Assembly (NCBI RefSeq): GCF_030824435.1
Contig: NZ_JAVBXS010000016.1
Span: forward strand, 62,001-126,000
Length of the DNA: 64,000 bases
Direction of reading: 5' to 3'
Origin: Rheinheimera sp.
GTDB taxonomy: Bacteria > Pseudomonadota > Gammaproteobacteria > Enterobacterales > Alteromonadaceae
Part shown: positions 1 through 64,000 of the stretch, piece after piece
Numbering within the stretch: position 1 is the stretch's first letter
How the letters are laid out: every line of letters starts with the position of its first letter
Program-made: the position numbers and the translations under genes
Notes under the pieces: generated by a model
Seen by the model: the letters and a program-made list of their open reading frames with translations, nothing else
Databases searched by the model: none
Told to the model about the DNA's origin: nothing

Positions 1-1715
1 GCAGTTATTGTACCTTTTACCTCTGTGACACTTTGCCCTTCGCTGGCTGTCGCTGCTGCATGACTATGTTGCTGCTGAGCTAACGGCGCTGCTGTTCTGT
101 GGTTTTGAACAGCTTGTGCTGGCGCCAGCTGGCGCTCAGACTTTTTTCCACCATCAGCTCCAGAGTCGGCTGCGGTAATTGTCGCGGCGCCAGTGGGCGG
201 CAGCGCTGAAGACATACCACGGCGCGCCAGAATACTTGCTGTAACAGGGTCCACCGCCGGGCTGTTGCTGCTTGTATTTGTCGTTATTGTGCTTGTTGTG
301 GCAGCCTGTGACGTTGCTGTATTGACCACAACATTGTGTGCAGCGGCATCAATCACCGCAGTGGCATGATGTTCTGATGCAGGTGCCAAAGTCTGAGCTG
401 TTGCAGCTGAAAGTTGTGCAACTGCACCATGTATAGAGCCATCTTCGACCGCCTGCGCTGTGACATGGCCGGCAGAATCCGCCGTTAAAGGTGTTGCCGC
501 TGGCGCAGCAACAACAGCATGTTGTGGTTTTAATTCGACAGCCACTGTTGTTGTCATGGCCGGAATACCTGCGGCACTGAGCGCTGCGGCTCTGCCACTT
601 TGCTGTTGTTCCTGCGGTAATTCATGACCAGTCGCTGGCACAAAAGCAATAGCGCGTAATAACGCCATCTCAAGGCCAATACGTTGATCCGGCGCATAAG
701 CTAAATCTTTTTTGCCACTGAGTAACAGCTGGTAATACAGCTGAATGCTTTCAGCTGAATGGGTTTTGGCAACTGCCCTGACAAAAGCAGATTCGGTCAG
801 AGCCAGTTCGGCAGCATTCAGCTGGAACTGGCACAAAGCCGCCAGATGTAACAGCGCCAGCATATCGTCCAATACCGACTGATATTGGCTATGCTGCGCT
901 ATCAGTTGCATCAGATGTTGTTGCATCATAGCCAGGTCGCGGTTCAGCACGTCCTGCAACAGCAGTTCTGCCCAGGATTGCTCCAGCAAACCCAGCATTT
1001 CCCGCACCGGCCCAAGTGCAATCTGACCATTGGTTTGGGCTATCGCCTGATCGGTTAAACTCAGCGAATCGCGCAAACTGCCTTTGGCAGCACGTGCCAG
1101 CAAAGCCAAAGCTTCATCTTCAGCCTGAATATGTTCTTGCCCCAGGATATAGGCCAAATGTTGTTTGATCTGGCTTTGGCTTAAGGCTTTTAAACTAAAT
1201 TGCAAACAACGCGATAACACCGTAATAGGCAATTTTTGTGGATCTGTGGTCGCCAGTAAAAACTTCACATGTGGTGGCGGTTCTTCCAGCGTTTTCAGCA
1301 GTGCATTAAAACTGTGTTTCGACAGCATATGCACTTCATCTATCAGATAAACCTTATAACGACCGCGGCTTGGCGCGTATTGCACATTGTCGAGTAAATC
1401 ACGGGTGTCTTCTACTTTGGTGCGGGACGCTGCGTCAATTTCCAGTAAATCAACAAAATAACCTTTGTCGATTTCAGTACATGCACTACAGACACCACAA
1501 GGCGTGGCAGTGACACCTTTTTCGCAGTTTAAACTTTTAGCAAAAATGCGGGCTATGGTGGTTTTACCAACACCGCGGGTACCGGTAAAAAGATAAGCAT
1601 GATGCAGGCGGTTTTGGTTTAGCGCGTTAATTAAGGCAGCTTTGACATGATCCTGCCCCACCAGCTGGGCAAAATTCTGCGGCCGCCATTTACGCGCTAA
1701 CACCTGATAACTCAT
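1..1715 (-). CDS. dnaX: DNA polymerase III subunits gamma/tau (3' end beyond window)
   Basis: This is the clamp-loader ATPase of the replicative polymerase holoenzyme. The Walker A motif GTRGVGKT lies at residues 45-52. Zinc cysteines at 64, 73, 76 and 79 match the spacing known for E. coli. A Walker B LIDEVHM follows, then SRC and the clamp-loader collar region. After about residue 390 the protein becomes a long Ala/Thr/His-rich linker, longer than in E. coli. About 571 codons are visible and the tau C-terminus lies off the left edge. The ATG follows AAGGAAG. It sits downstream of apt on the same strand, as in E. coli. An A AAA AAG slip site at codons 523-525 should also yield a 526-residue gamma form. 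Confidence 0.97.
   Translation of the reverse strand, partial: MSYQVLARKWRPQNFAQLVGQDHVKAALINALNQNRLHHAYLFTGTRGVGKTTIARIFAKSLNCEKGVTATPCGVCSACTEIDKGYFVDLLEIDAASRTKVEDTRDLLDNVQYAPSRGRYKVYLIDEVHMLSKHSFNALLKTLEEPPPHVKFLLATTDPQKLPITVLSRCLQFSLKALSQSQIKQHLAYILGQEHIQAEDEALALLARAAKGSLRDSLSLTDQAIAQTNGQIALGPVREMLGLLEQSWAELLLQDVLNRDLAMMQQHLMQLIAQHSQYQSVLDDMLALLHLAALCQFQLNAAELALTESAFVRAVAKTHSAESIQLYYQLLLSGKKDLAYAPDQRIGLEMALLRAIAFVPATGHELPQEQQQSGRAAALSAAGIPAMTTTVAVELKPQHAVVAAPAATPLTADSAGHVTAQAVEDGSIHGAVAQLSAATAQTLAPASEHHATAVIDAAAHNVVVNTATSQAATTSTITTNTSSNSPAVDPVTASILARRGMSSALPPTGAATITAADSGADGGKKSERQLAPAQAVQNHRTAAPLAQQQHSHAAATASEGQSVTEVKGTIT
118..163 (-). promoter_or_regulatory. dnaX programmed -1 ribosomal frameshift signal
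   Basis: Read on the minus strand, the heptamer A AAA AAG (147-141) is in the correct frame (GGA AAA AAG). A Shine-Dalgarno-like GGAG (161-158) ends exactly 10 nt upstream. Five nt downstream begins the perfect palindrome GCGCCAGCTGGCGC (135-122), able to form a GCGCC/GGCGC stem. After a -1 slip the next codons are GTC TGA, so translation stops one codon later. This is the same three-part layout known in E. coli dnaX, where it makes gamma. Confidence 0.88.
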
Positions 1716-1774
1716 CTGCCTTCCTTTATTGCCTGAATGACATTAAGGCGCATAAAGCGCCACGTCAAAACCGC

Positions 1775-2326
1775 TTAATGACCGGCAAAATCAATCAGGG
1801 CGTAAACCTTTAAATGTAATGCCGCCAGACGTTTGTCACCGCCAAGGTCGGGCAAATTCACGACAAAAGCCGCATCCGCCACTTCACCACCTAAACGGCG
1901 CACCAACTGTGTTGTGGCATCAATAGTACCACCAGTTGCCAATAAATCGTCAACTAACAATACTTTATCACCGGGAACTATAGCGTCGGTATGAATTTCC
2001 AGCGTGTCTTCACCGTACTCCAACTGATAACTCTGAGCAATACGTTCACGGGGCAATTTACCCGGTTTGCGTACCGGCACAAAAGCAACACCCAGCGCAT
2101 AAGCCAGCGGCGCACCAAAAATAAAACCGCGGGATTCGGTACCAATAATTTTGGTAAAACCCTGATTGGCATAATGTTGTTTAAAATTATCGATGACTGC
2201 AGCAAAAGCCTGAGGATCTTGCATCAGGCTGGTGACATCACGGAACAAAATGCCTGGTTTTGGATAATCCGGCACTGCTTTAATGACTTTTTCCAGCATC
2301 CGGGTAAATTCTGTAGGCTTATTCAT
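1775..2326 (-). CDS. apt: adenine phosphoribosyltransferase
   Basis: Converts adenine and PRPP to AMP in cytoplasmic purine salvage. Family signatures are [15 protein letters not shown] near the N-terminus, [23 protein letters not shown], and the PRPP-binding loop [12 protein letters not shown]. The ATG chosen gives 183 residues, the same length as the E. coli enzyme; an in-frame TTG 24 nt upstream would add eight unconserved residues and has no good ribosome site. It lies 59 bp upstream of dnaX in the conserved apt-dnaX order. A small GGCGC/GCGCC hairpin (1747-1761) sits between the two, without a convincing T-tract. Confidence 0.96.
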
Positions 2327-2378
2327 CAAACCATCACTCTCATTATTCAATTGTCATAAGGTCAAAAGTTGTACTGAC

Positions 2379-2402
2379 AAAAAAACCGCCTAACGGCGGT
2401 TT
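2379..2402 (-). terminator. Rho-independent terminator after the bufferin operon
   Basis: Stem AAACCGCC (2383-2390), loop TAAC, stem GGCGGTTT (2395-2402). On the minus strand the stem is followed by seven T's. It lies just after the 39-residue gene and before apt, so it separates the two minus-strand units. Confidence 0.85.
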
Positions 2403-2420
2403 TGCTGACTCAGGGTTCAC

Positions 2421-2540
2421 TTAACCGAGAATTTGCAGCCAGCGTAAAATTGGCACCAGACACAACAGGCCCACAAACACTGCGATAAAACCTAAAAATT
2501 GAGCCACACCAAAAGACTCTTTAAAATTCTCGTCTGCCAT
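2421..2540 (-). CDS. 39-residue single-pass membrane protein, unknown function
   Basis: A complete small gene from ATG to TAA. The sequence starts MADENFKESFGVAQ, continues as one hydrophobic helix (about residues 12-32, rich in Leu, Val, Ile and Phe), and ends with RWLQILG. GGGA lies about 8 nt upstream of the ATG. It starts 53 bp after the hvfC-like stop with no clear terminator in the gap, and a strong terminator follows it, so it is probably the last gene of the bufferin operon. Characterised operons of this type often carry a DoxX-like membrane protein (HvfD) here; this protein is far too short to be DoxX. I do not recognise a family. A single-helix accessory or inner-membrane anchor is inference only. 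Confidence 0.65.
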   Translation of the reverse strand: MADENFKESFGVAQFLGFIAVFVGLLCLVPILRWLQILG

Positions 2541-2593
2541 TGTGTTTTCCCACTGCAAAAGGGCTAAAAGAAAGGCCGATATGGTAATGAATT

Positions 2594-3349
2594 TTAGTCC
2601 GCTTGGAAAGCTCGGATCACGCCTTTTCGCGCAAATCCGCTGAATAATTCAGCGACTCCGGCCATAAGCTCTGTAGCAACTGCATCCGGCATTAATTGTT
2701 GCAAGCCGGACACCACAGAGCGCAGTGTTAAACCTGCTGAATTTGCCAGTATTTGCATGGCACTGGCACTGAGTTGATTCAGGCTGACAAATTTCACTTC
2801 ATCCTCAAGATTACGGTACATCAGTAAATAATAAGGACCTTCTGCCTTGGTTGGCTGAAATTCGCTGCTGATCTGCATCACCGGATATTGATAACAAAGC
2901 AGCAGCGCTAATGCAGAAAATTGCAGTGGTGTATCTGCTGTTATTTCTGCACAACAGGGTGTGCTTTCTGCTGTTGTGCTGGTGGCAAGGTAAAGCTCCA
3001 GCCATTCATAATGGGCCAGTTCTATGGCAAAAGCCGGATCTGTTGCAGTTAAAGCTTCTGTGCTGAACCATTGAAAAAAACCGGCTGCGATGTCGAGAAA
3101 ATAAGGGCTTTCCAACTGACTGTTGGCAAAAAACCGCCGTAGTTTTTGTTGCCACTGCGCTGCCGGATATAACGACTGCAATACCGGAAAAGCACTGTTA
3201 ACAAAATTCTGTACATTATTAAAAAACAACTCCTGATACACCGCCATTCTTGCTGCGTTCACTCCGGCAGGCGCAGTTTGCGCCGGATCCCGGATGGCGG
3301 CAGCAAACTGGTGTTGCAGCTGCTGAAATTCCTGTGTGGGTTTTGTCAT
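2594..3349 (-). CDS. hvfC: HvfC/DUF2063-type RiPP partner protein
   Basis: A 251-residue member of the DUF2063 (HvfC/BufC) family. It has an N-terminal helical domain (about residues 1-100; QQLQHQFAAAIRDP, YQELFFNNVQNFVNSAFPVL, YFLDIAAGFFQWF) and a C-terminal domain of about 130 residues that probably recognises the peptide. In characterised systems this partner forms a complex with the DUF692/MNIO enzyme and delivers the precursor leader. The start is fixed by a 4-nt ATGA overlap with the upstream enzyme gene, implying translational coupling; an earlier in-frame codon would add only unconserved residues. The gene symbol is by family resemblance. Confidence 0.85.
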   Translation of the reverse strand: MTKPTQEFQQLQHQFAAAIRDPAQTAPAGVNAARMAVYQELFFNNVQNFVNSAFPVLQSLYPAAQWQQKLRRFFANSQLESPYFLDIAAGFFQWFSTEALTATDPAFAIELAHYEWLELYLATSTTAESTPCCAEITADTPLQFSALALLLCYQYPVMQISSEFQPTKAEGPYYLLMYRNLEDEVKFVSLNQLSASAMQILANSAGLTLRSVVSGLQQLMPDAVATELMAGVAELFSGFARKGVIRAFQAD

Positions 3350-4164
3350 GCCATCACCCTTTGCTGACAAGCTTTAATTTGCCAAAGCTCGGCCTCCAGC
3401 ACCTGCATCGGCGGCAGATGAAAATCACGTTCCAGCAAAGTCGGAAATACACCATGACACTGGTATGCATGCGCCAGCAACTGCCAGACAGCTTTGCACA
3501 CAGCGGCGCCGTGGGTGTCTATCAATAAAGATTCATCCTGCTGGTAATGACCGGCAATATGACCATACACAATACGTTTCGACGGCAAAGCGGCAATAAA
3601 ATCACCGGCGTTATACCCGTGATTGATGCTGTTGACATACACATTGTTCACATCAAGCAACAAGGCGCAATCGGCTTGCTGCAGCACTTCGAGGGTAAAT
3701 TCCAGCTCCGACATTTCCTGGCCTGGCGCCGCATAATAAGACACGTTTTCCACCACCAGTTGCCGGCCTAAAATATCCTGCACTTGCCTGATACGCTCTG
3801 CGGTATAACGGGCAGCTGCCAGAGTAAAAGGAATAGGCATTAAATCGTACAGGTGACCGCCTGCCGAACAATAACTTAAATGTTCGCTATAAAGTTTAAT
3901 TTGATGTTGTTGCAAAAAGGCTTTCACAGCTTTGATAAAATCCAGATCCAGCGGATCCGGACTACCAAGCGACAAACTCAGGCCATGGCAGGCAAAACTA
4001 TAACGTTCGGTCAGGGCGCGAAACTGCTTCGCGAGCGCCCCGCCGAAAGGTAACCAGTTTTCCGGTGCAACTTCAAAAAAATCAATCACCTCTGCTTTTG
4101 CTGTTGTGACAGAGCCCAGCATTTCCCGCCTAAGCCCTAAACCAACACCGGAAACTGTGTTCAT
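3346..4164 (-). CDS. hvfB: DUF692/MNIO multinuclear iron oxidase, bufferin maturation enzyme
   Basis: A 272-residue TIM-barrel enzyme of the multinuclear non-heme iron-dependent oxidative (MNIO, formerly DUF692) family, which includes MbnB, HvfB and BufB. Hallmark motifs in order: GVGLGLR, FFEVAPENW, CHGLSLSLGS, LYSEHLSYCS, LVVENVSYY, LLLDVNNVYVN, YGHIAGH and DTHG. These carry the His/Asp/Glu metal ligands of the family. In the Haemophilus Hvf system the enzyme converts cysteines in EGKCG motifs to oxazolone/thioamide pairs that bind copper. Here the precursor gene lies directly upstream (1-nt gap) with EGKCG repeats, and the partner directly downstream, so the same reaction is the best inference. 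Confidence 0.92.
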   Translation of the reverse strand: MNTVSGVGLGLRREMLGSVTTAKAEVIDFFEVAPENWLPFGGALAKQFRALTERYSFACHGLSLSLGSPDPLDLDFIKAVKAFLQQHQIKLYSEHLSYCSAGGHLYDLMPIPFTLAAARYTAERIRQVQDILGRQLVVENVSYYAAPGQEMSELEFTLEVLQQADCALLLDVNNVYVNSINHGYNAGDFIAALPSKRIVYGHIAGHYQQDESLLIDTHGAAVCKAVWQLLAHAYQCHGVFPTLLERDFHLPPMQVLEAELWQIKACQQRVMA

Positions 4165-4165
4165 C

Positions 4166-4534
4166 TCAGTTCATACCACCACATTTACCTTCACCACACT
4201 TACCTTCACCACATTTACCTTCTTTGGCTTTATCTGTGGTGGCTGCTTTGTCTGTGGCTTTGTCGGCCATTTTATCGCCACCACATTTGCCTTCACCACA
4301 TTTGCCTTCTTTCGCTTTATCCGCTGTGGCAGCTTTGTCAGCGCCACATTTGGCTTCTTTGCTTTTATCGTCTGTTTTGGCCTTGTCGGCACCACAGGCT
4401 GCTTCAGCTGCACTTAACTGATAACCTGCTGCCAGTTCAGTGGCCTGAAAAGTAGTGGCACTGACCGCTGTTGTGATAGAACCCAATACTAAAACGCCTA
4501 CTGCAGAAACAACTTTTTTATTAAAAGTGCTCAT
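4166..4534 (-). CDS. hvfA: bufferin-type RiPP precursor with EGKCG repeats
   Basis: A 122-residue secreted precursor. It begins MSTFNKKVVSAVGVLVLG, a signal peptide with a likely cleavage after VSA near residue 26. A leader-like stretch TTFQATELAAGYQLSAAE follows, then a Lys/Ala/Asp-rich core with seven cysteines. Five lie in exact EGKCG units, grouped two and three, one is in EAKCG and one in ACGAD. EGKCG is the motif modified by MNIO enzymes to bind Cu(I). The ATG has AAGGAA 8 nt upstream; a longer frame reaching 11 codons further lacks that. It is first in the operon, and the enzyme starts one base after its stop. The product likely acts in the periplasm as a copper buffer. Confidence 0.9.
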   Translation of the reverse strand: MSTFNKKVVSAVGVLVLGSITTAVSATTFQATELAAGYQLSAAEAACGADKAKTDDKSKEAKCGADKAATADKAKEGKCGEGKCGGDKMADKATDKAATTDKAKEGKCGEGKCGEGKCGGMN

Positions 4535-4801
4535 GATGAAATTCCTTATTGCCTGTTGGTTAAACAAAGGGTGGAAGTGTCAACCTGCAAGGTCAGCCAC
4601 TGCAATGATAAAGACCCGGCAGTCTTCGTAAAAATTTCACTGCATAACAAGAAATATTTTATCTGCCATCTGGCAGGCCTGACACCAGATCCTTGCCGTT
4701 ATTATTGTGCTTTTTCAGTAAGTTTTGATCTGTATCAGAGCATAGTGTAACGCCAAAGCTCAGAATGCAACGATGATACATGCACCTGACAGAGGTTTGT
4801 T

Positions 4802-5185
4802 ATGCCACAGTCTTTGACACCCAGGCTCAGAGCCCAGCTACTGGAAGAAGTTCAGCAACAAAGAGCAGCTATATACCAATATCTGCAACATGGGCCACAG
4901 GCACAATACAGCGACTTATTGCTGAAACTGGAAAGTCATCCGCTCAGTCACTGGCCGGAACTACTAAGTCAATGGCTGACACCTGAGCTGGAAGCAAAAA
5001 CCAGGCGGCTTGAAGCCATTCAGGCAGCATTGAGCCAAATGGATATGGGACTTTATGGGTTGTGTTGCGACTGCGATAGCAGAATTGAGCGCCATTTGTT
5101 AGTGCAGGACCCGGCGCGCCAGCGTTGCGCTCATTGTGAACAGAGTTATCAGGACAAAGAACATCACCGCAACAGGCTGAACTGA
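4802..5185 (+). CDS. DksA/TraR-type C4 zinc-finger protein
   Basis: A 127-residue protein with a helical N-terminal half containing charged coiled-coil-like segments and a C-terminal zinc finger. The finger reads GLCCDCDSRIE then QRCAHCE, giving the CxxC-x17-CxxC pattern of the DksA/TraR family. Such proteins bind RNA polymerase through its secondary channel and modulate transcription initiation. It is shorter than DksA (about 151 residues) and longer than TraR. GAGG lies six bases before the ATG. It diverges from the bufferin precursor with about 270 bp between them, so a regulatory link is possible but unproven. Confidence 0.8.
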   Translation: MPQSLTPRLRAQLLEEVQQQRAAIYQYLQHGPQAQYSDLLLKLESHPLSHWPELLSQWLTPELEAKTRRLEAIQAALSQMDMGLYGLCCDCDSRIERHLLVQDPARQRCAHCEQSYQDKEHHRNRLN

Positions 5186-5233
5186 CAGCAAGCAGATTTA
5201 ATGGTAATTTGAGCTCTTTCTCGACGTTTTACG

Positions 5234-7054
5234 ATGAGTGGTGTTATGTCGTATCAGATCCAGTTGCAACAAGCCTTTGCCGCTTTGCAAAACGGCCAGC
5301 TGGCACAAGCTTTTCAAACAGCCCAGCTGGTGTTGCAAAACCAGCCGGAACAGCCGGATGCACTGCATTTGCTGGCCCTGGTGGCCAGACAACAACAAAA
5401 TCATGCAGCGGCGCTGATGTTCTTTAAGCGCAGCCTTCAAGCACAACCTAAACAAGCGGTGGTCTGGAGTAACTACGCCAACTTATTGCTGCTGATGCAA
5501 CATCTGGACGAAGCGGAACAGGCGTATCAGCAGGCGTTAACACTTGCAGCCGATTTTGCCGATTGCTGGGCCAACGCTGCCGCTTTGGCATTGCGTCAAC
5601 ACAACATTGTGCTGGCGCTGGAGCGCATTTCCACAGCATTAAAATTACAGCCAGCATCGGTGCGCTTCCTCAGTATTAAAGCCGACATTCTGAAAGCTTC
5701 AGCTCAGCTGCAACAAGCACTTGCTGTTTATGACGAAGCTCTGGCGATAGCACCGGATAATTTTTATTGCTGGCATAACAAAGGGGCGTTATTGCGCCAG
5801 CTTGATAAGCCGGCAGAAGCGTTAGCCTGTTTTGCCAACATAGTGACACAAGGTCAGCATAGTCCTGAATATCATTTTAACCGCGCTTGTGCAGCGGCAG
5901 ATTGTGGCGATTACTGCCTGGCAGAGTCCGAATGGCTGGCCGCACTGGCGTTAAAACCCGACTATATTGATGCCCATTTATCATTAAATAACTTTTATTG
6001 GGAGCATCAAAAAACTGCACAGTTTTTACAATCTTTCCAGAAAAGTCTGCAACAACAGCCCGATTCCGCCCCTTTGGTTTACCACTACGCCAGCCGGCTG
6101 ATTAACTCGCAACAACAGGAAGCTGCAGAACAAGTGTTACGCGAAGGTCTTCAGCGCCTGGGGCCTCATCCTGAGCTGCTACACGCCTTGGGTGCACAGT
6201 ACAGCAAAAAAGGTTTATTGGATCAGGCACAACAATTAACCCGTCAGGCCCTGGCACAACGGCCTGACCACAGCAGGTTCCGTATTGATCTGGCCAATTA
6301 TCTGATGCAACAAGGTGACTATCAGCAAGCCTTAACAGAACTTGCCAAAGCCCAGCAGACAGAAGCGGATAATCAGGAGATCTGGGCTTATCAGGGCACG
6401 TGCTGGCGTCTGCTGGAGGACCCAAGGCATCATTGGCTTAATGATTACCAGCGTTTGGTACAGTCTTTTTTATTACCAGCTCCCCAGGGTTATGATAACC
6501 GCGAGCATTTTTTATCTGAACTGAATACTGCTGTACGGGCACTGCATACCAGCAGGCAACAACCTTTGGATCAGAGTGTGCGCGGCGGGACTCAAACCAT
6601 AGGCCGCTTATTGGCGGAACCGGCACGCGCCATTCAGGATTTCCGCCTGCTGCTGGAGCAACAGATCAGGCAGTACCTGATGACACTGCCCAAAGATAAC
6701 ACTCACCCACTGTTGCGGCGTAATCAACAACAATTTCAAATTGTTGGCAGCTGGTCGGTGCGACTGCAACAAGCTGGGTATCACAGCAATCATGTACATC
6801 CGCAAGGTTGGTTATCAGCCTGTACCTATCTTGAAGTTCCCCCGGCTATCACGGCAAAAGATGAACAACGTCAGGGCTGGTTAAAACTGGGTGAAACCTG
6901 CCTGGGCCTGGGTGCCAGAGAGCAGGTTGCCAGAGCTATCTGCCCGGAACCCGGACTTGTGGTGTTATTTCCAAGTTACACCTGGCACGGTACTTATCCT
7001 TTTAGTGGCGATGGCAGCAGAATGACAGCACCTTGTGATATTTCACCAGGCTAA
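5234..7054 (+). CDS. TPR protein with C-terminal 2OG-Fe(II) oxygenase domain
   Basis: A large cytoplasmic-looking protein (606 residues from this ATG, 602 from a second ATG at 5246, which has the better GAG ribosome site). Residues about 10-380 are tandem tetratricopeptide repeats with repeated A-x-Y/F-x-x-A-L patterns. The C-terminal 200 residues match the 2OG-FeII_Oxy_5 type: an HVH pair at 520-522 in NHVHPQGWLSA, a distal WHGTYPF histidine (585) and an Arg about ten residues later for 2-oxoglutarate. The substrate is unknown. A terminator follows at once, and the next gene is a convergent TonB-dependent receptor; similar pairs are common in this group. Confidence 0.8.
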   Translation: MSGVMSYQIQLQQAFAALQNGQLAQAFQTAQLVLQNQPEQPDALHLLALVARQQQNHAAALMFFKRSLQAQPKQAVVWSNYANLLLLMQHLDEAEQAYQQALTLAADFADCWANAAALALRQHNIVLALERISTALKLQPASVRFLSIKADILKASAQLQQALAVYDEALAIAPDNFYCWHNKGALLRQLDKPAEALACFANIVTQGQHSPEYHFNRACAAADCGDYCLAESEWLAALALKPDYIDAHLSLNNFYWEHQKTAQFLQSFQKSLQQQPDSAPLVYHYASRLINSQQQEAAEQVLREGLQRLGPHPELLHALGAQYSKKGLLDQAQQLTRQALAQRPDHSRFRIDLANYLMQQGDYQQALTELAKAQQTEADNQEIWAYQGTCWRLLEDPRHHWLNDYQRLVQSFLLPAPQGYDNREHFLSELNTAVRALHTSRQQPLDQSVRGGTQTIGRLLAEPARAIQDFRLLLEQQIRQYLMTLPKDNTHPLLRRNQQQFQIVGSWSVRLQQAGYHSNHVHPQGWLSACTYLEVPPAITAKDEQRQGWLKLGETCLGLGAREQVARAICPEPGLVVLFPSYTWHGTYPFSGDGSRMTAPCDISPG

Positions 7055-7057
7055 ACA

Positions 7058-7101
7058 ACAGGGCGGACTGTAATCACTGCCCCGCCCTGTGGCCGCTTTT
7101 T
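7058..7101 (+). terminator. Rho-independent terminator of the TPR-oxygenase gene
   Basis: Nine-bp stem ACAGGGCGG (7058-7066) with CCGCCCTGT (7082-7090), loop of 15 nt, then a TTTTT run at 7097-7101. It starts four bases after the stop codon. Confidence 0.75.
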
Positions 7102-7402
7102 ATGTCGTGTTGGGTCAAACAACAGCACAGGATGTGCAGTCCGGTTTATCCGGCAACTCCGGCTGAAAGAACTTTGAAGCCAAATTTTAATTTATCCTGT
7201 CGTCGCATTTAAATCGCCGCTATCGCTACCTCTGCTGACTCAGCGCTTTGTAACAACAAACATAAAAGTACCTTGAGCAACGGCCATTATTGCAGCTTTG
7301 CTAAACACAACCCGGTTGCAGCTGGTGGCGCTGGTCTATTGTTTGTTCTGTCTGGCGACTTGTCAGATCAGCCAAGGTACAAAGCTTCGGCAAATAACAA
7401 GC
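7102..7402. other. 300-bp non-coding gap between convergent genes
   Basis: No convincing gene. Open frames here run through the terminator at 7403-7436 and lack ribosome sites. A small CCGG-rich inverted repeat occurs near 7140-7165 (GTCCGGTTTATCCGGCAACTCCGG), with nothing else clear. A small RNA is possible but there is no direct support. Confidence 0.4.
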
Positions 7403-7436
7403 AAAAAAAAAACCAAACGCAAGCGTTTGGTTTTTT
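7403..7436. terminator. bidirectional terminator between convergent genes
   Basis: Ten-bp perfect stem AACCAAACGC (7411-7420) and GCGTTTGGTT (7423-7432) with a 2-nt centre (AA). It is flanked by eight or more A's on the left and T's on the right, so it can work in both directions. It serves the receptor gene on the minus strand. Confidence 0.9.
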
Positions 7437-7476
7437 GTCGGGCCCGTGTCAAACAGGCCCTTATTGTCAGCGTAAA

Positions 7477-10356
7477 TTAGAACTTCACAGTTACGCTGGC
7501 GTGTAAGTAACGACCTAAGGTGTCGTAGAAACCAGCAACGGCGTTAGCGTTGCTAGACAGCGTCAGACCAACCATTGGAGGTTCTTTGTCCAGTACGTTG
7601 TTTACACCGGCCAGTACAGCTACGTTGTCAGTTAAGTCAAACGAGCCTACTAAGTCCAGGTAGCTTTGTGAAGAGATACCGTCAGCAACTAACTTATCTA
7701 CTTTCACTTTGCTGGTGTAATCAACAGCACCGAAGTAACGCCATTTAGCAGTAGCTGTCCACCAGTCACCAGTGGTGTAGCTTACTGATGCAGTGTGACG
7801 CCATTTTGGCTGAGCAAAACAGTCAGTGCTTACGTTGCCTGAACACTCGTAGTTTGCTCCAGCATCACCAGGTAACGGCGTGTAGTATTTCTTCATGCTA
7901 CGGCTACCGATTAATTTGGTGGTTAATTTACCGCCAAATACTTCAGTTTCGTAGTTCATGCTTAAGTCAACACCACGCCAGTGACGGTTTGCTAAGTTGA
8001 TGTTAGTTGCCTGAACAAAACCAGACTCACCAATCCACAGCGAACCACCGTTACCACGTTTTACGTTGTCACAGAATACAGCAGCACCAGTTTCAGCACA
8101 TTTTTGCAGTGTTAAAGAAGCTGCAATGTTACCGATAACGTCTTCTAACTCGATGTTCCAGTAGTCAACAGAGAAGTTGAAACCTTCAAACGGGTTAGCA
8201 ACCAAACCTACTGAATAAGTGTCAGCGATTTCTGGAGTCAGCTCTGGGTTACCACCAGCTAACTGGTTGTATTGACCGGCTGGGCTTGCTGCGATAGCAC
8301 CGTATTGAGCAGCAGTTACACCAGTGTTAGCACACTGAGCAGCGCTTAATGCAGGAGCTGCACCAGCACATGGGTCGATACCGCCCCACAGACCGATGTT
8401 TTGTTCTGCGAACAGTTCACCTACGTTTGGTGCACGTACAGCACGGTTGTAGCTGGCGCGGATTTTCCAATCTTCGATTGGGGTCCAGTCCAGTTCAACT
8501 TTGTAAGTAGGCTCGCTACCTGAAGTTGAATAATCTGAATAACGACCACCCAGACCTACAGTGATGTCTTTGGCAATAGCAGCATCTTCAACCAGAGGAA
8601 TGCTTAATTCACCGAACACTTCTTTAACAGTGTAACCACCGTTCAGGCTCTTGGTTGGGCCACCTTGACCTAACAGAGAACCTTGAGAGAATACTTCGTC
8701 CGCTGTACGGCCGAAACGCTCTTGACGGTGTTCTAAACCTAATACAGCAGCTACTGGTAAAGAATGAGAAGGCAGGTTGAAGCCCAGGTCACCACTTACG
8801 AAGCCGTTTAATACTGTTTGTGAAGTAACACCACGTAAAATTGCAGTGCCTTTTAACGCATCAGCAGCTTCAGCAGTTACACCACCAAACTGGAACACAT
8901 TGTATGGCAGGTCGCTGGTAACAGTGTTAGGTACACCGTCGATAGCTACAGCACCAATCGCCGGGCCGATACGTGGACCGAAGAAGTCGTTTAAGTATGC
9001 AGCGCTAGAAGAAGTTACACCGTGCAGGAAAGAAGCGTCATAGCTCCAGCTGTCGTTGATGATACCTTCGATACCAGTCACGATACGGAAAGACGTGAAC
9101 TCGAGGTCTGATGCACGAGCACCACCTTCAGTGTTACGTTTACCGATCAGCATGTTGACTTGTTGTGTATCAGCACCGTACAGACTGCGGAACTGAGCAC
9201 GTTGGGCATCAGAGAACAGTGGGTTATTGATATCCATTGTGTATTCTTCACCGAAGAAAGTACCTGACTCAGCGATCTGAGCGTTAGTACGGTCGTTCAT
9301 GAAGCTTGTTTCTACATATGGACGCGCATATTCGTTGATTTCGTAGTTAGCGAAAGCACCAAATGTATAACGCTCATCCGGACGCATAAAGTGGTTAACT
9401 GGTGCATAGTTGTATGCATTATCAACGCTAGGAATAAACTGGCTACCGCTGTTTAAAGTCCAGAATTTGGTGTAATCGATACCATCGCCACCATCTGATT
9501 CAGCACGGCCAATATAGAAGTTAGGGTTAGGAGCTGTACCTGAACCACCACAAGCTGTGCCTGGATCGTTTAATGCACAAGAAGAATAATCGCGTGTACC
9601 TTGACGCATTTCGTCAACATTACGCCATGTAGCATAAGCAGTGATATGACCTTTAGTACCAATATCACCACCAACTGTCAGGTCGATGTTGTTGGTTTTG
9701 CCGTCAAAACCGCTGTCGCCTTTTGGATAGCTGAATTTACGTTTATCCATCAGGTCCTGAATGTATTTGTTGTCGTTGTTGTGCTGGTAACCAGACACAC
9801 CAGACGTCAGCTCAATACCTTCGAAATCTTTTTTCATCACGAAGTTAACGACACCGGCAACAGCGTCAGCACCGTAAGTTGCTGAACCACCACCAGTTAA
9901 TACTTCAACACGCTCAACCAGCGCAGATGGGATTTGGTTAACGTCTGGCGCACCAGCGTTATATACACCACCGGCCTGCAGACGACGACCGTTCACCAGT
10001 ACCAGAGTACGTTGTGAACCCATACCACGTAAGTCGAGTGTCGCGTTACCAGATGCGCCGTTGGCCTGGAAAGAAGTTTCAGAAGCTTCGATTTGTGGCA
10101 AGCTGTTCATCAGATCTTCAATGCGGGTGAAGCCTGACAGTTTAATTTCTTCTGAAGAGGTAATTTGTACCGGGCTTGCAGTCTCAACATCAACACGTTT
10201 GATCCGTGAGCCTGTAATTTCAATACGTTCAACTTTTTTCGCAGCATCTTCTTCTTCCGCAGCAAAGGCGTTAGAAGCAGAGAACATCGCGGTAGATGCA
10301 GCGCCAAATGCGAGGGCAATGCGCACAGCTTTTGCAGTTTTATGGTTATTAAACAT
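7477..10356 (-). CDS. TonB-dependent outer-membrane receptor (959 aa)
   Basis: Outer-membrane active-transport barrel. A signal peptide covers about residues 1-32 (ends SASNAFA). A TonB-box-like ERIEITGSRIKR follows near residues 43-54, then the plug domain with SLPQIEAS, LDLRGMGSQRTLVLVNGRR, VERVEVLTGGGSATYGADAVAGVVNF. The long beta-barrel ends in the aromatic signature GRYLHASVTVKF. The ITGSRI-type N-terminus and size resemble receptors for oligosaccharides or peptides in Alteromonadales and Caulobacter; the substrate cannot be read from sequence. GGGAGA lies before the ATG. A sigma70-like promoter is about 100 bp upstream. It is convergent with the TPR-oxygenase gene. Confidence 0.93.
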   Translation of the reverse strand: MFNNHKTAKAVRIALAFGAASTAMFSASNAFAAEEEDAAKKVERIEITGSRIKRVDVETASPVQITSSEEIKLSGFTRIEDLMNSLPQIEASETSFQANGASGNATLDLRGMGSQRTLVLVNGRRLQAGGVYNAGAPDVNQIPSALVERVEVLTGGGSATYGADAVAGVVNFVMKKDFEGIELTSGVSGYQHNNDNKYIQDLMDKRKFSYPKGDSGFDGKTNNIDLTVGGDIGTKGHITAYATWRNVDEMRQGTRDYSSCALNDPGTACGGSGTAPNPNFYIGRAESDGGDGIDYTKFWTLNSGSQFIPSVDNAYNYAPVNHFMRPDERYTFGAFANYEINEYARPYVETSFMNDRTNAQIAESGTFFGEEYTMDINNPLFSDAQRAQFRSLYGADTQQVNMLIGKRNTEGGARASDLEFTSFRIVTGIEGIINDSWSYDASFLHGVTSSSAAYLNDFFGPRIGPAIGAVAIDGVPNTVTSDLPYNVFQFGGVTAEAADALKGTAILRGVTSQTVLNGFVSGDLGFNLPSHSLPVAAVLGLEHRQERFGRTADEVFSQGSLLGQGGPTKSLNGGYTVKEVFGELSIPLVEDAAIAKDITVGLGGRYSDYSTSGSEPTYKVELDWTPIEDWKIRASYNRAVRAPNVGELFAEQNIGLWGGIDPCAGAAPALSAAQCANTGVTAAQYGAIAASPAGQYNQLAGGNPELTPEIADTYSVGLVANPFEGFNFSVDYWNIELEDVIGNIAASLTLQKCAETGAAVFCDNVKRGNGGSLWIGESGFVQATNINLANRHWRGVDLSMNYETEVFGGKLTTKLIGSRSMKKYYTPLPGDAGANYECSGNVSTDCFAQPKWRHTASVSYTTGDWWTATAKWRYFGAVDYTSKVKVDKLVADGISSQSYLDLVGSFDLTDNVAVLAGVNNVLDKEPPMVGLTLSSNANAVAGFYDTLGRYLHASVTVKF

Positions 10357-10459
10357 TCTTATCTCCCTGGATCACTTAATCGTGATTTTGTTGTGTAGTA
10401 AGTCACTTTCGCAGCCTGCTGCTGACGACTCCGGTTTGATCCCGGAGGTGGACTGCCCG

Positions 10460-10489
10460 ATAATAAGGTGATTTTTTTGCGAGGGTCAA
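10460..10489 (-). promoter_or_regulatory. candidate sigma70 promoter for the TonB-dependent receptor
   Basis: On the minus strand: -35 TTGACC (10489-10484), 18-bp spacer, -10 TATTAT (10465-10460); both hexamers match consensus at five of six positions. It would give a leader of about 95 nt before the receptor ATG. Confidence 0.55.
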
Positions 10490-10799
10490 TCGCTTTTACA
10501 TAAATTCGTACAAAAAAAATGTTGATGGATTGAACTTTTTCCGACAACCCCGCACCAAGCAGCTCGTTTTTTCAGCAGCAATGTAAACAACGGGCCACTC
10601 TGTCTGCCACTGCCAATGCAAAAACTGTTTTCCTGATGTTCAAACATCCGGAATAAATATAAACAAAAACAATTAAAAACAATAACATAAAATCAGGCAC
10701 CAACAAAAAATTGCTGGTCCGTATAAAAAAGCGTACATAAATTCCTGTTCTGTTAGCTGACACTCATCAGACCTGTGCCAAGTCATCAGAAAATCCCGT
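10490..10799. other. AT-rich divergent intergenic region, receptor/dinG
   Basis: About 300 bp without a supported gene, very A-rich between 10655 and 10740. It carries the upstream sides of the receptor promoter and of the dinG promoter. Short open frames here have no ribosome site or family resemblance. Confidence 0.4.
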
Positions 10800-10828
10800 T
10801 TGCCTGTGCCGGCATCGCTTTGTACAAT
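10800..10828 (+). promoter_or_regulatory. candidate dinG promoter
   Basis: -35 TTGCCT (10800-10805), 17-bp spacer, -10 TACAAT (10823-10828). A transcription start near 10835 would fall at the edge of the LexA box just downstream. Confidence 0.5.
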
Positions 10829-10835
10829 GCGGCAA

Positions 10836-10851
10836 CTGTAAATTTATACAG
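10836..10851 (+). promoter_or_regulatory. LexA (SOS) box of dinG
   Basis: CTGTAAATTTATACAG is a perfect CTGT-N8-ACAG LexA operator with an AT-only centre. It lies 7 bp before the dinG ATG and directly downstream of the candidate -10. LexA bound here would block initiation or elongation, matching the DNA-damage induction known for dinG in E. coli. Confidence 0.85.
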
Positions 10852-10858
10852 AGTATTT

Positions 10859-12904
10859 ATGCTCAGCAGCGCCAGCAAAAATCAAATCAAAGCTATTCAT
10901 CAGAAGATCAAAGCCGCTTTACCCGGTTATCAGCCGCGGCCTTCGCAGAACAAGTTGGTGGCAGAAATGGCCAATATAGTGGCGGGCAGTTACCACAGTT
11001 ATGACAAAATTGGCTTAATTGAAGCTGGTACCGGCACCGGAAAATCGCTGGCTTATCTGATGGCGGCCCTACCTTTGGCGCTGGAAAAGAAAAAAACGCT
11101 GGTCATTGCCACTGCAACAGTGGCGTTGCAAGAGCAGCTGGTGAACAAAGATTTACCTTTTTTTCAGCGTTATTCAGAACTGCCATTTGAATTTACTTTG
11201 ATCAAAGGCCGCCAGCGTTATGCCTGTATCGAAAGGTTAAATCAGCAAATTCAGCAGCCTGAGTTGTTACCGCAGTGGCTGGATAAAGCCAGCCCTGCCG
11301 ATTTAGCCAAACTTGCTGCCGCCTGGCAAGAAAGGCGCTGGCTTGGCGACAGAGACAGTTTGCCATTTGCGGTAGCGGACAGCCTCTGGCACAGCATTCA
11401 GGCTGACAGCTACCATTGCCACAAACAACACAAAGCACATCGTCACTGCCCTTTTCATCTGGCGCGCGCAGAAATAGAAAACAGTCAGGTGCTGGTGGTG
11501 AACCATGCTTTATTGCTGGCTGATTTAGCTTCTGGTGGCAGTATTTTGCCAAAACCGGAAGATTGCATTTATGTGATTGATGAAGCGCACCACCTGGCTG
11601 ACAGCGGCCGTGATTTTTTTTCCGGCAATGCACCGCTGAATGCAGATACAGCATTGTGGCAGGAACAGACGGAAAAATTGTATCAGCAACTGCAAAGCCA
11701 GTTGCCACAACACAGCGCCATTAAAGAAACGCTAAAGTTAGTCGATTTATCCCAGGATTTTATTGGCAGCTTAAAACCACTACAACAGCAGCTGAAAAAG
11801 TCCGCCAATGACTGGTTTGGCAAAGAACCTCATCATCGTTTTATCGACGCCGTTTTACCCGATTTATTTCAGCGCCAGGCAGAACAACTGGCAGAACAAA
11901 GCGGCAAATTGCTGTCTTGTATCGAAAAACTGTTTCAACATTTGTTGGATGCACAAAGCGACGGCAAACTAAAAAGTAAACAGTTATTACCTCTGCAGCA
12001 TGAACTACAGGCGTTGGAGCAAAAATACTCAGCGCAAAATCAACTATGGCAATTGTGGTCGGTGCCGCAAACAAAGCATGTCAATCAGGCGCGCTGGATA
12101 AGCCGTTTTGAACAACAAATCCGCGGCCATGCCTGCCCTTTGTCGGTCAGTTTTCAGCTGGATGATTTGTTATTCAGTAAAGCCCACGCCGTATTGCTCT
12201 GTTCAGCAACACTCACTTCGCTGAATTCTTTTGATTATGCCAAAAGGGAGCTTGGCTTAATGGATCATCCGGGGGTGCAGACATTGCAGGTGAATTCGCC
12301 TTTTGCTTATGCCGAACGGGGGGTGATTCATATTCCGAAATTACGCACCGAACCCACCTCAGATTTGTTTACTGATGAACTGATTGAAGTGTTGCCCAAA
12401 TACCTCGACACCACTCAGGGTAATCTGGTGCTTTTTGCTTCTTATTGGCAGATGGAACAAGTGGCGGCAGCACTACGTAAACAACAGTGGACCTTATTGG
12501 TGCAAGGTGAAGCCAGCCGGCAGTCGCTGCTGGATTTACATAAAATGAAAATTGAAGGTGGTGCTGGCAGTATTTTATTTGGCACGCAAAGTTTCTCTGA
12601 AGGCCTTGATTTACCTGGTAAACTTCTTACCAACCTGATTATCACCAAACTGCCTTTTGCGGTGCCGACCAGCCCATTTGAAGAAGCAATGGCAGAAGCC
12701 GTCAGCAAAAGAGGCGGCAATCCGTTTTTACAATTAACGGTGCCGGCGGCGGCGAAGAAACTGGTGCAGTCCTGTGGTAGACTGCTGCGCCAGGAGCAGG
12801 ATCAGGGCCGCATTGTGATCCTCGACCGGCGTCTTGTCACCAAATCGTACGGCAGCGCCATGCTGAAAGCCCTGCCTCCTTTTCGCCAACAAATTGACGG
12901 ATAA
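10859..12904 (+). CDS. dinG: ATP-dependent DNA helicase DinG
   Basis: XPD-like 5'-3' superfamily 2 helicase, 681 residues, SOS-induced, acting on R-loops and forked DNA. Motifs: EAGTGTGKSLAYL (Walker A, about 55-67), YVIDEAHHL (DEAH), LCSATL, and C-terminal VQSCGRLLRQEQDQGRIVILDRR. Iron-sulfur ligand positions carry C123, C187, H191 and C197; the second of the three clustered cysteines of E. coli DinG (C199) appears as His here. The ATG after CAGAG is preferred over an in-frame ATG 84 bp upstream, because the promoter and LexA box lie between them. Two bases separate it from the permease gene. Confidence 0.94.
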   Translation: MLSSASKNQIKAIHQKIKAALPGYQPRPSQNKLVAEMANIVAGSYHSYDKIGLIEAGTGTGKSLAYLMAALPLALEKKKTLVIATATVALQEQLVNKDLPFFQRYSELPFEFTLIKGRQRYACIERLNQQIQQPELLPQWLDKASPADLAKLAAAWQERRWLGDRDSLPFAVADSLWHSIQADSYHCHKQHKAHRHCPFHLARAEIENSQVLVVNHALLLADLASGGSILPKPEDCIYVIDEAHHLADSGRDFFSGNAPLNADTALWQEQTEKLYQQLQSQLPQHSAIKETLKLVDLSQDFIGSLKPLQQQLKKSANDWFGKEPHHRFIDAVLPDLFQRQAEQLAEQSGKLLSCIEKLFQHLLDAQSDGKLKSKQLLPLQHELQALEQKYSAQNQLWQLWSVPQTKHVNQARWISRFEQQIRGHACPLSVSFQLDDLLFSKAHAVLLCSATLTSLNSFDYAKRELGLMDHPGVQTLQVNSPFAYAERGVIHIPKLRTEPTSDLFTDELIEVLPKYLDTTQGNLVLFASYWQMEQVAAALRKQQWTLLVQGEASRQSLLDLHKMKIEGGAGSILFGTQSFSEGLDLPGKLLTNLIITKLPFAVPTSPFEEAMAEAVSKRGGNPFLQLTVPAAAKKLVQSCGRLLRQEQDQGRIVILDRRLVTKSYGSAMLKALPPFRQQIDG

Positions 12905-12906
12905 CC

Positions 12907-13686
12907 ATGGAATTTGCGCTTGATCCAACAGTCATGCTGCTGTTGTGCAGTGTGGCTTTTATTGCCGGTTTTATTGATGCTATTGCCGGTGGTGGTGGTT
13001 TATTAACTGTCCCAGCCTTATTAACCGCCGGTTTACCACCTCATCTGGTGCTTGGCACCAACAAACTGGCCGCTACCTTTGGTTCATTAACAGCTTCAGT
13101 CACTTATTACCGTAAAAGGTTGTTTGACCCTTATTATTGGCGCCATGCGCTTATCGCAACTGCAGTGGGCGCTTGTATTGGTGTGTTGGTGGTGGACCAA
13201 ATCAGCAAAAGCACGCTGGAAAAGGTGCTGCCGGTGCTGATTTTAATAGCCGCAATTTATAGTTTATTTGCCAAGGTGCAGGCTGACGACCAGCTGCAAC
13301 TGCCTTCTGACACCTCCAAAAACCGCTGGAGCCAGAGATTACAAGGGCTTGGCCTTGGTTTTTACGATGGCATTGCCGGGCCTGGCACAGGCTCGTTCTG
13401 GATGGTGTCGACTATGGCGCTTTATAAAATTAATTTATTGCTAACCAGTGGTGTCGCCCGTTCGATGAATTTTGTCTCCAACGGTTTTGCGCTGGTGACT
13501 TTTGCCGTACTTGGCCATATTCATTACCAGTTGGGTATTGCGATGGGGCTTTGCCTGATGGTTGGCTCTTATTTTGGTGCTCATACCGCCATCCGTTTTG
13601 GCAGCAAGCTGATTAAACCTTTGTTTATGCTGATGGTGATGGCGATTGCTTTGCGTCTTATCTGGCAAACCTGGTTTAGCCAATGA
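12907..13686 (+). CDS. TauE/SafE (TSUP) family membrane permease
   Basis: A 259-residue inner-membrane protein with about seven or eight hydrophobic segments. It carries the family signature FIAGFIDAIAGGGGLLTVPALL near the N-terminus, which repeats in weaker form as GFYDGIAGPGTGSF in the second half, as expected for the internally duplicated TSUP fold (E. coli YfcA resembles it). Family members export or import sulfur-containing or carboxylic anions; the substrate here is unknown. It starts two bases after dinG and its stop overlaps the priC start by four bases (ATGA), so the genes are co-transcribed. Confidence 0.9.
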   Translation: MEFALDPTVMLLLCSVAFIAGFIDAIAGGGGLLTVPALLTAGLPPHLVLGTNKLAATFGSLTASVTYYRKRLFDPYYWRHALIATAVGACIGVLVVDQISKSTLEKVLPVLILIAAIYSLFAKVQADDQLQLPSDTSKNRWSQRLQGLGLGFYDGIAGPGTGSFWMVSTMALYKINLLLTSGVARSMNFVSNGFALVTFAVLGHIHYQLGIAMGLCLMVGSYFGAHTAIRFGSKLIKPLFMLMVMAIALRLIWQTWFSQ

Positions 13687-14300
13687 ACAATCAACAACAA
13701 CTGGCGGCGCTGGAGCAGCAACTCTTAAAACTGGCAAGTCAGGCCAGCCGTATTGACGAAGCAGCGCCTTCCTGGCAACGCCGCGACTGGTTTGACTCTG
13801 AACTCTTTCAGTGTCATTCACCGCAATTGCTTGATTATGTGCAGGAAGCCATGCAGTTGCTGAAACGTTTACAAACGCCGCTGCGTGGCCACTCTGAATA
13901 TCAGTTGTTCCAACAACAAAATCAGCAGCGCCTTGCCATCAAACTGGCGGCGCAACTGGAAGCATTAAGCCGGGCTTTTAGTTGCCTGGAAGTACGGCAA
14001 CGCGAAAACGGCAAATGGCGTAAAGCCAAAGTGGCCAAAACCGAAGCCACTGCACCAGAGCGGCACAGAGCTGGTCAGTTATTGGCTGAACTCGGTGGTT
14101 CACATCAAGCTTTGTATCAGAAGCTAAGCGAAACCCATGAATTTGAACGCCGTTTACAGCAAATGATCCACGAAGCGGCGCAACAGCAACAACAGCCTGA
14201 ACTACAACTGGCGTTACATGCCCGCCTTGGCCGTTGCCGCAAAGCCATTAGTCAGCTTGAAGCCGAAATTCAGTGGCTGGAACAAAAAAGAGAACGCTGA
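13683..14300 (+). CDS. priC: primosomal replication protein PriC (N'')
   Basis: A 205-residue, highly helical, Gln- and Arg-rich protein. The C-terminal half matches PriC: THEFERRLQQMIHE followed by LHARLGRCRKAISQLEAEI, close to the E. coli HQDFERRL and ARLARCRHALEKIE segments. PriC reloads DnaB at stalled forks in the PriA-independent restart pathway. It is about 30 residues longer than the E. coli protein (175). It overlaps the permease stop by four bases and its own stop overlaps the next ATG (TGATG). Clustering with dinG gives a fork-repair theme. Confidence 0.85.
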   Translation: MNNQQQLAALEQQLLKLASQASRIDEAAPSWQRRDWFDSELFQCHSPQLLDYVQEAMQLLKRLQTPLRGHSEYQLFQQQNQQRLAIKLAAQLEALSRAFSCLEVRQRENGKWRKAKVAKTEATAPERHRAGQLLAELGGSHQALYQKLSETHEFERRLQQMIHEAAQQQQQPELQLALHARLGRCRKAISQLEAEIQWLEQKRER

Positions 14301-15223
14301 TGCACTGGCCTGCCCTGCTTTATCATCCCTGTTACAGTGAACTGCAACTACCGGATAAACATCGTTACCCCATAGGCAAGTACCAGGCTTTATATCAGGC
14401 GTTATTAGCTGCAGGTGTGCCGGAGCATTGTTTTGTAGAGTCCGAAGCAGCAACAGCAGCAGAGCTTTTGTTAGTGCATCAACCTGGTTATCTACAAAGC
14501 CTCAAAACCGGCAGCATTGATGCCAAAGCCATGCGCCGTATTGGTTTTCCCTGGTCACAACAGCTGTATCAGCGCAGCCTGATTTCAGTGGGCGGTACCA
14601 TTAAAACGGCACAGCTTGCGCTGACTCAAGGCCTGGCGTTGCATTTAAGTGGTGGTTATCACCATGCTTTTGCCAATGAAGGCAGTGGTTTTTGTTTATT
14701 TAACGATTTAGCCATTGCAGCCCGGACGCTTCAGCAACAAGGCGTGGATAAAATTCTGATTTTTGATTGTGACGTGCATCAGGGCGATGGCACAGCGCTG
14801 ATTTTCCAAAATGACCCGCAGATCATCACAGCGTCTTTGCATGGGGATAAAAATTTTCCGGCGCGCAAACAACAATCCGACTGGGATCTGGCGCTGGCCA
14901 ATGCCACAGACGATGGCGCTTATCTTGAAGCTGTGCAGCAAAGCCTGGATTATCTGCTGGATTTACATCAACCTGATTTAGTGTTGTACGACGCCGGAGT
15001 TGATATTCATCAGAATGACGATTTAGGGCTGCTGCATATCAGCACCGCAGGGGTACTGGCGCGCGATAGTTATGTGATCAACAGCTGCCGCGACCGCAAC
15101 ATTGCACTGGCTGCGGTGATTGGCGGTGGTTATCAACGCGATTTAACTGCACTGACGGCTGTACACCTGCAACTTTTTAAAGCCGCTTTTAATAGCAGAA
15201 ATTTACCCCATCAAATTCCCTGA
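14300..15223 (+). CDS. histone-deacetylase-family (HDAC/acetoin utilisation) hydrolase
   Basis: A 307-residue zinc deacetylase of the arginase/HDAC fold. Seen motifs: HLSGGYHHAFANEGSGFCLFNDLAIAA (split; catalytic His pair in GGYHHA), FDCDVHQGDG with the zinc-binding Asp and His, and YDAGVDIH with the second zinc Asp. Bacterial members act on acetylated polyamines, acetyl-lysine or other small amides; the substrate here is unknown. The ATG overlapping the priC stop (TGATG) is preferred to an in-frame GTG 27 bp upstream. The gene ends 48 bp before a strong terminator, so it closes the dinG unit. Confidence 0.9.
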   Translation: MHWPALLYHPCYSELQLPDKHRYPIGKYQALYQALLAAGVPEHCFVESEAATAAELLLVHQPGYLQSLKTGSIDAKAMRRIGFPWSQQLYQRSLISVGGTIKTAQLALTQGLALHLSGGYHHAFANEGSGFCLFNDLAIAARTLQQQGVDKILIFDCDVHQGDGTALIFQNDPQIITASLHGDKNFPARKQQSDWDLALANATDDGAYLEAVQQSLDYLLDLHQPDLVLYDAGVDIHQNDDLGLLHISTAGVLARDSYVINSCRDRNIALAAVIGGGYQRDLTALTAVHLQLFKAAFNSRNLPHQIP

Positions 15224-15270
15224 AGCCCCTAAACTCTGGCTCGGGTAATGCTGCTGTTGACTGCACAGAC

Positions 15271-15315
15271 AAAAAAGCCAGTCACCTCAAATTACAACAG
15301 AGGACTGGCTTTTTA
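15271..15315. terminator. bidirectional terminator between HDAC gene and kynA
   Basis: AAAAAAGCCAGT on the left pairs with ACTGGCTTTTT on the right, with a second short CCTC/GAGG pairing inside. It has A's before and T's after, as expected between convergent genes. Confidence 0.85.
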
Positions 15316-15336
15316 TTGCAGCAAGCTAAAACAACT

Positions 15337-16440
15337 TTAACCGCGTTCAGCACCTGCAAAATAAAAACCAAGCTGACGTTTTACCTGGGATGGCAATAGC
15401 GGCAGGCTGGCTTTGGGCACTAAAAAAGTCGCCATATTAAATAAGTCAGTGAAAATACGGTTTTTTTCTGTGGTGCGTTTTAGATAATCGTGACCTGAAG
15501 ATCCGCCGGTGCCAATTTTGGTGCCGAGCATGCGCTGCACCATCATGGCGTGTTTGTAACGCCAGATGGTGAAGTTTTCGTCAATTTCGGTCAGACAAGT
15601 CAGCACCTGGAATGGCAGATTAAACACCGGCTCTTCCTGATACAAACTGATAAAAAGTGCCGCCAGCATAGCGCGCTGACTCAGTCTGAAAGTGCCATCC
15701 TGTTGTAATTGCTGATATTTGTCGTTATCCAGCAAAGCGGTAAATTTGGCGCGGGTTTTGTCAATTTCATCCAGCTGCATTTGTCTTTCATGTTCGGCAA
15801 TCTGAATAATAGAACGTACTGTCAGCTCATCTTCATTCAGCATCTGCGCTGTGGTTTGCTGATACATCTGCCAGAAGCTGAAATCACCAAACTCCAGAAA
15901 TGGCATACGCTCCAGCCACTTTTCCACTTGTTCAAATAAACTGGGTTGTTGCTCTAAACTTTCCAGAAACAAACGGTCTTTTTCATTGAGGCGGCTGTAA
16001 AAAGAATTTTTATCAAAGTCGATGCGATAACCACTTTTTAAACCCAGGCCAATCTCCAGCATTTTAAACTGCACACTCTGAAAACCTGAAGCCGGCACCA
16101 GATAATCACGAAACGACATAAAATCCTGTGGTGTCATGGTTTCCATCACACCAATCTGCTGATTCATCAGCTGCTGAATAGTGATGATCCTTTTCAGTTT
16201 ATGCACCACACCAGTCAGTTGTTCATCTTTCACCACATCAGCGGCAAAAACGCCAAGCACTGCTTTTAATTCATGTAGCACTTGTTTAAACCAGAGCTCG
16301 TACACCTGATGCACAATAATAAACAAAGTTTCATCGTGGGCTTCAGCACCATATTTGGCACTTTCAGTGGCCTGCGCCGTCAGAATTTTATCCAGCTGCA
16401 GATAATCACCGTAATAACAGGGCGTGGTATTTTTTTGCAT
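15337..16440 (-). CDS. kynA: tryptophan 2,3-dioxygenase
   Basis: Haem enzyme that opens the indole ring of L-tryptophan to N-formylkynurenine, first step of the kynurenine pathway. 367 residues. Signatures: YYGDYLQLDKIL, AHDETLFIIVHQVYELWFKQ (substrate pocket), FQSVQFKMLEIGLG, and the C-terminal WRYKHAMMVQRMLGTKIG then GTGGSSGHDYL, which holds the haem-ligand His and the substrate-gripping loop. It stands alone, with no kynurenine formamidase or kynureninase nearby, so the rest of the pathway must be elsewhere. No ribosome site stronger than AACAAT-type sequence is seen upstream of the ATG. Confidence 0.95.
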   Translation of the reverse strand: MQKNTTPCYYGDYLQLDKILTAQATESAKYGAEAHDETLFIIVHQVYELWFKQVLHELKAVLGVFAADVVKDEQLTGVVHKLKRIITIQQLMNQQIGVMETMTPQDFMSFRDYLVPASGFQSVQFKMLEIGLGLKSGYRIDFDKNSFYSRLNEKDRLFLESLEQQPSLFEQVEKWLERMPFLEFGDFSFWQMYQQTTAQMLNEDELTVRSIIQIAEHERQMQLDEIDKTRAKFTALLDNDKYQQLQQDGTFRLSQRAMLAALFISLYQEEPVFNLPFQVLTCLTEIDENFTIWRYKHAMMVQRMLGTKIGTGGSSGHDYLKRTTEKNRIFTDLFNMATFLVPKASLPLLPSQVKRQLGFYFAGAERG

Positions 16441-16604
16441 AACAATAGGTTCCGGCCCAAGGCCTTAATTTCGACTGCGCATTGTAGCAGCGGTTTTCAT
16501 CAATTGTCAGCAAGACCGGGCTGTGGCATTTTGCCTTATTAGTGTTTATGCTTAGCCGAACAAAAAAACCAGTCAGGTCAAATGCTTTGACCCGGGAGCA
16601 GTGA

Positions 16605-16910
16605 ATGAAACTACATGATGATATCCACAACTATTATGAAAAACTGATGCTGGACCACCTGATTGAACTGGGGCTGGATGAAGAGCATGACAATGAATAT
16701 CTGGCCGATTTATGTTGTATTGTGTTGAACCAGCTGCCTTGTAAATATATTCGTTATGAAGTTGATATGGCGTTTTACCTGCCACAAACAGAACGTTTTG
16801 AGATGGTGACCCGCGTGAAAGACGCTGTGGCCAAAGCCCGCAGTTTTTTAGACAGTCCGGATAATAAAAAAATGCCGGAAGCACCGCAAGCGACTGACAT
16901 TGAAGCCTGA
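16605..16910 (+). CDS. ComFB-domain protein
   Basis: A 101-residue protein resembling the late-competence ComFB family: an N-terminal HDDIHNYYEKLMLDHLIELGL helix, then YLADLCCIVLNQLPCKYIRYEVDMAFYL, which is the conserved ALN-LPPKY core. ComFB domains in cyanobacteria have been reported to bind cyclic dinucleotides; others bind zinc. Cysteines are present in DLCCIVLNQLPCKY. GGGAGCAGTGA precedes the ATG. It overlaps the region of the next short gene, suggesting one transcript. The role in this organism is unknown. Confidence 0.75.
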   Translation: MKLHDDIHNYYEKLMLDHLIELGLDEEHDNEYLADLCCIVLNQLPCKYIRYEVDMAFYLPQTERFEMVTRVKDAVAKARSFLDSPDNKKMPEAPQATDIEA

Positions 16911-16944
16911 AGAATCCCAAAAATCTGAAAAAAACAGCAAGCCT

Positions 16945-17115
16945 GTGCCGTTGGCGCAGGCTCCCACCGAAGTGCAACTGGCCGTTGATTTGATTATGTT
17001 ATTGGAACAACAACAGCTGCCGCCTGCGACAGTACTTGCTGCACTTGCCATAGTCGAAAAAGATTTCCGCCGTCAGCTCATGCTGGGCAACAAAGAGAAT
17101 AAAACAGAAAAATAA
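16945..17115 (+). CDS. ybaM: YbaM/DUF2496 family small protein
   Basis: A 56-residue protein if started at GTG 16945; VPLAQAPTEVQLAVDLIMLL aligns position by position with E. coli YbaM from its initiator Met. A TTG at 16900 would add 15 charged residues and overlap the ComFB stop; neither start has a strong ribosome site, so the start is uncertain. The function of YbaM is unknown. In E. coli it is next to priC; here it is about 2.6 kb away from priC, a relic of the same neighbourhood. Confidence 0.75.
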   Translation: MPLAQAPTEVQLAVDLIMLLEQQQLPPATVLAALAIVEKDFRRQLMLGNKENKTEK

Positions 17116-17177
17116 TGACTGCCGGGCCGACGATTCAAGCCATGTTTTACAGGGGTTTCAGAGGATTCGAGAGATTT

Positions 17178-17291
17178 GGGTGGTAGCCTTACCAGCCACA
17201 TCCCGGCACATACGTCATACGCTGCGGCTGCTTCCTTCCGGACCTGACCGGGTTCACGTACTAGTATTGCGGGAGGACCAATAAGGCCACC
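17178..17291 (-). ncRNA. ffs: 4.5S RNA of the signal recognition particle
   Basis: On the minus strand the 114-nt RNA starts GGTGGCC and ends GGCTACCACCC, which pair to close the long hairpin. The apical domain carries GGTCAGGTCCGGAAGGAAGC, the universally conserved Ffh-binding tetraloop and asymmetric loop. The flanking arms TTGGTCCTCCCGCAA and GTGCCGGGATGTGGCTGG are near-identical to the E. coli RNA. Length equals the E. coli 4.5S RNA. It guides membrane-protein ribosomes to FtsY. Confidence 0.97.
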
Positions 17292-17371
17292 ATAGTGTCG
17301 TCAGGCAGCGCTATACGGCTGGCTGACAATGCGGGCGCATTATGCTTAAAACTTGCCGCCTGTGCAAGGCA

Positions 17372-17959
17372 TTATGCAAATTCCGGATTTTTTGCCTGCA
17401 TTTGCTGAAAAAACAACCGCATCTGGGCGCAGTCTTGCTCAAAACTTTCACCCGGTAGCAGCACAGGCCCAAACACCAGTTGTTGTGTTGCAAAGTTAAG
17501 ACCAAGCAACTGAATAGGCACCTGCGCCTGTTTGGCTATCTGCCAGAAACCGGAGCGGTATTGGCTGACTTTGCGCCTTGTGCCTTCAGGAGCAACTCCT
17601 AAAATCAGCTGCGGTTGCTGTTGAAACTCCGCCACTATTTGCCCGACCACACCATGGGCGCTGTCACGGCGCACCGGAATACCACCCCACCGCAATAACC
17701 AATTACGCAGCGGCCAGACAAAAATACTGTGTTTGCCTAAAAAAGATATTTTCACACCCAATGCCAGACTGGCCGCCATCGCAATCACAAAATCCCAGTT
17801 GGAAGTATGAGGCGCAACAGCCACGACAAATTTGGGCACTGCCGGCAGCTGCCCCTGAATACTCCAGCCTAGTTTTGTTAATAACCAACGACCAAATTGT
17901 TGTGCTTTGGCACTATGGTGACGTGGTGCTGTCAGCGGTAATTCCGGCCAATGTTGCAT
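17372..17959 (-). CDS. PlsC-like lysophospholipid acyltransferase
   Basis: A 195-residue acyltransferase of the PlsC/LPLAT superfamily. Block I is HTSNWD (the catalytic H-x4-D), block II is WGGIPVRRD, block III is APEGTR. It is shorter than PlsC (about 245 residues) and lacks long N-terminal membrane helices, resembling the small 1-acyl-glycerol-3-phosphate acyltransferase-like proteins often annotated as glycerol acyltransferase. The ATG with AAGG upstream is used; a TTG just before it is less likely. It begins 9 bp after the DUF3014 gene, so they form an operon. Confidence 0.85.
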   Translation of the reverse strand: MQHWPELPLTAPRHHSAKAQQFGRWLLTKLGWSIQGQLPAVPKFVVAVAPHTSNWDFVIAMAASLALGVKISFLGKHSIFVWPLRNWLLRWGGIPVRRDSAHGVVGQIVAEFQQQPQLILGVAPEGTRRKVSQYRSGFWQIAKQAQVPIQLLGLNFATQQLVFGPVLLPGESFEQDCAQMRLFFQQMQAKNPEFA

Positions 17960-17968
17960 CAAATGACC

Positions 17969-18853
17969 TTAACCTTTTGCCAATAACGGCTGATAAGCCG
18001 CCAGCAACAGTTTTAAACGTTGTTGATTTTTCTGACCAAGCCGGATCATTTGTTTCGGTGCCAGACCAAGCTGTTCAAGCTCGGCATCAGCAAAAGAATA
18101 TTGCACTGAATCAAGCACTAACATTGGGCCATCCGCCACTTCAGGCGCCGCCAGCAACACTTTAATGGCTTGTTGTACTCTGTCGCGGAACTGCTGATCC
18201 GGATAACCTAATTCCTGATACGCCGCCTGCATCAGCGGGTACAGTTGATTAAACAAAGCGGCAACCTGCGCTTTAGGTGCACTTTCCAGTAAATCCAGAT
18301 ACAGGTTGTAACGGGCGTAGTTGGTGCTATCCAGCTGATACTGAGCGCCATTTTTTACTACTTTAAAATCCTGTTTCAGGCCTTTAAAAATGCCTTGTTG
18401 GGGCACCAGCTGGCCCTGGGCAATATTGTCAATTTGCACCACAAAACGACGGATCATTTCTTCGTTGACAAAAAGTGCCGCCAAACCCGGTTTCCAGTTC
18501 AGCTTTAATAATTCCTGTTGTACCAGAGCGTCAGATTCATCAAGCGTTGGTAATTGTGGCAGTGCTGCCACTTCCTGCTCTGCCGGCAGAGTTTGCCCGT
18601 CCACACCGGCATCAGCCGCCTGAGCACTGATTTCATCGGCAGGTTCTGCAGTAGCAGTCAGCACATCGTCCGGCTCTTTGGCAACTTCAGGGGTTTTAAC
18701 CACTTCAGCCGGTGCCTGTACCACAGGCGCAGGTGTCAGTTCTGGCATTGGTTTTAAAAAATACCAGGCAGCACCTGCAATAATGGCCAGCACCACCACA
18801 GGTGCCAGCCAGTTTTGTGTGGTTGTTTTGCTTTCGCTTTGTTGCTCGCTCAT
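17969..18853 (-). CDS. DUF3014 membrane-anchored protein
   Basis: A 294-residue protein. One N-terminal transmembrane helix (about residues 15-35, LAPVVVLAIIAGAAWYFL) is followed by a Pro/Ala/Glu-rich linker of about 70 residues and a helical periplasmic domain of about 190 residues typical of DUF3014. The linker is low complexity. AAAGGGGATCTT precedes the ATG. The domain's function is unknown. It is transcribed with the acyltransferase downstream, which suggests an envelope role, but that is inference. Confidence 0.8.
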   Translation of the reverse strand: MSEQQSESKTTTQNWLAPVVVLAIIAGAAWYFLKPMPELTPAPVVQAPAEVVKTPEVAKEPDDVLTATAEPADEISAQAADAGVDGQTLPAEQEVAALPQLPTLDESDALVQQELLKLNWKPGLAALFVNEEMIRRFVVQIDNIAQGQLVPQQGIFKGLKQDFKVVKNGAQYQLDSTNYARYNLYLDLLESAPKAQVAALFNQLYPLMQAAYQELGYPDQQFRDRVQQAIKVLLAAPEVADGPMLVLDSVQYSFADAELEQLGLAPKQMIRLGQKNQQRLKLLLAAYQPLLAKG

Positions 18854-19074
18854 AAGATCCCCTTTGAAATACAATGAAAATTCGCGGCCATCAGTGTTAC
18901 TTTACCCGAAGCAGCCTGCCCTTACCACGGCGGACTTTGGCGAAGTGGCTGGTTGTGGTAAAAAAGCAGACAAAACAACAAACTCAGGCTTAACGACTGC
19001 CGTTGCTTTGTCCGGCAAAGTCAGTAATAGTTAACAGATAACTCTGCCGCCGTCAGGCCATTTTGTACAGCTGT

Positions 19075-20247
19075 ATGACTGAATCAACCACAAACAAAAA
19101 AGTTGCGTTATTACTGACCGGTGGTGGCGCCAGAGCGGCCTATCAGGTTGGTGTGCTCAAAGCCATAGCCCAACAATTCCCGCGTAACAGTAAAGTACCC
19201 TTCCAGATCATTTGTGGCACCTCGGCTGGCGCCATTAATGGCACCGCCGTTGCGTGTTACGCCAGTTGTTTTCATTTGGGGGTGCGAAAACTGGAATGGG
19301 TGTGGAAAAACTTTCATACCAGTCATGTGTATTATTCCGATTATCTGCGCGCCACTTACCATTTGGCTCGCGGCTTTTTAAGTGCTTTTCAGGCAGATTA
19401 TGCCAATCATAAACCCGTGTCTTTACTCGATAACAAACCGCTGAAAATTTTGTTAAACGAGCTGCTGGATTTAAAACGGCTTGACCGCAACATTATGGGT
19501 GGTTATCTCGACAGTGTGTCAGTCACAGCCAGCTGTTATAACAGCGGTGATTCCATTACGTTTTTCCAGTCCAGAAATGCCGATGAATGGCAACGTTCAC
19601 GCCGTTGTGGTCAGCGCACCTTGCTGGGCATTCATCATCTGATGGCTTCTGCCGCCATTCCGCTGGTGATGCCGTCAGTGCGGATTAACCAACATTATTA
19701 CGGTGATGGTTCAGTGAATCAGTTGTCGCCGCTGAGCGCCCCTATTCACCTCGGCGCCGATAAAATTCTGATCATCGGCCTGGAACAACCCCGTAAATAT
19801 GACGGCATGCAACAATTGCCACACCACCCGAACCTGTCCACTATTGCCGGTCATCTGTTGGACAGTATTTTTTCTGACACCCTGACAGCCGATCTGGAGC
19901 GTATGGAAAGGGTGAATAAAACCATCAATACCCTAAACGAACACCAGATAAAAAGTGAACTCAAACCTATCCAGAGTTTATTAATTAATCCGTCTACTAA
20001 CTTCAACCAATTGGCCAGCGAACATTTTCTGGCTTTGCCGATGGCAGTGCGGTCTTTATTGCGGACCATCGGCATTAAACAGCACTCTGACTCCAGCCTT
20101 GCCAGTTATTTGCTGTTTGAAAAGTCTTTTACCCGCCGGCTGATTGAGCTGGGTTATGAAGATGGCATCAGGCAAATTGACCAAATCATGGCGTTATTAA
20201 CAGCAACGCCTGCAGATAACAAAAACGACAAACAAAACGGGCAGTAA
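19075..20247 (+). CDS. patatin-like phospholipase
   Basis: A 390-residue serine lipase of the patatin/RssA class. The oxyanion loop LLTGGGARAAYQVGVLKAI, the nucleophile elbow GTSAG and the dyad motif YGDGS are all intact. Such enzymes hydrolyse phospholipids or lysophospholipids; no signal peptide is visible, so it is likely cytoplasmic or membrane-associated. An in-frame TTG 12 bp upstream is possible; the ATG is preferred although its ribosome site is weak. It diverges from the DUF3014-acyltransferase pair, hinting at a lipid-related neighbourhood. Confidence 0.9.
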   Translation: MTESTTNKKVALLLTGGGARAAYQVGVLKAIAQQFPRNSKVPFQIICGTSAGAINGTAVACYASCFHLGVRKLEWVWKNFHTSHVYYSDYLRATYHLARGFLSAFQADYANHKPVSLLDNKPLKILLNELLDLKRLDRNIMGGYLDSVSVTASCYNSGDSITFFQSRNADEWQRSRRCGQRTLLGIHHLMASAAIPLVMPSVRINQHYYGDGSVNQLSPLSAPIHLGADKILIIGLEQPRKYDGMQQLPHHPNLSTIAGHLLDSIFSDTLTADLERMERVNKTINTLNEHQIKSELKPIQSLLINPSTNFNQLASEHFLALPMAVRSLLRTIGIKQHSDSSLASYLLFEKSFTRRLIELGYEDGIRQIDQIMALLTATPADNKNDKQNGQ

Positions 20248-20380
20248 ATTGCCGTCAAAAAGCCGTCTGTTGTGAAGCCTTTCCCAAGCGAAAGTGCTAA
20301 CTACCTGTATTTGATAGCCATTACAGAGTGGCACAAAACCTGCTTTGTTCAGATATCATTCTGATCACAGGAGCAAGCTG

Positions 20381-21325
20381 ATGGATTTGTTCAGCTTCAG
20401 CGACATGTCGTTAGACCATGTCCCAAGTTATGCCGGCATTACCTCCAAGCCCGTCTGGTCCCAGTTGACCAGCACTGTAGGCCCTGGTTTGGTTGAGCAA
20501 CTGCAAACCAGCCTGGATCTGGCACAACAACTACAGATTTTTTCGATGGCCGCCGGCAAAATTCTGCCTATTGCAGCTTTAGAAATGCATACAGCCGTAG
20601 GCGTTTTTCTGGCACCGGGGTCTTTTACCGCCAGCCATGAATACCGCAGCATGCTGGTTTTAAACGAACAATGTCTGGCCGAGCTGGTGTATCAAAGCGA
20701 CAGCGCTTTTAGCCCATTAATACAAAGACGTTTACTGGAGCTGGAAACCCAGTGGTTATTTCCACTTCGAAACGCTTTAGTGGTGACCAGGCTGCAACAA
20801 CTGGCTTTAAAAGACACTTTAACTGGTCTGGGTAACCGTCGTTTTTTTGACGATTCCTTTAGCAAAACCGTATTGTTGGCCGAGCGTAAACAACAACCCT
20901 GCGCTTTGATTTTACTGGATTTAGATAATTTTAAACCGGTGAATGACAATCACGGCCACCATGCCGGTGATGAAGTGTTATTGGCTGTTGCCGATGCCAT
21001 GCGAAGCACTTTGCGTATCAGCGACAATCTGTTCCGTTTTGGCGGTGATGAATTTGCCGTGTTGTTAACAGCCGAAGACGCTTACAGTGCTGAGCTGGTG
21101 GCACACCGGCTGGTGAAAGCCATTTCCCAACACCATATTTGTGAAAAGTTTGGCGTGTCAGCCAGCGCCGGTTTAGCCCAACTTCATTTGAACGAAGATA
21201 GTAAGTCGTTGTTTACACGAACAGATCAGGCGTTATATCAGGCCAAACAAAGTGGCAAAAACGCAGTGCGCCAGGCGCCGTTACAACATGTAGCCAACCC
21301 GATGGCAGAGCAGATCAAAGCCTGA
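20381..21325 (+). CDS. diguanylate cyclase (GGDEF), 314 aa
   Basis: Makes cyclic di-GMP from two GTP. The N-terminal 150 residues have no named sensor domain but include hydrophobic stretches such as LQIFSMAAGKILPIAALEMHT. The C-terminal GGDEF domain has DTLTGLGNRRFF, LDLDNFKPVND, FRFGGDEFAVLL with an intact active site, and RISD five residues upstream, a canonical product-inhibition I-site. AGGAG lies eight bases before the ATG. It converges on tilS with an 11-bp overlap of coding ends and no room for a terminator. Confidence 0.92.
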   Translation: MDLFSFSDMSLDHVPSYAGITSKPVWSQLTSTVGPGLVEQLQTSLDLAQQLQIFSMAAGKILPIAALEMHTAVGVFLAPGSFTASHEYRSMLVLNEQCLAELVYQSDSAFSPLIQRRLLELETQWLFPLRNALVVTRLQQLALKDTLTGLGNRRFFDDSFSKTVLLAERKQQPCALILLDLDNFKPVNDNHGHHAGDEVLLAVADAMRSTLRISDNLFRFGGDEFAVLLTAEDAYSAELVAHRLVKAISQHHICEKFGVSASAGLAQLHLNEDSKSLFTRTDQALYQAKQSGKNAVRQAPLQHVANPMAEQIKA

Positions 21326-22676
21326 TGGCGCTTGCTGAGCGCAGGCATAACCAACTTTGGGCCTGGTCTTGTGCACAACAACCGGCATAACCTGCCACCA
21401 CCATTATTTGCTGCCCGGCAATGATTAACGGCACGGAGCCACGTTGCCAGGGCGGCACCTTCCACAGCTGCAACCATTGTTTAAGCGGTTTACTTACCGC
21501 AGAGCCAGCCGGCTTAAATTTATGGGAAAAACCGACTAAAGCAGCAAAATCAAGGGTTAACTTTGCAGTCACAGGCAAAGCTAAAGGCCACTGACAAAAA
21601 CCGGGCTGATGTGCAAAAGCTTGTGTTTGCCAGAGCAACACCCTGCCATCCGGTAAAGTGAACTCTGTATCAGCTTTCAGTTGCTGCGCTGTTGTTTGCT
21701 GCAGCTTGTGTTGCAGCTCTGCTTCCGCTTGCAGCTCTGCTGGTGTCAGCAGATACAAGGTGTTGGCAAAACGCCGTAACTGATAATCGCCAAGACAAAG
21801 CTGAGGTTGTGCATCCGCTTTGGCTGCTATCAGATTTTCAAATAATTCGCCAAGCTGCATTGTCGACGGATTCAGCGCAAACTGCTGCAAAAAAGCCCGT
21901 ACCAATAACTGCTGCACCGGTAATGGATGTTGTTGCAGTTTGGCTAAATCAAGTTGCTGCGCACTTTGCATAGCGCTAAGCAAAGGCGCTAACAGATAAT
22001 CATTGGCTTGCTGCAAAGCGCCCAGCTGCTGCATAGAGCGGCTGCTGGTTTTGGCAATCGCAGGAAAACGCTGCGCCAGAGTAGGCAGCACTTCCAGCCG
22101 TAAAAAGTTGCGGTCAAAGGCAGCGTTGGCATTACTTTCATCGATAATAAAAGCTATTGCGCTGGCTTTGGCAACAGCTTCCAGTTCACTGCGGTTAACA
22201 TCCAGCAGTGGCCGCACTAACCAGCCTTTGGCAAAAGCTTTAGCCGCTGCTATACCGGCCAGGCCAGCAGCACCACTGCCGCGTTTCAGCGCCAGCAACA
22301 AGGTTTCTAACTGATCATCGGCATGATGCGCCGTACAAAGTGCGGTATCGCTGCTGCTGATGGCTGTAGCAAGCACCTGATAGCGCGCTTCACGTGCTTT
22401 GGCTTCGAGATTGTTGCTACCTGCAAGCTGCACCTTTTCCATCACAAAAGGCACTTGTAACAAAGCACATTGAGCGGCACAAAATTCGCCCCAGGCGTCT
22501 GCATTAGGGCTTAAGCCATGATGCACATAAATAGCGCTCAAGTGTCTTTCTTGCTGTTGCTGTTGCCACTGCTTAAGCAGATGCAATAACACCATAGAAT
22601 CGAGGCCACCACTGAGTGCCAGCACCACTTTATTGCAGCCAACAGACGACAACTGTGTAGTCACAGCATTCAGCAT
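21315..22676 (-). CDS. tilS: tRNA(Ile)-lysidine synthase
   Basis: Converts C34 of the CAU-anticodon isoleucine tRNA to lysidine, an essential modification. The PP-loop ATPase motif SGGLDSM is at residues 22-28, followed by YVHHGLSP, TAHHADDQLETLLLALKRGSG and the C-terminal TilS domains. 453 residues from the chosen ATG. A longer frame would begin inside the accA terminator and is rejected; a GTG at about 22703 remains possible. Codon choice is Gln/Ala-heavy like its neighbours. It follows accA, as in related genomes. Confidence 0.93.
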   Translation of the reverse strand: MLNAVTTQLSSVGCNKVVLALSGGLDSMVLLHLLKQWQQQQQERHLSAIYVHHGLSPNADAWGEFCAAQCALLQVPFVMEKVQLAGSNNLEAKAREARYQVLATAISSSDTALCTAHHADDQLETLLLALKRGSGAAGLAGIAAAKAFAKGWLVRPLLDVNRSELEAVAKASAIAFIIDESNANAAFDRNFLRLEVLPTLAQRFPAIAKTSSRSMQQLGALQQANDYLLAPLLSAMQSAQQLDLAKLQQHPLPVQQLLVRAFLQQFALNPSTMQLGELFENLIAAKADAQPQLCLGDYQLRRFANTLYLLTPAELQAEAELQHKLQQTTAQQLKADTEFTLPDGRVLLWQTQAFAHQPGFCQWPLALPVTAKLTLDFAALVGFSHKFKPAGSAVSKPLKQWLQLWKVPPWQRGSVPLIIAGQQIMVVAGYAGCCAQDQAQSWLCLRSASAIRL

Positions 22677-22723
22677 TGAAGTGGCAACAGGCGGAAGTGG
22701 CACAGTCAGGAGTACTCTAAGGT

Positions 22724-22748
22724 AAAAAAGCCGCTTTACGCGGCTTTT
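22724..22748 (-). terminator. terminator between accA and tilS
   Basis: Stem AAAAGCCGC (22726-22734), loop TTTAC, stem GCGGCTTTT (22740-22748), with a run of A's on the left that reads as T's in the minus direction. It ends the large operon after accA; tilS must use read-through or its own promoter. Confidence 0.8.
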
Positions 22749-22763
22749 ATTTAGCAAAATTTA

Positions 22764-23720
22764 TCAGCAATAACCGAAGGACATCAAACGTTTATAACGT
22801 CTGTCCAGCAGTTCAGGCACTGACAATTTGTCGAGTTTGGCTAAATCACGCAGCAATGCCTGTTTTAAACTGGCTGCCATTTGTTCGTGGGCCCGGTGGG
22901 CACCGCCTAATGGCTCGGCAATCACTTCGTCAATTAAACCCAGCTCTTTTAAGCGTGGTGCTGTAATGCCCATAGCATCGGCTGCCAAAGGTGCTTTTTC
23001 GGCGCTTTTCCACAAAATAGAAGCACAACCTTCAGGTGAAATCACCGAATAAGTGCTGTATTGCAGCATGTTGACCTGATCGCCTACACCAATGGCCAAA
23101 GCACCACCAGAACCACCTTCACCAATGACTGTACAAAGCACCGGCACTTTTAAACCTGCCATTACTTTTAAGTTGCGGGCAATAGCTTCACTCTGACCCC
23201 GTTCTTCAGCACCTATGCCAGGGTAAGCACCCGGTGTGTCGATAAAAGTAATAATTGGCATATTAAAACGCTCAGCCATTTCAAACATTCTGAGTGCTTT
23301 ACGGTAACCTTCAGGACGTGGCATACCAAAGTTACGTTTGATTTTTTCGTGAGTGTCACGGCCTTTCTGGTGACCAATCACCATCACGGTACGTTCACCT
23401 AAACGGGCAGTGCCACAGACAATAGCGGCGTCATTGGCAAAAGCACGGTCACCGGCCAGTTCGTCAAAATCAGTAAAAATATGCTTAATATAATCCAGCG
23501 TATAAGGACGCATTGGGTGGCGGGCTAACTGAGCGACCTGCCAGGCGCCTAATTCGGCAAAAATCTTTTTGGTCAGTGTCAGACTCTTTTCTTTGAGCTT
23601 GTTCACTTCTTCTTCTAAACCGAGATCAAAATCTCCGTTACGGCTGACTTTGCGCAGTTCTTCTATTTTTGCTTCAAGTTCCGCAATCGGTTGCTCAAAC
23701 TCTAAATAATTCAGCATCAT
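22764..23720 (-). CDS. accA: acetyl-CoA carboxylase carboxyltransferase subunit alpha
   Basis: The alpha subunit of the carboxyltransferase half of ACC, making malonyl-CoA for fatty acid synthesis in complex with AccD. 318 residues, typical length. Conserved parts: [16 protein letters not shown] at the N-terminus, [51 protein letters not shown] and [15 protein letters not shown], the oxyanion-forming glycine loop. The first of two adjacent ATGs aligns best with E. coli. It lies 17 bp after dnaE in the conserved dnaE-accA order. Confidence 0.97.
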
Positions 23721-23737
23721 CGACTGTCACTACCTAC

Positions 23738-26700
23738 TTAATTAAATTCAAGTTGTATTGTTGCTAATTGTTTTAACTGATGCAACAAAGCGTCTGTGGG
23801 GGTCACCCACCATTCTGTGCCCAGTGCCATAGTTACCGCCCCTTCCTGGCGCTGATAACGCAACTGCACTGGTACTGTGCCGGCTTTAAATTCTGCCAGC
23901 ACTTTTTGTAATCTGGGTAAATAATCCGGCCCTGTCTGCGCCGCATCCACGGTAATAAACAGCGACTTCAGGCATTTTTCCCGGGCCTGGGTGATCTCAA
24001 CCACCTCGCGGCCGGTCATTGTAAGGCCACCGCTGAAATCATCAAAGCTGACCTGTCCTGAAACCACCAAAACCTTGTCTTTTTGCAGCAGATGCTCGAA
24101 GTTCTCGAACTGTTCGGGGAAAAAACGTACATCTAAGCGCGCTGATTTATCGTCAAGCTGCACTAAAGCCCAGCGCCGGCCTTTTTTATTAATCAAAACC
24201 CGCACCGACACCACTAAACCACAAGCATGCACTGTTTGGTCGCGCCGGCCCGGTTGCATTTCCACTAAACGGCAACTGGCGTAATGTGGCAATTCTGCCA
24301 GATAACGGTTAATAGGGTGACCTGTTAAATACAAACCGAGCGTTTCACGCTCCCCTTCCAGCCAGACTTCATCCGGCCAAATCGGCACCTGCTTAAAAGC
24401 TTTGGCAGACATTTGTGGTTCAGGCGACAATAAACCAAATAAGTCACTTTGCCCAACAGCTTCGGCTTTGGCGTGCTGCTCCGCTGCTTTCATCGCTTCT
24501 TCCAGACTTGCCATGGTAGAAGCACGGTGTGGCCCCAGTTTGTCCATGGCACCTGATAAAATCAGCTTTTCAATAACACGGCGATTGAGTTTTTTTAAGT
24601 CAACCTTGGCGCAAAAATCGAATAAATCAACAAAAGCACCTTTTTGGGTGCGGGCTTCAATAATGGCTTCTATCGGGCCTTCACCCACGCCTTTTATCGC
24701 GCCAATGCCATAGACAATATGGCCTTGTTCATTGACGGTGAACTTATATAAACCTTCGTTGACATCAGGCGGAATAAGCTTGAGCTTCATATGCTCACAC
24801 TCATCCACCAAAGTGACGATTTTATCGGTGTTGTCCATATCGGCCGACATCACCGCCGCCATAAACTCGGCAGGGAAATGGGCTTTCATCCATAAGGTTT
24901 GGTAAGACACCAAGGCATAAGCGGCAGAGTGCGATTTGTTAAAACCATAACCTGCGAACTTTTCTACCAAATCGAAGATTTTCATCGCAAGTTCGGGGTC
25001 AACCCCATTGGCTGCCGCGCCGTTCTGGAAGGTATCGCGCTGTTTGGCCATTTCTTCGGGTTTTTTCTTACCCATAGCACGGCGTAATAAGTCAGCGCCG
25101 CCCAGTGAATAGCCAGACAACACCTGAGCAATTTGCATCACCTGCTCTTGATACAGAATAATGCCGTAAGTGGGTTCCAGAATGGGTTTGAGTGATTCGT
25201 GTTGCCAGGTGGCATCCGGATAAGAAATGGCTTCACGGCCGCGTTTACGGTCGATAAAGTTATCTACCATGCCCGATTGCAGCGGGCCAGGCCGGAACAG
25301 CGCCACCAGAGCTATCATGTCTTCAAAACAGTCGGGCTGCAGGCGGCGGATCAGGTCTTTCATACCACGGGATTCAAGCTGGAACACTGCCGTGGTTTCC
25401 GCTTTCATCAACATGTCGTAACTGCGTTTATCCACCAGCGGAATTTGGGTGATATCAACAGGCGGCTTGCCTTCTTTTTGGTGACGTTCGTTCACCATAT
25501 TCACCGCCCACTGCAAAATAGTGAGGGTTCGAAGGCCTAAAAAGTCGAATTTGACGAGACCTGCGTATTCAACGTCGTTTTTATCAAACTGGGTGACAGG
25601 GTTATTGCCTTCGCTGTCACAATAAACAGGCGCAAAGTCGGTAATTTTAGTTGGCGCTATCACCACACCACCGGCGTGTTTACCGGCGTTACGGGTGACA
25701 CCTTCGAGCCGGCGCGCCATATCAATCAGATCTTTCACTTCACTGTCGGCAGCATAAAGCTCGGGCAAACGTGGCTCTTCAATAAAAGCCTGCTCCAGTG
25801 TCATACCTGGGGTGGGTGGAATAAGTTTGGAGATACGGTCAACAAAACCATAAGGATGCCCCAGCACCCGACCCACGTCACGAATAACAGCTTTGGCAGC
25901 CATGGTGCCAAAGGTAATAATTTGCGACACCGCTTCGCGGCCGTACATGTCGGAGACGTGTTCTATCACTTCGTCGCGCCTGTCCATACAGAAGTCGACG
26001 TCAAAGTCGGGCATCGATACCCGCTCCGGGTTTAAAAAGCGCTCAAAGAGTAAGTCAAATTCAAGCGGATCCAGGTCGGTGATTTTCAACGCATAAGCCA
26101 CCAGAGAACCAGCGCCCGAGCCCCGGCCTGGCCCCACCGGAATATCGTTATCTTTCGACCACTGAATAAACTCCATCACCACCAGGAAGTAACCAGGGAA
26201 TCCCATCTGGTTAATCACGTCGAGCTCAATTTGCAAACGCTCGTCATATTCAACACGTTTTTCCGCCCGCACTTTTTCGTCCGGAAACAGAATTTGTAAG
26301 CGGTCTTCCAAACCTTCGCGGGATTTTAATACCAGAAAATCTCCGTCTGTCATGCCGCCCGTCGGAAATGCCGGCAGGAAATATTCGCCTAAACGAATGG
26401 TAACATTACAACGTTTGGCAATTTCAACGGAGTTGGCAAGGGCTTCGGGAATATCGGCAAACAGCGTCTGCATTTCTTCGGCAGAACGTAAGTACTGCTG
26501 TTCACTGTAGTTTTTTGGCCGGCGTTTATCTTCCAGCGTATAACCATCGTGAATAGCCACGCGGATTTCATGAGCGGAAAAATCGTCCGGTGTTAAAAAC
26601 ACCACTTCGTTAGTGGCCACCACCGGCAGGCCGGTTTCTTCAGCCAGGGTCACTGCCTGCTGAATATAAATCTCTTCATCAACCCGGCCGGTGCGGATAA

Positions 26701-27205
26701 GCTCTAAAAAAAAGCGCTCTGGAAAATGCTGCTGATAAAAGGCGACCAACTGCTCTGTGCTGCTTTTATTGCCTTTGATCAAAGCTTTACCAAGCGGGCC
26801 ATCTTTACCACCCGACAATAAAATTAAACCGGCGCTGTGTTCCACCAGCCAGTCGTGGTCAATCTGAGGTTTATCAGCCACATGGCCGCGCAAATAAGCT
26901 TTAGAAAGCAACATCGTCAGGTTCTGATAACCTTCGTTGTCTGCGGCAAGCACCAGCAAACGGCAAGCTTCACCGGGGAACAGCGGGTGTTGCACAAATA
27001 AATCGGCGCCAATAATGGGTTTAATGCCGGCGTCATGGGCAGTGCTGTAAAAACGCACCAGACCACACATGTTCATCTGATCGGTCAAAGCCAAAGCGGG
27101 CATCAACTGCTTTTTGGCAGCGCCTACTATAGGTTTGATTTTACTTAAGCCGTCCAGCATCGAAAAATCGCTGTGAACGCGCAGATGAACAAATCCCGGT
27201 TCCAT
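23738..27205 (-). CDS. dnaE: DNA polymerase III subunit alpha
   Basis: Replicative polymerase catalytic subunit, 1155 residues. N-terminal PHP domain ([15 protein letters not shown]). Palm domain with [14 protein letters not shown] and [16 protein letters not shown], which holds two of the three catalytic aspartates. [28 protein letters not shown] and the HhH region follow, then the OB fold and C-terminal tau-binding region. The ATG after AAGGTAG is used; a TTG one codon earlier is less likely. It sits between rnhB and accA, as in most gammaproteobacteria. Confidence 0.98.
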
Positions 27206-27255
27206 CAAACTACCTTTTTAAAAAGTTGTTATTGCACAAGCGGTCGAGCATCCAT

Positions 27256-27894
27256 TTATGCTTCAGCGTCCGGCTGGCGCTCTATAGCGTCGCGCACCGG
27301 CTTATAACTGCGCCGATGTTCCGCCAGAATACCGTGTTTGGCAATAGCAGCCAGATGTTCGGCCGTTGGGTAACCTTTATGGCCGGCAAAATTATATTCA
27401 GGATATAACTGATGCAATTCTGTCATTTCGGCATCACGCGCCACTTTGGCCAGAATAGAAGCCGCACTGATCTCCGGCACTAAACTGTCGCCTTTCACCA
27501 CGGCACTGCCTTTATGTTTTAAGCCGTCCGGTACTCTGTTACCGTCAATCAGCACCCATTGAGGCTGAATATGCAGACCATCCACCGCCCTTTGCATAGC
27601 CAGCATAGTGGCATGCAAAATATTAATGTCGTCAATTTCTTCAACTTCAGCCCGGCCCAGGCTCCAGCTTAAGGCTTTTTCGCGGATTTCAGCCGCTAAT
27701 AACAGCCGCTTTTTTTCACTGAGTTTTTTCGAATCAGTTAAACCCAAAATAGGTTTGTTTGGATCAAGGATCACAGCTGCTGTCACCACAGCACCCACCA
27801 GCGGACCACGCCCTACTTCATCAACACCGGCCAACAGTGCCACATCTGGTCTTTGGTACTCAGACGGCGATTTAGTTACATTCAGTTCAGACAT
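27256..27894 (-). CDS. rnhB: ribonuclease HII
   Basis: Cleaves RNA in RNA-DNA hybrids and starts removal of misincorporated ribonucleotides. 212 residues. The active-site block [15 protein letters not shown] (Asp-Glu) comes first, then [17 protein letters not shown] with the third carboxylate, [21 protein letters not shown] with the fourth, and the [14 protein letters not shown] segment. The start overlaps the lpxB stop by eight bases. The order lpxB-rnhB-dnaE is conserved. Confidence 0.97.
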
Positions 27895-29032
27895 CTAACA
27901 GCTCCAGCACGGCAGCGGCCGCTTTGGCGCTGGCATTACAACTAATTTGTTGATGAATAACACTAAATTCAGCGCGGGTGGCGTCCGCTTGTTGGCTGAG
28001 CAGCGGTGTCATAGCGTCAATAAGTGCAGCTTCTGTCACTTGATGCTGCAAAAATTCCGGCACCAGAGCTTTTTTGGCCAATAAATTGGGCAGGCTGAAA
28101 TAATCCACTTTCACCAGTCGACTGGCAATTTGATAGGTCAGCCAGTTGGTTTTATAAGCCACCACCATCGGCGTTTTAGCAAGCATCGCCTCCAAAGTCG
28201 CAGTGCCTGAGGCGATAAACACCGCATCTGCTGCTGTTAAGGTTTGCCGTGCTTTGCCAATCAACAAGCTGATTTTAAGCTTCGGTGTTTGCTCTGCCAA
28301 AATAGCGTTAAAAATGTCGGCTTTGGCCTGGGTCACCATATTACAGACCAGCTGCAAGCTGGGGTTTTGTTGTTGCAACTTTGCCGCTGCACGCAAAAAA
28401 TCCGGGGCTAACAATTTGATTTCATTGCTTCTGCTGCCAGGCATAATGGCCAGCAAGGGTTTATCGGCAGTAAAACCCAAAGCCACTTTTTCGGCAGTTT
28501 TATCAGGCGACAACGGCATTTGGTCGGCCAGTGTATGGCCGACAAAGGTACAAGGCACCTGATGCTGGTCATAAAAAGCTTTTTCAAAAGGCAATAACGC
28601 CAGCACCATGTTGGTAGCAGCGGCAATCTTAAAAATACGTTTTTGCCGCCAGGCCCAGACCGAAGGGCTGACATAATGCACTGTTTTAATACCGGCAGCT
28701 TTGAGTTTTAACTCCACCGGCAGGTTAAAATCGGGGGCATCAATGCCAATAAAAACATCAGGTTGATGCTTGTTAAAATGCGCCAGAATATCGCGGCGTA
28801 CTTGTAATAAGCGCGGCAACCGGCCAAGCACTTCCACTATGCCCATCACCGCCAGCTCTTCCATATCAAACACCGCCTGAAAACCTTCAGCGCGCATGCG
28901 TTCACCACCAATACCGTAAAATTCGGCATTGGGTAGTTGCAGTTTGAGCGCCCGGATAAGATCTGCGCCCAGAATGTCACCCGAATGTTCACCTGCGATC
29001 ATCGCAATGCGGACCGGCTTTGTTGTTTGCAT
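27887..29032 (-). CDS. lpxB: lipid-A-disaccharide synthase
   Basis: Condenses UDP-2,3-diacyl-GlcN with lipid X to form the lipid A disaccharide at the inner membrane. GT-B fold, 381 residues, against 382 in E. coli. Motifs: [61 protein letters not shown] and PGSRSNEI. The ATG before [18 protein letters not shown] is chosen; a longer frame adds 27 unconserved residues. A hairpin lies in the gap to lpxA. Confidence 0.97.
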
Positions 29033-29162
29033 CAAAATTACACCAGAATTGACGACGGCTTTATGGCAAACGTCTGAAAAAATGAACAGGATATTACCCT
29101 TCTTTGTGGACAAAGGGCAAAAGATTCAATGGTTTTGCCATCCATTAACACAGCTGAACAAA

Positions 29163-29182
29163 ACGGCGTCAAAAGACGCCGT
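29163..29182 (-). terminator. intra-operon hairpin between lpxA and lpxB
   Basis: Perfect eight-bp stem ACGGCGTC (29163-29170), loop AAAA, GACGCCGT (29175-29182), followed in the minus direction by TTTTG. It is a plausible partial terminator inside an otherwise closely spaced operon. The unusually long 182-bp gap before lpxB fits an extra regulatory element or promoter. Confidence 0.5.
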
Positions 29183-29214
29183 GTTGATACAAAGATGACT
29201 GTCAGTGCAGACGT

Positions 29215-29985
29215 TTAACGGATAATGCCACGCGGTGACTGCACAATAAAATCAGTAAATACTTTAATTTCAGGTATTTGCTCCGCTTTATCGGCCAAAG
29301 CTGCTACGGCGTCATTCACCATCAGACCCTGACGGTACAACACTTTATAAGCCCGTTTAATTTCAGTAATGGCTTCACTGCTAAAACCACGACGTTTAAG
29401 TCCTTCGCTGTTAATACCATGCGGCACTGCGTGTGAACCATGCGCCATTACATAAGGCGGCACGTCTTTCACCACAATAGAACCACCGCCGATAAAGCTA
29501 TGGGAACCAATATGGCAGAATTGATGTACACCACTCATACCACCAATAATCACCCAATCGCCCACATGCACATGGCCTGCAGTTGAAGCGTTATTGGCAA
29601 AAATTACATTGCTGCCAATGACACAATCGTGCGCCACATGGGTGTAATTCATAAAGAGGTTATTGCTGCCAATAATGGTCACGCCTTTGTCCTGAATGGT
29701 GCCACGGTGGACTGTGCAACCTTCACGGAAAATATTGTTGTCACCAATCTGCAGTTCTGTCGGCTCGTTTTTGTACTTTTTATCCTGGCAGGCTTCACCA
29801 ATACTGGTGAACTGAAAAAAGTGGTTACCACGACCAATGATGGATGGCCCTTTGATCACCACATGAGACTCAAGCACACAATCGTCGCCAAGGGTCACGC
29901 CGGCGCCAATATAACAAAAAGGGCCAATGCGGACGTTGTTGCCAATACGGGCACCAGCTTCAATAACGGCGGATGAATGGATCAT
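29215..29985 (-). CDS. lpxA: UDP-N-acetylglucosamine acyltransferase
   Basis: First step of lipid A synthesis: transfers 3-hydroxyacyl from ACP to UDP-GlcNAc. Left-handed beta-helix of hexapeptide repeats, 256 residues. Seen: AVIEAGARIGNNVRIGPFCYIG, SHVVIKGPSIIGRGN, NNLFMNYTHVAHDCVIG (active-site His in the VAHDC segment) and the GGMSGVHQFCHIG segment. The ATG two bases after the fabZ stop is used; a longer frame would run into fabZ. The order lpxD-fabZ-lpxA-lpxB is conserved. Confidence 0.97.
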   Translation of the reverse strand: MIHSSAVIEAGARIGNNVRIGPFCYIGAGVTLGDDCVLESHVVIKGPSIIGRGNHFFQFTSIGEACQDKKYKNEPTELQIGDNNIFREGCTVHRGTIQDKGVTIIGSNNLFMNYTHVAHDCVIGSNVIFANNASTAGHVHVGDWVIIGGMSGVHQFCHIGSHSFIGGGSIVVKDVPPYVMAHGSHAVPHGINSEGLKRRGFSSEAITEIKRAYKVLYRQGLMVNDAVAALADKAEQIPEIKVFTDFIVQSPRGIIR

Positions 29986-29987
29986 AA

Positions 29988-30440
29988 TCAGAGTTCTCTT
30001 CTGGCACACATCAGTTCGGCCGTGCAAACCACCTGGCCATCGACTTTTGCTTCACAATAAAACTTCCACATATTGCGACGTTCTTTTAAAAACTTCACTT
30101 CAAGCACCAGCTGATCGCCTGGCACTACCGGTTTTTTAAAGCGGGCTTCATCAATACCAGCAAACAAATACAGTTCGTTTTCAGCACGTTCAGAAACGGT
30201 TTTAAAACCCAGAATACCAGTGGCTTGTGCCATAGCTTCCAGAATTAATACCCCAGGGAAAATAGGTAAACCAGGGAAATGACCGGTAAAAATAGGTTCA
30301 TTAATAGTGACGTTTTTAATGGCGGTCAGGGTTTCACCTGGCGTGTAATCCAATACCCTGTCTATTAATAAAAACGGGTAACGGTGTGGCAACAACGCCA
30401 TAATTTCCTGAACTTCTAAGCTATTTAATGAATTCGTCAA
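29988..30440 (-). CDS. fabZ: 3-hydroxyacyl-ACP dehydratase FabZ
   Basis: Hot-dog fold dehydratase of fatty acid elongation, 150 residues. The catalytic His lies in [21 protein letters not shown], with the Glu in the helix after it; [14 protein letters not shown] precedes. The start codon is TTG, with GAGGG six bases before it; this start gives the right N-terminus ([13 protein letters not shown]). It shares the hydroxyacyl-ACP pool with LpxA and LpxD, which flank it. Confidence 0.96.
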
Positions 30441-30492
30441 AATGAACCCTCTGACTATTTAAAGCTGAAAAACACGAACACCAGCGGCAAAG

Positions 30493-31533
30493 TTATTCTG
30501 CAGCCGGCGCTTTCAGTTGGGCCAGCTGTTGCTCAAGATCCCGCAGACGCTGGTACATCTGATCAAGCTGGCGATAACGGGCGTTATTTTTGCGCCATTC
30601 CAGATTCGGACTGGCAGGCACGCCGGATGAATAAATACCTTTTTCGGTAATACCTTTAGTAATCATCGACATACCGGTAATTTGCACACCATCGCAAATT
30701 TCAACATGGCCTGTGATAGCGCAAGCGCCACCAATAATACAATAACGGCCAATTTTGGTACTACCAGCCACCACAGTACAACCGGCAATGGCCGTGTGGT
30801 CGCCAATCTGCACGTTGTGGGCTATTTGTACCTGGTTATCAATAATGACATTGTAGCCAATGATGGTATCAGCCATGGCGCCGCGGTCTATGGTGGTATT
30901 GGCACCAATTTCACAGTCATTGCCAATCACCACGCCGCCAACCTGTGGAATTTTCAGCCACTGGCCACGTTCGTTGGCAAAACCAAAACCGTCGGCACCA
31001 ATCACAGCACCACTGTGCACAATACAACGTTCGCCAATAGTGACACCATGGTACACCGTCACCTTTGGCCAAATCTTGGTGTTAGCACCAATTTTTGCGC
31101 CTTCACCAATAAAACAACCGGCGCCTATTTGCACATTGTCAGCAATGACAACATCTTTTGAAATCACCGCATAAGGACCGATATGGGCACTGGCGGCAAT
31201 TTTGGCTGAGGGGTCTATCAGTGCAGTGGTATGTACGGCACTTGCAGCTGCTGGCGTGGTATCTAGTAACTGGGCAACTCTGGCAAATGCGACATAAGGG
31301 TCATTCACGACTAAAGCATTGACCGGACAATATTCCAGATCTTCAGCTTTAATCAGCACCGCTGTTGCTGTGCTTTGCTGCAGGAACTTGCGGTATTTGC
31401 TGTTGGCAAGAAAACTGATGTGACCAGCACTGGCTTCTTCAAGTGTGGCAACGGCGCTGATGATTGCAGCGCCGTCTCCATGTAGCTGAGCGCCAAGCTG
31501 CTCAGCTAACTCTGTCAAATTGTACTTTGACAT
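30493..31533 (-). CDS. lpxD: UDP-3-O-acylglucosamine N-acyltransferase
   Basis: Third acylation step of lipid A synthesis, 346 residues, trimeric beta-helix. The N-terminal uridine-binding domain (about 1-100; YNLTELAEQLGAQLHG, ISFLANSKYRKFL) precedes the hexapeptide helix and a C-terminal helix with a heptad-like QRLRDLEQQLAQLKA. The catalytic region is VQIAHNVQIGDHTAIAG (His). Its ATG overlaps the skp stop by one base (TAATG). Confidence 0.96.
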   Translation of the reverse strand: MSKYNLTELAEQLGAQLHGDGAAIISAVATLEEASAGHISFLANSKYRKFLQQSTATAVLIKAEDLEYCPVNALVVNDPYVAFARVAQLLDTTPAAASAVHTTALIDPSAKIAASAHIGPYAVISKDVVIADNVQIGAGCFIGEGAKIGANTKIWPKVTVYHGVTIGERCIVHSGAVIGADGFGFANERGQWLKIPQVGGVVIGNDCEIGANTTIDRGAMADTIIGYNVIIDNQVQIAHNVQIGDHTAIAGCTVVAGSTKIGRYCIIGGACAITGHVEICDGVQITGMSMITKGITEKGIYSSGVPASPNLEWRKNNARYRQLDQMYQRLRDLEQQLAQLKAPAAE

Positions 31534-32048
31534 TATTTCGCTTTACTAACCTGAGCAACCACAGCAGAAGAAATATCGTACTCTGGTTTGGCATACACAG
31601 CGGCTTCAGCATTCAGGATCACGTCGTATTGCTCTTTGGCAGCAATAGCGTCGATAGCGGTTTTAACCAGACCCATCAGCTTGTTGTTTTCTTCACCCTG
31701 ACGCTGACGGTACGATTCTTCTAAAGAACGTGCCATTGGTTCATACTGCTGCTGTTGTTTTTCAATAGCTGCTTGTAATTCTTTTTTCTGTGCTTCGCTC
31801 ATGGTAGAACCATCACGTTTATATTTTTCAATATTAAACTTCAGGTCACTTTCCAGTTTTTGCATTTCAGCAAATTTGGCACCAAATTCAGTTTTCAGGC
31901 TTTCCTGAACTTTTGTCGCTTGTGGCAGCTGAGAAAACACAGCACGTACATTGACAAAACCGACTTTCATTTCTTTTGCAGACACAGCACCAGCCATCAG
32001 AACGCTGGCCAGTAATACTGCTGTTTTGGTAAAGCTTGGCTTAAACAT
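31533..32048 (-). CDS. skp: periplasmic OMP chaperone Skp/OmpH
   Basis: 171 residues. A signal peptide covers about 1-24 (ends GAVSA). The mature part begins KEMKVGFVNVRAVFSQLPQ, then a long alpha-helical coiled coil (about 45-115, Glu/Lys/Gln-rich) forming the tentacles, and a return strand YDVILNAEAAVYAKPEYDIS. Skp binds unfolded outer-membrane proteins and delivers them to BamA, encoded just upstream. AAAAGGACATT precedes the ATG. Confidence 0.95.
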   Translation of the reverse strand: MFKPSFTKTAVLLASVLMAGAVSAKEMKVGFVNVRAVFSQLPQATKVQESLKTEFGAKFAEMQKLESDLKFNIEKYKRDGSTMSEAQKKELQAAIEKQQQQYEPMARSLEESYRQRQGEENNKLMGLVKTAIDAIAAKEQYDVILNAEAAVYAKPEYDISSAVVAQVSKAK

Positions 32049-32074
32049 AATGTCCTTTTACCTCAAAATAATTC

Positions 32075-34567
32075 TTAAAAAGTTGTGCCGATATTAAAGC
32101 TGAAGTTTTCCTGCTCGTCGCCATCATATTTTTTGATAATTTTGGCAAGGCTGAAAGTCAGTGGGCCCATAGGCGAAATCCACTGCACTGTTACGCCCGC
32201 AGAGACCCGAATCATACCCGCATCCGAATAATCCAGCAAACCTGTTTGCAGATAATTTGGATCCTGATATTGCGTTAATTTGGCATACCTGTCGATGTCA
32301 AATTCAGTATCCCAAACGTTACCCGCATCCACAAACAAACTGGTACGGATAGAGTTGGCATAATCTTCTTTCACCAGCGGTGTTGGTGTAATCAGCTCAA
32401 GAGTCGCAATAGCCTGAGCGTTACCACCAAATGAACGTTGTGAAATACTGTAACTGTCAAAGTCTGGTGAAGTTGGTAAAGCAACACCTGAACCTGCACC
32501 ATAAGGATCTGGTAAACCCGGAATGCTGTTTACAAAACGATAAACGGCGCGCGGGCCTATCACGCGGTTTTCAAAACCACGGAAGTTCTGGCCACCGGCA
32601 TAAAAGTTGTCGTTAAATGGCAGTGTATGGTCATAACCACCTTTACTACCATAACCATTACCATAACCCAACTCCAGCTTGCTTAAGAACGACCAGCTGT
32701 GGTCGTTACTGAGCGCTATATAATTTGCCGCTTCAAAATTGGTTTTGAAATACTGCAAATCTGAGTTCGGCGTGGTGATTTTACCACTCAGTGACAATCT
32801 CAGACCATCTGTCGGGAAGGTGCCCCGGTTTAAGGTGCTGCGTACCCAGCCGATGGCCAAGTCATAGTTAGTAAACTCGTATGAACTGTCAGGTTTAGCC
32901 GGATCGAGCAACATAGCGCGGAAATGGCGCAGTTGATCAAATTCCTGAATATAACTGATGTCATTAACACTGACGTTGGCGCCAAAATTTAATCTGCTGT
33001 ATTCGTTAATAGGGTAACCAAAATTAACCCCAGCGCCATAACTACGCTGATTGTAAGCTTCCAGACCGGCTTTACTGCCATCAAAGTCAGAGAAGAATAC
33101 AGAGCCGCCGAGGCTGATGCCATCGAGCGTAAAATACGGATCTGTATAATTCAGATTGATTGATTTCTGGTATTTGTTGGTATTAAAACTAATACCGGCA
33201 GAGTTACCTGAACCGAGGAAACTTTGTTGTTCCACACCCAGCTGGAACGCCAGCCCCTGATAACTACCAAAAGAAACACCGGCATTAAAGCTGCCCGATG
33301 GCCGTTCTTTGATAGTGAAGTCGATATCTACTTTATCTTCGACGCCAGGCACTTCTTTGGTTTCAAATTCTACTTTTTCGATATAAGGCAGACGCTGCAC
33401 CCACAGTTTGGATTTTTCCAGGGTGTCATTCGACAACCAGGCACCTTCCATCTGACGGATTTCACGGCGAATCACTTCGTCTTTGGTTGAAGCATTGCCC
33501 TTCACTGAAATACGGTTGACATACACCCGCTTGCCTGGCTCAACACTGATGGTTAAAGCCACTTCTTTGGTGTCGTCATTAATATTGGTGCTGGTACGGA
33601 CTTTAGAATTGGCATAACCAAAACTTGCCAGAAACTTAGCGATACTTTCTTCGGTATAAGTCACCAGAGCGCCGTTATATAACTGACCACTTTTCAGCGG
33701 CAGCATGGCATTAATAAACTCTTCCTGACCAATCAGATCACCAACAAAATCAACGCCGGTAATGGTGTATTGTTCACCTTCTTTCACCTGCAAAGTGACA
33801 TAAACCGACTCTTTATCCGGGCTGACAGCCACAGTATTGGCTTCAATATCAAAACGCAGGTAACCCCGGTCGAGATAATAACTGCGGATTTTTTCCAAAT
33901 CGCCTTTTAAGGTTTCTTTCTGGTAACGATCTGACGACATAAAGCGCCACCAGGGCAAATCCACCAGCGACTCAGTGTCTTTTAAGATGTCTTTATCGGA
34001 AAATAATTCGTTGCCGACGATGTTGATCTGACGAACAGAAGCAGCATCCCCTTCTTTAAATTCCAGTTTCAGGTTGACACGGTTACGTGGCAGATAAGTC
34101 AGCTTAATGTCTACTTTGGCGTTGTATTTACCCACACCGTGATAAAACTCAGTTAAACCGTTTTCAATTTCACGGATAATGGTTTTATCCAGCTGCTCAC
34201 CCACAATGATTTTCTGGTTGGTGAGGCTTTCATTCAGCTGTTCTTCTTTGATGTCTTTGTTACCATCAAACTCAATAGCATTGATGGTTGGACGTTCTTT
34301 TACCCGATAAACCACAGTCTGACCGTCACGGTATACTGCAATTTCATCAAAATGGCCGGCGGCATATAAAGACTTCACGCCTTTAGACAAAGAATACTCT
34401 GTCACTGTATCGCCGATATTAAATGGCAGGTTATTCAGGGCCGCGCCTAATGCCACGCGTTGTAAGCCTTCTACCTGAATGTCTTTTACCGTAAATGATT
34501 GTTCAGCGAGCACCGAGTTGCTGGCAGAGGCCAGCAACATCGCAGCTACTAATCGTTTAATTGTCAT
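32075..34567 (-). CDS. bamA: outer-membrane assembly factor BamA
   Basis: Core of the beta-barrel assembly machinery, 830 residues. Signal peptide 1-21 (ends NSVLA), then five POTRA domains (about 23-425), starting SFTVKDIQVEGLQRVALGAAL, then a 16-strand Omp85 barrel. The barrel carries the conserved NFRGFENRVIGPR (VRGF-type loop motif, about residue 650) and ends FSFNIGTTF. Essential for outer-membrane protein insertion. It sits between rseP and skp, the usual order. Confidence 0.98.
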   Translation of the reverse strand: MTIKRLVAAMLLASASNSVLAEQSFTVKDIQVEGLQRVALGAALNNLPFNIGDTVTEYSLSKGVKSLYAAGHFDEIAVYRDGQTVVYRVKERPTINAIEFDGNKDIKEEQLNESLTNQKIIVGEQLDKTIIREIENGLTEFYHGVGKYNAKVDIKLTYLPRNRVNLKLEFKEGDAASVRQINIVGNELFSDKDILKDTESLVDLPWWRFMSSDRYQKETLKGDLEKIRSYYLDRGYLRFDIEANTVAVSPDKESVYVTLQVKEGEQYTITGVDFVGDLIGQEEFINAMLPLKSGQLYNGALVTYTEESIAKFLASFGYANSKVRTSTNINDDTKEVALTISVEPGKRVYVNRISVKGNASTKDEVIRREIRQMEGAWLSNDTLEKSKLWVQRLPYIEKVEFETKEVPGVEDKVDIDFTIKERPSGSFNAGVSFGSYQGLAFQLGVEQQSFLGSGNSAGISFNTNKYQKSINLNYTDPYFTLDGISLGGSVFFSDFDGSKAGLEAYNQRSYGAGVNFGYPINEYSRLNFGANVSVNDISYIQEFDQLRHFRAMLLDPAKPDSSYEFTNYDLAIGWVRSTLNRGTFPTDGLRLSLSGKITTPNSDLQYFKTNFEAANYIALSNDHSWSFLSKLELGYGNGYGSKGGYDHTLPFNDNFYAGGQNFRGFENRVIGPRAVYRFVNSIPGLPDPYGAGSGVALPTSPDFDSYSISQRSFGGNAQAIATLELITPTPLVKEDYANSIRTSLFVDAGNVWDTEFDIDRYAKLTQYQDPNYLQTGLLDYSDAGMIRVSAGVTVQWISPMGPLTFSLAKIIKKYDGDEQENFSFNIGTTF

Positions 34568-34594
34568 TGTTTTGGACTACTTATGATTAGTTTA

Positions 34595-35950
34595 TTACAA
34601 ACGAGAAATATCGTTGAGCAGCGCAATTCCCATTAACATCAGCAGAACGAAGGCTCCGATTTTAAAACCTGTCTCCTGCGCTTTCTCAGAGACCGGCCTG
34701 CCGGTGAGAAGTTCCACCACAAGATACATTAAATGGCCGCCATCCAAAATAGGCAGCGGCAGTAAATTTACCACCCCAAGGTTCACACTGATAAGTGCCA
34801 GGAAGGATAAAAATGCAATCAGCCCCAGGCCAGCACTGTCACCGGCCCCTTGAGCTATCGAAATAGGGCCACTTAAATGTTTGACCGATACATCCCCAAA
34901 GATCAGTTTTTCGACCATAGAAAAACTCAGCCGCACCAGTTGCCAGGTGCGAACCACACCTTGCCACATAGCTTCTACCGGGCCATAACGTTGGTCAAAA
35001 AACATTGAATCATCAAGAGGTTGCACCTTAGGCGCCACCCCTAAGAAGCCCTGATGAAAACCATCGCTGGTTACACGACTTTCTGGGGTAACATCAAGCT
35101 CAAGTGTTGCGCCATTGCGCTCAATCAACATAGGTACAGCTTTACCCGGGTTATTCTGGATAATACCGACCAGGTCGTTCCAGTGTTTTAAACTGACGCC
35201 GGCAGCAGCAATAAATTTATCACCCTGTTGCAGCCCGGCTTTGGCGGCGGCGGAATTTTCACTTAAGTTGCCGACTTCTAACAGCGGCAAAGCTTGTTTT
35301 GGTATAAAACCCAGGCTCTGAAAAATTGAGTCTTTATCCGGATCAAAACGCCAGTCTGTTAAATCAAGCTGATAATCAGTAACAGCGTCGCTTTCAAGCG
35401 GTTTAACACTGACAATCACACTATCACGGCCAATCTGGCCTATCAGCATCAAACTGACCGCCTGCCAGTCACGAACTTCTTCACCATTCACTGCAACAAC
35501 CTGATGATTGGCGGGTAATTGTGCCGTTGCGGCAATAGAGTTAGGCAACACATCAGCCACCACAGGTCTTAAAGTGGGTACACCAATGATGTACATCAGC
35601 GCCAGCACAAAAATGGCAAAAATAAAATTCGCCATTGGGCCTGCCACTATCACCGCCATACGTTGCAATACGCTTTTATTGTTAAAAGCCAAATCGGAAA
35701 ATTCCGGCAGCACAGGGTCAATACGCTCGTCCAGCATGCGCACATAACCACCCAGCGGTATCGCAGCAATGACAAATTCAGTGCCTTGTTTATCACGCCA
35801 GCTGTATAAAGTTTTACCAAAACCAATCGAAAATCTTTTCACCAGAATGCCGTTTTTACGCGCCACCCAAAAGTGACCAAATTCGTGCACCGTCACCAAC
35901 AAACCCAGCGCCAGCACAAAAGACAATAAATTCCAGACAAAAGCACTCAC
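34595..35950 (-). CDS. rseP: site-2 protease RseP
   Basis: Intramembrane zinc protease that cuts RseA to release sigma-E, and clears signal peptides. 451 residues. The zinc site HEFGH is at residues 22-26 in the first membrane helix, the same positions as in E. coli. Two PDZ domains occupy about 125-310, and LLPLPILDGGHL holds the third ligand in the third helix. The start is GTG, overlapping the dxr stop (GTGA); this fits translational coupling. Confidence 0.97.
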   Translation of the reverse strand: MSAFVWNLLSFVLALGLLVTVHEFGHFWVARKNGILVKRFSIGFGKTLYSWRDKQGTEFVIAAIPLGGYVRMLDERIDPVLPEFSDLAFNNKSVLQRMAVIVAGPMANFIFAIFVLALMYIIGVPTLRPVVADVLPNSIAATAQLPANHQVVAVNGEEVRDWQAVSLMLIGQIGRDSVIVSVKPLESDAVTDYQLDLTDWRFDPDKDSIFQSLGFIPKQALPLLEVGNLSENSAAAKAGLQQGDKFIAAAGVSLKHWNDLVGIIQNNPGKAVPMLIERNGATLELDVTPESRVTSDGFHQGFLGVAPKVQPLDDSMFFDQRYGPVEAMWQGVVRTWQLVRLSFSMVEKLIFGDVSVKHLSGPISIAQGAGDSAGLGLIAFLSFLALISVNLGVVNLLPLPILDGGHLMYLVVELLTGRPVSEKAQETGFKIGAFVLLMLMGIALLNDISRL

Positions 35951-37143
35951 GATAAACTCCCAAGCTCAGTCTCTGCATAAAGACGGCTTTCTTGATCAAG
36001 CGCCAGAATATCATCCAGCGTTTTTGCACTGTGACTGGCAAACCGGCTCAGTGCCCGTGCATTAAGCCTTGCTATATCGGTAAAACGGATTTGTCCGTTT
36101 AAAAAGGCTTCCACCGCAATTTCATTGGCGGCGTTCAGCGCTGTTGTTGCGCCCTGACCATGCCGGCAAGCGTCGATGGCAAGCTGTAAACAGGGGTAAC
36201 GATCAGCATCTGGTTTGCTGAAAGTAAAATCGGCCACTTCAAAAAAATTCAGCGCTTTGACATTGCTGGCAATACGATCCGGGAATGCCAGAGCGTGCGC
36301 TATTGGCGTGCGCATATCCGGGTTACCCAACTGCGCCAGCACTGAGCCGTCGCTGTATTGCACCATAGAGTGGATAATACTTTGCGGGTGGATCACCACC
36401 TGAATATCATCGGCTGTGCAGTTAAATAACCAGCGAGCTTCGATAAACTCCAGGCCTTTATTCATCATAGTGGCGCTGTCGACCGAAATTTTCCGGCCCA
36501 TGCTCCAGTTTGGATGGGCTACCGCCTGCGCTGGCGTAATGGCGTCAAATTCAGCCAACGGGGTTTGCCGGAAAGGCCCGCCGCTGCCGGTCAGCAGAAT
36601 TTTGGCAATACCGGCTTTTTGTAAATCACTTTGATAACAACCGCCTTGCAAGGCAGCCGGCAAACACTGAAAAATAGCATTATGTTCGCTGTCGATGGGC
36701 AACAAAGTGGCCTGATGTTGTTTTACTGCATTGATAAAAAGTTCACCACTCATCACCAAAGCTTCTTTGTTGGCCAGCAGTACAGTTTTACCTTGTTGCA
36801 CAGCGGCCAAGGTTGGCAATAAACCAGCAGCACCCACTATCGCGGCCATCACGATGTCGGTATTTGGATGGGCAGCTAAATCGGCAAAGGCCTGGGCGCC
36901 ATACAACACCTGAGTGGCAGAACCTGCGTCACGCAGTTTTTGTTGCAGTAACTGAGCGTCATTGGCTTCCAGCACAGCAGCATAAAGTGGCTTGGCTTGC
37001 AGGCACTGGGCAAAGAGTTTGTCAATTTGCCGGCCGGCAGTCAGTGCAAACACGCTAAAACGCTGTGGATGCTGTGCCAGCACATCCAGAGTGCTGCAGC
37101 CAATAGAGCCGGTCGAGCCTAAAATAACTACCTGACGTTGCAT
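35947..37143 (-). CDS. dxr: 1-deoxy-D-xylulose-5-phosphate reductoisomerase
   Basis: Second enzyme of the MEP isoprenoid pathway, 398 residues. NADPH-binding ILGSTGSIGCSTLDVL at the N-terminus, LANKEALVMSGELF, LPIDSEHNAIFQCL, LTGSGGPFRQTP and HPNWSMGRKISVDSATMMNKGLE, which carries the metal ligands and the substrate loop. It supplies precursors for undecaprenyl phosphate, made by uppS two genes upstream. The cdsA stop and the dxr start overlap (TGATG). Confidence 0.97.
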   Translation of the reverse strand: MQRQVVILGSTGSIGCSTLDVLAQHPQRFSVFALTAGRQIDKLFAQCLQAKPLYAAVLEANDAQLLQQKLRDAGSATQVLYGAQAFADLAAHPNTDIVMAAIVGAAGLLPTLAAVQQGKTVLLANKEALVMSGELFINAVKQHQATLLPIDSEHNAIFQCLPAALQGGCYQSDLQKAGIAKILLTGSGGPFRQTPLAEFDAITPAQAVAHPNWSMGRKISVDSATMMNKGLEFIEARWLFNCTADDIQVVIHPQSIIHSMVQYSDGSVLAQLGNPDMRTPIAHALAFPDRIASNVKALNFFEVADFTFSKPDADRYPCLQLAIDACRHGQGATTALNAANEIAVEAFLNGQIRFTDIARLNARALSRFASHSAKTLDDILALDQESRLYAETELGSLS

Positions 37144-38003
37144 CAGAACCGACCAAATAACGCAATAAAAAGCGCAAATAAAGGCGCAGTTGCGGTCAGG
37201 CTGTCGATTCTGTCCAGAATGCCACCATGCCCAGGGAAGATGTTGCCACTGTCTTTCAGGCCAGCCACCCGTTTAAACATACTTTCTGATAAATCACCAA
37301 ACACCGACAACAAGGTCAGTAACAAAGCCGCCAGATACCAATAAACCACACCTTCAGGCCATTGCATAGTGGCGGCAACAGCTGTGACAAACAACATCAC
37401 AAAAGCGAGACCACCCAGCATGCCTTCCAGCGTTTTACCCGGGCTTACATCCGGCAATAATTTGTGTTTGCCAAAAGGTTTACCAATCACATAACCACCC
37501 ACATCAGCGGCCCAGACCAAACCCAAAAGCGAAAAAATCAGCCAGGCACCGGTAAAGCTGGATTGTTCATAATTGACGTTACGCAGCAGCAACAAAGCGG
37601 CAAAACTAGGCACTAAAGTGAACCAGCCCATCAGCGCTTTCAGTAATTTATTGTGTTGCCACAAATGTTTACTACGGCTAAAACTCAGCACCAATAACAC
37701 CGCCAGCAACCACCAGCCAATGCCGGACCACAGTGCTAAATGTGTGGCCTGATTACTCTGAATGGGCCAGTGCAGATTCAGCGGCAAAGCCTGATAACAA
37801 ATCAGGTACCAGAGTGCCGAGCCCAGCACAAAGCTGATGCGGTGCACCAGGCTGCTCCAGCCACAAAAAGCGGCCCATTCCCAGGCGGCAATGACAAAAG
37901 CAGCGCCTAAAAACAAAGCAAAACCAAGAGGTGGCAAATAAAACACCGCCGCCAACGCCAAAGGCGCCAGAACAAGAGCAGTGATCAGTCGTTGTTTAAA
38001 CAA
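37143..38003 (-). CDS. cdsA: phosphatidate cytidylyltransferase
   Basis: Makes CDP-diacylglycerol, the phospholipid precursor; integral membrane protein with about eight helices, 286 residues. The family signature is at the C-terminus: KTLEGMLGG, SVFGDLSESMFKRVAGLKDSGNIFPGHGGILDRIDS, split over two segments, with the metal-binding aspartates. The start codon is TTG, supported by AAGGA eight bases upstream and alignment with the MLKYRLI N-terminus of E. coli CdsA. Two bases separate it from uppS. Confidence 0.95.
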   Translation of the reverse strand: MFKQRLITALVLAPLALAAVFYLPPLGFALFLGAAFVIAAWEWAAFCGWSSLVHRISFVLGSALWYLICYQALPLNLHWPIQSNQATHLALWSGIGWWLLAVLLVLSFSRSKHLWQHNKLLKALMGWFTLVPSFAALLLLRNVNYEQSSFTGAWLIFSLLGLVWAADVGGYVIGKPFGKHKLLPDVSPGKTLEGMLGGLAFVMLFVTAVAATMQWPEGVVYWYLAALLLTLLSVFGDLSESMFKRVAGLKDSGNIFPGHGGILDRIDSLTATAPLFALFIALFGRF

Positions 38004-38005
38004 AC

Positions 38006-38776
38006 TTATTGTCCTTCTGTGGAGCCTGCCGCCAGCTCACGGATTTGTGCGCCGGTGCAACCATAACGGCGCTCACGGCTGACAAAACTGGCAATAGCAT
38101 CGGCAAACACCTGGTCGTCAAAATCCGGCCACAAGGTGTCAAGAAAACATAATTCGGCATAAGCGGCCTGCCACAGCAAAAAGTTGCTGATGCGGATATC
38201 ACCACCGGTGCGGATCATTAAATCAAGTTCTGGCTGTTCATGCATCTGAATATGCTGACTCAGCATTTGTTCTGTAATGTCAGTAGGTTGCAATTGGCCA
38301 CTGGCTACTTGCGCCGCCAGCTGTTGGGCTGCATTGGCAATATCCCAGCGCCCGCCATAATTGGCCGCCACATTCAGCGTTAAACCTGTGTTGCCGGCGG
38401 TCAGCGCCTGAGCTTTGGCAATACTTTCCTGCAACTTAGGGCTAAAACGGGACAAATCACCAATAATGTTCAGCCGCACCTGATTTTTGTGCAGAACCTT
38501 CACTTCCTGTTGCAGCACAAATAAAAACAGCTGCATCAGACTGGAGACTTCATCTTCAGGCCGGCGCCAGTTTTCACTGGAGAACGCAAATAACGTCAGC
38601 GATGGAATGCCTAATTTACGGCAAAAACTCACGGCTTTACGCACAGCGTCGACGCCTTTTTTGTGGCCCCAAACCCGTGGTTTTCCCTGGCGTTCGGCCC
38701 AGCGGCCGTTACCATCCATAATAATTCCGACATGTTGTGGCAAAGCGCTGTTAAACGCTTGTGTCTCTTCTGTCAT
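38006..38776 (-). CDS. uppS: undecaprenyl pyrophosphate synthase
   Basis: Cis-prenyltransferase making C55-PP for peptidoglycan and O-antigen carriers. 256 residues. [14 protein letters not shown] contains the catalytic Asp and the P-loop. [25 protein letters not shown] and the C-terminal [24 protein letters not shown] follow. The ATG is used rather than the TTG one codon earlier. It is the first gene after the frr terminator, so it begins the envelope sub-operon. Confidence 0.97.
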
Positions 38777-38823
38777 CAATGCCTGCCTGCAAATATGGTG
38801 TCACACAAAAAACTTACCCGAAC

Positions 38824-38859
38824 AAAAAAGCGCCGCGAAGTGGAGCTGCACGGCGCTTT
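38824..38859 (-). terminator. terminator after frr
   Basis: Nine-bp stem AAAGCGCCG (38827-38835) with CGGCGCTTT (38851-38859), and T's in the minus direction. It separates pyrH-frr from the uppS-led operon. Confidence 0.75.
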
Positions 38860-38881
38860 GTTTACAAAGCAATGGCTGGAA

Positions 38882-39439
38882 TTAAACTTCCATTAATTCT
38901 TTTTCTTTGGCTGCCAGTACTTCGTCGACTTTTTTCACCCAAGCGTCAGTGATTTTCTGAATTTCGTCAGCTGCACGACGTTCGTCATCTTCACTGATTT
39001 CTTTGTCTTTTAACAGTGCTTTAAAATCGGCATTGGCGTCACGGCGGATGTTACGCACCGCAACACGGGCGCCTTCCGCTTCACCACGCACTACTTTGAC
39101 TAAATCACGGCGACGCTCTTCAGTTAAAGCTGGCAAAGGCACCCGAATAGAAGTACCGGCACCAATTGGGTTTAAACCTAAATCAGATTGCATAATGGCT
39201 TTTTCTACCGCCTGGATCATCGAGCGGTCAAACACTGTGATCATCAGGGTGCGGGCGTCTTCTGACGACACGTTAGCAACCTGACGCAGCGGGGTGTCAG
39301 AGCCATAATAAGAAACCTGAATGCCATCAAGCAGGCTTGGGTGGGCGCGTCCGGTACGGATTTTTGATAACTGATTTTTCAGTGCATCAAGGCTTTTTTC
39401 CATCCGGGTTTTACTGTCTTGCAGAATATCGTTAATCAC
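38882..39439 (-). CDS. frr: ribosome recycling factor
   Basis: Splits post-termination ribosomes with EF-G. 185 residues, identical to the E. coli length. Conserved: [51 protein letters not shown] and [18 protein letters not shown]. The start is GTG ([12 protein letters not shown] follows), supported by AAGGAAG six bases upstream; longer frames to an upstream ATG are rejected for length and ribosome site. Confidence 0.96.
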
Positions 39440-39464
39440 CTGATTCTTCCTTTGTGTTGTATAA

Positions 39465-39482
39465 GGCACAGCATGCTGTGCC
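39465..39482. repeat. 18-bp perfect palindrome between pyrH and frr
   Basis: GGCACAGCATGCTGTGCC is perfectly self-complementary. In RNA it can form a seven-bp stem with a CATG loop between the pyrH stop and the frr ribosome site. No T-tract follows, so it may be an mRNA-stability or processing element rather than a terminator. Confidence 0.5.
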
Positions 39483-39502
39483 CGGGCAGGATGGCGGCTA
39501 GT

Positions 39503-40243
39503 TTACTGTAAATTTTCGGCGTGGTCGATTACCGTGCCTTCGGTCTCGCCCATAATGACGCGTTTTAATGCGCCCGGCTTGTTCATATTAAACACCCGGA
39601 TTTGCATATTGTGATCACGCGCCAGGGTAAATGCCGCTAAATCCATCACTTTCAGTTCTTTATCCAGCACTTCAGCATAAGTCAGCTGGTTGTATAAAGT
39701 GGCAGCAGGGTCTTTCACCGGATCTGCTGAATAAACACCGTCTACTTTGGTGGCTTTTAAAACACAATCAGCTTCAATTTCAATACCGCGTAAACAAGCG
39801 GCTGAATCTGTTGTGAAAAATGGGTTACCAGTGCCAGCGGAGAAAATAACCACCCGGCCTGATTTTAATAAGCTGATGGCTTCTGCCCAGCTGTAGTTGT
39901 CACAAACGCCGTTCAGCGGGAAAGCGCTCATCAGACGGGCGTTCACAAAAGCACGGTGCAGCGCGTCGCGCATGGCTAAACCGTTCATTACAGTGGCCAG
40001 CATGCCCATATGGTCGCCTACCACACGGTTCATACCGGCTTTGGCCAAACCTTCACCGCGGAAAATATTACCACCACCAATAACGATACCAACCTGCACA
40101 CCCAGCTCAACCAGTTCTTTAATTTCCTGTGCCATCCGGTCTAATACTTTGGGATCAATACCAAAGCCTTCATCACCCATCAGGGCTTCACCGCTCAGTT
40201 TTAATAAAATTCTTCTGTAGGTTGGTTTTGGACTTGTGCTCAT
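39503..40243 (-). CDS. pyrH: uridylate kinase
   Basis: Phosphorylates UMP to UDP; hexameric amino-acid kinase fold, 246 residues. [16 protein letters not shown] at the N-terminus, [30 protein letters not shown] and the ATP-binding [21 protein letters not shown]. The ATG after GGGGATCTC is used; an upstream in-frame extension of 23 codons lacks conservation. The gene is preceded by a 310-bp leader region with hairpins. Confidence 0.97.
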
Positions 40244-40403
40244 GAGATCCCCATCAGGCCGGATTGAATGTTCATCTGTATACATAGTTGCGGTGTCCTT
40301 ATTGGCAGGCACGCCGTGTCTGGCACTGCCGCTGCAGTCCGCACTGCATCAGCGATAGCTGTTGTTGCTCACTGTTGCTTCACAGCAGCTCAACAGCCTC
40401 AGG

Positions 40404-40438
40404 CAACCGGTACCGGCATATAAAGCTGGAACCGGTTG
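40404..40438. repeat. long imperfect hairpin upstream of pyrH
   Basis: CAACCGGTACCGGC (40404-40417) pairs with GCTGGAACCGGTTG (40425-40438) through 12 of 14 positions, with a 7-nt loop ATATAAA. It lies in the tsf-pyrH gap, downstream of the tsf terminator. A six-bp CGAAAC/GTTTCG hairpin is next to it (40451-40467). There is no T-tract, so it is not a simple terminator. The rest of the 310-bp gap holds no gene I can support. Confidence 0.5.
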
Positions 40439-40481
40439 TTTAAATTTTGACGAAACCGATAGTTTCGCAACTTTCATATAT

Positions 40482-40517
40482 AAAAAAACCGCGACTGGCA
40501 AAGCCAAAGTCGCGGTT
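40482..40517 (-). terminator. Rho-independent terminator of rpsB-tsf
   Basis: Ten-bp perfect stem AACCGCGACT (40487-40496) and AGTCGCGGTT (40508-40517), followed in the minus direction by seven T's. It is 37 bp after the tsf stop. Confidence 0.9.
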
Positions 40518-40553
40518 ATTTTAGCGGGTTTTAGCCATTAGCTAAAGCTCGCA

Positions 40554-41426
40554 TTATTTTTTAGCAGCAGCAATTTGTGCAGCTACTTCAGCAGCAAAGT
40601 CTGTTTCTGCTTTTTCGATGCCTTCGCCTACTTCTAAACGAATGTAGCTAACAGCTTTAGCGCCGTTTTGCTTCAGGAAGTCACCTGTAGTGATGCTTGG
40701 GTCTTTTACGAACATCTGGCCAGTTAAAGAAACTTCGCCAGTGAACTTCGTCATACGACCTGCAACCATCTTCTCAGCAATTTCTTTTGGCTTGCCGCTG
40801 TTGATAGCGATTTCGATCTGAATTTCCTGCTCTTTAGCAACAACTTCAGCAGGTACTGACTCAGGAGTCAGGAATGAAGGGTTGTTTGCAGCAACGTGCA
40901 TAGCAACGTCTTTTGCAATCTCTTCGTTACCGCCTTCCAGTACCACTAACACACCGATACGGCCTGAGTGCGTGTACTGACCAATCACGTCACCCTGAGC
41001 TACAGAGATACGACGGATATTGATGTTTTCACCAATTTTGGTAACCAGTGCAGCACGGGCTTCTTCAACAGTAGTGTCACCCAGCTTGGCAGCTGACAGT
41101 TCTTCAACAGTAAACAGTTTGTTGGCGTGAGCCAAATCAGAAGCTGCATTAGCAAATGCCAGGAAGCTGGCGTCACGGCCTACGAAGTCAGTTTCGCAGT
41201 TAAATTCGATAGCAACAGCATAACCGTTACCAACGCGAGTGATCACAGTACCTTCAGCAGCGATACGGCCAGCTTTCTTGGCAGCTTTAGCCTGACCGTT
41301 TTTGCGCATTAATTCAATTGCGCCTTCGATGTCGCCTGCAGTTTCTTCTAAAGCTTTTTTGCAGTCCATCATGCCAGCGCCAGTGCGCTCGCGTAATTCT
41401 TTAACCATACCGGCAGTTACAGCCAT
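40554..41426 (-). CDS. tsf: translation elongation factor Ts
   Basis: Nucleotide-exchange factor for EF-Tu, 290 residues. The N-terminal UBA-like module [21 protein letters not shown] and the core TDFVGRD region ([15 protein letters not shown]) are clear. The C-terminal module carries [10 protein letters not shown] and [14 protein letters not shown]. Slightly longer than E. coli (283). CGAGGAATTTCCC precedes the ATG. Co-transcribed with rpsB through a hairpin-bearing gap. Confidence 0.98.
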
Positions 41427-41458
41427 GGGAAATTCCTCGTTTCAATCAGGTTGAACAA

Positions 41459-41478
41459 ACAGGGGCCGTAGCCCCTGT
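41459..41478 (-). terminator. UNCG-capped hairpin between rpsB and tsf
   Basis: Minus-strand RNA: ACAGGGGC, tetraloop UACG, GCCCCUGU. An eight-bp GC-rich stem closed by C(UACG)G is very stable, and it is followed by UUUGUU. It probably acts as a partial terminator or an mRNA processing barrier that sets the S2 to EF-Ts ratio. Confidence 0.6.
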
Positions 41479-41530
41479 CCAGATTAAAAGGTGAATGCAG
41501 ACGGTTTATGACAGTCTGCACACAGCTGTA

Positions 41531-42259
41531 TTACTCAGCTGCAACGAAGTTGTCGGCTTCAGCCTGAACTTCGATGTTTTTATCACGGCCTTCAGCAATA
41601 GCTGCATTTACGGCGCTCAGGTATAACTGAATGGCGCGGATAGCGTCATCGTTACCTGGGATAACAAAGTCAACACCTTTAGGATCAGAGTTGGTATCAA
41701 CGATAGAAACAACTGGGATACCCAGGTTGTTTGCTTCTTTGATAGCGATGTGTTCGTGGTCAGCGTCGATCACAAACAGAGCATCAGGCAAGCCGCCCAT
41801 GTCTTTGATACCGCCTAAGCTCTTCTCCAGCTTTTCCATCTCGCGGGTACGGTCTAAAGCTTCTTTTTTAGTCAGCTTTTCGAAAGTACCGTCCTGGCTT
41901 TGTGATTCCAGGTCTTTCAGGCGCTTGATAGACTGACGCACTGTTTTCCAGTTAGTCAGCATGCCACCTAACCAACGGTGGTTTACATAGTACTGATCAG
42001 ATTGCAGAGCTGCTTCTTTGATTGCTTCGCCGGCAGCGCGTTTGGTACCAACAAACAGGATTTTGCCTTTTTTAGCGGCAACTGACTGAATGAAAGTCAG
42101 AGCGTCGTTCATCATTGGAACAGTTTTTTCCAGGTTGATGATATGAACGCGGTTACGGGCGCCGAAAATGAATGGCTTCATTTTTGGGTTCCAGTAACGG
42201 GTTTGGTGACCGAAATGTACGCCCGCCTGGAGCATATCGCGCATAGAAACTTTTGCCAT
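41531..42259 (-). CDS. rpsB: 30S ribosomal protein S2
   Basis: 242 residues. [51 protein letters not shown] and [14 protein letters not shown] are near-invariant S2 segments, quoted separately here. The protein completes the 30S platform and represses its own operon by binding the leader. AAAGGAAATACTCTG precedes the ATG; the longer in-frame extension lies in the regulatory leader and is rejected. Confidence 0.98.
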
Positions 42260-42340
42260 CAGAGTATTTCCTTTAATGGGGGTTAGGCCTCCATACATCC
42301 CATAAATCCGACCAATTTTAATTGGCACCCCGGCTTATGT
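42260..42340 (-). promoter_or_regulatory. rpsB leader, S2 autoregulatory element
   Basis: On the minus strand the leader contains GCCGGGGTGCC (42334-42324), a CCAATTAAAATTGG hairpin (42325-42312) and GGAGGCCTAACCCCC (42292-42278). The GGGGT and ACCCC stretches can pair in a pseudoknot-like fold. These are the conserved blocks of the gammaproteobacterial rpsB leader that S2 binds to repress translation of rpsB-tsf. No strong promoter hexamers were pinned down upstream. Confidence 0.7.
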
Positions 42341-42509
42341 GACGATGTATGTGTGTTATTTAATTAAGGTTGATTTGCAAATCCGGTGTTTTGACTGGCA
42401 GTATTTTCGAAAAAAACCACAAGCTATTTGCCAAATTGCGGCGCGCTTTATACCATAGGCGCCCCACAAACACAATGTATTGTGTAGTTTTGCAGCAGAG
42501 AGAGATGGC

Positions 42510-43301
42510 ATGGCGGCGAACATTAAGACCCAGGAACAGATTGAAAAAATGCGTGTTGCAGGCCGTTTGGCAGCTGAAGTGCTTGAAATGATTGAGCCTC
42601 ATGTCAAAGCGGGTGTCAGCACCGGCGAACTGGACCGGATTTGCCATGACTATATTGTCAATGTGCAACAGGCTATCCCTGCCCCGCTGAATTACCACGG
42701 TTTCCCTAAATCTATTTGTACCTCAGTAAACCATGTGATTTGCCATGGCATTCCGGCTGACGACAAGCTATTGAAAGACGGCGACATTATTAATATTGAT
42801 ATCACTGTGATTAAAGATGGTTATCACGGTGATACCTCTAAAATGTTTGTGATTGGCAAACCGAGCATTTTGTCGGAGCGGCTGATTCGCGTCACCCAGG
42901 AAGCTTTATATCTGGGTCTGAAAAAAGTGAAAAACGGTTGCCGGTTAGGTGATATAGGCCATGCCATTCAGGTGCATGCGGAAAAACACAATTATTCGAT
43001 AGTACGTGAATATTGCGGCCACGGCATTGGTGCAGTGTTTCACGAAGATCCGCAGGTGTTGCATTATGGCCGCCCCGGTACCGGCGAAGTGCTCAAAACC
43101 GGCATGTGTTTAACCATAGAGCCAATGATTAATGCCGGTGAACGCCATAGCAAATTGTTAAAAGACGGCTGGACGGTTGTAACGAAAGATCGTAGTTTAT
43201 CAGCACAGTTTGAACACACTATTGTGGTCACTGACACTGGTTGTGAAATCCTGACCTTACGCAAGGATGACACCATAGACAGAGTTCTGACGGCCGAATA
43301 A
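42510..43301 (+). CDS. map: methionine aminopeptidase type I
   Basis: Removes the initiator Met from nascent proteins. 263 residues, E. coli is 264. Metal ligands are visible in order: INIDITVIKDGYHGDTSKM (two Asp), YCGHGIGAVFHEDP (His), CLTIEPMI (Glu) and FEHTIVV (Glu). The ATG after GAGAGA is used; the frame extends 30 bp upstream without support. It diverges from rpsB, as in E. coli. Confidence 0.97.
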   Translation: MAANIKTQEQIEKMRVAGRLAAEVLEMIEPHVKAGVSTGELDRICHDYIVNVQQAIPAPLNYHGFPKSICTSVNHVICHGIPADDKLLKDGDIINIDITVIKDGYHGDTSKMFVIGKPSILSERLIRVTQEALYLGLKKVKNGCRLGDIGHAIQVHAEKHNYSIVREYCGHGIGAVFHEDPQVLHYGRPGTGEVLKTGMCLTIEPMINAGERHSKLLKDGWTVVTKDRSLSAQFEHTIVVTDTGCEILTLRKDDTIDRVLTAE

Positions 43302-43380
43302 CAAGCTGGCTGCACTCAAAGCGCACTGCGGCCACCAGGCTCAAAAGCCCGGCCGCAGCTATCAGCAAGGGTAATAAGTT

Positions 43381-46005
43381 ATGAGCACGGCGCTCGCTTT
43401 TGATAAGACTATTCCGGGCCAGTTTACCCTCGACAGCTATAAAAAATACTTCAGCGACTTTCTGGAATGGCTGAAAGTTGCCGCCGACAGCCACACTGTT
43501 GCCAGTCTGGTTCGCTCCCGCGCCCATTTTATTGATGAAGTGTTGCAAGCTTTATGGCAACACTTTGATTTAGCGTCTCAAAAGCAACTTACTCTGATAG
43601 CGGTTGGCGGTTATGGCCGTGGCGAACTGCACCCTTTTTCTGACGTTGATTTGCTGATTTTAACAGGCGCTAAATTAAGCCCGCTGCAGCAGGAACAGAT
43701 TGGTAAATTTATCACCATGTTGTGGGATTTACGCCTTGAAGTCGGCCACAGCGTGCGTACCATCAAAGAATCTTTAAGCCTCGGCCGCGACGACATTACC
43801 ATTGCCACCAATCTGATGGAAATGCGTTACCTTTGTGGCAACTCCACTTTATTTAACGAACTGCAGCTTGAAGTCAGCAAAGATAACTTCTGGCCCAGCA
43901 AAGATTTTTTCCAGGCCAAACGCCACGAGCAACAAGGTCGCCACGCCCAGTATCACGGCACCGCCTACAACCTTGAACCTAATTTAAAAGCCAACCCGGG
44001 TGGTTTACGTGATATTCAGACCATTGGCTGGGTAGCAAAAAAACACTTCCGTACCCGCACCATGCACGAGCTGGTGGCACATCAGTATCTGACTGAAGAT
44101 GAATATCAGGAACTGATGGAATGTGAAGCTTATTTATGGCAAATGCGTTTTGCCTTGCATTTAGAAGCGGGTCGCAACGAAAACCGCATTTTGTTTGATT
44201 ATCAGCCCTCCGTTGCCCGTCGCCTGGGTTTTGGTGATGACGGCAAAGCATCGGTTGAGCGCATGATGAAAAGGTTTTTCCTGACTGTACAAAGGGTCAG
44301 TGAACTAAACGACATGCTGCTGCAACACTTTGAAGGCAGCATTTTAAAAAGCCACAGCAAGTTTAAGGTGCAACCGCTTGATGACTCTTTTGAGATTCAG
44401 GGCCATTTAATTTCGGCCACCGACAAAGCGGTGTTTGCCCGGCGCGAAAATATTCTGAAGTTATTCTGGCATATTGCCAATCACAGCCAGATTGACGGCA
44501 TTCACTCAGAAACCATCCGCTTACTGCGCCAGGTGCGGCGCCGTTTAATGGGTGATTTGCAGGATTATGCCGGTTGCCGCCAGCTGTTTATGGCTATTAT
44601 GCGTCACCCCAGAGGCATGGACAGAGCCATTACCCTGATGCACCGCCACGGTATTCTGGCGGCTTATTTACCGCAGTGGCGCAATATTGTGGGCCAGATG
44701 CAGTTTGATTTATTCCACGCTTACACTGTGGATGAACATACCCACAGGGTGCTGAAAAACCTGCACAGGTACAGCGAGCCCGAGTTTGCCGGCGAATTTC
44801 CGCTTTGCACCGACATCGTCAAACGGCTGGAAAAACCAGAGCTGTTGTATTTAGCAGGTATTTTCCACGATATTGCCAAAGGCAGGGGCGGCGATCACTC
44901 AGACTTGGGCGCTATGGACGCGCGCGAATTTGGCAAACTGCATAAACTCAGCGAGTTTGATACCAAACTCATTGTCTGGCTGGTCGAACAACATTTGCTC
45001 ATGTCGGTGACAGCGCAGCGCCGTGATATTCACGACCCTTCGGTGATTGCTGAATTTGCCGAAAAAGTGCGCGACGAAACCAGGCTCAATTATCTGTATT
45101 GTTTAACTTTGGCTGATATCCGTGCCACCAACGATAACCTTTGGAACGACTGGAAGGGCTCGTTGCTGCGGGAATTGTATTTAGGCACCCAAAAAGCCTT
45201 TCGCAGAGGTTTGGAAAAACCGATGGATTTACGCGACCAAATTCGCGAACACCAGACGGAAGCTTTGCGTTTATTGGCCGAAATGGGCATCGATGGCGAA
45301 AAAATCAGCCCTTTGTGGAGCAAATTTAAAGCCGATTATTTTGCCCGTTATAACCCAAGACTGATTGCCTGGCACACAGAAAACCTGCTGCAACATACTG
45401 ATTTTACAAAGCCTATGGTGCTGATAAGCCCCACGGCTTTGCGCGGCGGCACCCAGATATTTGTTTACACCGCCGACCAACCGAACTTGTTCGCCCGCAT
45501 GGTAGCAGCGCTTGATAGTAAAAAAGTCAGTATTTATGATGCGCAAATCATGACCAATAAAGATGGTTATGCCATGGATACCTTTGTGGTACTGGAGCAA
45601 AATGGCGCCGCAGTAACTGCAAGCTCCCGCATCAACAGTATCAAAACAGCGCTGGAAACTTATATCAGTAACCAGCTGCCACCAGAGCGCAATAAAGCCA
45701 GACCGAACAAACAACTGAAAGCTTTTCATGTGCCGCCTAAAGTGGTGTTTTTGCCTGGCAAAAACAAACAACGCACCATGCTGGAACTGGCCGCTTTGGA
45801 CACGCCGGGTTTATTGGCCGATATTGGCCAGGTATTTTCCCAGTGCGAAATAAATATTCACGCCGCCAAAATCACCACTATTGGCGAGCGTGCTGAAGAC
45901 TTTTTTATGATTTCCACCCGCCAGGACGAGGCACTCAGCAGCGAACAACAAAGTCAGCTGCGCCGTGTTCTGGTAGACCAACTTACCCATGCAACAGAGG
46001 GCTGA
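43381..46005 (+). CDS. glnD: bifunctional uridylyltransferase/uridylyl-removing enzyme GlnD
   Basis: Senses glutamine and modifies PII to control nitrogen assimilation. 874 residues. The nucleotidyltransferase motif GGYGRGELHPFSDVD is at 76-90 with the Asp pair 88/90. The central HD hydrolase has DEHTHRVLKNL and LLYLAGIFHDIAKGRGGDHS. Two C-terminal ACT domains follow (about 690-770 and 800-874; LDTPGLLADIGQVF in the second). AAGGGTAATAAGTT precedes the ATG. map-glnD-dapD order is conserved. Confidence 0.97.
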   Translation: MSTALAFDKTIPGQFTLDSYKKYFSDFLEWLKVAADSHTVASLVRSRAHFIDEVLQALWQHFDLASQKQLTLIAVGGYGRGELHPFSDVDLLILTGAKLSPLQQEQIGKFITMLWDLRLEVGHSVRTIKESLSLGRDDITIATNLMEMRYLCGNSTLFNELQLEVSKDNFWPSKDFFQAKRHEQQGRHAQYHGTAYNLEPNLKANPGGLRDIQTIGWVAKKHFRTRTMHELVAHQYLTEDEYQELMECEAYLWQMRFALHLEAGRNENRILFDYQPSVARRLGFGDDGKASVERMMKRFFLTVQRVSELNDMLLQHFEGSILKSHSKFKVQPLDDSFEIQGHLISATDKAVFARRENILKLFWHIANHSQIDGIHSETIRLLRQVRRRLMGDLQDYAGCRQLFMAIMRHPRGMDRAITLMHRHGILAAYLPQWRNIVGQMQFDLFHAYTVDEHTHRVLKNLHRYSEPEFAGEFPLCTDIVKRLEKPELLYLAGIFHDIAKGRGGDHSDLGAMDAREFGKLHKLSEFDTKLIVWLVEQHLLMSVTAQRRDIHDPSVIAEFAEKVRDETRLNYLYCLTLADIRATNDNLWNDWKGSLLRELYLGTQKAFRRGLEKPMDLRDQIREHQTEALRLLAEMGIDGEKISPLWSKFKADYFARYNPRLIAWHTENLLQHTDFTKPMVLISPTALRGGTQIFVYTADQPNLFARMVAALDSKKVSIYDAQIMTNKDGYAMDTFVVLEQNGAAVTASSRINSIKTALETYISNQLPPERNKARPNKQLKAFHVPPKVVFLPGKNKQRTMLELAALDTPGLLADIGQVFSQCEINIHAAKITTIGERAEDFFMISTRQDEALSSEQQSQLRRVLVDQLTHATEG

Positions 46006-46014
46006 CGCATTATC

Positions 46015-46839
46015 ATGGCTGATTTAAAAAGCATTATCGAAACCGCATTTGAAGACCGGATGAATATCACACCCACAACGGTCAGCAGTGATGTAAAAGC
46101 AGCAGTTGAAGCTGCTATTGCGCTGCTGGACAGCGGTCAGGCGCGGGTAGCCGAAAAGATTGCCGGTGAATGGGTCACGCACCAGTGGTTAAAAAAGGCT
46201 GTGTTATTGTCGTTTCGTATTAACGACAATCAGGTGATGAATGGTGCTGAAAATACCTTTTTTGACAAAGTGCCGATGAAATTTGCCGGTTACACGCACG
46301 AGCGTTTTGTGGCTGAAGGTATGCGTGTGGTGCCGCCAGCCGCAGTACGTAAAGGCAGCTTTATTGGCAAAAACGTGGTGCTGATGCCAAGTTACGTCAA
46401 TATTGGCGCTTATGTTGGCGACGGCACTATGGTCGACACCTGGGCAACAGTGGGTTCTTGTGCGCAAATTGGTAAAAACGTACATCTGTCCGGCGGCGTA
46501 GGTATTGGTGGTGTACTAGAACCACTGCAAGCCAACCCAACCATTATTGAAGACAACTGCTTTATCGGCGCCCGCTCTGAAGTGGTGGAAGGCGTGATTA
46601 TTGAAGAAGGCGCTGTGCTTTCGATGGGCGTTTATATCAGCCAGTCGACCCGCATTTATGACCGCGAAACCGGTGAAATCACCTACGGCCGTATTCCGGC
46701 AGGTGCTGTCGTGGTACCGGGTTCTATCCCAAGCAAAGACGGTTCACACAGCCTTTATGCCGCCATTATCGTAAAACGGGTTGATGCCCAAACCCGCGCT
46801 AAAGTAGGTATTAATGCGTTGCTGCGTAGTGTGGAATAA
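46015..46839 (+). CDS. dapD: tetrahydrodipicolinate N-succinyltransferase
   Basis: Fourth step of the succinylase branch of lysine and diaminopimelate synthesis. 274 residues, as in E. coli. N-terminal domain [15 protein letters not shown], then a left-handed beta-helix ([49 protein letters not shown]), and the C-terminal loop [17 protein letters not shown]. It starts nine bases after glnD and ends 60 bp before a strong terminator. Confidence 0.97.
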
Positions 46840-46896
46840 CACTTAACAGCACTTGCTCCATATCTGACCAATATGCATTTTGTGTGGTCAGCGCAT

Positions 46897-46924
46897 AAAA
46901 AAACCCGGCTTGCGCCGGGTTTTG
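46897..46924. terminator. bidirectional terminator after dapD
   Basis: Nine-bp stem AAACCCGGC (46901-46909) with GCCGGGTTT (46914-46922), loop TTGC, with A's before and TT after. It sits between convergent dapD and the Oar-like receptor. Confidence 0.85.
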
Positions 46925-46949
46925 CTTATAGGGAGATTAGCTTGCAGGC

Positions 46950-49900
46950 TTAGAAACGGCCGTCCAGGCCTAAACGAACATAACGTGGCGTCTGCCATGT
47001 GTAGTCAGCACCATACCATGGGTTGTAGGTACCTGCTGAACGACGGGCTTCATAGTGCTCGTTAGATGAAGTACTTTCCTGGATATTCAGGACGTTGAAG
47101 ACGTTCACACTCACGCCCATTTCAACACCTGAAATTTCGAAGTTGTACCGTGCTGACAAGTCAACATTGAAGTTCCATGGTGTACGGCCAGCTGTGCCAC
47201 GAGGCACCTTGCGGAACTGACGCTCAGCTGTCTCACACTTGCCGTTAGCGTTGGTGTCAGGACAACCAGTCACCAGATAGAAGGTATCGCCATAGCTGCC
47301 ATAAAGCTTGGAGTCAGTGCTTGGGTAACCCTGACCAAACATGCTTAACGGACGACCGCTAGACAAGGTTGAGTTCACACCAACCACCAAATCTTCAGTC
47401 ACATCGTAACTACCAAAGAATTTGAATACATGGCGACGATCGTTTGCCTGATAACCATCAGCACCGTCCATCAGCGCAGGGAAATCGAAGTCCTGTGTGA
47501 TACCGGCATCCGCCTGGTTAATGTCAGACTTCACAGCACCTTCAAAGTTACCAGTGCTGCGTGACCAGGTGTAAATCAAGTCCCAACGCAGGGCTTCACC
47601 ACGGAAACCGACCTGGCTCTGTAAGGCAACATATTCGTTTTCTGCCTCAGGTAAAGCCATATCTTCCGGGCTATAGGTTGTTAATGAACCTGGATCAGGG
47701 ATGTTGTCTTCATCATCATCACTGTACCAGCTACCTGGTTTACCCGGGTTCACCAGAGTACAGAAGTGCTGGTTGGCTACCGGACCACAGAAGTCATCCA
47801 ATGCCGCGCCAACAAAACGGTAAGTACCACGTACCGAACCGTAATACTCTTCGGTAAATTGCATTTCATAACCAAGTACCCATTCTTCTTTGTAGAAAGG
47901 ATCAGCTTCCTGCGCCTGGAACAGTGCAACACTTGGCATTGCCGAAGAAGTAGAGTTCACCACCTGAGAGTTAGCAACAGAGCCGTTTACCGGAGTTGCA
48001 CCAGTTGGAGCGCCGGTTTTTGGATCAAAGCCAGTGAAATAATAATAAGTTGTCGCGTCGTCAACACCAGATGCCGCACGGTAGTTGGTGTTGTTAGGCA
48101 CCGGCAGGTAATAACGGCCCCAGGTACCAAACAACTTGGACTCGCCAGCACCTGTAGGGTCATAGCTAAAACCAAGGCGTGGTGCCACATCAGTTTTTAA
48201 GTCCACAAAATCAACACCGGTCGCACCAGTGTTAACAAACTTATCCTGACGCACACCGATATTCAGTGTTAACTGTTCAGTTGGTTGATATTGATCTTCA
48301 ATATACCAGGCTGTCAGATCGCTACCAAAAGAACCACCACCGATGAAAATACGGTCTTCAACCAGATCAACAGGTTTGCCGGTGTTGTTTGTCCACAGCG
48401 TACCGTTATTGCCCTGAATGATATCGCCAGCTTGTTTGGTTGAGTAAGTGTAACTATGGCCACCAACCGGTGCAGTAGTTTTACGCGATTGACGGTCTTG
48501 CTGATCGTAACCAAACTTCAGTAAGTGGTTACCGTGGAACTCACCCAAAGCCCATTCAAAATCAAGACGGGTTTGTTTGTTGTCGTCGTAGTCTTCACCG
48601 ATAGTACCGCCGGCACCACAACCTGTGATAGGGGTAGTAACAGCACGGCCATCAGCCACAAAAGGACAGTCAACAACAGAAGGTGTAGTACCATATTGAG
48701 TTTTGATATTGCCGTGCATCAGACTGACAGTAAAATCGTCTGTAATATTGCCGACATAACTCAGACTGGCTGCTTCGCCGCCCCTTTCATTCAGGAAATC
48801 ACCTTGTTTGTTACCAATCACACCTGAATTAGGGTTATAGGCATAACGGGTTTCTTCAGAGTCGGTACGATCTGAATAAGCAAATAAACTTAAACGATGA
48901 CCATCTGCAATATCCCAGTCAATTTTGGTACCCCAGAACAGGTTATCGCCACCTGAGGATTCGTTTATACGATAGCGGTTGTCAGCGTCATAGGGTAAAC
49001 GACCACTGGTATCTGCCCATTTTGAGCTTTTATCACGCGGGTTCACAATGGCATAAATAAACAGTTTGTCTTCGATCAGCGCGCCGCTGGCAGAAAAACT
49101 GACATCTGATTCACTGAATTCATCTGCTGTTGTATCTTTAAACACCTGGCCTAAACGTACACCGGTGCCATAAGATTTTTTACCTTCAGAGCGTAATGAA
49201 GAAGGTTGTGTATTCGCTGTAAAAGCAAATTCCCACTCATTGCTACCTGATTTGGTTACAGCATTTAACACACCACCAGTGGTGCGGCCGTACATGGCAG
49301 AATAACCACCAGTTTTTACCTGGAATTCTTTGTAAAATTCAAATGGTACTGAACCACAACCTAAACCCTGACGGGTGTTGGTTACTTCCAGACCGTTGAT
49401 ATAACATGAGTTTTCAGAGATAGAAGAACCGCCAAATGAAGCAAAGCCAGCACCACCGGAAGCGCCGAACTTAGAGTCACCCAGTACTACACCAGGCGCC
49501 AATAAAGAAACGGCAGTGATGTTACGGGCGATAGGCATTTTGTCGAATTCAACTTCACCAAGTACCAGACCTGAGTCAGTACTGGTAACGTCAATAGCGC
49601 GAATACGGGCGCCTGTGACCTGAATCACTTCAGTATCACTGGATGCCTGCGTTAATTCAAACTGAGCTACAGCATTTGAACCTAAAGACAAACGAACTTC
49701 ATCTTTAGCAACAACTTTGCCGCCATTGACGACTTCAACCACATAAGCACCGATAGGTAACTGGCTCAGACGGAAGTTACCTGAAGCATCAACTGCAACT
49801 TCACGCTTAAATCCGGTTTTTGGATCTGTCACCTGAACTTTGTAGCCTGCTGCGGACTGAACCCCTGAAATTTTACCGATAATATTTGAACTGTCTGCAG

Positions 49901-49991
49901 CATAAACAGACGCGGATAAACCGAGTACTGATGACACTGCAAGAGCGGCGAGGGACCGCTTAAAACGTGATGTTCCGAACGTAGATATCAT
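46950..49991 (-). CDS. Oar-like TonB-dependent receptor with carboxypeptidase-regulatory domain
   Basis: A 1013-residue outer-membrane receptor. Signal peptide about 1-31 (ends SASVYA). Residues about 35-115 form a beta-sandwich carboxypeptidase-regulatory-like domain (GKISGVQSAAGYKVQV, GNFRLSQLPIGAYVVEV). TEVIQVTGARI follows as a TonB-box-like segment, then the plug (VSLLAPGV, YINGLEVTN, GGYSAMYGRTTGGVLNAVTKSG) and a long barrel ending RYVRLGLDGRF. OmpA/Oar-type receptors in this group are linked to protease or peptide uptake; the substrate is unknown. GGAGAATAAGA precedes the ATG; a 73-codon upstream extension is rejected. Confidence 0.92.
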   Translation of the reverse strand: MISTFGTSRFKRSLAALAVSSVLGLSASVYAADSSNIIGKISGVQSAAGYKVQVTDPKTGFKREVAVDASGNFRLSQLPIGAYVVEVVNGGKVVAKDEVRLSLGSNAVAQFELTQASSDTEVIQVTGARIRAIDVTSTDSGLVLGEVEFDKMPIARNITAVSLLAPGVVLGDSKFGASGGAGFASFGGSSISENSCYINGLEVTNTRQGLGCGSVPFEFYKEFQVKTGGYSAMYGRTTGGVLNAVTKSGSNEWEFAFTANTQPSSLRSEGKKSYGTGVRLGQVFKDTTADEFSESDVSFSASGALIEDKLFIYAIVNPRDKSSKWADTSGRLPYDADNRYRINESSGGDNLFWGTKIDWDIADGHRLSLFAYSDRTDSEETRYAYNPNSGVIGNKQGDFLNERGGEAASLSYVGNITDDFTVSLMHGNIKTQYGTTPSVVDCPFVADGRAVTTPITGCGAGGTIGEDYDDNKQTRLDFEWALGEFHGNHLLKFGYDQQDRQSRKTTAPVGGHSYTYSTKQAGDIIQGNNGTLWTNNTGKPVDLVEDRIFIGGGSFGSDLTAWYIEDQYQPTEQLTLNIGVRQDKFVNTGATGVDFVDLKTDVAPRLGFSYDPTGAGESKLFGTWGRYYLPVPNNTNYRAASGVDDATTYYYFTGFDPKTGAPTGATPVNGSVANSQVVNSTSSAMPSVALFQAQEADPFYKEEWVLGYEMQFTEEYYGSVRGTYRFVGAALDDFCGPVANQHFCTLVNPGKPGSWYSDDDEDNIPDPGSLTTYSPEDMALPEAENEYVALQSQVGFRGEALRWDLIYTWSRSTGNFEGAVKSDINQADAGITQDFDFPALMDGADGYQANDRRHVFKFFGSYDVTEDLVVGVNSTLSSGRPLSMFGQGYPSTDSKLYGSYGDTFYLVTGCPDTNANGKCETAERQFRKVPRGTAGRTPWNFNVDLSARYNFEISGVEMGVSVNVFNVLNIQESTSSNEHYEARRSAGTYNPWYGADYTWQTPRYVRLGLDGRF

Positions 49992-50045
49992 TCTTATTCT
50001 CCAAATTGTTGTTTTGGACAGCTTTTTTTGTGCTGACTCAAAACC

Positions 50046-50062
50046 ACTATAAACGCAGCGTG
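50046..50062 (-). promoter_or_regulatory. candidate -10 region for the Oar-like receptor
   Basis: On the minus strand TATAGT (50051-50046), with TATACA as a weak -35 about 18 bp upstream within the palindrome GTATAC. Leader of about 50 nt. Weak support. Confidence 0.3.
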
Positions 50063-50232
50063 GATATTTTGTATACACCCATTGTGGCGAGTGGAGGAAA
50101 ATTCGTGACAGGTCGGTGCAGCAGGAAATTATCTGAATAAGGGTTGATAAGGCTTGAAGGAATAATGATTTATTCGGCCAAAAAGCGTCTTTTGCGCGTA
50201 ACGTCGGCAAATTTCAGTAAAAGCTGGAATTT

Positions 50233-50688
50233 TTATAAAGTCAGATGTTGATAATGTTGATGTAACCAGGCAAGTGACGGCTGTTCGGGTAACAAGGTTT
50301 CTGTTGCATCAATACACAACATCTCAGCAATCTCATTGCCATTGAGTTGTAATAACAACTCACGCCATTGCCTGCCTGCACCACAAAAAGTATCACCATA
50401 ACTGCTGTCGCCAAGAGCAACAATGCCCCAGCTTTTGCCTGTGAGCAGTGGAAACTCGTTATTTACCTGCAGGAAAAAAGGTAACAAATCATCGGGGATA
50501 TCACCCTGCCCTGTGGTTGATGTGACAATCAGCCAGTGATCAGCATCAAACTGCCGCACTTCATTGAGCTTTGCCGGATAAAATAACTGGGCCTGATGGC
50601 CAAGCCCAACCAGACGTTGTTGTAACTGACTGGCAACTTCTAATGCACTGCCGTATACAGTGCCTGTCATCAGAGCTATTTTTGCCAT
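50233..50688 (-). CDS. yqcA: flavodoxin-like protein YqcA
   Basis: A 151-residue flavodoxin of the MioC/YqcA type. FMN-binding loops are TGTVYGSAL (phosphate), TSTTGQGDIPDDLLPFF and ALGDSSYGDTFCGAGRQW. It closely parallels E. coli YqcA and follows truC, as in E. coli (yqcC-truC-yqcA). The electron partner is unknown. GGAGATAAC precedes the ATG. Confidence 0.88.
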   Translation of the reverse strand: MAKIALMTGTVYGSALEVASQLQQRLVGLGHQAQLFYPAKLNEVRQFDADHWLIVTSTTGQGDIPDDLLPFFLQVNNEFPLLTGKSWGIVALGDSSYGDTFCGAGRQWRELLLQLNGNEIAEMLCIDATETLLPEQPSLAWLHQHYQHLTL

Positions 50689-50697
50689 GTTATCTCC

Positions 50698-51543
50698 TTA
50701 GTCTGCGGCAGCATCAAACCGCACAGGCAACTCAGCAGCATTTAAACCGGCCCAAAGCTGCTGATAATAATGCTCTGCCACAGGCCAGCCAAAACCATTA
50801 AACAATGGTTTTATATCATCTATACCAGCATCAAAATGCAACCACAGGCCTGTCACCGGGTGCTGAATAGTGAGTCTTTTGGCAACAAGCAATAAACGAT
50901 GACAGGCAAAATGCCCGGCAAACAATCGGTTATGTTTACCGTCACCATGAGTGGTGTCCCCCACTATTGGATGAAATAAATGAGACAGATGCCGTCTGAG
51001 CTGATGTTTACGCCCGGTTTGGGGTTGTAATGCCACCAGACTATACCGCGCTGCCGGATAACGACCCACAGCTATAGGTAATTCAATTTGCGCCAAAGGC
51101 CAAATGGCGGTGCGTGCCTGTTGCGGCACTTTATCTTGTCTGGCTTTTTTATCTGCAACTTTGTCCAGTTGCTCTTGAAGCGCATAATCCAGCAACAACG
51201 GCTCTTTGACATAACCACGCACCACAGCCAGATAAAACTTGCACCAGCTTTCCTGCTGATGTTGTTCTGTGAGTAACCTTGCGATTTCAGACGACAACGC
51301 AAACAACAACACACCGGAAGTGGGCCTGTCGAGACGATGCACCGGAAACACATGTTGCCCAATCTGGTTACGTAAGGTTTGCATCACAAACAACGTTTCG
51401 TGTTTATCCAGAAATGAACGATGTACCAACATACCGGCCGGTTTATCCACCGCCACCAGATATTCGTCCTGATACAAAATGCGCAGCACTGGCGTGTTAT
51501 CAGGTGCACTCGCAGTCGCCACCAACAATTCAGTCTCTTGCAC
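50698..51543 (-). CDS. truC: tRNA pseudouridine(65) synthase TruC
   Basis: Makes pseudouridine 65 in some tRNAs. RluA-family fold; the catalytic Asp is in FPVHRLDRPTSGVLLFAL. Before it come RILYQDEYLVAVDKPAGMLVH and QIGQHVF; after it LQPQTGRKHQLRRHL and HPIVGDTTHGDG. The start is uncertain: GTG 51543 gives 281 residues (E. coli 260) and overlaps the yqcC end by 14 bp; a TTG at 51588 is less likely. The operon order yqcC-truC-yqcA matches E. coli. Confidence 0.9.
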   Translation of the reverse strand: MQETELLVATASAPDNTPVLRILYQDEYLVAVDKPAGMLVHRSFLDKHETLFVMQTLRNQIGQHVFPVHRLDRPTSGVLLFALSSEIARLLTEQHQQESWCKFYLAVVRGYVKEPLLLDYALQEQLDKVADKKARQDKVPQQARTAIWPLAQIELPIAVGRYPAARYSLVALQPQTGRKHQLRRHLSHLFHPIVGDTTHGDGKHNRLFAGHFACHRLLLVAKRLTIQHPVTGLWLHFDAGIDDIKPLFNGFGWPVAEHYYQQLWAGLNAAELPVRFDAAAD

Positions 51544-51871
51544 TTTGTTGTACTCTTTGGCCACTGAGCAATTCGTCCAGATCAGCAATACGGTTAATTA
51601 AAGCCAGTTTGTCTGTTGTGATGGGTGCAAAAGCTTCTTCGGCCATAGGACAAACGGCAATAGCAGCTGGCAAAGGTAATCCACCTTCAACCAGCGCCAT
51701 CATTCTGGGAATAAACACAAATTGCAGCCATTGCTGCAGCGGCATAAGATCACAACAAAATGGCGCCGAACTTTCAAATGCCGTTGCAGCGGGCGGTTGA
51801 ACACTCCACAAATCCAGAATTTTCAGTTCAGTTTCAATGTGCTTTAACAACAAAGCGACTTGCTGGTGCAT
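51530..51871 (-). CDS. yqcC: YqcC family (DUF446) protein
   Basis: A 113-residue conserved protein. The family core MPLQQWLQFVFIPRMMALVEGGLPLPAAIAVCPMAEEA matches E. coli YqcC (EPLEWLQWVLIPRMHDLL, LPGAFAVAPYYEMA), shown here in pieces longer than strictly needed but with the same key residues Trp, Pro-Arg-Met and Ala-Val. Function unknown; genetic linkage to truC is widespread. The ATG has GGAGG about ten bases upstream; a GTG three codons earlier lies too close to that site. Confidence 0.85.
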   Translation of the reverse strand: MHQQVALLLKHIETELKILDLWSVQPPAATAFESSAPFCCDLMPLQQWLQFVFIPRMMALVEGGLPLPAAIAVCPMAEEAFAPITTDKLALINRIADLDELLSGQRVQQSARD

Positions 51872-51968
51872 CAATGCCACCCCTCCGTTTTTTTCGGCGC
51901 TTATAGTAGCACGGCTTGCAAATCAGCACATTGAACCTCATCATCCTGTTGCTTAACGGAGAAAAATA

Positions 51969-52265
51969 ATGAGTTCAGTAGCAGTTTTAATTTTATTGAT
52001 GTTTATTGCTTATGTGTTTCTGATGCAACGTCGTCAGGACGAAAGAGCGACATTGCTGGCGAAACAACTGTGCCAGCAGCAACAAATTCAGTATCTGGAT
52101 TGTGCCAGGGTGAGTCACAAACTGGTGAAAAAAGACGGGCACAGAGTGTTTCGTACTTTATATCAGGTGGAATTCAGCGGTGATGGTGAAAGCCGTTATC
52201 AGGCGCAGTTGTGGTTAAAAGGGTTAAGACTGGCAGCTTTTGAACTGCCGGCCTTTAAAACCTGA
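51969..52265 (+). CDS. DUF3301 membrane protein
   Basis: A 98-residue protein with one N-terminal helix (about 2-18, VAVLILLMFIAYVFLMQ) and a cytoplasmic domain with QDERATLLAKQLCQQQQIQYLD and FRTLYQVEFSGDGESRYQA typical of DUF3301. GGAG precedes the ATG. It diverges from yqcC; DUF3301, YqcC and TruC are often neighbours in Shewanella- and Vibrio-like genomes. Function unknown. Confidence 0.85.
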   Translation: MSSVAVLILLMFIAYVFLMQRRQDERATLLAKQLCQQQQIQYLDCARVSHKLVKKDGHRVFRTLYQVEFSGDGESRYQAQLWLKGLRLAAFELPAFKT

Positions 52266-52271
52266 AGTCAC

Positions 52272-52598
52272 TTAGTTTTTGGGTAACTGCGCCAGTTTAT
52301 GGGCCAGTTGCCCGGTCAAAAAGTCTTTATACATCACCCAATCTGCCGCCAGACTGTACCAGGGGTATTGAAAAGTGGCGGGTTTATTGTGTTCAACAAA
52401 AAAATGCCCGACCCAGGCAAAACCATAACCTGCCAGCGGCAATAACCAGACAAACTGCCATAAACCACTTTGCACTAACCAGCCCAGAATAAGCAGCACC
52501 AGAGTGCTGCCACAATAATGCAAAACACGGCACAAAGGCTGTTGATGTTCAGACAGGTAATAAGGGTAAAACTGGGCAAAACTCTCAAATTTCTGCAT
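52272..52598 (-). CDS. DUF962/Mpo1-like membrane protein
   Basis: A 108-residue protein of the DUF962 family (yeast Mpo1/YGL010w type). Family features: FESFAQFYPYYLSEHQQP, RVLHYCGSTLVL, GYGFAWVGHFFVEHNKPATFQYPWYSL, with conserved His residues and two or three hydrophobic segments. Mpo1 in yeast is a 2-hydroxy fatty acid dioxygenase that needs iron; whether this short bacterial form has that activity is unproven. It converges with DUF3301 only six bases away. Confidence 0.85.
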   Translation of the reverse strand: MQKFESFAQFYPYYLSEHQQPLCRVLHYCGSTLVLLILGWLVQSGLWQFVWLLPLAGYGFAWVGHFFVEHNKPATFQYPWYSLAADWVMYKDFLTGQLAHKLAQLPKN

Positions 52599-52651
52599 AG
52601 AACTTCACTACTCTCCTTTTTGGCCTCTTGTCCGCTTTACTGCCAAGACAG

Positions 52652-53305
52652 TTATTTGTGCTGTTGCCTTGGCCGAAACAACAAGGTACCGCCCACAGTC
52701 TGGAAGTCAAGCCGGGCCACCTGATGGTATTCATGCTGTTGAAAAAGCGGTAAATATTTGTCCAGCGTGACAAAAACCCCAATGCCTTCTGAGCTTGTGT
52801 CTTCATCAACCCAATGATCAATGGCCTGTAAAAAAGTGCGCATGGCAGCAGGATGATGGTAACTGGGATTACGGGCCAGAAAAGCCAGCATGTGATAGCG
52901 TTTTGCCGGCATAGCCGCATGAATTTTTTGCTCTTTTTCCAACATTTGCCGCGTTGACAACAAACCTGCTGTTAATAACATTTTTAAGCGCCAATGCCAG
53001 AACCTGTCTCCGGATAAATCTGAAGCCGGGGTGGTAATACAGGCAACCCCCAATAACTGCTCACCTTGCAACAAACCCAAAATCGGCTGTCCGGCTTGCC
53101 AGAATGCCGCTAAATCTTCGCGGATAGCAGATCGCAGCCGTTTTTCATAATCAGTTTCAGTGGCGCGGAAAATTTGCATAAAAAGCGGATCGTCGTGGTA
53201 CGCCATATACAAGATTGAAGCGGCCATTTTCAGTTGTTCGGCATTTAATACTTCAACTTTTAAGCTTTGATCAATACTGGTTTCGGGTGAAGAAATATCG
53301 CTCAT
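52652..53305 (-). CDS. GNAT-family N-acetyltransferase
   Basis: A 217-residue protein with a GNAT-like layout: MAASILYMAYHDDPLFMQIF in the N-terminal helix, LLGVACITTP (strand 4), and YHMLAFLARNPSYHHPA followed by AMRTFLQAID at the acetyl-CoA-binding position, then FVTLDKYLPLFQQHEY. The usual Q/RxxGxG/A loop is degenerate (NPSYHHPAAM), so activity is not certain. AAAGGCAAG precedes the ATG. Substrate unknown. Confidence 0.75.
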   Translation of the reverse strand: MSDISSPETSIDQSLKVEVLNAEQLKMAASILYMAYHDDPLFMQIFRATETDYEKRLRSAIREDLAAFWQAGQPILGLLQGEQLLGVACITTPASDLSGDRFWHWRLKMLLTAGLLSTRQMLEKEQKIHAAMPAKRYHMLAFLARNPSYHHPAAMRTFLQAIDHWVDEDTSSEGIGVFVTLDKYLPLFQQHEYHQVARLDFQTVGGTLLFRPRQQHK

Positions 53306-53387
53306 CTTGCCTTTTCCTTTTTTATCATCAGTGGCTTATCCACCATAGCAGGCAATAGAAAGAGCGCAAATCAAGCCAACATAAACA

Positions 53388-53413
53388 ACAAAACCGGCAA
53401 AAGCCGGTTTTGT
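53388..53413 (-). terminator. terminator of the DUF3192 lipoprotein gene
   Basis: Eleven-bp perfect stem ACAAAACCGGC and GCCGGTTTTGT around an AAAA loop, 16 bp after the stop on the minus strand. Confidence 0.8.
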
Positions 53414-53428
53414 TTTACACCACAGAAA

Positions 53429-53797
53429 TTAAAGTTGCTGATAAGCTTTGTCGCCCCAGCCTACCAATAATCCACGTTTAAAAATCAGCGCAGTACATTC
53501 GTCTTTGCTGGTCATGCCATCACCATGACTGCGGTGTGTGCGGTAAAACAGCACTTCAACAGTTTCACCTTCTTTTTGAAAGGACTCGGTGAAATCAGGG
53601 GTACCCAGACTATTGCGCACAGAAGCGGCATCGGCACCGGTTTTCAGCTGATTAATATAATTCTGGTTATGTTGTTGTGTTTTTTTGGTTTTGCTCCAGT
53701 TGTCATCGTCCATATCGTCATTACCAACAGCAATGACACAACCGGATAATAAAGAAGTTAAAGTGGCGGCGGCGAATAATTTCATCAGAGTGTTCAT
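53429..53797 (-). CDS. DUF3192 lipoprotein
   Basis: A 122-residue lipoprotein. Signal peptide with lipobox LLSGC (Cys about residue 20), then an Asp-rich linker, then the DUF3192 domain: YINQLKTGADAASVRNSLGTPDFTES, VEVLFYRTHRSHGDGMTSKDECTALIFKRG. These motifs resemble the SmpA/BamE fold in general layout. Function unknown. A second DUF3192 gene with a membrane helix instead of a lipobox is at 62169-62564. Confidence 0.85.
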   Translation of the reverse strand: MNTLMKLFAAATLTSLLSGCVIAVGNDDMDDDNWSKTKKTQQHNQNYINQLKTGADAASVRNSLGTPDFTESFQKEGETVEVLFYRTHRSHGDGMTSKDECTALIFKRGLLVGWGDKAYQQL

Positions 53798-53979
53798 TGC
53801 AGATCCTTTTTTAAATGCATCAATAAAGCGTTATGCGTTAGTTTGTTTTCGCCAAGGTCATAGCAAACTAAATGCCAATAAAACTTACCATTAAAAACAA
53901 TAAGTTATCAATTAGGCGCTCGCTATCCATTTGTAACAAGTGGTAAATTAAACCACTTTTTAGCAAAAACGACTTTGCC

Positions 53980-54321
53980 ATGACTCAGCTTTATTCTTTG
54001 GTATGCCAACTTGCCGCCGATCTGCAACGGGAAGGCAAAACCCCAAGCCTGGCGCTGGTTCGCGCCCGTGCCGGCAAAGGTGTCGATGCACCTGCACTTT
54101 TTAGTGCTTATCAAAACTGGCGGGCAAATCCGCCTGCCCCTGCCGGCAGCGAAGCCATCAATCAACACAAGGAGAACAAAGTGTTACAAACAGCAGCAGC
54201 GTTGCCGGCAGGTTCAGCCACTGAGATTGCTGCTTTACAACAAGATGTGCAGCGTCTGGAGCAAAAACTGGATCTTGTTCTGACCTTGTTGCAACAACTT
54301 CAGCAACGGAGTGACAACTGA
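53980..54321 (+). CDS. KfrA-like N-terminal DNA-binding/coiled-coil protein
   Basis: A 113-residue protein. The first about 50 residues (VCQLAADLQREGKTPSLALVRARAG then FSAYQNWRA) resemble the winged-helix head seen in KfrA-type proteins, a match made by eye. A Pro/Ala/Gly linker follows, then a C-terminal coiled coil (IAALQQDVQRLEQKLDLVLTLLQQL). A sequence-specific DNA-binding or regulatory role is plausible but unproven. Its stop overlaps the start of the zinc-ribbon gene (TGATG), so the two proteins may work together. Confidence 0.55.
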   Translation: MTQLYSLVCQLAADLQREGKTPSLALVRARAGKGVDAPALFSAYQNWRANPPAPAGSEAINQHKENKVLQTAAALPAGSATEIAALQQDVQRLEQKLDLVLTLLQQLQQRSDN

Positions 54322-55094
54322 TGTGGGTCGCAGAGCTGCGGTTTCGTATTATTGCCGACACCAGTTATACAGAGGCAGAAGCTGCTATCCGCTGTTATCT
54401 GGAAAGTCTGATTTTTCAGGGGCAGATTTTGGGTCGCGAGTTCCCCACTTATCTGGCACAAGATGAATTTGTCAGCAGGGTGATATTACCAGCCACTGAT
54501 GCCCTGCATAACCAGCATCACAGCAAACGAGGTTTACAGGCATTACAGGCACTTGGTACGGCCGGTATTGCTTATCCAAAGCTTGAGCTTCTGGGAGAGG
54601 ATCTGATGTCAAACCATACAGATCCCTGTGCTGTTTCAGAGAGCTATATTTTGTATTGCCGTTTTGGTCACAGTAACTCGGTGTTGTATTGTGGTGAGCA
54701 TTTTGCACCTGTGCCGCTTTATCAAGCTGATGCAACTTCGGCGTTGGATCATGAAGACCTCATTCGCTGGCAGCTGCAATATCAGGCTTTGGATGAAATT
54801 CAGATGCAGGAAAAACGGGTGCTGGATAAAACCGCTGAGCACAGCTTACAAAAGCTACACAGCTCGCTGAACCAACAAGGCAGGCGTTTTGCGCGCCGGC
54901 TTGAACAATCGTTACAAAAACCCGTGTATTACGCCCTGTATAGCGGCAGCAGCGTGAATTGTGCACTGGAAGCAAACAAATGTTGCCCGGGTTGCGGCAA
55001 AGGCTGGGCTCTTGCTGAACCTTTACATGAGCTTTTTGATTTTCAGTGTGAAAATTGCCGGTTGGTCTGCAATATCGCCTGGCAGTGCCAATAA
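54321..55094 (+). CDS. DUF2310 zinc-ribbon protein
   Basis: A 257-residue protein of the DUF2310 family, described as zinc-ribbon-containing and possibly nucleic-acid-binding. The ribbon is at the C-terminus: NKCCPGCGKGWAL and FQCENCRLVC, giving two CxxC knuckles. The N-terminal 180 residues form the family-specific domain (RFRIIADTSYTEAEAAIRCYLESL). Function unknown. Translationally coupled to the KfrA-like gene upstream. Confidence 0.8.
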   Translation: MWVAELRFRIIADTSYTEAEAAIRCYLESLIFQGQILGREFPTYLAQDEFVSRVILPATDALHNQHHSKRGLQALQALGTAGIAYPKLELLGEDLMSNHTDPCAVSESYILYCRFGHSNSVLYCGEHFAPVPLYQADATSALDHEDLIRWQLQYQALDEIQMQEKRVLDKTAEHSLQKLHSSLNQQGRRFARRLEQSLQKPVYYALYSGSSVNCALEANKCCPGCGKGWALAEPLHELFDFQCENCRLVCNIAWQCQ

Positions 55095-55171
55095 AATATA
55101 AAACTTCAGAGCTGCCACTTTGGATCTATAGTGGCAGCTTGTAGCGCTGAGCCAAAACTTAAAATAACCGT

Positions 55172-55714
55172 CTAAGCGGGCAATGTCAGCGCCTTTAAAA
55201 ATTCAGCCAGAGAATCTGCCAGCTTTTCTTTCACTTCGCAGCCAACGCGCTCCAGATAGACTTCGCCTGTGCTGTTTAGCAGCGACAACATCAAATCTTC
55301 ATCGTCTGTCACAGCAAAAAAGATGGTAATTTGTTGTTTTAACCGCCTTTTCATCAATACATGACCAATGATGTTTTGTTGTAACCTTTCTGTGTCGGCC
55401 TGGTGCCATGGCATCAGCAATTCTACCGGCCCCCGCTGATGCTGCAGACGTAAACCGCCACCAAAAGCCGTGCTGTAAAACGCCTTCAGATCCGGGTGCA
55501 AACTTAGCTCAAGCCCATGCTCCAGACCGCTGAAATCAATGGCGGCATCGTTCAAGACCGGCCACCAGGCCACCTGGTCATCAACAACGTCGCCAAACTG
55601 GCAAGGTGATGGCTGTTCAGGTTCGGCATAAGCCAACCACTGCTGGCCGTTGGATTCGGCCGCTTGCCGGGCTTTTTTTAATAAATCAGTAAATCGCAGT
55701 GCAACTTCAGACAT
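55172..55714 (-). CDS. syd: SecY-interacting protein Syd
   Basis: A 180-residue peripheral membrane protein that binds SecY (E. coli Syd is 181). Matches include PSPCQFGD, the [13 protein letters not shown] region (E. coli FYTTQFAGDMHAQ), [17 protein letters not shown] (QENLIGHLVTQKRLKLP) and LAEFLKAL at the end. It may monitor SecYEG integrity. The ATG gives family length; the frame reaches 36 codons further into queF upstream DNA. It diverges from queF, as in E. coli. Confidence 0.9.
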
Positions 55715-55769
55715 AACAGCACAACATCCTGTGATAAAATTGCCGCATTCTAACCGGTTCGAGCTTGCC

Positions 55770-56618
55770 ATGACAAAACCTGATGAATCATTATTAGCCC
55801 ACTTAAGTCTGGGCAAAACCACAGCTTATGCCGACCAGTACGATGCCAGCTTATTACAGCAGGTGCCGCGTCAACTGGGCCGTGATGCTATTGGTCTGGC
55901 CGCAGACATCAATCCATTGCCGTTTTATGGCCAGGATATCTGGCATGCTTATGAACTGTCATGGCTAAATCATAAAGGCAAACCTATGGTGGCGCTGGCC
56001 ACTTTTGTGGTGCCGGTCACTTCTGCTTACCTGATTGAATCTAAATCTTTTAAGTTGTACCTGAACAGCCTGAACCAGACCAGATTTAAAGATATCAGCC
56101 AGTTGTATCAGACTCTGGTCAGCGATTTGTCAGAATGTGCCGGTGCCAAAGTTGAAGTGACCATTCATCATGTCAATGAACTTATTGCCTTCCAGCCCAC
56201 CTGGATCCAGGGACGTTGTCTGGATGATCTGGATATTGAAGTGAATCAATATGAATTTGATCCAACTTTGCTGAAGCTGGCAGGCCCGGCGCATCAGGTG
56301 GAAGAAAAGTTACATTCACATTTATTAAAATCGAATTGCCTGATTACATCCCAACCCGACTGGGCCAGTGTATTTATTCATTACCGTGGTGCTGCTATTG
56401 ACCACGAAAGCCTGTTGCGATACCTCATCAGCTTCCGCCATCACAATGAATTTCATGAACAATGTGTGGAACGGATTTATCTGGATATTCAACGCCGTTG
56501 CCAGCCTGAATTTCTGGCAGTTTATGCCTGTTACACCCGAAGAGGTGGTCTGGATATCAACCCGCTGCGCAGCAGTGAACCTTATATGCCCCCCAATATC
56601 AGGCTGACCAGACAATAA
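55770..56618 (+). CDS. queF: NADPH-dependent 7-cyano-7-deazaguanine reductase QueF
   Basis: Reduces preQ0 to preQ1 for queuosine tRNA modification. Type II (bimodular) form of 282 residues, the E. coli length. Motifs: the QueF signature [15 protein letters not shown], the catalytic-Cys region [15 protein letters not shown], and [16 protein letters not shown]. The ATG chosen gives the family length; the frame extends 120 bp upstream into syd without support. The terminator after it is shared with the convergent M61 gene. Confidence 0.96.
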
Positions 56619-56702
56619 CAGCTGTTGTTGGCGCTTCTGCCGCTTTGGCTTTGCACTAAAGGCACTTTCTCGCCAAAAAGTCTGAACGACACACTGAAAA
56701 AC

Positions 56703-56726
56703 AAAAGGCCGCTATGCGGCCTTTTT
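56703..56726. terminator. bidirectional terminator between queF and M61 peptidase
   Basis: Stem AAAGGCCGC (56704-56712), loop TAT, GCGGCCTTT (56716-56724), with A's on the left and TT on the right. Confidence 0.85.
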
Positions 56727-56753
56727 CACTGAACAATTGTATAGCCGACGTTG

Positions 56754-58532
56754 TTATTTCGTTGCAGCTAAGGCCACACCTAACCAGGCTTGGTGATACT
56801 GCCGCTGCTGACGGTCAGGTTTTTTCATCGGCACAATTTTAGCTGGCTCAGCTGCCAAAGCGCCTAAAGTCACTGTTTTTTCCAGCAGACGTCCTTGCCG
56901 GAACAAGGTCAAAGTCAGTTGCTGCCCGGGTTTAAAGTCTTTTAGCCGCTCTGTCAGCGCCGATTTTAACTGCAACTTATTGACAGCTATCACTTCATCA
57001 TCCGACGTTAAACCACCTTGCCAGGCCGGTCCGTCGCGCTCTACCTTATTGATCTTTTCCACACCGTTGAGAAAAGTACCAGTTACCCCAAGCCAGGCCT
57101 GTTGTTTTTCCGCAGCTTTATACACCAGGCCAGCGTCGGCCAATAAAGCGGTAGCATCCAGCTCCAGCGGCGTTTCTACCTGCTGTTGCCAGAATTCAGT
57201 TACAGGTTTACCGGTTAGATCCAAAGCTATTTGCTGAATGTCGGCAGCGGTAAAAGCGGTCGTTTTACCAAAACGCTGATACAACTCGTTGTGCAAAGTC
57301 CGGTAATTGGCTTTTAATCCTGAGTTCTTCAGCAGATGTTGATCCAGCATCCAGCTCACCAGGTAACCTTCCGAATAAATGTTCACACTAAAATTGTCAG
57401 CATGATCACCAGACAGGCTTATCCAGCTGTCAAAGCTGCTTTGTGCCACCGACTGCACCTGAGCTCCGGGCAAACGGGCAAATTTATCCAGTCTTTTGGC
57501 TAAATCTTCATAAAATTCGGCAGTTGTCATTAAACCTGCACGCAATAACAACTGGTTTTGGAAATAACTGGTGGAACCTTCCGAGATCCACAACAACTCA
57601 GTGTAATTGGGTGCTAAATAGTTGTACGGCACCAGTTCTGCCGGTCTGTACGCCTTGATGTTCCAGGTGTGCACCAGTTCATGGGCTGCGGTACCAAGAA
57701 ACTCCAGATAATGTTTGCGACTGGCAAAACTGAATCTGTCACGCTGGATCACTGTGGAATTTAAGTGTTCAGTAGCGCCACGGGCACCGCCTGTAGCATG
57801 AATAATAAAAAGGTAGTTCTGGTAAGGGTAACCCTGCCAGATGCTCGGTGCCTGTGCCACCAGCTTTTGTAAATCTGTGACGATTTGTTTCGAATCGAAA
57901 TTTCCCTCCCCCCAAAATACCACTTCGTAGTTACGGTTATCGACGACAAAACTAAAAGACTGGTGAATACCACTTTCAATGGGGGAATCTGACAGTACGT
58001 CATAGTTGGCGGCTTTAAACTGATGTGGGTTATCACCACGTGCCATACCAGAAGTACTGCGCCAGTTGGCCGGCACCTGAAGTTGCACTGTCGAAGGTTG
58101 TGATCGCAATTCATCACTAAACATCAGAAAAGCACTTGGATTGATATAAGCATGGGTTTCATCAATATGACGGCTGCGTTCCCCCAGCTGATTGGCATAA
58201 ATCTGATAACTGACCACCACTTCACCTGCTGCCGGAACCTCCAGCACCCAGATACTTTTTTCTTTTTTATAAAACTTCAGCGCCTGACCTTTTTGATCCC
58301 GTGCCTGAAATAATCGCACACCATTGGCTAAATCCAGGATCTGATACTTGCCGGTACGCCATGCCGGCAGTTTTAATTCAACAGCACCTGCTGCGGCCAG
58401 ATGAAACCGCATCTTTACATCTGCCAGGTGATGTTCAGGCTGATTGATATTGATCTGATATTGGGTCTGAGCCTTAACAGCTGTGGCACACAGCAGCATC
58501 AGCAAACACCAGCTTTGCAAAATAACTTTCAT
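56754..58532 (-). CDS. M61 family metallopeptidase (glycyl aminopeptidase-like) with PDZ domain
   Basis: A 592-residue secreted peptidase. Signal peptide about 1-22 (ends ATAVKA). N-terminal beta domain, then the zinc site HELVHTWN (HExxH) near residue 290, the third ligand region LLWISEGSTSYFQNQ, and a PDZ domain in the C-terminal 120 residues (QAWLGVTGTFLNGVEKINKVERDGPAWQGGL in part). M61 enzymes cleave N-terminal Gly or Ala from peptides. Periplasmic location is likely. GAGGAGAAGTT precedes the ATG. Confidence 0.92.
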   Translation of the reverse strand: MKVILQSWCLLMLLCATAVKAQTQYQININQPEHHLADVKMRFHLAAAGAVELKLPAWRTGKYQILDLANGVRLFQARDQKGQALKFYKKEKSIWVLEVPAAGEVVVSYQIYANQLGERSRHIDETHAYINPSAFLMFSDELRSQPSTVQLQVPANWRSTSGMARGDNPHQFKAANYDVLSDSPIESGIHQSFSFVVDNRNYEVVFWGEGNFDSKQIVTDLQKLVAQAPSIWQGYPYQNYLFIIHATGGARGATEHLNSTVIQRDRFSFASRKHYLEFLGTAAHELVHTWNIKAYRPAELVPYNYLAPNYTELLWISEGSTSYFQNQLLLRAGLMTTAEFYEDLAKRLDKFARLPGAQVQSVAQSSFDSWISLSGDHADNFSVNIYSEGYLVSWMLDQHLLKNSGLKANYRTLHNELYQRFGKTTAFTAADIQQIALDLTGKPVTEFWQQQVETPLELDATALLADAGLVYKAAEKQQAWLGVTGTFLNGVEKINKVERDGPAWQGGLTSDDEVIAVNKLQLKSALTERLKDFKPGQQLTLTLFRQGRLLEKTVTLGALAAEPAKIVPMKKPDRQQRQYHQAWLGVALAATK

Positions 58533-58600
58533 AACTTCTCCTCTGAAATTCAGCTCAAACTAAGCCAAATTCAACGGCGATTCCAGCGCTTTGCGTCCAA

Positions 58601-58633
58601 AGTGTACACTTTTGCTTTCAAAATTTATGAAAG
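58601..58633. promoter_or_regulatory. two adjacent palindromes, candidate operators
   Basis: AGTGTACACT (58601-58610) is a perfect 10-bp palindrome. Five bases further, CTTTCA-AAATTTA-TGAAAG (58615-58633) is a perfect inverted repeat with a 7-bp AT spacer. They lie about 70-100 bp upstream of the M61 ATG and 110-140 bp upstream of the 20-residue gene, in the middle of the divergent region. No known regulator is named. Confidence 0.4.
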
Positions 58634-58743
58634 TCATAATGAAACATTACAACCTTACTTTTACTTTCGTTTCGAAATATGGTTAACTTAGCAGCGTTGA
58701 TGCCAGACACATCAACCCCAACCGATTAAATAGGACAGCTGAA

Positions 58744-58806
58744 ATGACGACTCTGACCTCTGCTGAAGAACAATCCTGGTTACCCTACTACCTGACCAGG
58801 AAATAA
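58744..58806 (+). CDS. putative 20-residue peptide gene
   Basis: Complete small open frame, MTTLTSAEEQSWLPYYLTRK and stop. AGGA lies nine bases before the ATG (TAGGACAGCTGAA). A strong terminator follows within 30 bp, so the region looks like a self-contained short transcript of about 120-200 nt. No similarity is recognised. The alternatives are a leader peptide or a small RNA with a chance open frame. Confidence 0.45.
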   Translation: MTTLTSAEEQSWLPYYLTRK

Positions 58807-58830
58807 AATAAAAGTCCGATACAGGACCAT

Positions 58831-58863
58831 AAAAAACGGCAGGCTCAGCACCTGCCGTTTTTT
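58831..58863 (+). terminator. strong terminator after the 20-residue frame
   Basis: Stem AAAAAACGGCAGG (58831-58843), loop CTCAGCA, CCTGCCGTTTTTT (58851-58863), followed by TATTGG. No other plus-strand gene precedes it, so it must serve the short unit upstream. Confidence 0.9.
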
Positions 58864-58969
58864 ATTGGCCAAAATTTGGCGCTTTGCGCTAAAACGACTG
58901 CGCTTTTGCCTTTATTAACGATATACTTAGCGCAAACGTCACTCGGTTCTAGCCAGGAAAACGTCAGTA

Positions 58970-60529
58970 GTGGACTCAGACAACAATCTCAAAACTCAAC
59001 TTGCCTCAGCATTAAAAGCCCGGAAACAGCTCGAAGATACTTATGAAGGTCAATTTAAAATTCTGACCAATTTTGTGTCACGTTTGTCGTTGGTCAGCAA
59101 GGGGATAGATGTTGATCTGGACAACAAACTGGCCCGGCTGCGACAGGAACTGGCAAAAGGCATCGATCTGGAAAAGATCCTGCCTTTTATCGAAGCCACC
59201 ACTGAACAACTAAAACTGCTGGAAGCCAAGCAGCAACAAGACGTAAAAAAGGCCCAACTGAGCTTAACAGAAGCCGGAAAACTCCTGCAAAAACAACGGG
59301 GGCTACCTGATCAACTAAGACGGGATCTGCGCGAACTACTTACTAAAGTTGACGAACCAACACCTAGTGTTACGGCGTTTTTGCCACATCTAACTCATTT
59401 AACTGAGCTTTATCAGTCCGCACTTTCGGCAAAACATGACATTGAGCAGCAGGGCGCAACTGCGTCAGCTGAAGCTGGTCGTTATGACGCTATTTGCCGG
59501 CAAATTTCGGTGGAACTGACCAATTTACTCAGTGAACTGGCTTTTGAAGGCCAATATGCCAAGTCTATTGAAGGCATTCGTTTAAGCCTGCTGACTGAGC
59601 TGACAATAGAAAAACTGCTGGAAGCCTGCCTGCAGACCATAGAAATTATTATTTCCAGCATTAATGACGAACGTCAGTCGGCACAACACTTTTTATTAAA
59701 GCTGAATGAAGCACTGACCAGTGTGCAGCATTCTTTAGTGTCGTCGCTGACCAGCAGCAATGACATTAAACAAAAAATGCAGGCGCTGAATGAACAGATT
59801 GAGCGTCAGATTGATTTACTCAGTAAAGAAACTAAATCGGCCACCTCGCTGGAACAGCTGCAAACTATGGTCAGCAGCAAACTGGGTGTTATTACCAATT
59901 CACTCAAAGACAAAGAACAGCTGGAACGACAAGAGCGTGAACTGATGCTGCAGGCGCTCAACAGCATGGCAGATCGGTTAAAAGAGTTGGAAGAAGAAGC
60001 CAATCAGTTTAAAAAACGTCTGGCCGAGCAGAAGTTCCGCAGCTTACAGGATGCACTGACCGAACTGCCGAACCGCGCTGCTTTTGATGAGCGGTATGAG
60101 CTAGAAGTCAAAAGAGCCAAAAGGTCCGGCAGACCACTGTCGATAGTGCTTGCTGATGTTGATCATTTTAAAAACATCAATGACAGTTACGGTCACAGTG
60201 CCGGCGACAAAACTTTAAAAGTCATTGCCAAAGCATTAAAACAAAGCCTGCGCGAAACCGATTTTATTGCCCGTTATGGTGGTGAAGAGTTTATTTTGTT
60301 ATTCCCTGAAACGGACATCAAAGACTTAGTGACGCCACTCAATAGCATCCGGGAGAAAATCAAACGTATCCCGTTTAAATTTAAAGATACCAACGTGCCT
60401 ATTACCATCTCATTCGGTGCCACTGAATTACGTAACGCCGACACCAACCGTGAAGCTTTTGACAGAGCAGATGAAGCTTTGTATGACGCCAAAAGGGGTG
60501 GTCGCGATAAAGTGGTGTTCAGGGATTAA
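58970..60529 (+). CDS. coiled-coil diguanylate cyclase (GGEEF), 519 aa
   Basis: The N-terminal about 345 residues are almost wholly helical and heptad-rich, with no transmembrane segment, followed by a C-terminal GGDEF domain. That domain has DALTELPNRAAFDER, LADVDHFKNINDSYGH, FIARYGGEEFILLF (active GGEEF) and RETD five residues upstream, a canonical I-site. The long coiled coil could dimerise or recruit partners. The start is GTG, with AGGA ten bases before it. The next gene, ppnN, follows after 79 bp. Confidence 0.9.
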   Translation: MDSDNNLKTQLASALKARKQLEDTYEGQFKILTNFVSRLSLVSKGIDVDLDNKLARLRQELAKGIDLEKILPFIEATTEQLKLLEAKQQQDVKKAQLSLTEAGKLLQKQRGLPDQLRRDLRELLTKVDEPTPSVTAFLPHLTHLTELYQSALSAKHDIEQQGATASAEAGRYDAICRQISVELTNLLSELAFEGQYAKSIEGIRLSLLTELTIEKLLEACLQTIEIIISSINDERQSAQHFLLKLNEALTSVQHSLVSSLTSSNDIKQKMQALNEQIERQIDLLSKETKSATSLEQLQTMVSSKLGVITNSLKDKEQLERQERELMLQALNSMADRLKELEEEANQFKKRLAEQKFRSLQDALTELPNRAAFDERYELEVKRAKRSGRPLSIVLADVDHFKNINDSYGHSAGDKTLKVIAKALKQSLRETDFIARYGGEEFILLFPETDIKDLVTPLNSIREKIKRIPFKFKDTNVPITISFGATELRNADTNREAFDRADEALYDAKRGGRDKVVFRD

Positions 60530-60608
60530 TACGGCATAAACAGGGCTGCCGCCAGGCTGGCCCCTCTTCGGGTCCGTGGCGTACAGCTCAGACGACAAGG
60601 AGAGACTA

Positions 60609-61967
60609 ATGCATGTACAACTGAACCCACTGGGTGCAATGGATTTATTATCGCAGCTGGAAGTGGATCAACTCAAACAAAATTCCAATAGCGAAACCTT
60701 CCGTTTATTCAGAAATTGTTGTTTAGCTGTGCTGAATGTGGGTAGCCATACCGACAGTTCCGCCGAAATTTATCAACAATTTCAGGATTTTGCGGTAAAC
60801 CTAATCGCCCGTGAGCGCGGCATTAAAATTGAGTTATTTAATCCACCTGCCAATGCTTTTGTCGACGGCCAGATCATCAAGGGTATTCACGAACATCTGT
60901 TTGCCGTACTGCGCGATATTCTGTTTTACCACACCCAACTGGGTTTTGATCAAAACCGTCTGGATTTGCATAACAGCGATCATATCACCCATACCGTCTT
61001 TGATATTTTGCGCAATGCCAGAGTAATAAGCTCAGCCATTGAACCCAATATGATCGTCTGCTGGGGTGGCCATTCCATTAACGAAGTGGAATACAAATAC
61101 ACCAAAGAAGTAGGTTATCAGCTGGGCTTACGTGGCCTGGATATCTGCACAGGTTGTGGCCCTGGCGCCATGAAAGGCCCAATGAAAGGCGCCACCATTG
61201 GTCACAGCAAACAACGTATCCGCCACGGCCGTTATTTGGGTTTAACTGAGCCAAGCATTATTGCCGCTGAACCACCAAACCCAATTGTCAACGAACTGGT
61301 GATTTTGCCGGATATTGAAAAACGGCTGGAAGCTTTTATCCGTACCGCCCACGGCATTATTATTTTCCCGGGTGGCGCAGGCACTGCAGAAGAGCTGTTA
61401 TATCTGCTGGGCATTATGTTACACGATGAAAACAAAGATCAGGTGTTGCCGGTTATTCTGACCGGACCAAAACACAGTGAAGCTTATTTTAGGGAACTAC
61501 AGGCATTTATCGCCAAAACCCTGGGTGAAAAAGCACTGGGACTTTTTGAAGTCATAGTGGACGATCCGGCTTTGGTTGCACAAAAACTAAAACAGGGCTG
61601 CGCTGATGTACGGGCTTACCGTAAAGCAACGGGTGATGCTTACCATTTTAACTGGTCGCTGAAAATCGACAGTGACTTCCAGCATCCTTTTGCACCCACT
61701 CACCAGAATATGGCAGCACTGGATTTACATCTGGAACAGGATAAAGCCAAACTAGCGGCCAATCTGCGTCGTGCTTTTTCCGGCATAGTGGCAGGCAATG
61801 TCAAAGATGAAGGTATTAAAGCCATTACCCAGCATGGACCTTTTGTTTTATCTGGTGAGCCCGAACTGATGCACCTGATGGATAATCTGCTGGAAGCTTT
61901 TGTGGCACAGGGCCGGATGAAATTGCCAGGCAGTAAATATATCCCTTGTTATAAAATCGCCCGCTGA
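60609..61967 (+). CDS. ppnN: pyrimidine/purine nucleotide 5'-monophosphate nucleosidase
   Basis: Cleaves the N-glycosidic bond of nucleoside monophosphates; E. coli PpnN (YgdH) is activated by (p)ppGpp. 452 residues (E. coli 454). The LOG-like nucleotide site [30 protein letters not shown] and the N- and C-terminal family domains are intact. AAGGAGAGACTA precedes the ATG. Its neighbours are a diguanylate cyclase upstream and a probable signalling protein downstream. Confidence 0.95.
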
Positions 61968-62041
61968 CAGCAGTTGGTCGCCCCTGCCCGGCATTAAACG
62001 GTTTTCAGCGGACAAAGCCGGCGTCAGCAGTTAACATCAGC

Positions 62042-62067
62042 AAAAGCCTGCAGTCTGGCAGGCTTTT
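62042..62067 (+). terminator. terminator after ppnN
   Basis: Stem AAAAGCCTGC (62042-62051) with GCAGGCTTTT (62058-62067), loop AGTCTG, followed by TTGT. About 75 bp after the ppnN stop. Confidence 0.8.
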
Positions 62068-62168
62068 TGTATGAAATCTGCAACTATCTGTTTGTAATTG
62101 TTGCAACGTCAAAAATCTGCTGCTGGTGGAGCTGACCTTTCAGCGGCAAGGCGCGACCCGGAGTTTTT

Positions 62169-62564
62169 ATGAACAAACGGATCTGGTTGATCCTCGCATT
62201 AGCAATACCGCTGTATCCGCTACTGACCTGGCTGGTGCTGACGTTTTATCAGGACGATCCGTCCAAAATGATCTGGAATGACAGAGAAGCTTATAACCTG
62301 AAATATATCAGCCAACTGACCGCACAAAGCCCGCTGACACAGCCCCAGTTGATTGAAAAACTAGGTGGACCTGATATTACCGAAGCTAAAAAAGTCGGCA
62401 CCGATATTTATCAGCTGATGTACTACCGCACCAAAAGAGAAATTTCCGACGGCATTACCACACGGCAAGAATGTACCGCCCTGCTGTTTAAAAACCATCA
62501 GCTGATTGCTTTAGCTGAACCTGCAGTCACCCTTTATCAGCAGGCGACAGCGGACGATGCATAA
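62169..62564 (+). CDS. DUF3192 protein, membrane-anchored paralogue
   Basis: A 131-residue protein with one N-terminal helix (about 4-27, IWLILALAIPLYPLLTWLVL) and no lipobox, then a DUF3192 domain: YISQLTAQSPLTQPQLIEKLGGPDITEA and MYYRTKREISDGITTRQECTALLFKNHQ. It is clearly related to the lipoprotein at 53429-53797 (shared YRT, DG, T-x-x-ECTAL-FK pattern). Function unknown. Its stop overlaps the next ATG by eight bases. Confidence 0.85.
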   Translation: MNKRIWLILALAIPLYPLLTWLVLTFYQDDPSKMIWNDREAYNLKYISQLTAQSPLTQPQLIEKLGGPDITEAKKVGTDIYQLMYYRTKREISDGITTRQECTALLFKNHQLIALAEPAVTLYQQATADDA

Positions 62565-64000
62565 AGACTGTGCTGCGCTTTTCCAGTTATACCAATATCT
62601 GGATCGTTATTATCAGCAGTCTGCTCAGGCGGCTGTGCCGGATAAAACTGTATTAATCGCCGAGCAACTGGCAGGCGAATTTTGCAAACTGGCTGATTTA
62701 CAGCCCCAGCTGCTGCGCAGCCAACTGGCATTAACACCGGCCGCCCAGAGCCTGGCCAGTCAGCTTGCAATAAAACAAGCGGTGTTGTTGCATAACATCG
62801 CCAAAGCGGCAAAATGGCCGGATATCATCACTGAAGAGCTGATCGCTTGTTGTTTTTTCCGGCTGACCGCTGTGCATCAGCCACTACAACAGGCAGAAAA
62901 CTCTATAGTAGAACTACTGCAACAAGCCGGTTTATTCAGTCTGAAATTGGCTGGTAACAGCTTTACCCACCGGCAATGGCGTCGTCTGCTGCATGACAGC
63001 AGCCTAAACTCTTCACAAAAACCACTTTGGCAACAAAGCCCTTATGCATCCGCAATCAGGTTCTGCAGCCAGATAAGCGCGCAAATCACACCAGCACAAC
63101 ACCAGGTTGCAGTTGGGCTGGAAACCGCTTTGCAGCGTTTATTACAAAAACCCTATCAGCCGCTGGATTTGCATTTTGTGAATCTGCTGGCCCAGGACAA
63201 GGGTCAGCTACATCTGACTGGCCGTTTCTGCAGCGACGGCATAGGTGAAGTAGCCTTAATCACCGAGGTAACACCTGAACTAAAAGCTTATGCACTGGAT
63301 CTATCGACAAAACAGCTTAAGTCCCAGCCAAGCCAACTTTATGACAGTGGCATGAAACTGCTGTCTCCGGCACGTTTAGCTGATGCCAGTTGGCTGGAGT
63401 TATTTGTTTCAAGCCCGGCAGTCTCTGCTGCTGAGCCTTTATTAACTTTGTCCGAGTTATATCTGCTCAACCCGCAACATTCAGTAAAACAACAAGTGGC
63501 CTGGCTGGAAAGCCAGCCAAAGTTAGCGACCACCCTTTGCCATCAGGCACGCCAACTCAGCAGACAACAACTGCCGATTCGTGATTTAACCCATGCCGTA
63601 GCTCTGGTTGGCGCCGACAATTTACCCTTATTGCTACGTCTGGGCTGGCTGGCACAACATCAACACAGCTGCAGACAACCTTATGCAACATGGTTTTACC
63701 AGTTGCAACAGTGTCTGGCAGCAAGTTTTACTGTGTTAGCAAAAGCCAGTTCACAGCTCGAACTGTTGCCTTTGCAAGCACAATTGCTGGCGGGTTGTTT
63801 TTGTTTAGTGCTGATGCAAGAAGACAATTGCCGCTGGTATCCACTACAACAGTCCAATCAAACAGTGCCACTGGCGTTATTTAGTCATCAGACCAGTTGG
63901 CAACAAACCGAATTTCCACGCCTGGTCAGTCAGTTGGTGGCCAGCCTTGGTTTTCATCGTTTATGGCAGGATGCTGTTTTGTCTTACAGTCAACCTTTGG
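62557..64000 (+). CDS. HDOD/HD-like signalling protein, 3' end beyond window
   Basis: An open frame from ATG 62557 to the window edge, 481 codons with no stop. The N-terminal part includes KQAVLLHNIAKAAKWPDIITEE, shaped like a degenerate HD-GYP/HD motif (LLHNIAK where active enzymes have LLHDIGK), so the metal Asp is missing. A later part (VAWLESQPKLATTLCHQ, LPIRDLTHAVALVGADNLPLLLRLGWLAQH) resembles an HDOD fold. It overlaps the DUF3192 stop and is translationally coupled. Gln/Leu-rich composition. Family assignment is by eye and tentative. Confidence 0.6.
   Translation, partial: MHKDCAALFQLYQYLDRYYQQSAQAAVPDKTVLIAEQLAGEFCKLADLQPQLLRSQLALTPAAQSLASQLAIKQAVLLHNIAKAAKWPDIITEELIACCFFRLTAVHQPLQQAENSIVELLQQAGLFSLKLAGNSFTHRQWRRLLHDSSLNSSQKPLWQQSPYASAIRFCSQISAQITPAQHQVAVGLETALQRLLQKPYQPLDLHFVNLLAQDKGQLHLTGRFCSDGIGEVALITEVTPELKAYALDLSTKQLKSQPSQLYDSGMKLLSPARLADASWLELFVSSPAVSAAEPLLTLSELYLLNPQHSVKQQVAWLESQPKLATTLCHQARQLSRQQLPIRDLTHAVALVGADNLPLLLRLGWLAQHQHSCRQPYATWFYQLQQCLAASFTVLAKASSQLELLPLQAQLLAGCFCLVLMQEDNCRWYPLQQSNQTVPLALFSHQTSWQQTEFPRLVSQLVASLGFHRLWQDAVLSYSQPL

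Follow-up and report, generated by a model that had tools for sequence, protein, structure and literature searches.

Does a cassette for a modified, probably copper-linked peptide that ends in a gene for a tiny membrane protein, with no DoxX-like gene behind it, point to a new component of the peptide pathway, or do two ordinary neighbours happen to meet there? The question arises from a locus in the window analysed here, a stretch of 64,000 nucleotides from a Rheinheimera-type bacterium, for which an earlier note had described a bufferin-type copper RiPP operon closed by a 39-residue single-helix protein (hereafter SMP). All four genes, hvfA, hvfB, hvfC and SMP, lie on the minus strand between 4534 and 2421, and the features in order of transcription are:

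4612 to 4639, minus strand: TGAAAT-N17-GGTCT, candidate promoter motif of the ECF-sigma type, 105 nt before the hvfA start.
4166 to 4534, minus strand: hvfA, precursor of 122 aa (ORF; NF050137; 22/22 genus loci).
3346 to 4164, minus strand: hvfB, MNIO (DUF692) maturase of 272 aa (NF003818, PF05114, PDB 3bww).
2594 to 3349, minus strand: hvfC, DUF2063/RRE partner of 251 aa (NF050145, PF09836, PF22106, PDB 3dee).
2421 to 2540, minus strand: SMP, single-helix protein of 39 aa (conservation, purifying selection, hydropathy, apt linkage).
2379 to 2404, minus strand: intrinsic terminator between SMP and apt (fold against shuffles; 22/22 genus loci).
1775 to 2326, minus strand: apt, adenine phosphoribosyltransferase (NF002632, 294.8 bits, cut-off 243).

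The tight coupling described earlier is real by the ORF coordinates: a 1-nt gap separates hvfA from hvfB, whose ATG begins at 4164, and the hvfB stop (3348-3346) overlaps the hvfC ATG (3349-3347) as ATGA. hvfC ends at 2594, the SMP ORF starts 53 nt beyond, and apt is the next gene after the SMP terminator. On the other side, divergent from hvfA, positions 4802-5185 encode a DksA/TraR-like protein of 127 aa, which at 17.4 bits stays under its Pfam cut-off of 24.9 and has relatives near hvf in some other genera.

HvfA has seven cysteines, read from the sequence as five EGKCG, one EAKCG and one AACG unit, and by inspection its N-terminus holds a signal-peptide-like stretch. It matches the KCGExKCG domain NF050137 with 43 bits (NCBIfam cut-off 19.5) and stays below the narrower HvfA equivalog NF050188 (26 bits vs a cut-off of 95); neither the DUF2282 precursor domain nor any other Pfam family was found in it at E up to 1. 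HvfB reaches 425 bits with NF003818 (NCBIfam cut-off 360) and 343.6 bits with PF05114 (Pfam), matches PDB 3bww (E 2.3e-66) and MbnB 7dz9 (E 9e-10), and falls short of the bufferin BufB model NF050167 (264.6 bits vs a cut-off of 310). HvfC scores 248.5 bits with NF050145 (NCBIfam cut-off 142), lies above the cut-offs of PF09836 and PF22106, and resembles PDB 3dee (E 1.1e-13). SMP, hvfB, hvfC and apt all occur in 22/22 genus genomes and hvfA could be read at each of the 22 loci, which together with the NCBIfam and Pfam cut-offs bears out the proposed trio of EGKCG precursor, DUF692/MNIO enzyme and DUF2063 partner.

Because HvfB and HvfC pass their own cut-offs and the BufB cut-off is missed, we assign the cassette to the HvfABC (oxazolin/captophorin) type rather than to the Buf1/Buf2 bufferins. 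The earlier label is partly supported: the class, an MNIO and DUF2063 RiPP with a probable copper link, is right, but the bufferin name is imprecise, given the missed BufB cut-off and the lack of DUF2282. PMC12452194 splits Buf1/Buf2 bufferins from Buf_EGKCG/oxazolins, and by that division the window cassette belongs, on its predicted proteins, with the latter. EGKCG products are reported to carry 5-thiooxazoles, with the name captophorins proposed for them (PMC13097082), a Microbulbifer relative is reported to lose 4 H per Cys (PMC12538549), and the same two reports describe relatives that bind copper. Judged by its sequence, the cassette is an ordinary hvfABC member of this known RiPP class.

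Some variants of the cassette were seen among related loci. A second, divergent cassette in the same genus (L109, G013 contig 1) has a precursor with EGKCG units and an EF-hand-like tail, for which the EF-hand fusions described in PMC12452194 offer a comparison, and an HvfX match lies convergent to it. Lone hvfA-like precursor genes with KCG repeats and an ECF-type motif stand before SMP-apt at L150:2342-2752 and L156:3298-3690, with neither hvfB nor hvfC within the 6.1-kb locus; the genome of L156 (G033) is among the listed genomes without an HvfC match. At L134 a transposase-like ORF (5357-6163, by eye) lies upstream of hvfB and hvfA is not recognised, so loss of the precursor is possible there.

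The 39-residue gene was said to close the operon before a terminator, and both the gene and the terminator stand up to analysis. SMP is coding and evolves under purifying selection, with pN < pS in 270/270 pairs with pS > 0.1 (24 sequences; median pS 0.72, median pN 0.24), and its hydropathy peaks at 2.49 over residues 14-32. The hairpin and T-run at 2404-2379 fold at -16.9 kcal/mol (z -3.77), as good as which none of 200 shuffles was, and the same structure is legible after SMP and before apt in 22/22 genus loci; the terminator scan by itself is uninformative, with 6 found vs 4.9 expected in shuffles. Between hvfC and SMP the fold is no better than in shuffles (z +0.63). With no terminator-like fold in that interval and one after SMP, the hvf transcript may well extend through SMP in the window; given the terminator between SMP and apt across the genus, transcription of SMP there probably starts either ahead of hvf or at a separate SMP promoter. 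At L139, L140, L144 and L145, which are without hvf, a terminator also follows SMP, which at these loci therefore forms a separate unit.

Throughout the family, the gene neighbourhoods link SMP with apt and not with the RiPP genes. The HvfC cut-off was passed in 119/246 family genomes, and from their matches we picked 80 hvfC loci (L057-L136; four from the genus of the window), alongside 20 SMP loci chosen for their distance from hvfC and not for apt. Among the hvfC loci, SMP and then apt follow in 65/80, and one more has SMP and a response-regulator-like gene with apt not found, so that SMP adjoins hvfC in 66/80 overall; apt adjoins without SMP in 5/80, hvfX and a sigma gene follow in 1/80, and SMP, apt and hvfX/sigma are all absent in 8/80. 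SMP lies upstream of apt in 20/20 of the distant loci, with hvfB and hvfC undetected in them and a response-regulator-like gene between SMP and apt in four. In some genera (L113, L136, L150-L153) such a gene was also noted to separate SMP from apt, or from dnaX. SMP was further found in 15 of the 20 genomes listed from the 78 without an HvfC match, and its stop lies 35 nt or less from apt in 30/86 SMP loci, distances that are lower bounds as the most upstream apt ATG was taken. At one site in genus g73 the order is dksA-like/SMP/apt in L137, L138 and L141 and dksA-like/hvfABC/SMP/apt in L105.

SMP is therefore neither limited to hvfABC nor found mainly with it (20/20 distant loci before apt; 15 of the 20 listed HvfC-less genomes), although SMP and hvfC often travel together (66/80), a counterpoint to a tie with apt only. 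SMP looks like an old neighbour of apt rather than a part of the cassette, and is probably not a RiPP component. Since hvfABC can be present or absent in front of SMP-apt within one genus, the most likely role of SMP is that of a passenger on the transcript of hvf, one that would be dispensable for the peptide.

What SMP does beside apt invites a further reading, in which SMP represents an unnamed family of single-pass membrane proteins of about 40 residues, standing partners of apt in the genomes of the family to which Rheinheimera belongs, which would anchor Apt at the membrane or regulate it there, hvfABC being a removable cassette in front. No NCBIfam family is above cut-off for the window protein; Pfam, searched with it and with six of its relatives, likewise gives none (best E 0.32 and 0.042), and a profile built from family members matches 204/246 genomes of the family. 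In the class it matches 5/369 genomes: three home-family genomes, one spurious match inside a 316-aa frame, and G657 outside the family (L188/L221; E 4.2e-8, nearly full length). A tblastn search of the 6.1 kb surrounding the G657 copy, with queries from Rheinheimera, detected neither apt nor dnaX, so this single distant match does not show apt linkage. The linkage and the missing Pfam and NCBIfam models are observed, and the function is a guess, so we put the tethering of Apt forward as a tentative idea that may well prove wrong.

No DoxX gene was found after the cassette within the window, as the earlier note had stated, but this is less of a peculiarity than it seemed. HvfX in the operon is usual, not universal, for HvfABC cassettes; mmrABC of Microbulbifer is a DoxX-less cassette in print (PMC12538549), and core genes are said in PMC12452194 to occur in “various combinations”. 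The genome of the window itself holds three DoxX-family matches, among them a full-score HvfX on contig 63 (214.8 bits, cut-off 80): HvfX is displaced in this genome, not lost. In this stretch outside the window (L180:1515-5259, G000 contig 63), hvfX is convergent with genes for a P-ATPase of the copper type and for a MerR protein that resembles CueR. The ATPase passes the copper subfamily model TIGR01511 (527.7 bits, cut-off 397) and stays below the CopA equivalog, and the best model for the MerR protein, CueR, is just missed (137.8 bits vs a cut-off of 147.4).

HvfX is above cut-off in 18/22 genus genomes, in nine of which it shares a contig with SMP and is found 6.3-7.2 kb downstream of it, and an ECF sigma gene and a DUF3379 gene follow it in 12 of the 18 loci. 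The remaining four genomes, which have hvfABC and SMP, show only weak HvfX matches; there HvfX may be expendable or may have escaped detection; in two of these, G017 and G019, SMP is identical to that of the window. We set aside SMP as a substitute for HvfX, given that the genome has an HvfX of its own and that SMP accompanies apt without hvf. A neighbour gene linked to apt and an hvfX that has moved elsewhere account better for the two supposed peculiarities of the locus.

Regulation was approached through the motif before hvfA. Its strict form GAAATTT-N15-GGTCT is found upstream of hvfA in 18/22 genus loci, and the remaining four have a relaxed form. In the family, 57/75 hvfA genes carry TGAAA[TG]-N16..18-GGTCT in their 450-nt start region and 18/75 lack it, a count that leaves out 5/80 family loci where hvfA was unrecognised by the repeat rule. 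Elsewhere the motif gave one match in 1,102,348 strand-bases, and the 64-kb window has exactly one; the relaxed pattern also gave stray matches (e.g. L160, L170, L070). A weight matrix derived from the genus sites scored 48/74 family loci higher than any of 40 shuffles and the other 26 no higher, with the hvfA start misplaced in L160 and L167 and L110 entered twice. The exact motif also precedes the lone hvfX in 3/18 genus hvfX loci (L190, L192, L205), and upstream of hvfX in the genome of the window it appears only with one mismatch. Genome-wide the pattern is not enriched (4 matches vs 10 in the reversed control), so that its weight comes from position. We regard the hvfA motif as a candidate ECF-type promoter, in line with the ECF control published for such operons in relatives, by RpoE2 in H. 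influenzae (PMC7907618), sigma-E in Neisseria (PMC2893595) and sigma-F in Caulobacter (PMC3511200).

A candidate for the sigma factor that reads this site is encoded on contig 98 of the same genome (L225:1480-2755, G000), by an ECF sigma gene of NF009170 (252.9 bits, cut-off 197). It is followed by a gene called DUF3379-like for its resemblance to a DUF3379 protein, and the same pair follows hvfX in 12/18 genus loci and hvfABC-hvfX in L101. The motif was not found before this sigma gene, and the 12 loci likewise lack it ahead of hvfX; with no genome-wide enrichment the NF009170 sigma as driver of the hvfA promoter stays a guess. A strict CueR box ACCTT-N8..10-AAGGT is absent from L180, where matches with two mismatches exist and none is just upstream of hvfX, and upstream of hvfA there is none with up to two mismatches. 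An FNR-like palindrome, TTGAT-N4-ATCAG, lies at 4725-4738 of the window between hvfA and the divergent dksA-like gene, which it may serve; it is found 160 nt or less upstream of the promoter site in 14/22 genus loci, and otherwise at one site in another genus (L106).

Taken together, these observations lead us to a reading that we hold with good confidence: the locus is an hvfABC cassette of a Rheinheimera-type bacterium for a thiooxazole-bearing, probably Cu(I)-binding peptide, with SMP as the neighbour of apt and a passenger, and HvfX encoded elsewhere. An ECF sigma factor would read TGAAAT-N17-GGTCT under copper or oxidative envelope stress; by analogy with characterised relatives, HvfC would bind the HvfA leader and HvfB would oxidise the Lys-Cys units of HvfA to 5-thiooxazoles, with a loss of 4 H per Cys. 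Sec would then export the product, which could hold copper in the periplasm, and HvfX, encoded beside the copper ATPase and CueR-like genes, may have its place of action at the membrane. The neighbourhoods show SMP as the constant gene upstream of apt, and in one genus hvfABC can be present or absent in front of the pair.

That the cassette primarily answers oxidative (HOCl/peroxide) envelope stress, with copper secondary, we think rather improbable: the H. influenzae cluster is reported as RpoE2-dependent and HOCl-induced (PMC7907618), the Neisseria rpoE operon as co-regulated with msrA/msrB (PMC2893595), and an ECF-type promoter precedes hvfA in the window, but relatives bind copper (PMC13097082, PMC12538549), the Legionella GIG promoter is described as responsive to Cu and Au (PMC5413113), and hvfX in the genome of the window adjoins a copper ATPase. 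Very unlikely is the reading implied by the earlier note, in which SMP is a true fourth component that anchors HvfBC at the membrane, aids export or replaces HvfX; its place directly 3' of hvfC in most hvfC loci, the genus terminator after and not before it, and the four genomes with hvfABC and SMP and no HvfX above cut-off would fit, but SMP is kept by apt where hvfB and hvfC are absent, hvfABC lies out of its reach in eight loci and by apt without it in five, and HvfX is present in most genus genomes, that of the window included.

The preferred reading, a known cassette in front of an apt neighbour, thus replaces the claim that a new, fourth RiPP gene takes the place of DoxX with a simpler account. 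It indicates that hvfX need not be coupled to hvfABC and can be found next to genes for copper export, offers a compact promoter signature as a handle for finding the sigma factor behind such cassettes, and brings to light a widespread membrane microprotein beside apt that lacks a Pfam or NCBIfam model. Rheinheimera is not mentioned among the matches listed in a general literature search.

Among known systems, hvfABCX of Haemophilus influenzae (oxazolin, captophorin class) shares the signal-peptide EGKCG precursor, the HvfB-type MNIO and the HvfC-type partner (PMC13419390), whereas here hvfX is non-adjacent, the score of the strict HvfA equivalog is not reached and an SMP gene follows. mmrABC of Microbulbifer, which makes bulbicupramide, is likewise a three-gene EGKCG cassette without a DoxX partner (PMC12538549), but has other neighbours. 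The Buf1/Buf2 bufferins of Caulobacter and others resemble it in their MNIO and DUF2063 partner and signal-peptide precursor, with ECF control in Caulobacter (PMC3511200), and differ in that the window precursor lacks DUF2282 and the window maturase is below the BufB cut-off. The Neisseria rpoE operon NMB2140-2145, with a DoxX-like gene, rpoE and the anti-sigma gene mseR, has an ECF-type promoter with a similar GTCTA core in the -10 element and belongs to a very small regulon, although its -35 element is GTMAGBWTT with a 12-13 nt spacer, against TGAAAT and a longer spacer in the window (PMC2893595). This operon also holds its own rpoE, whereas the window cassette is without a sigma gene. Its gonococcal counterpart is the source of gonophorin and of the partner protein in PDB 3dee.
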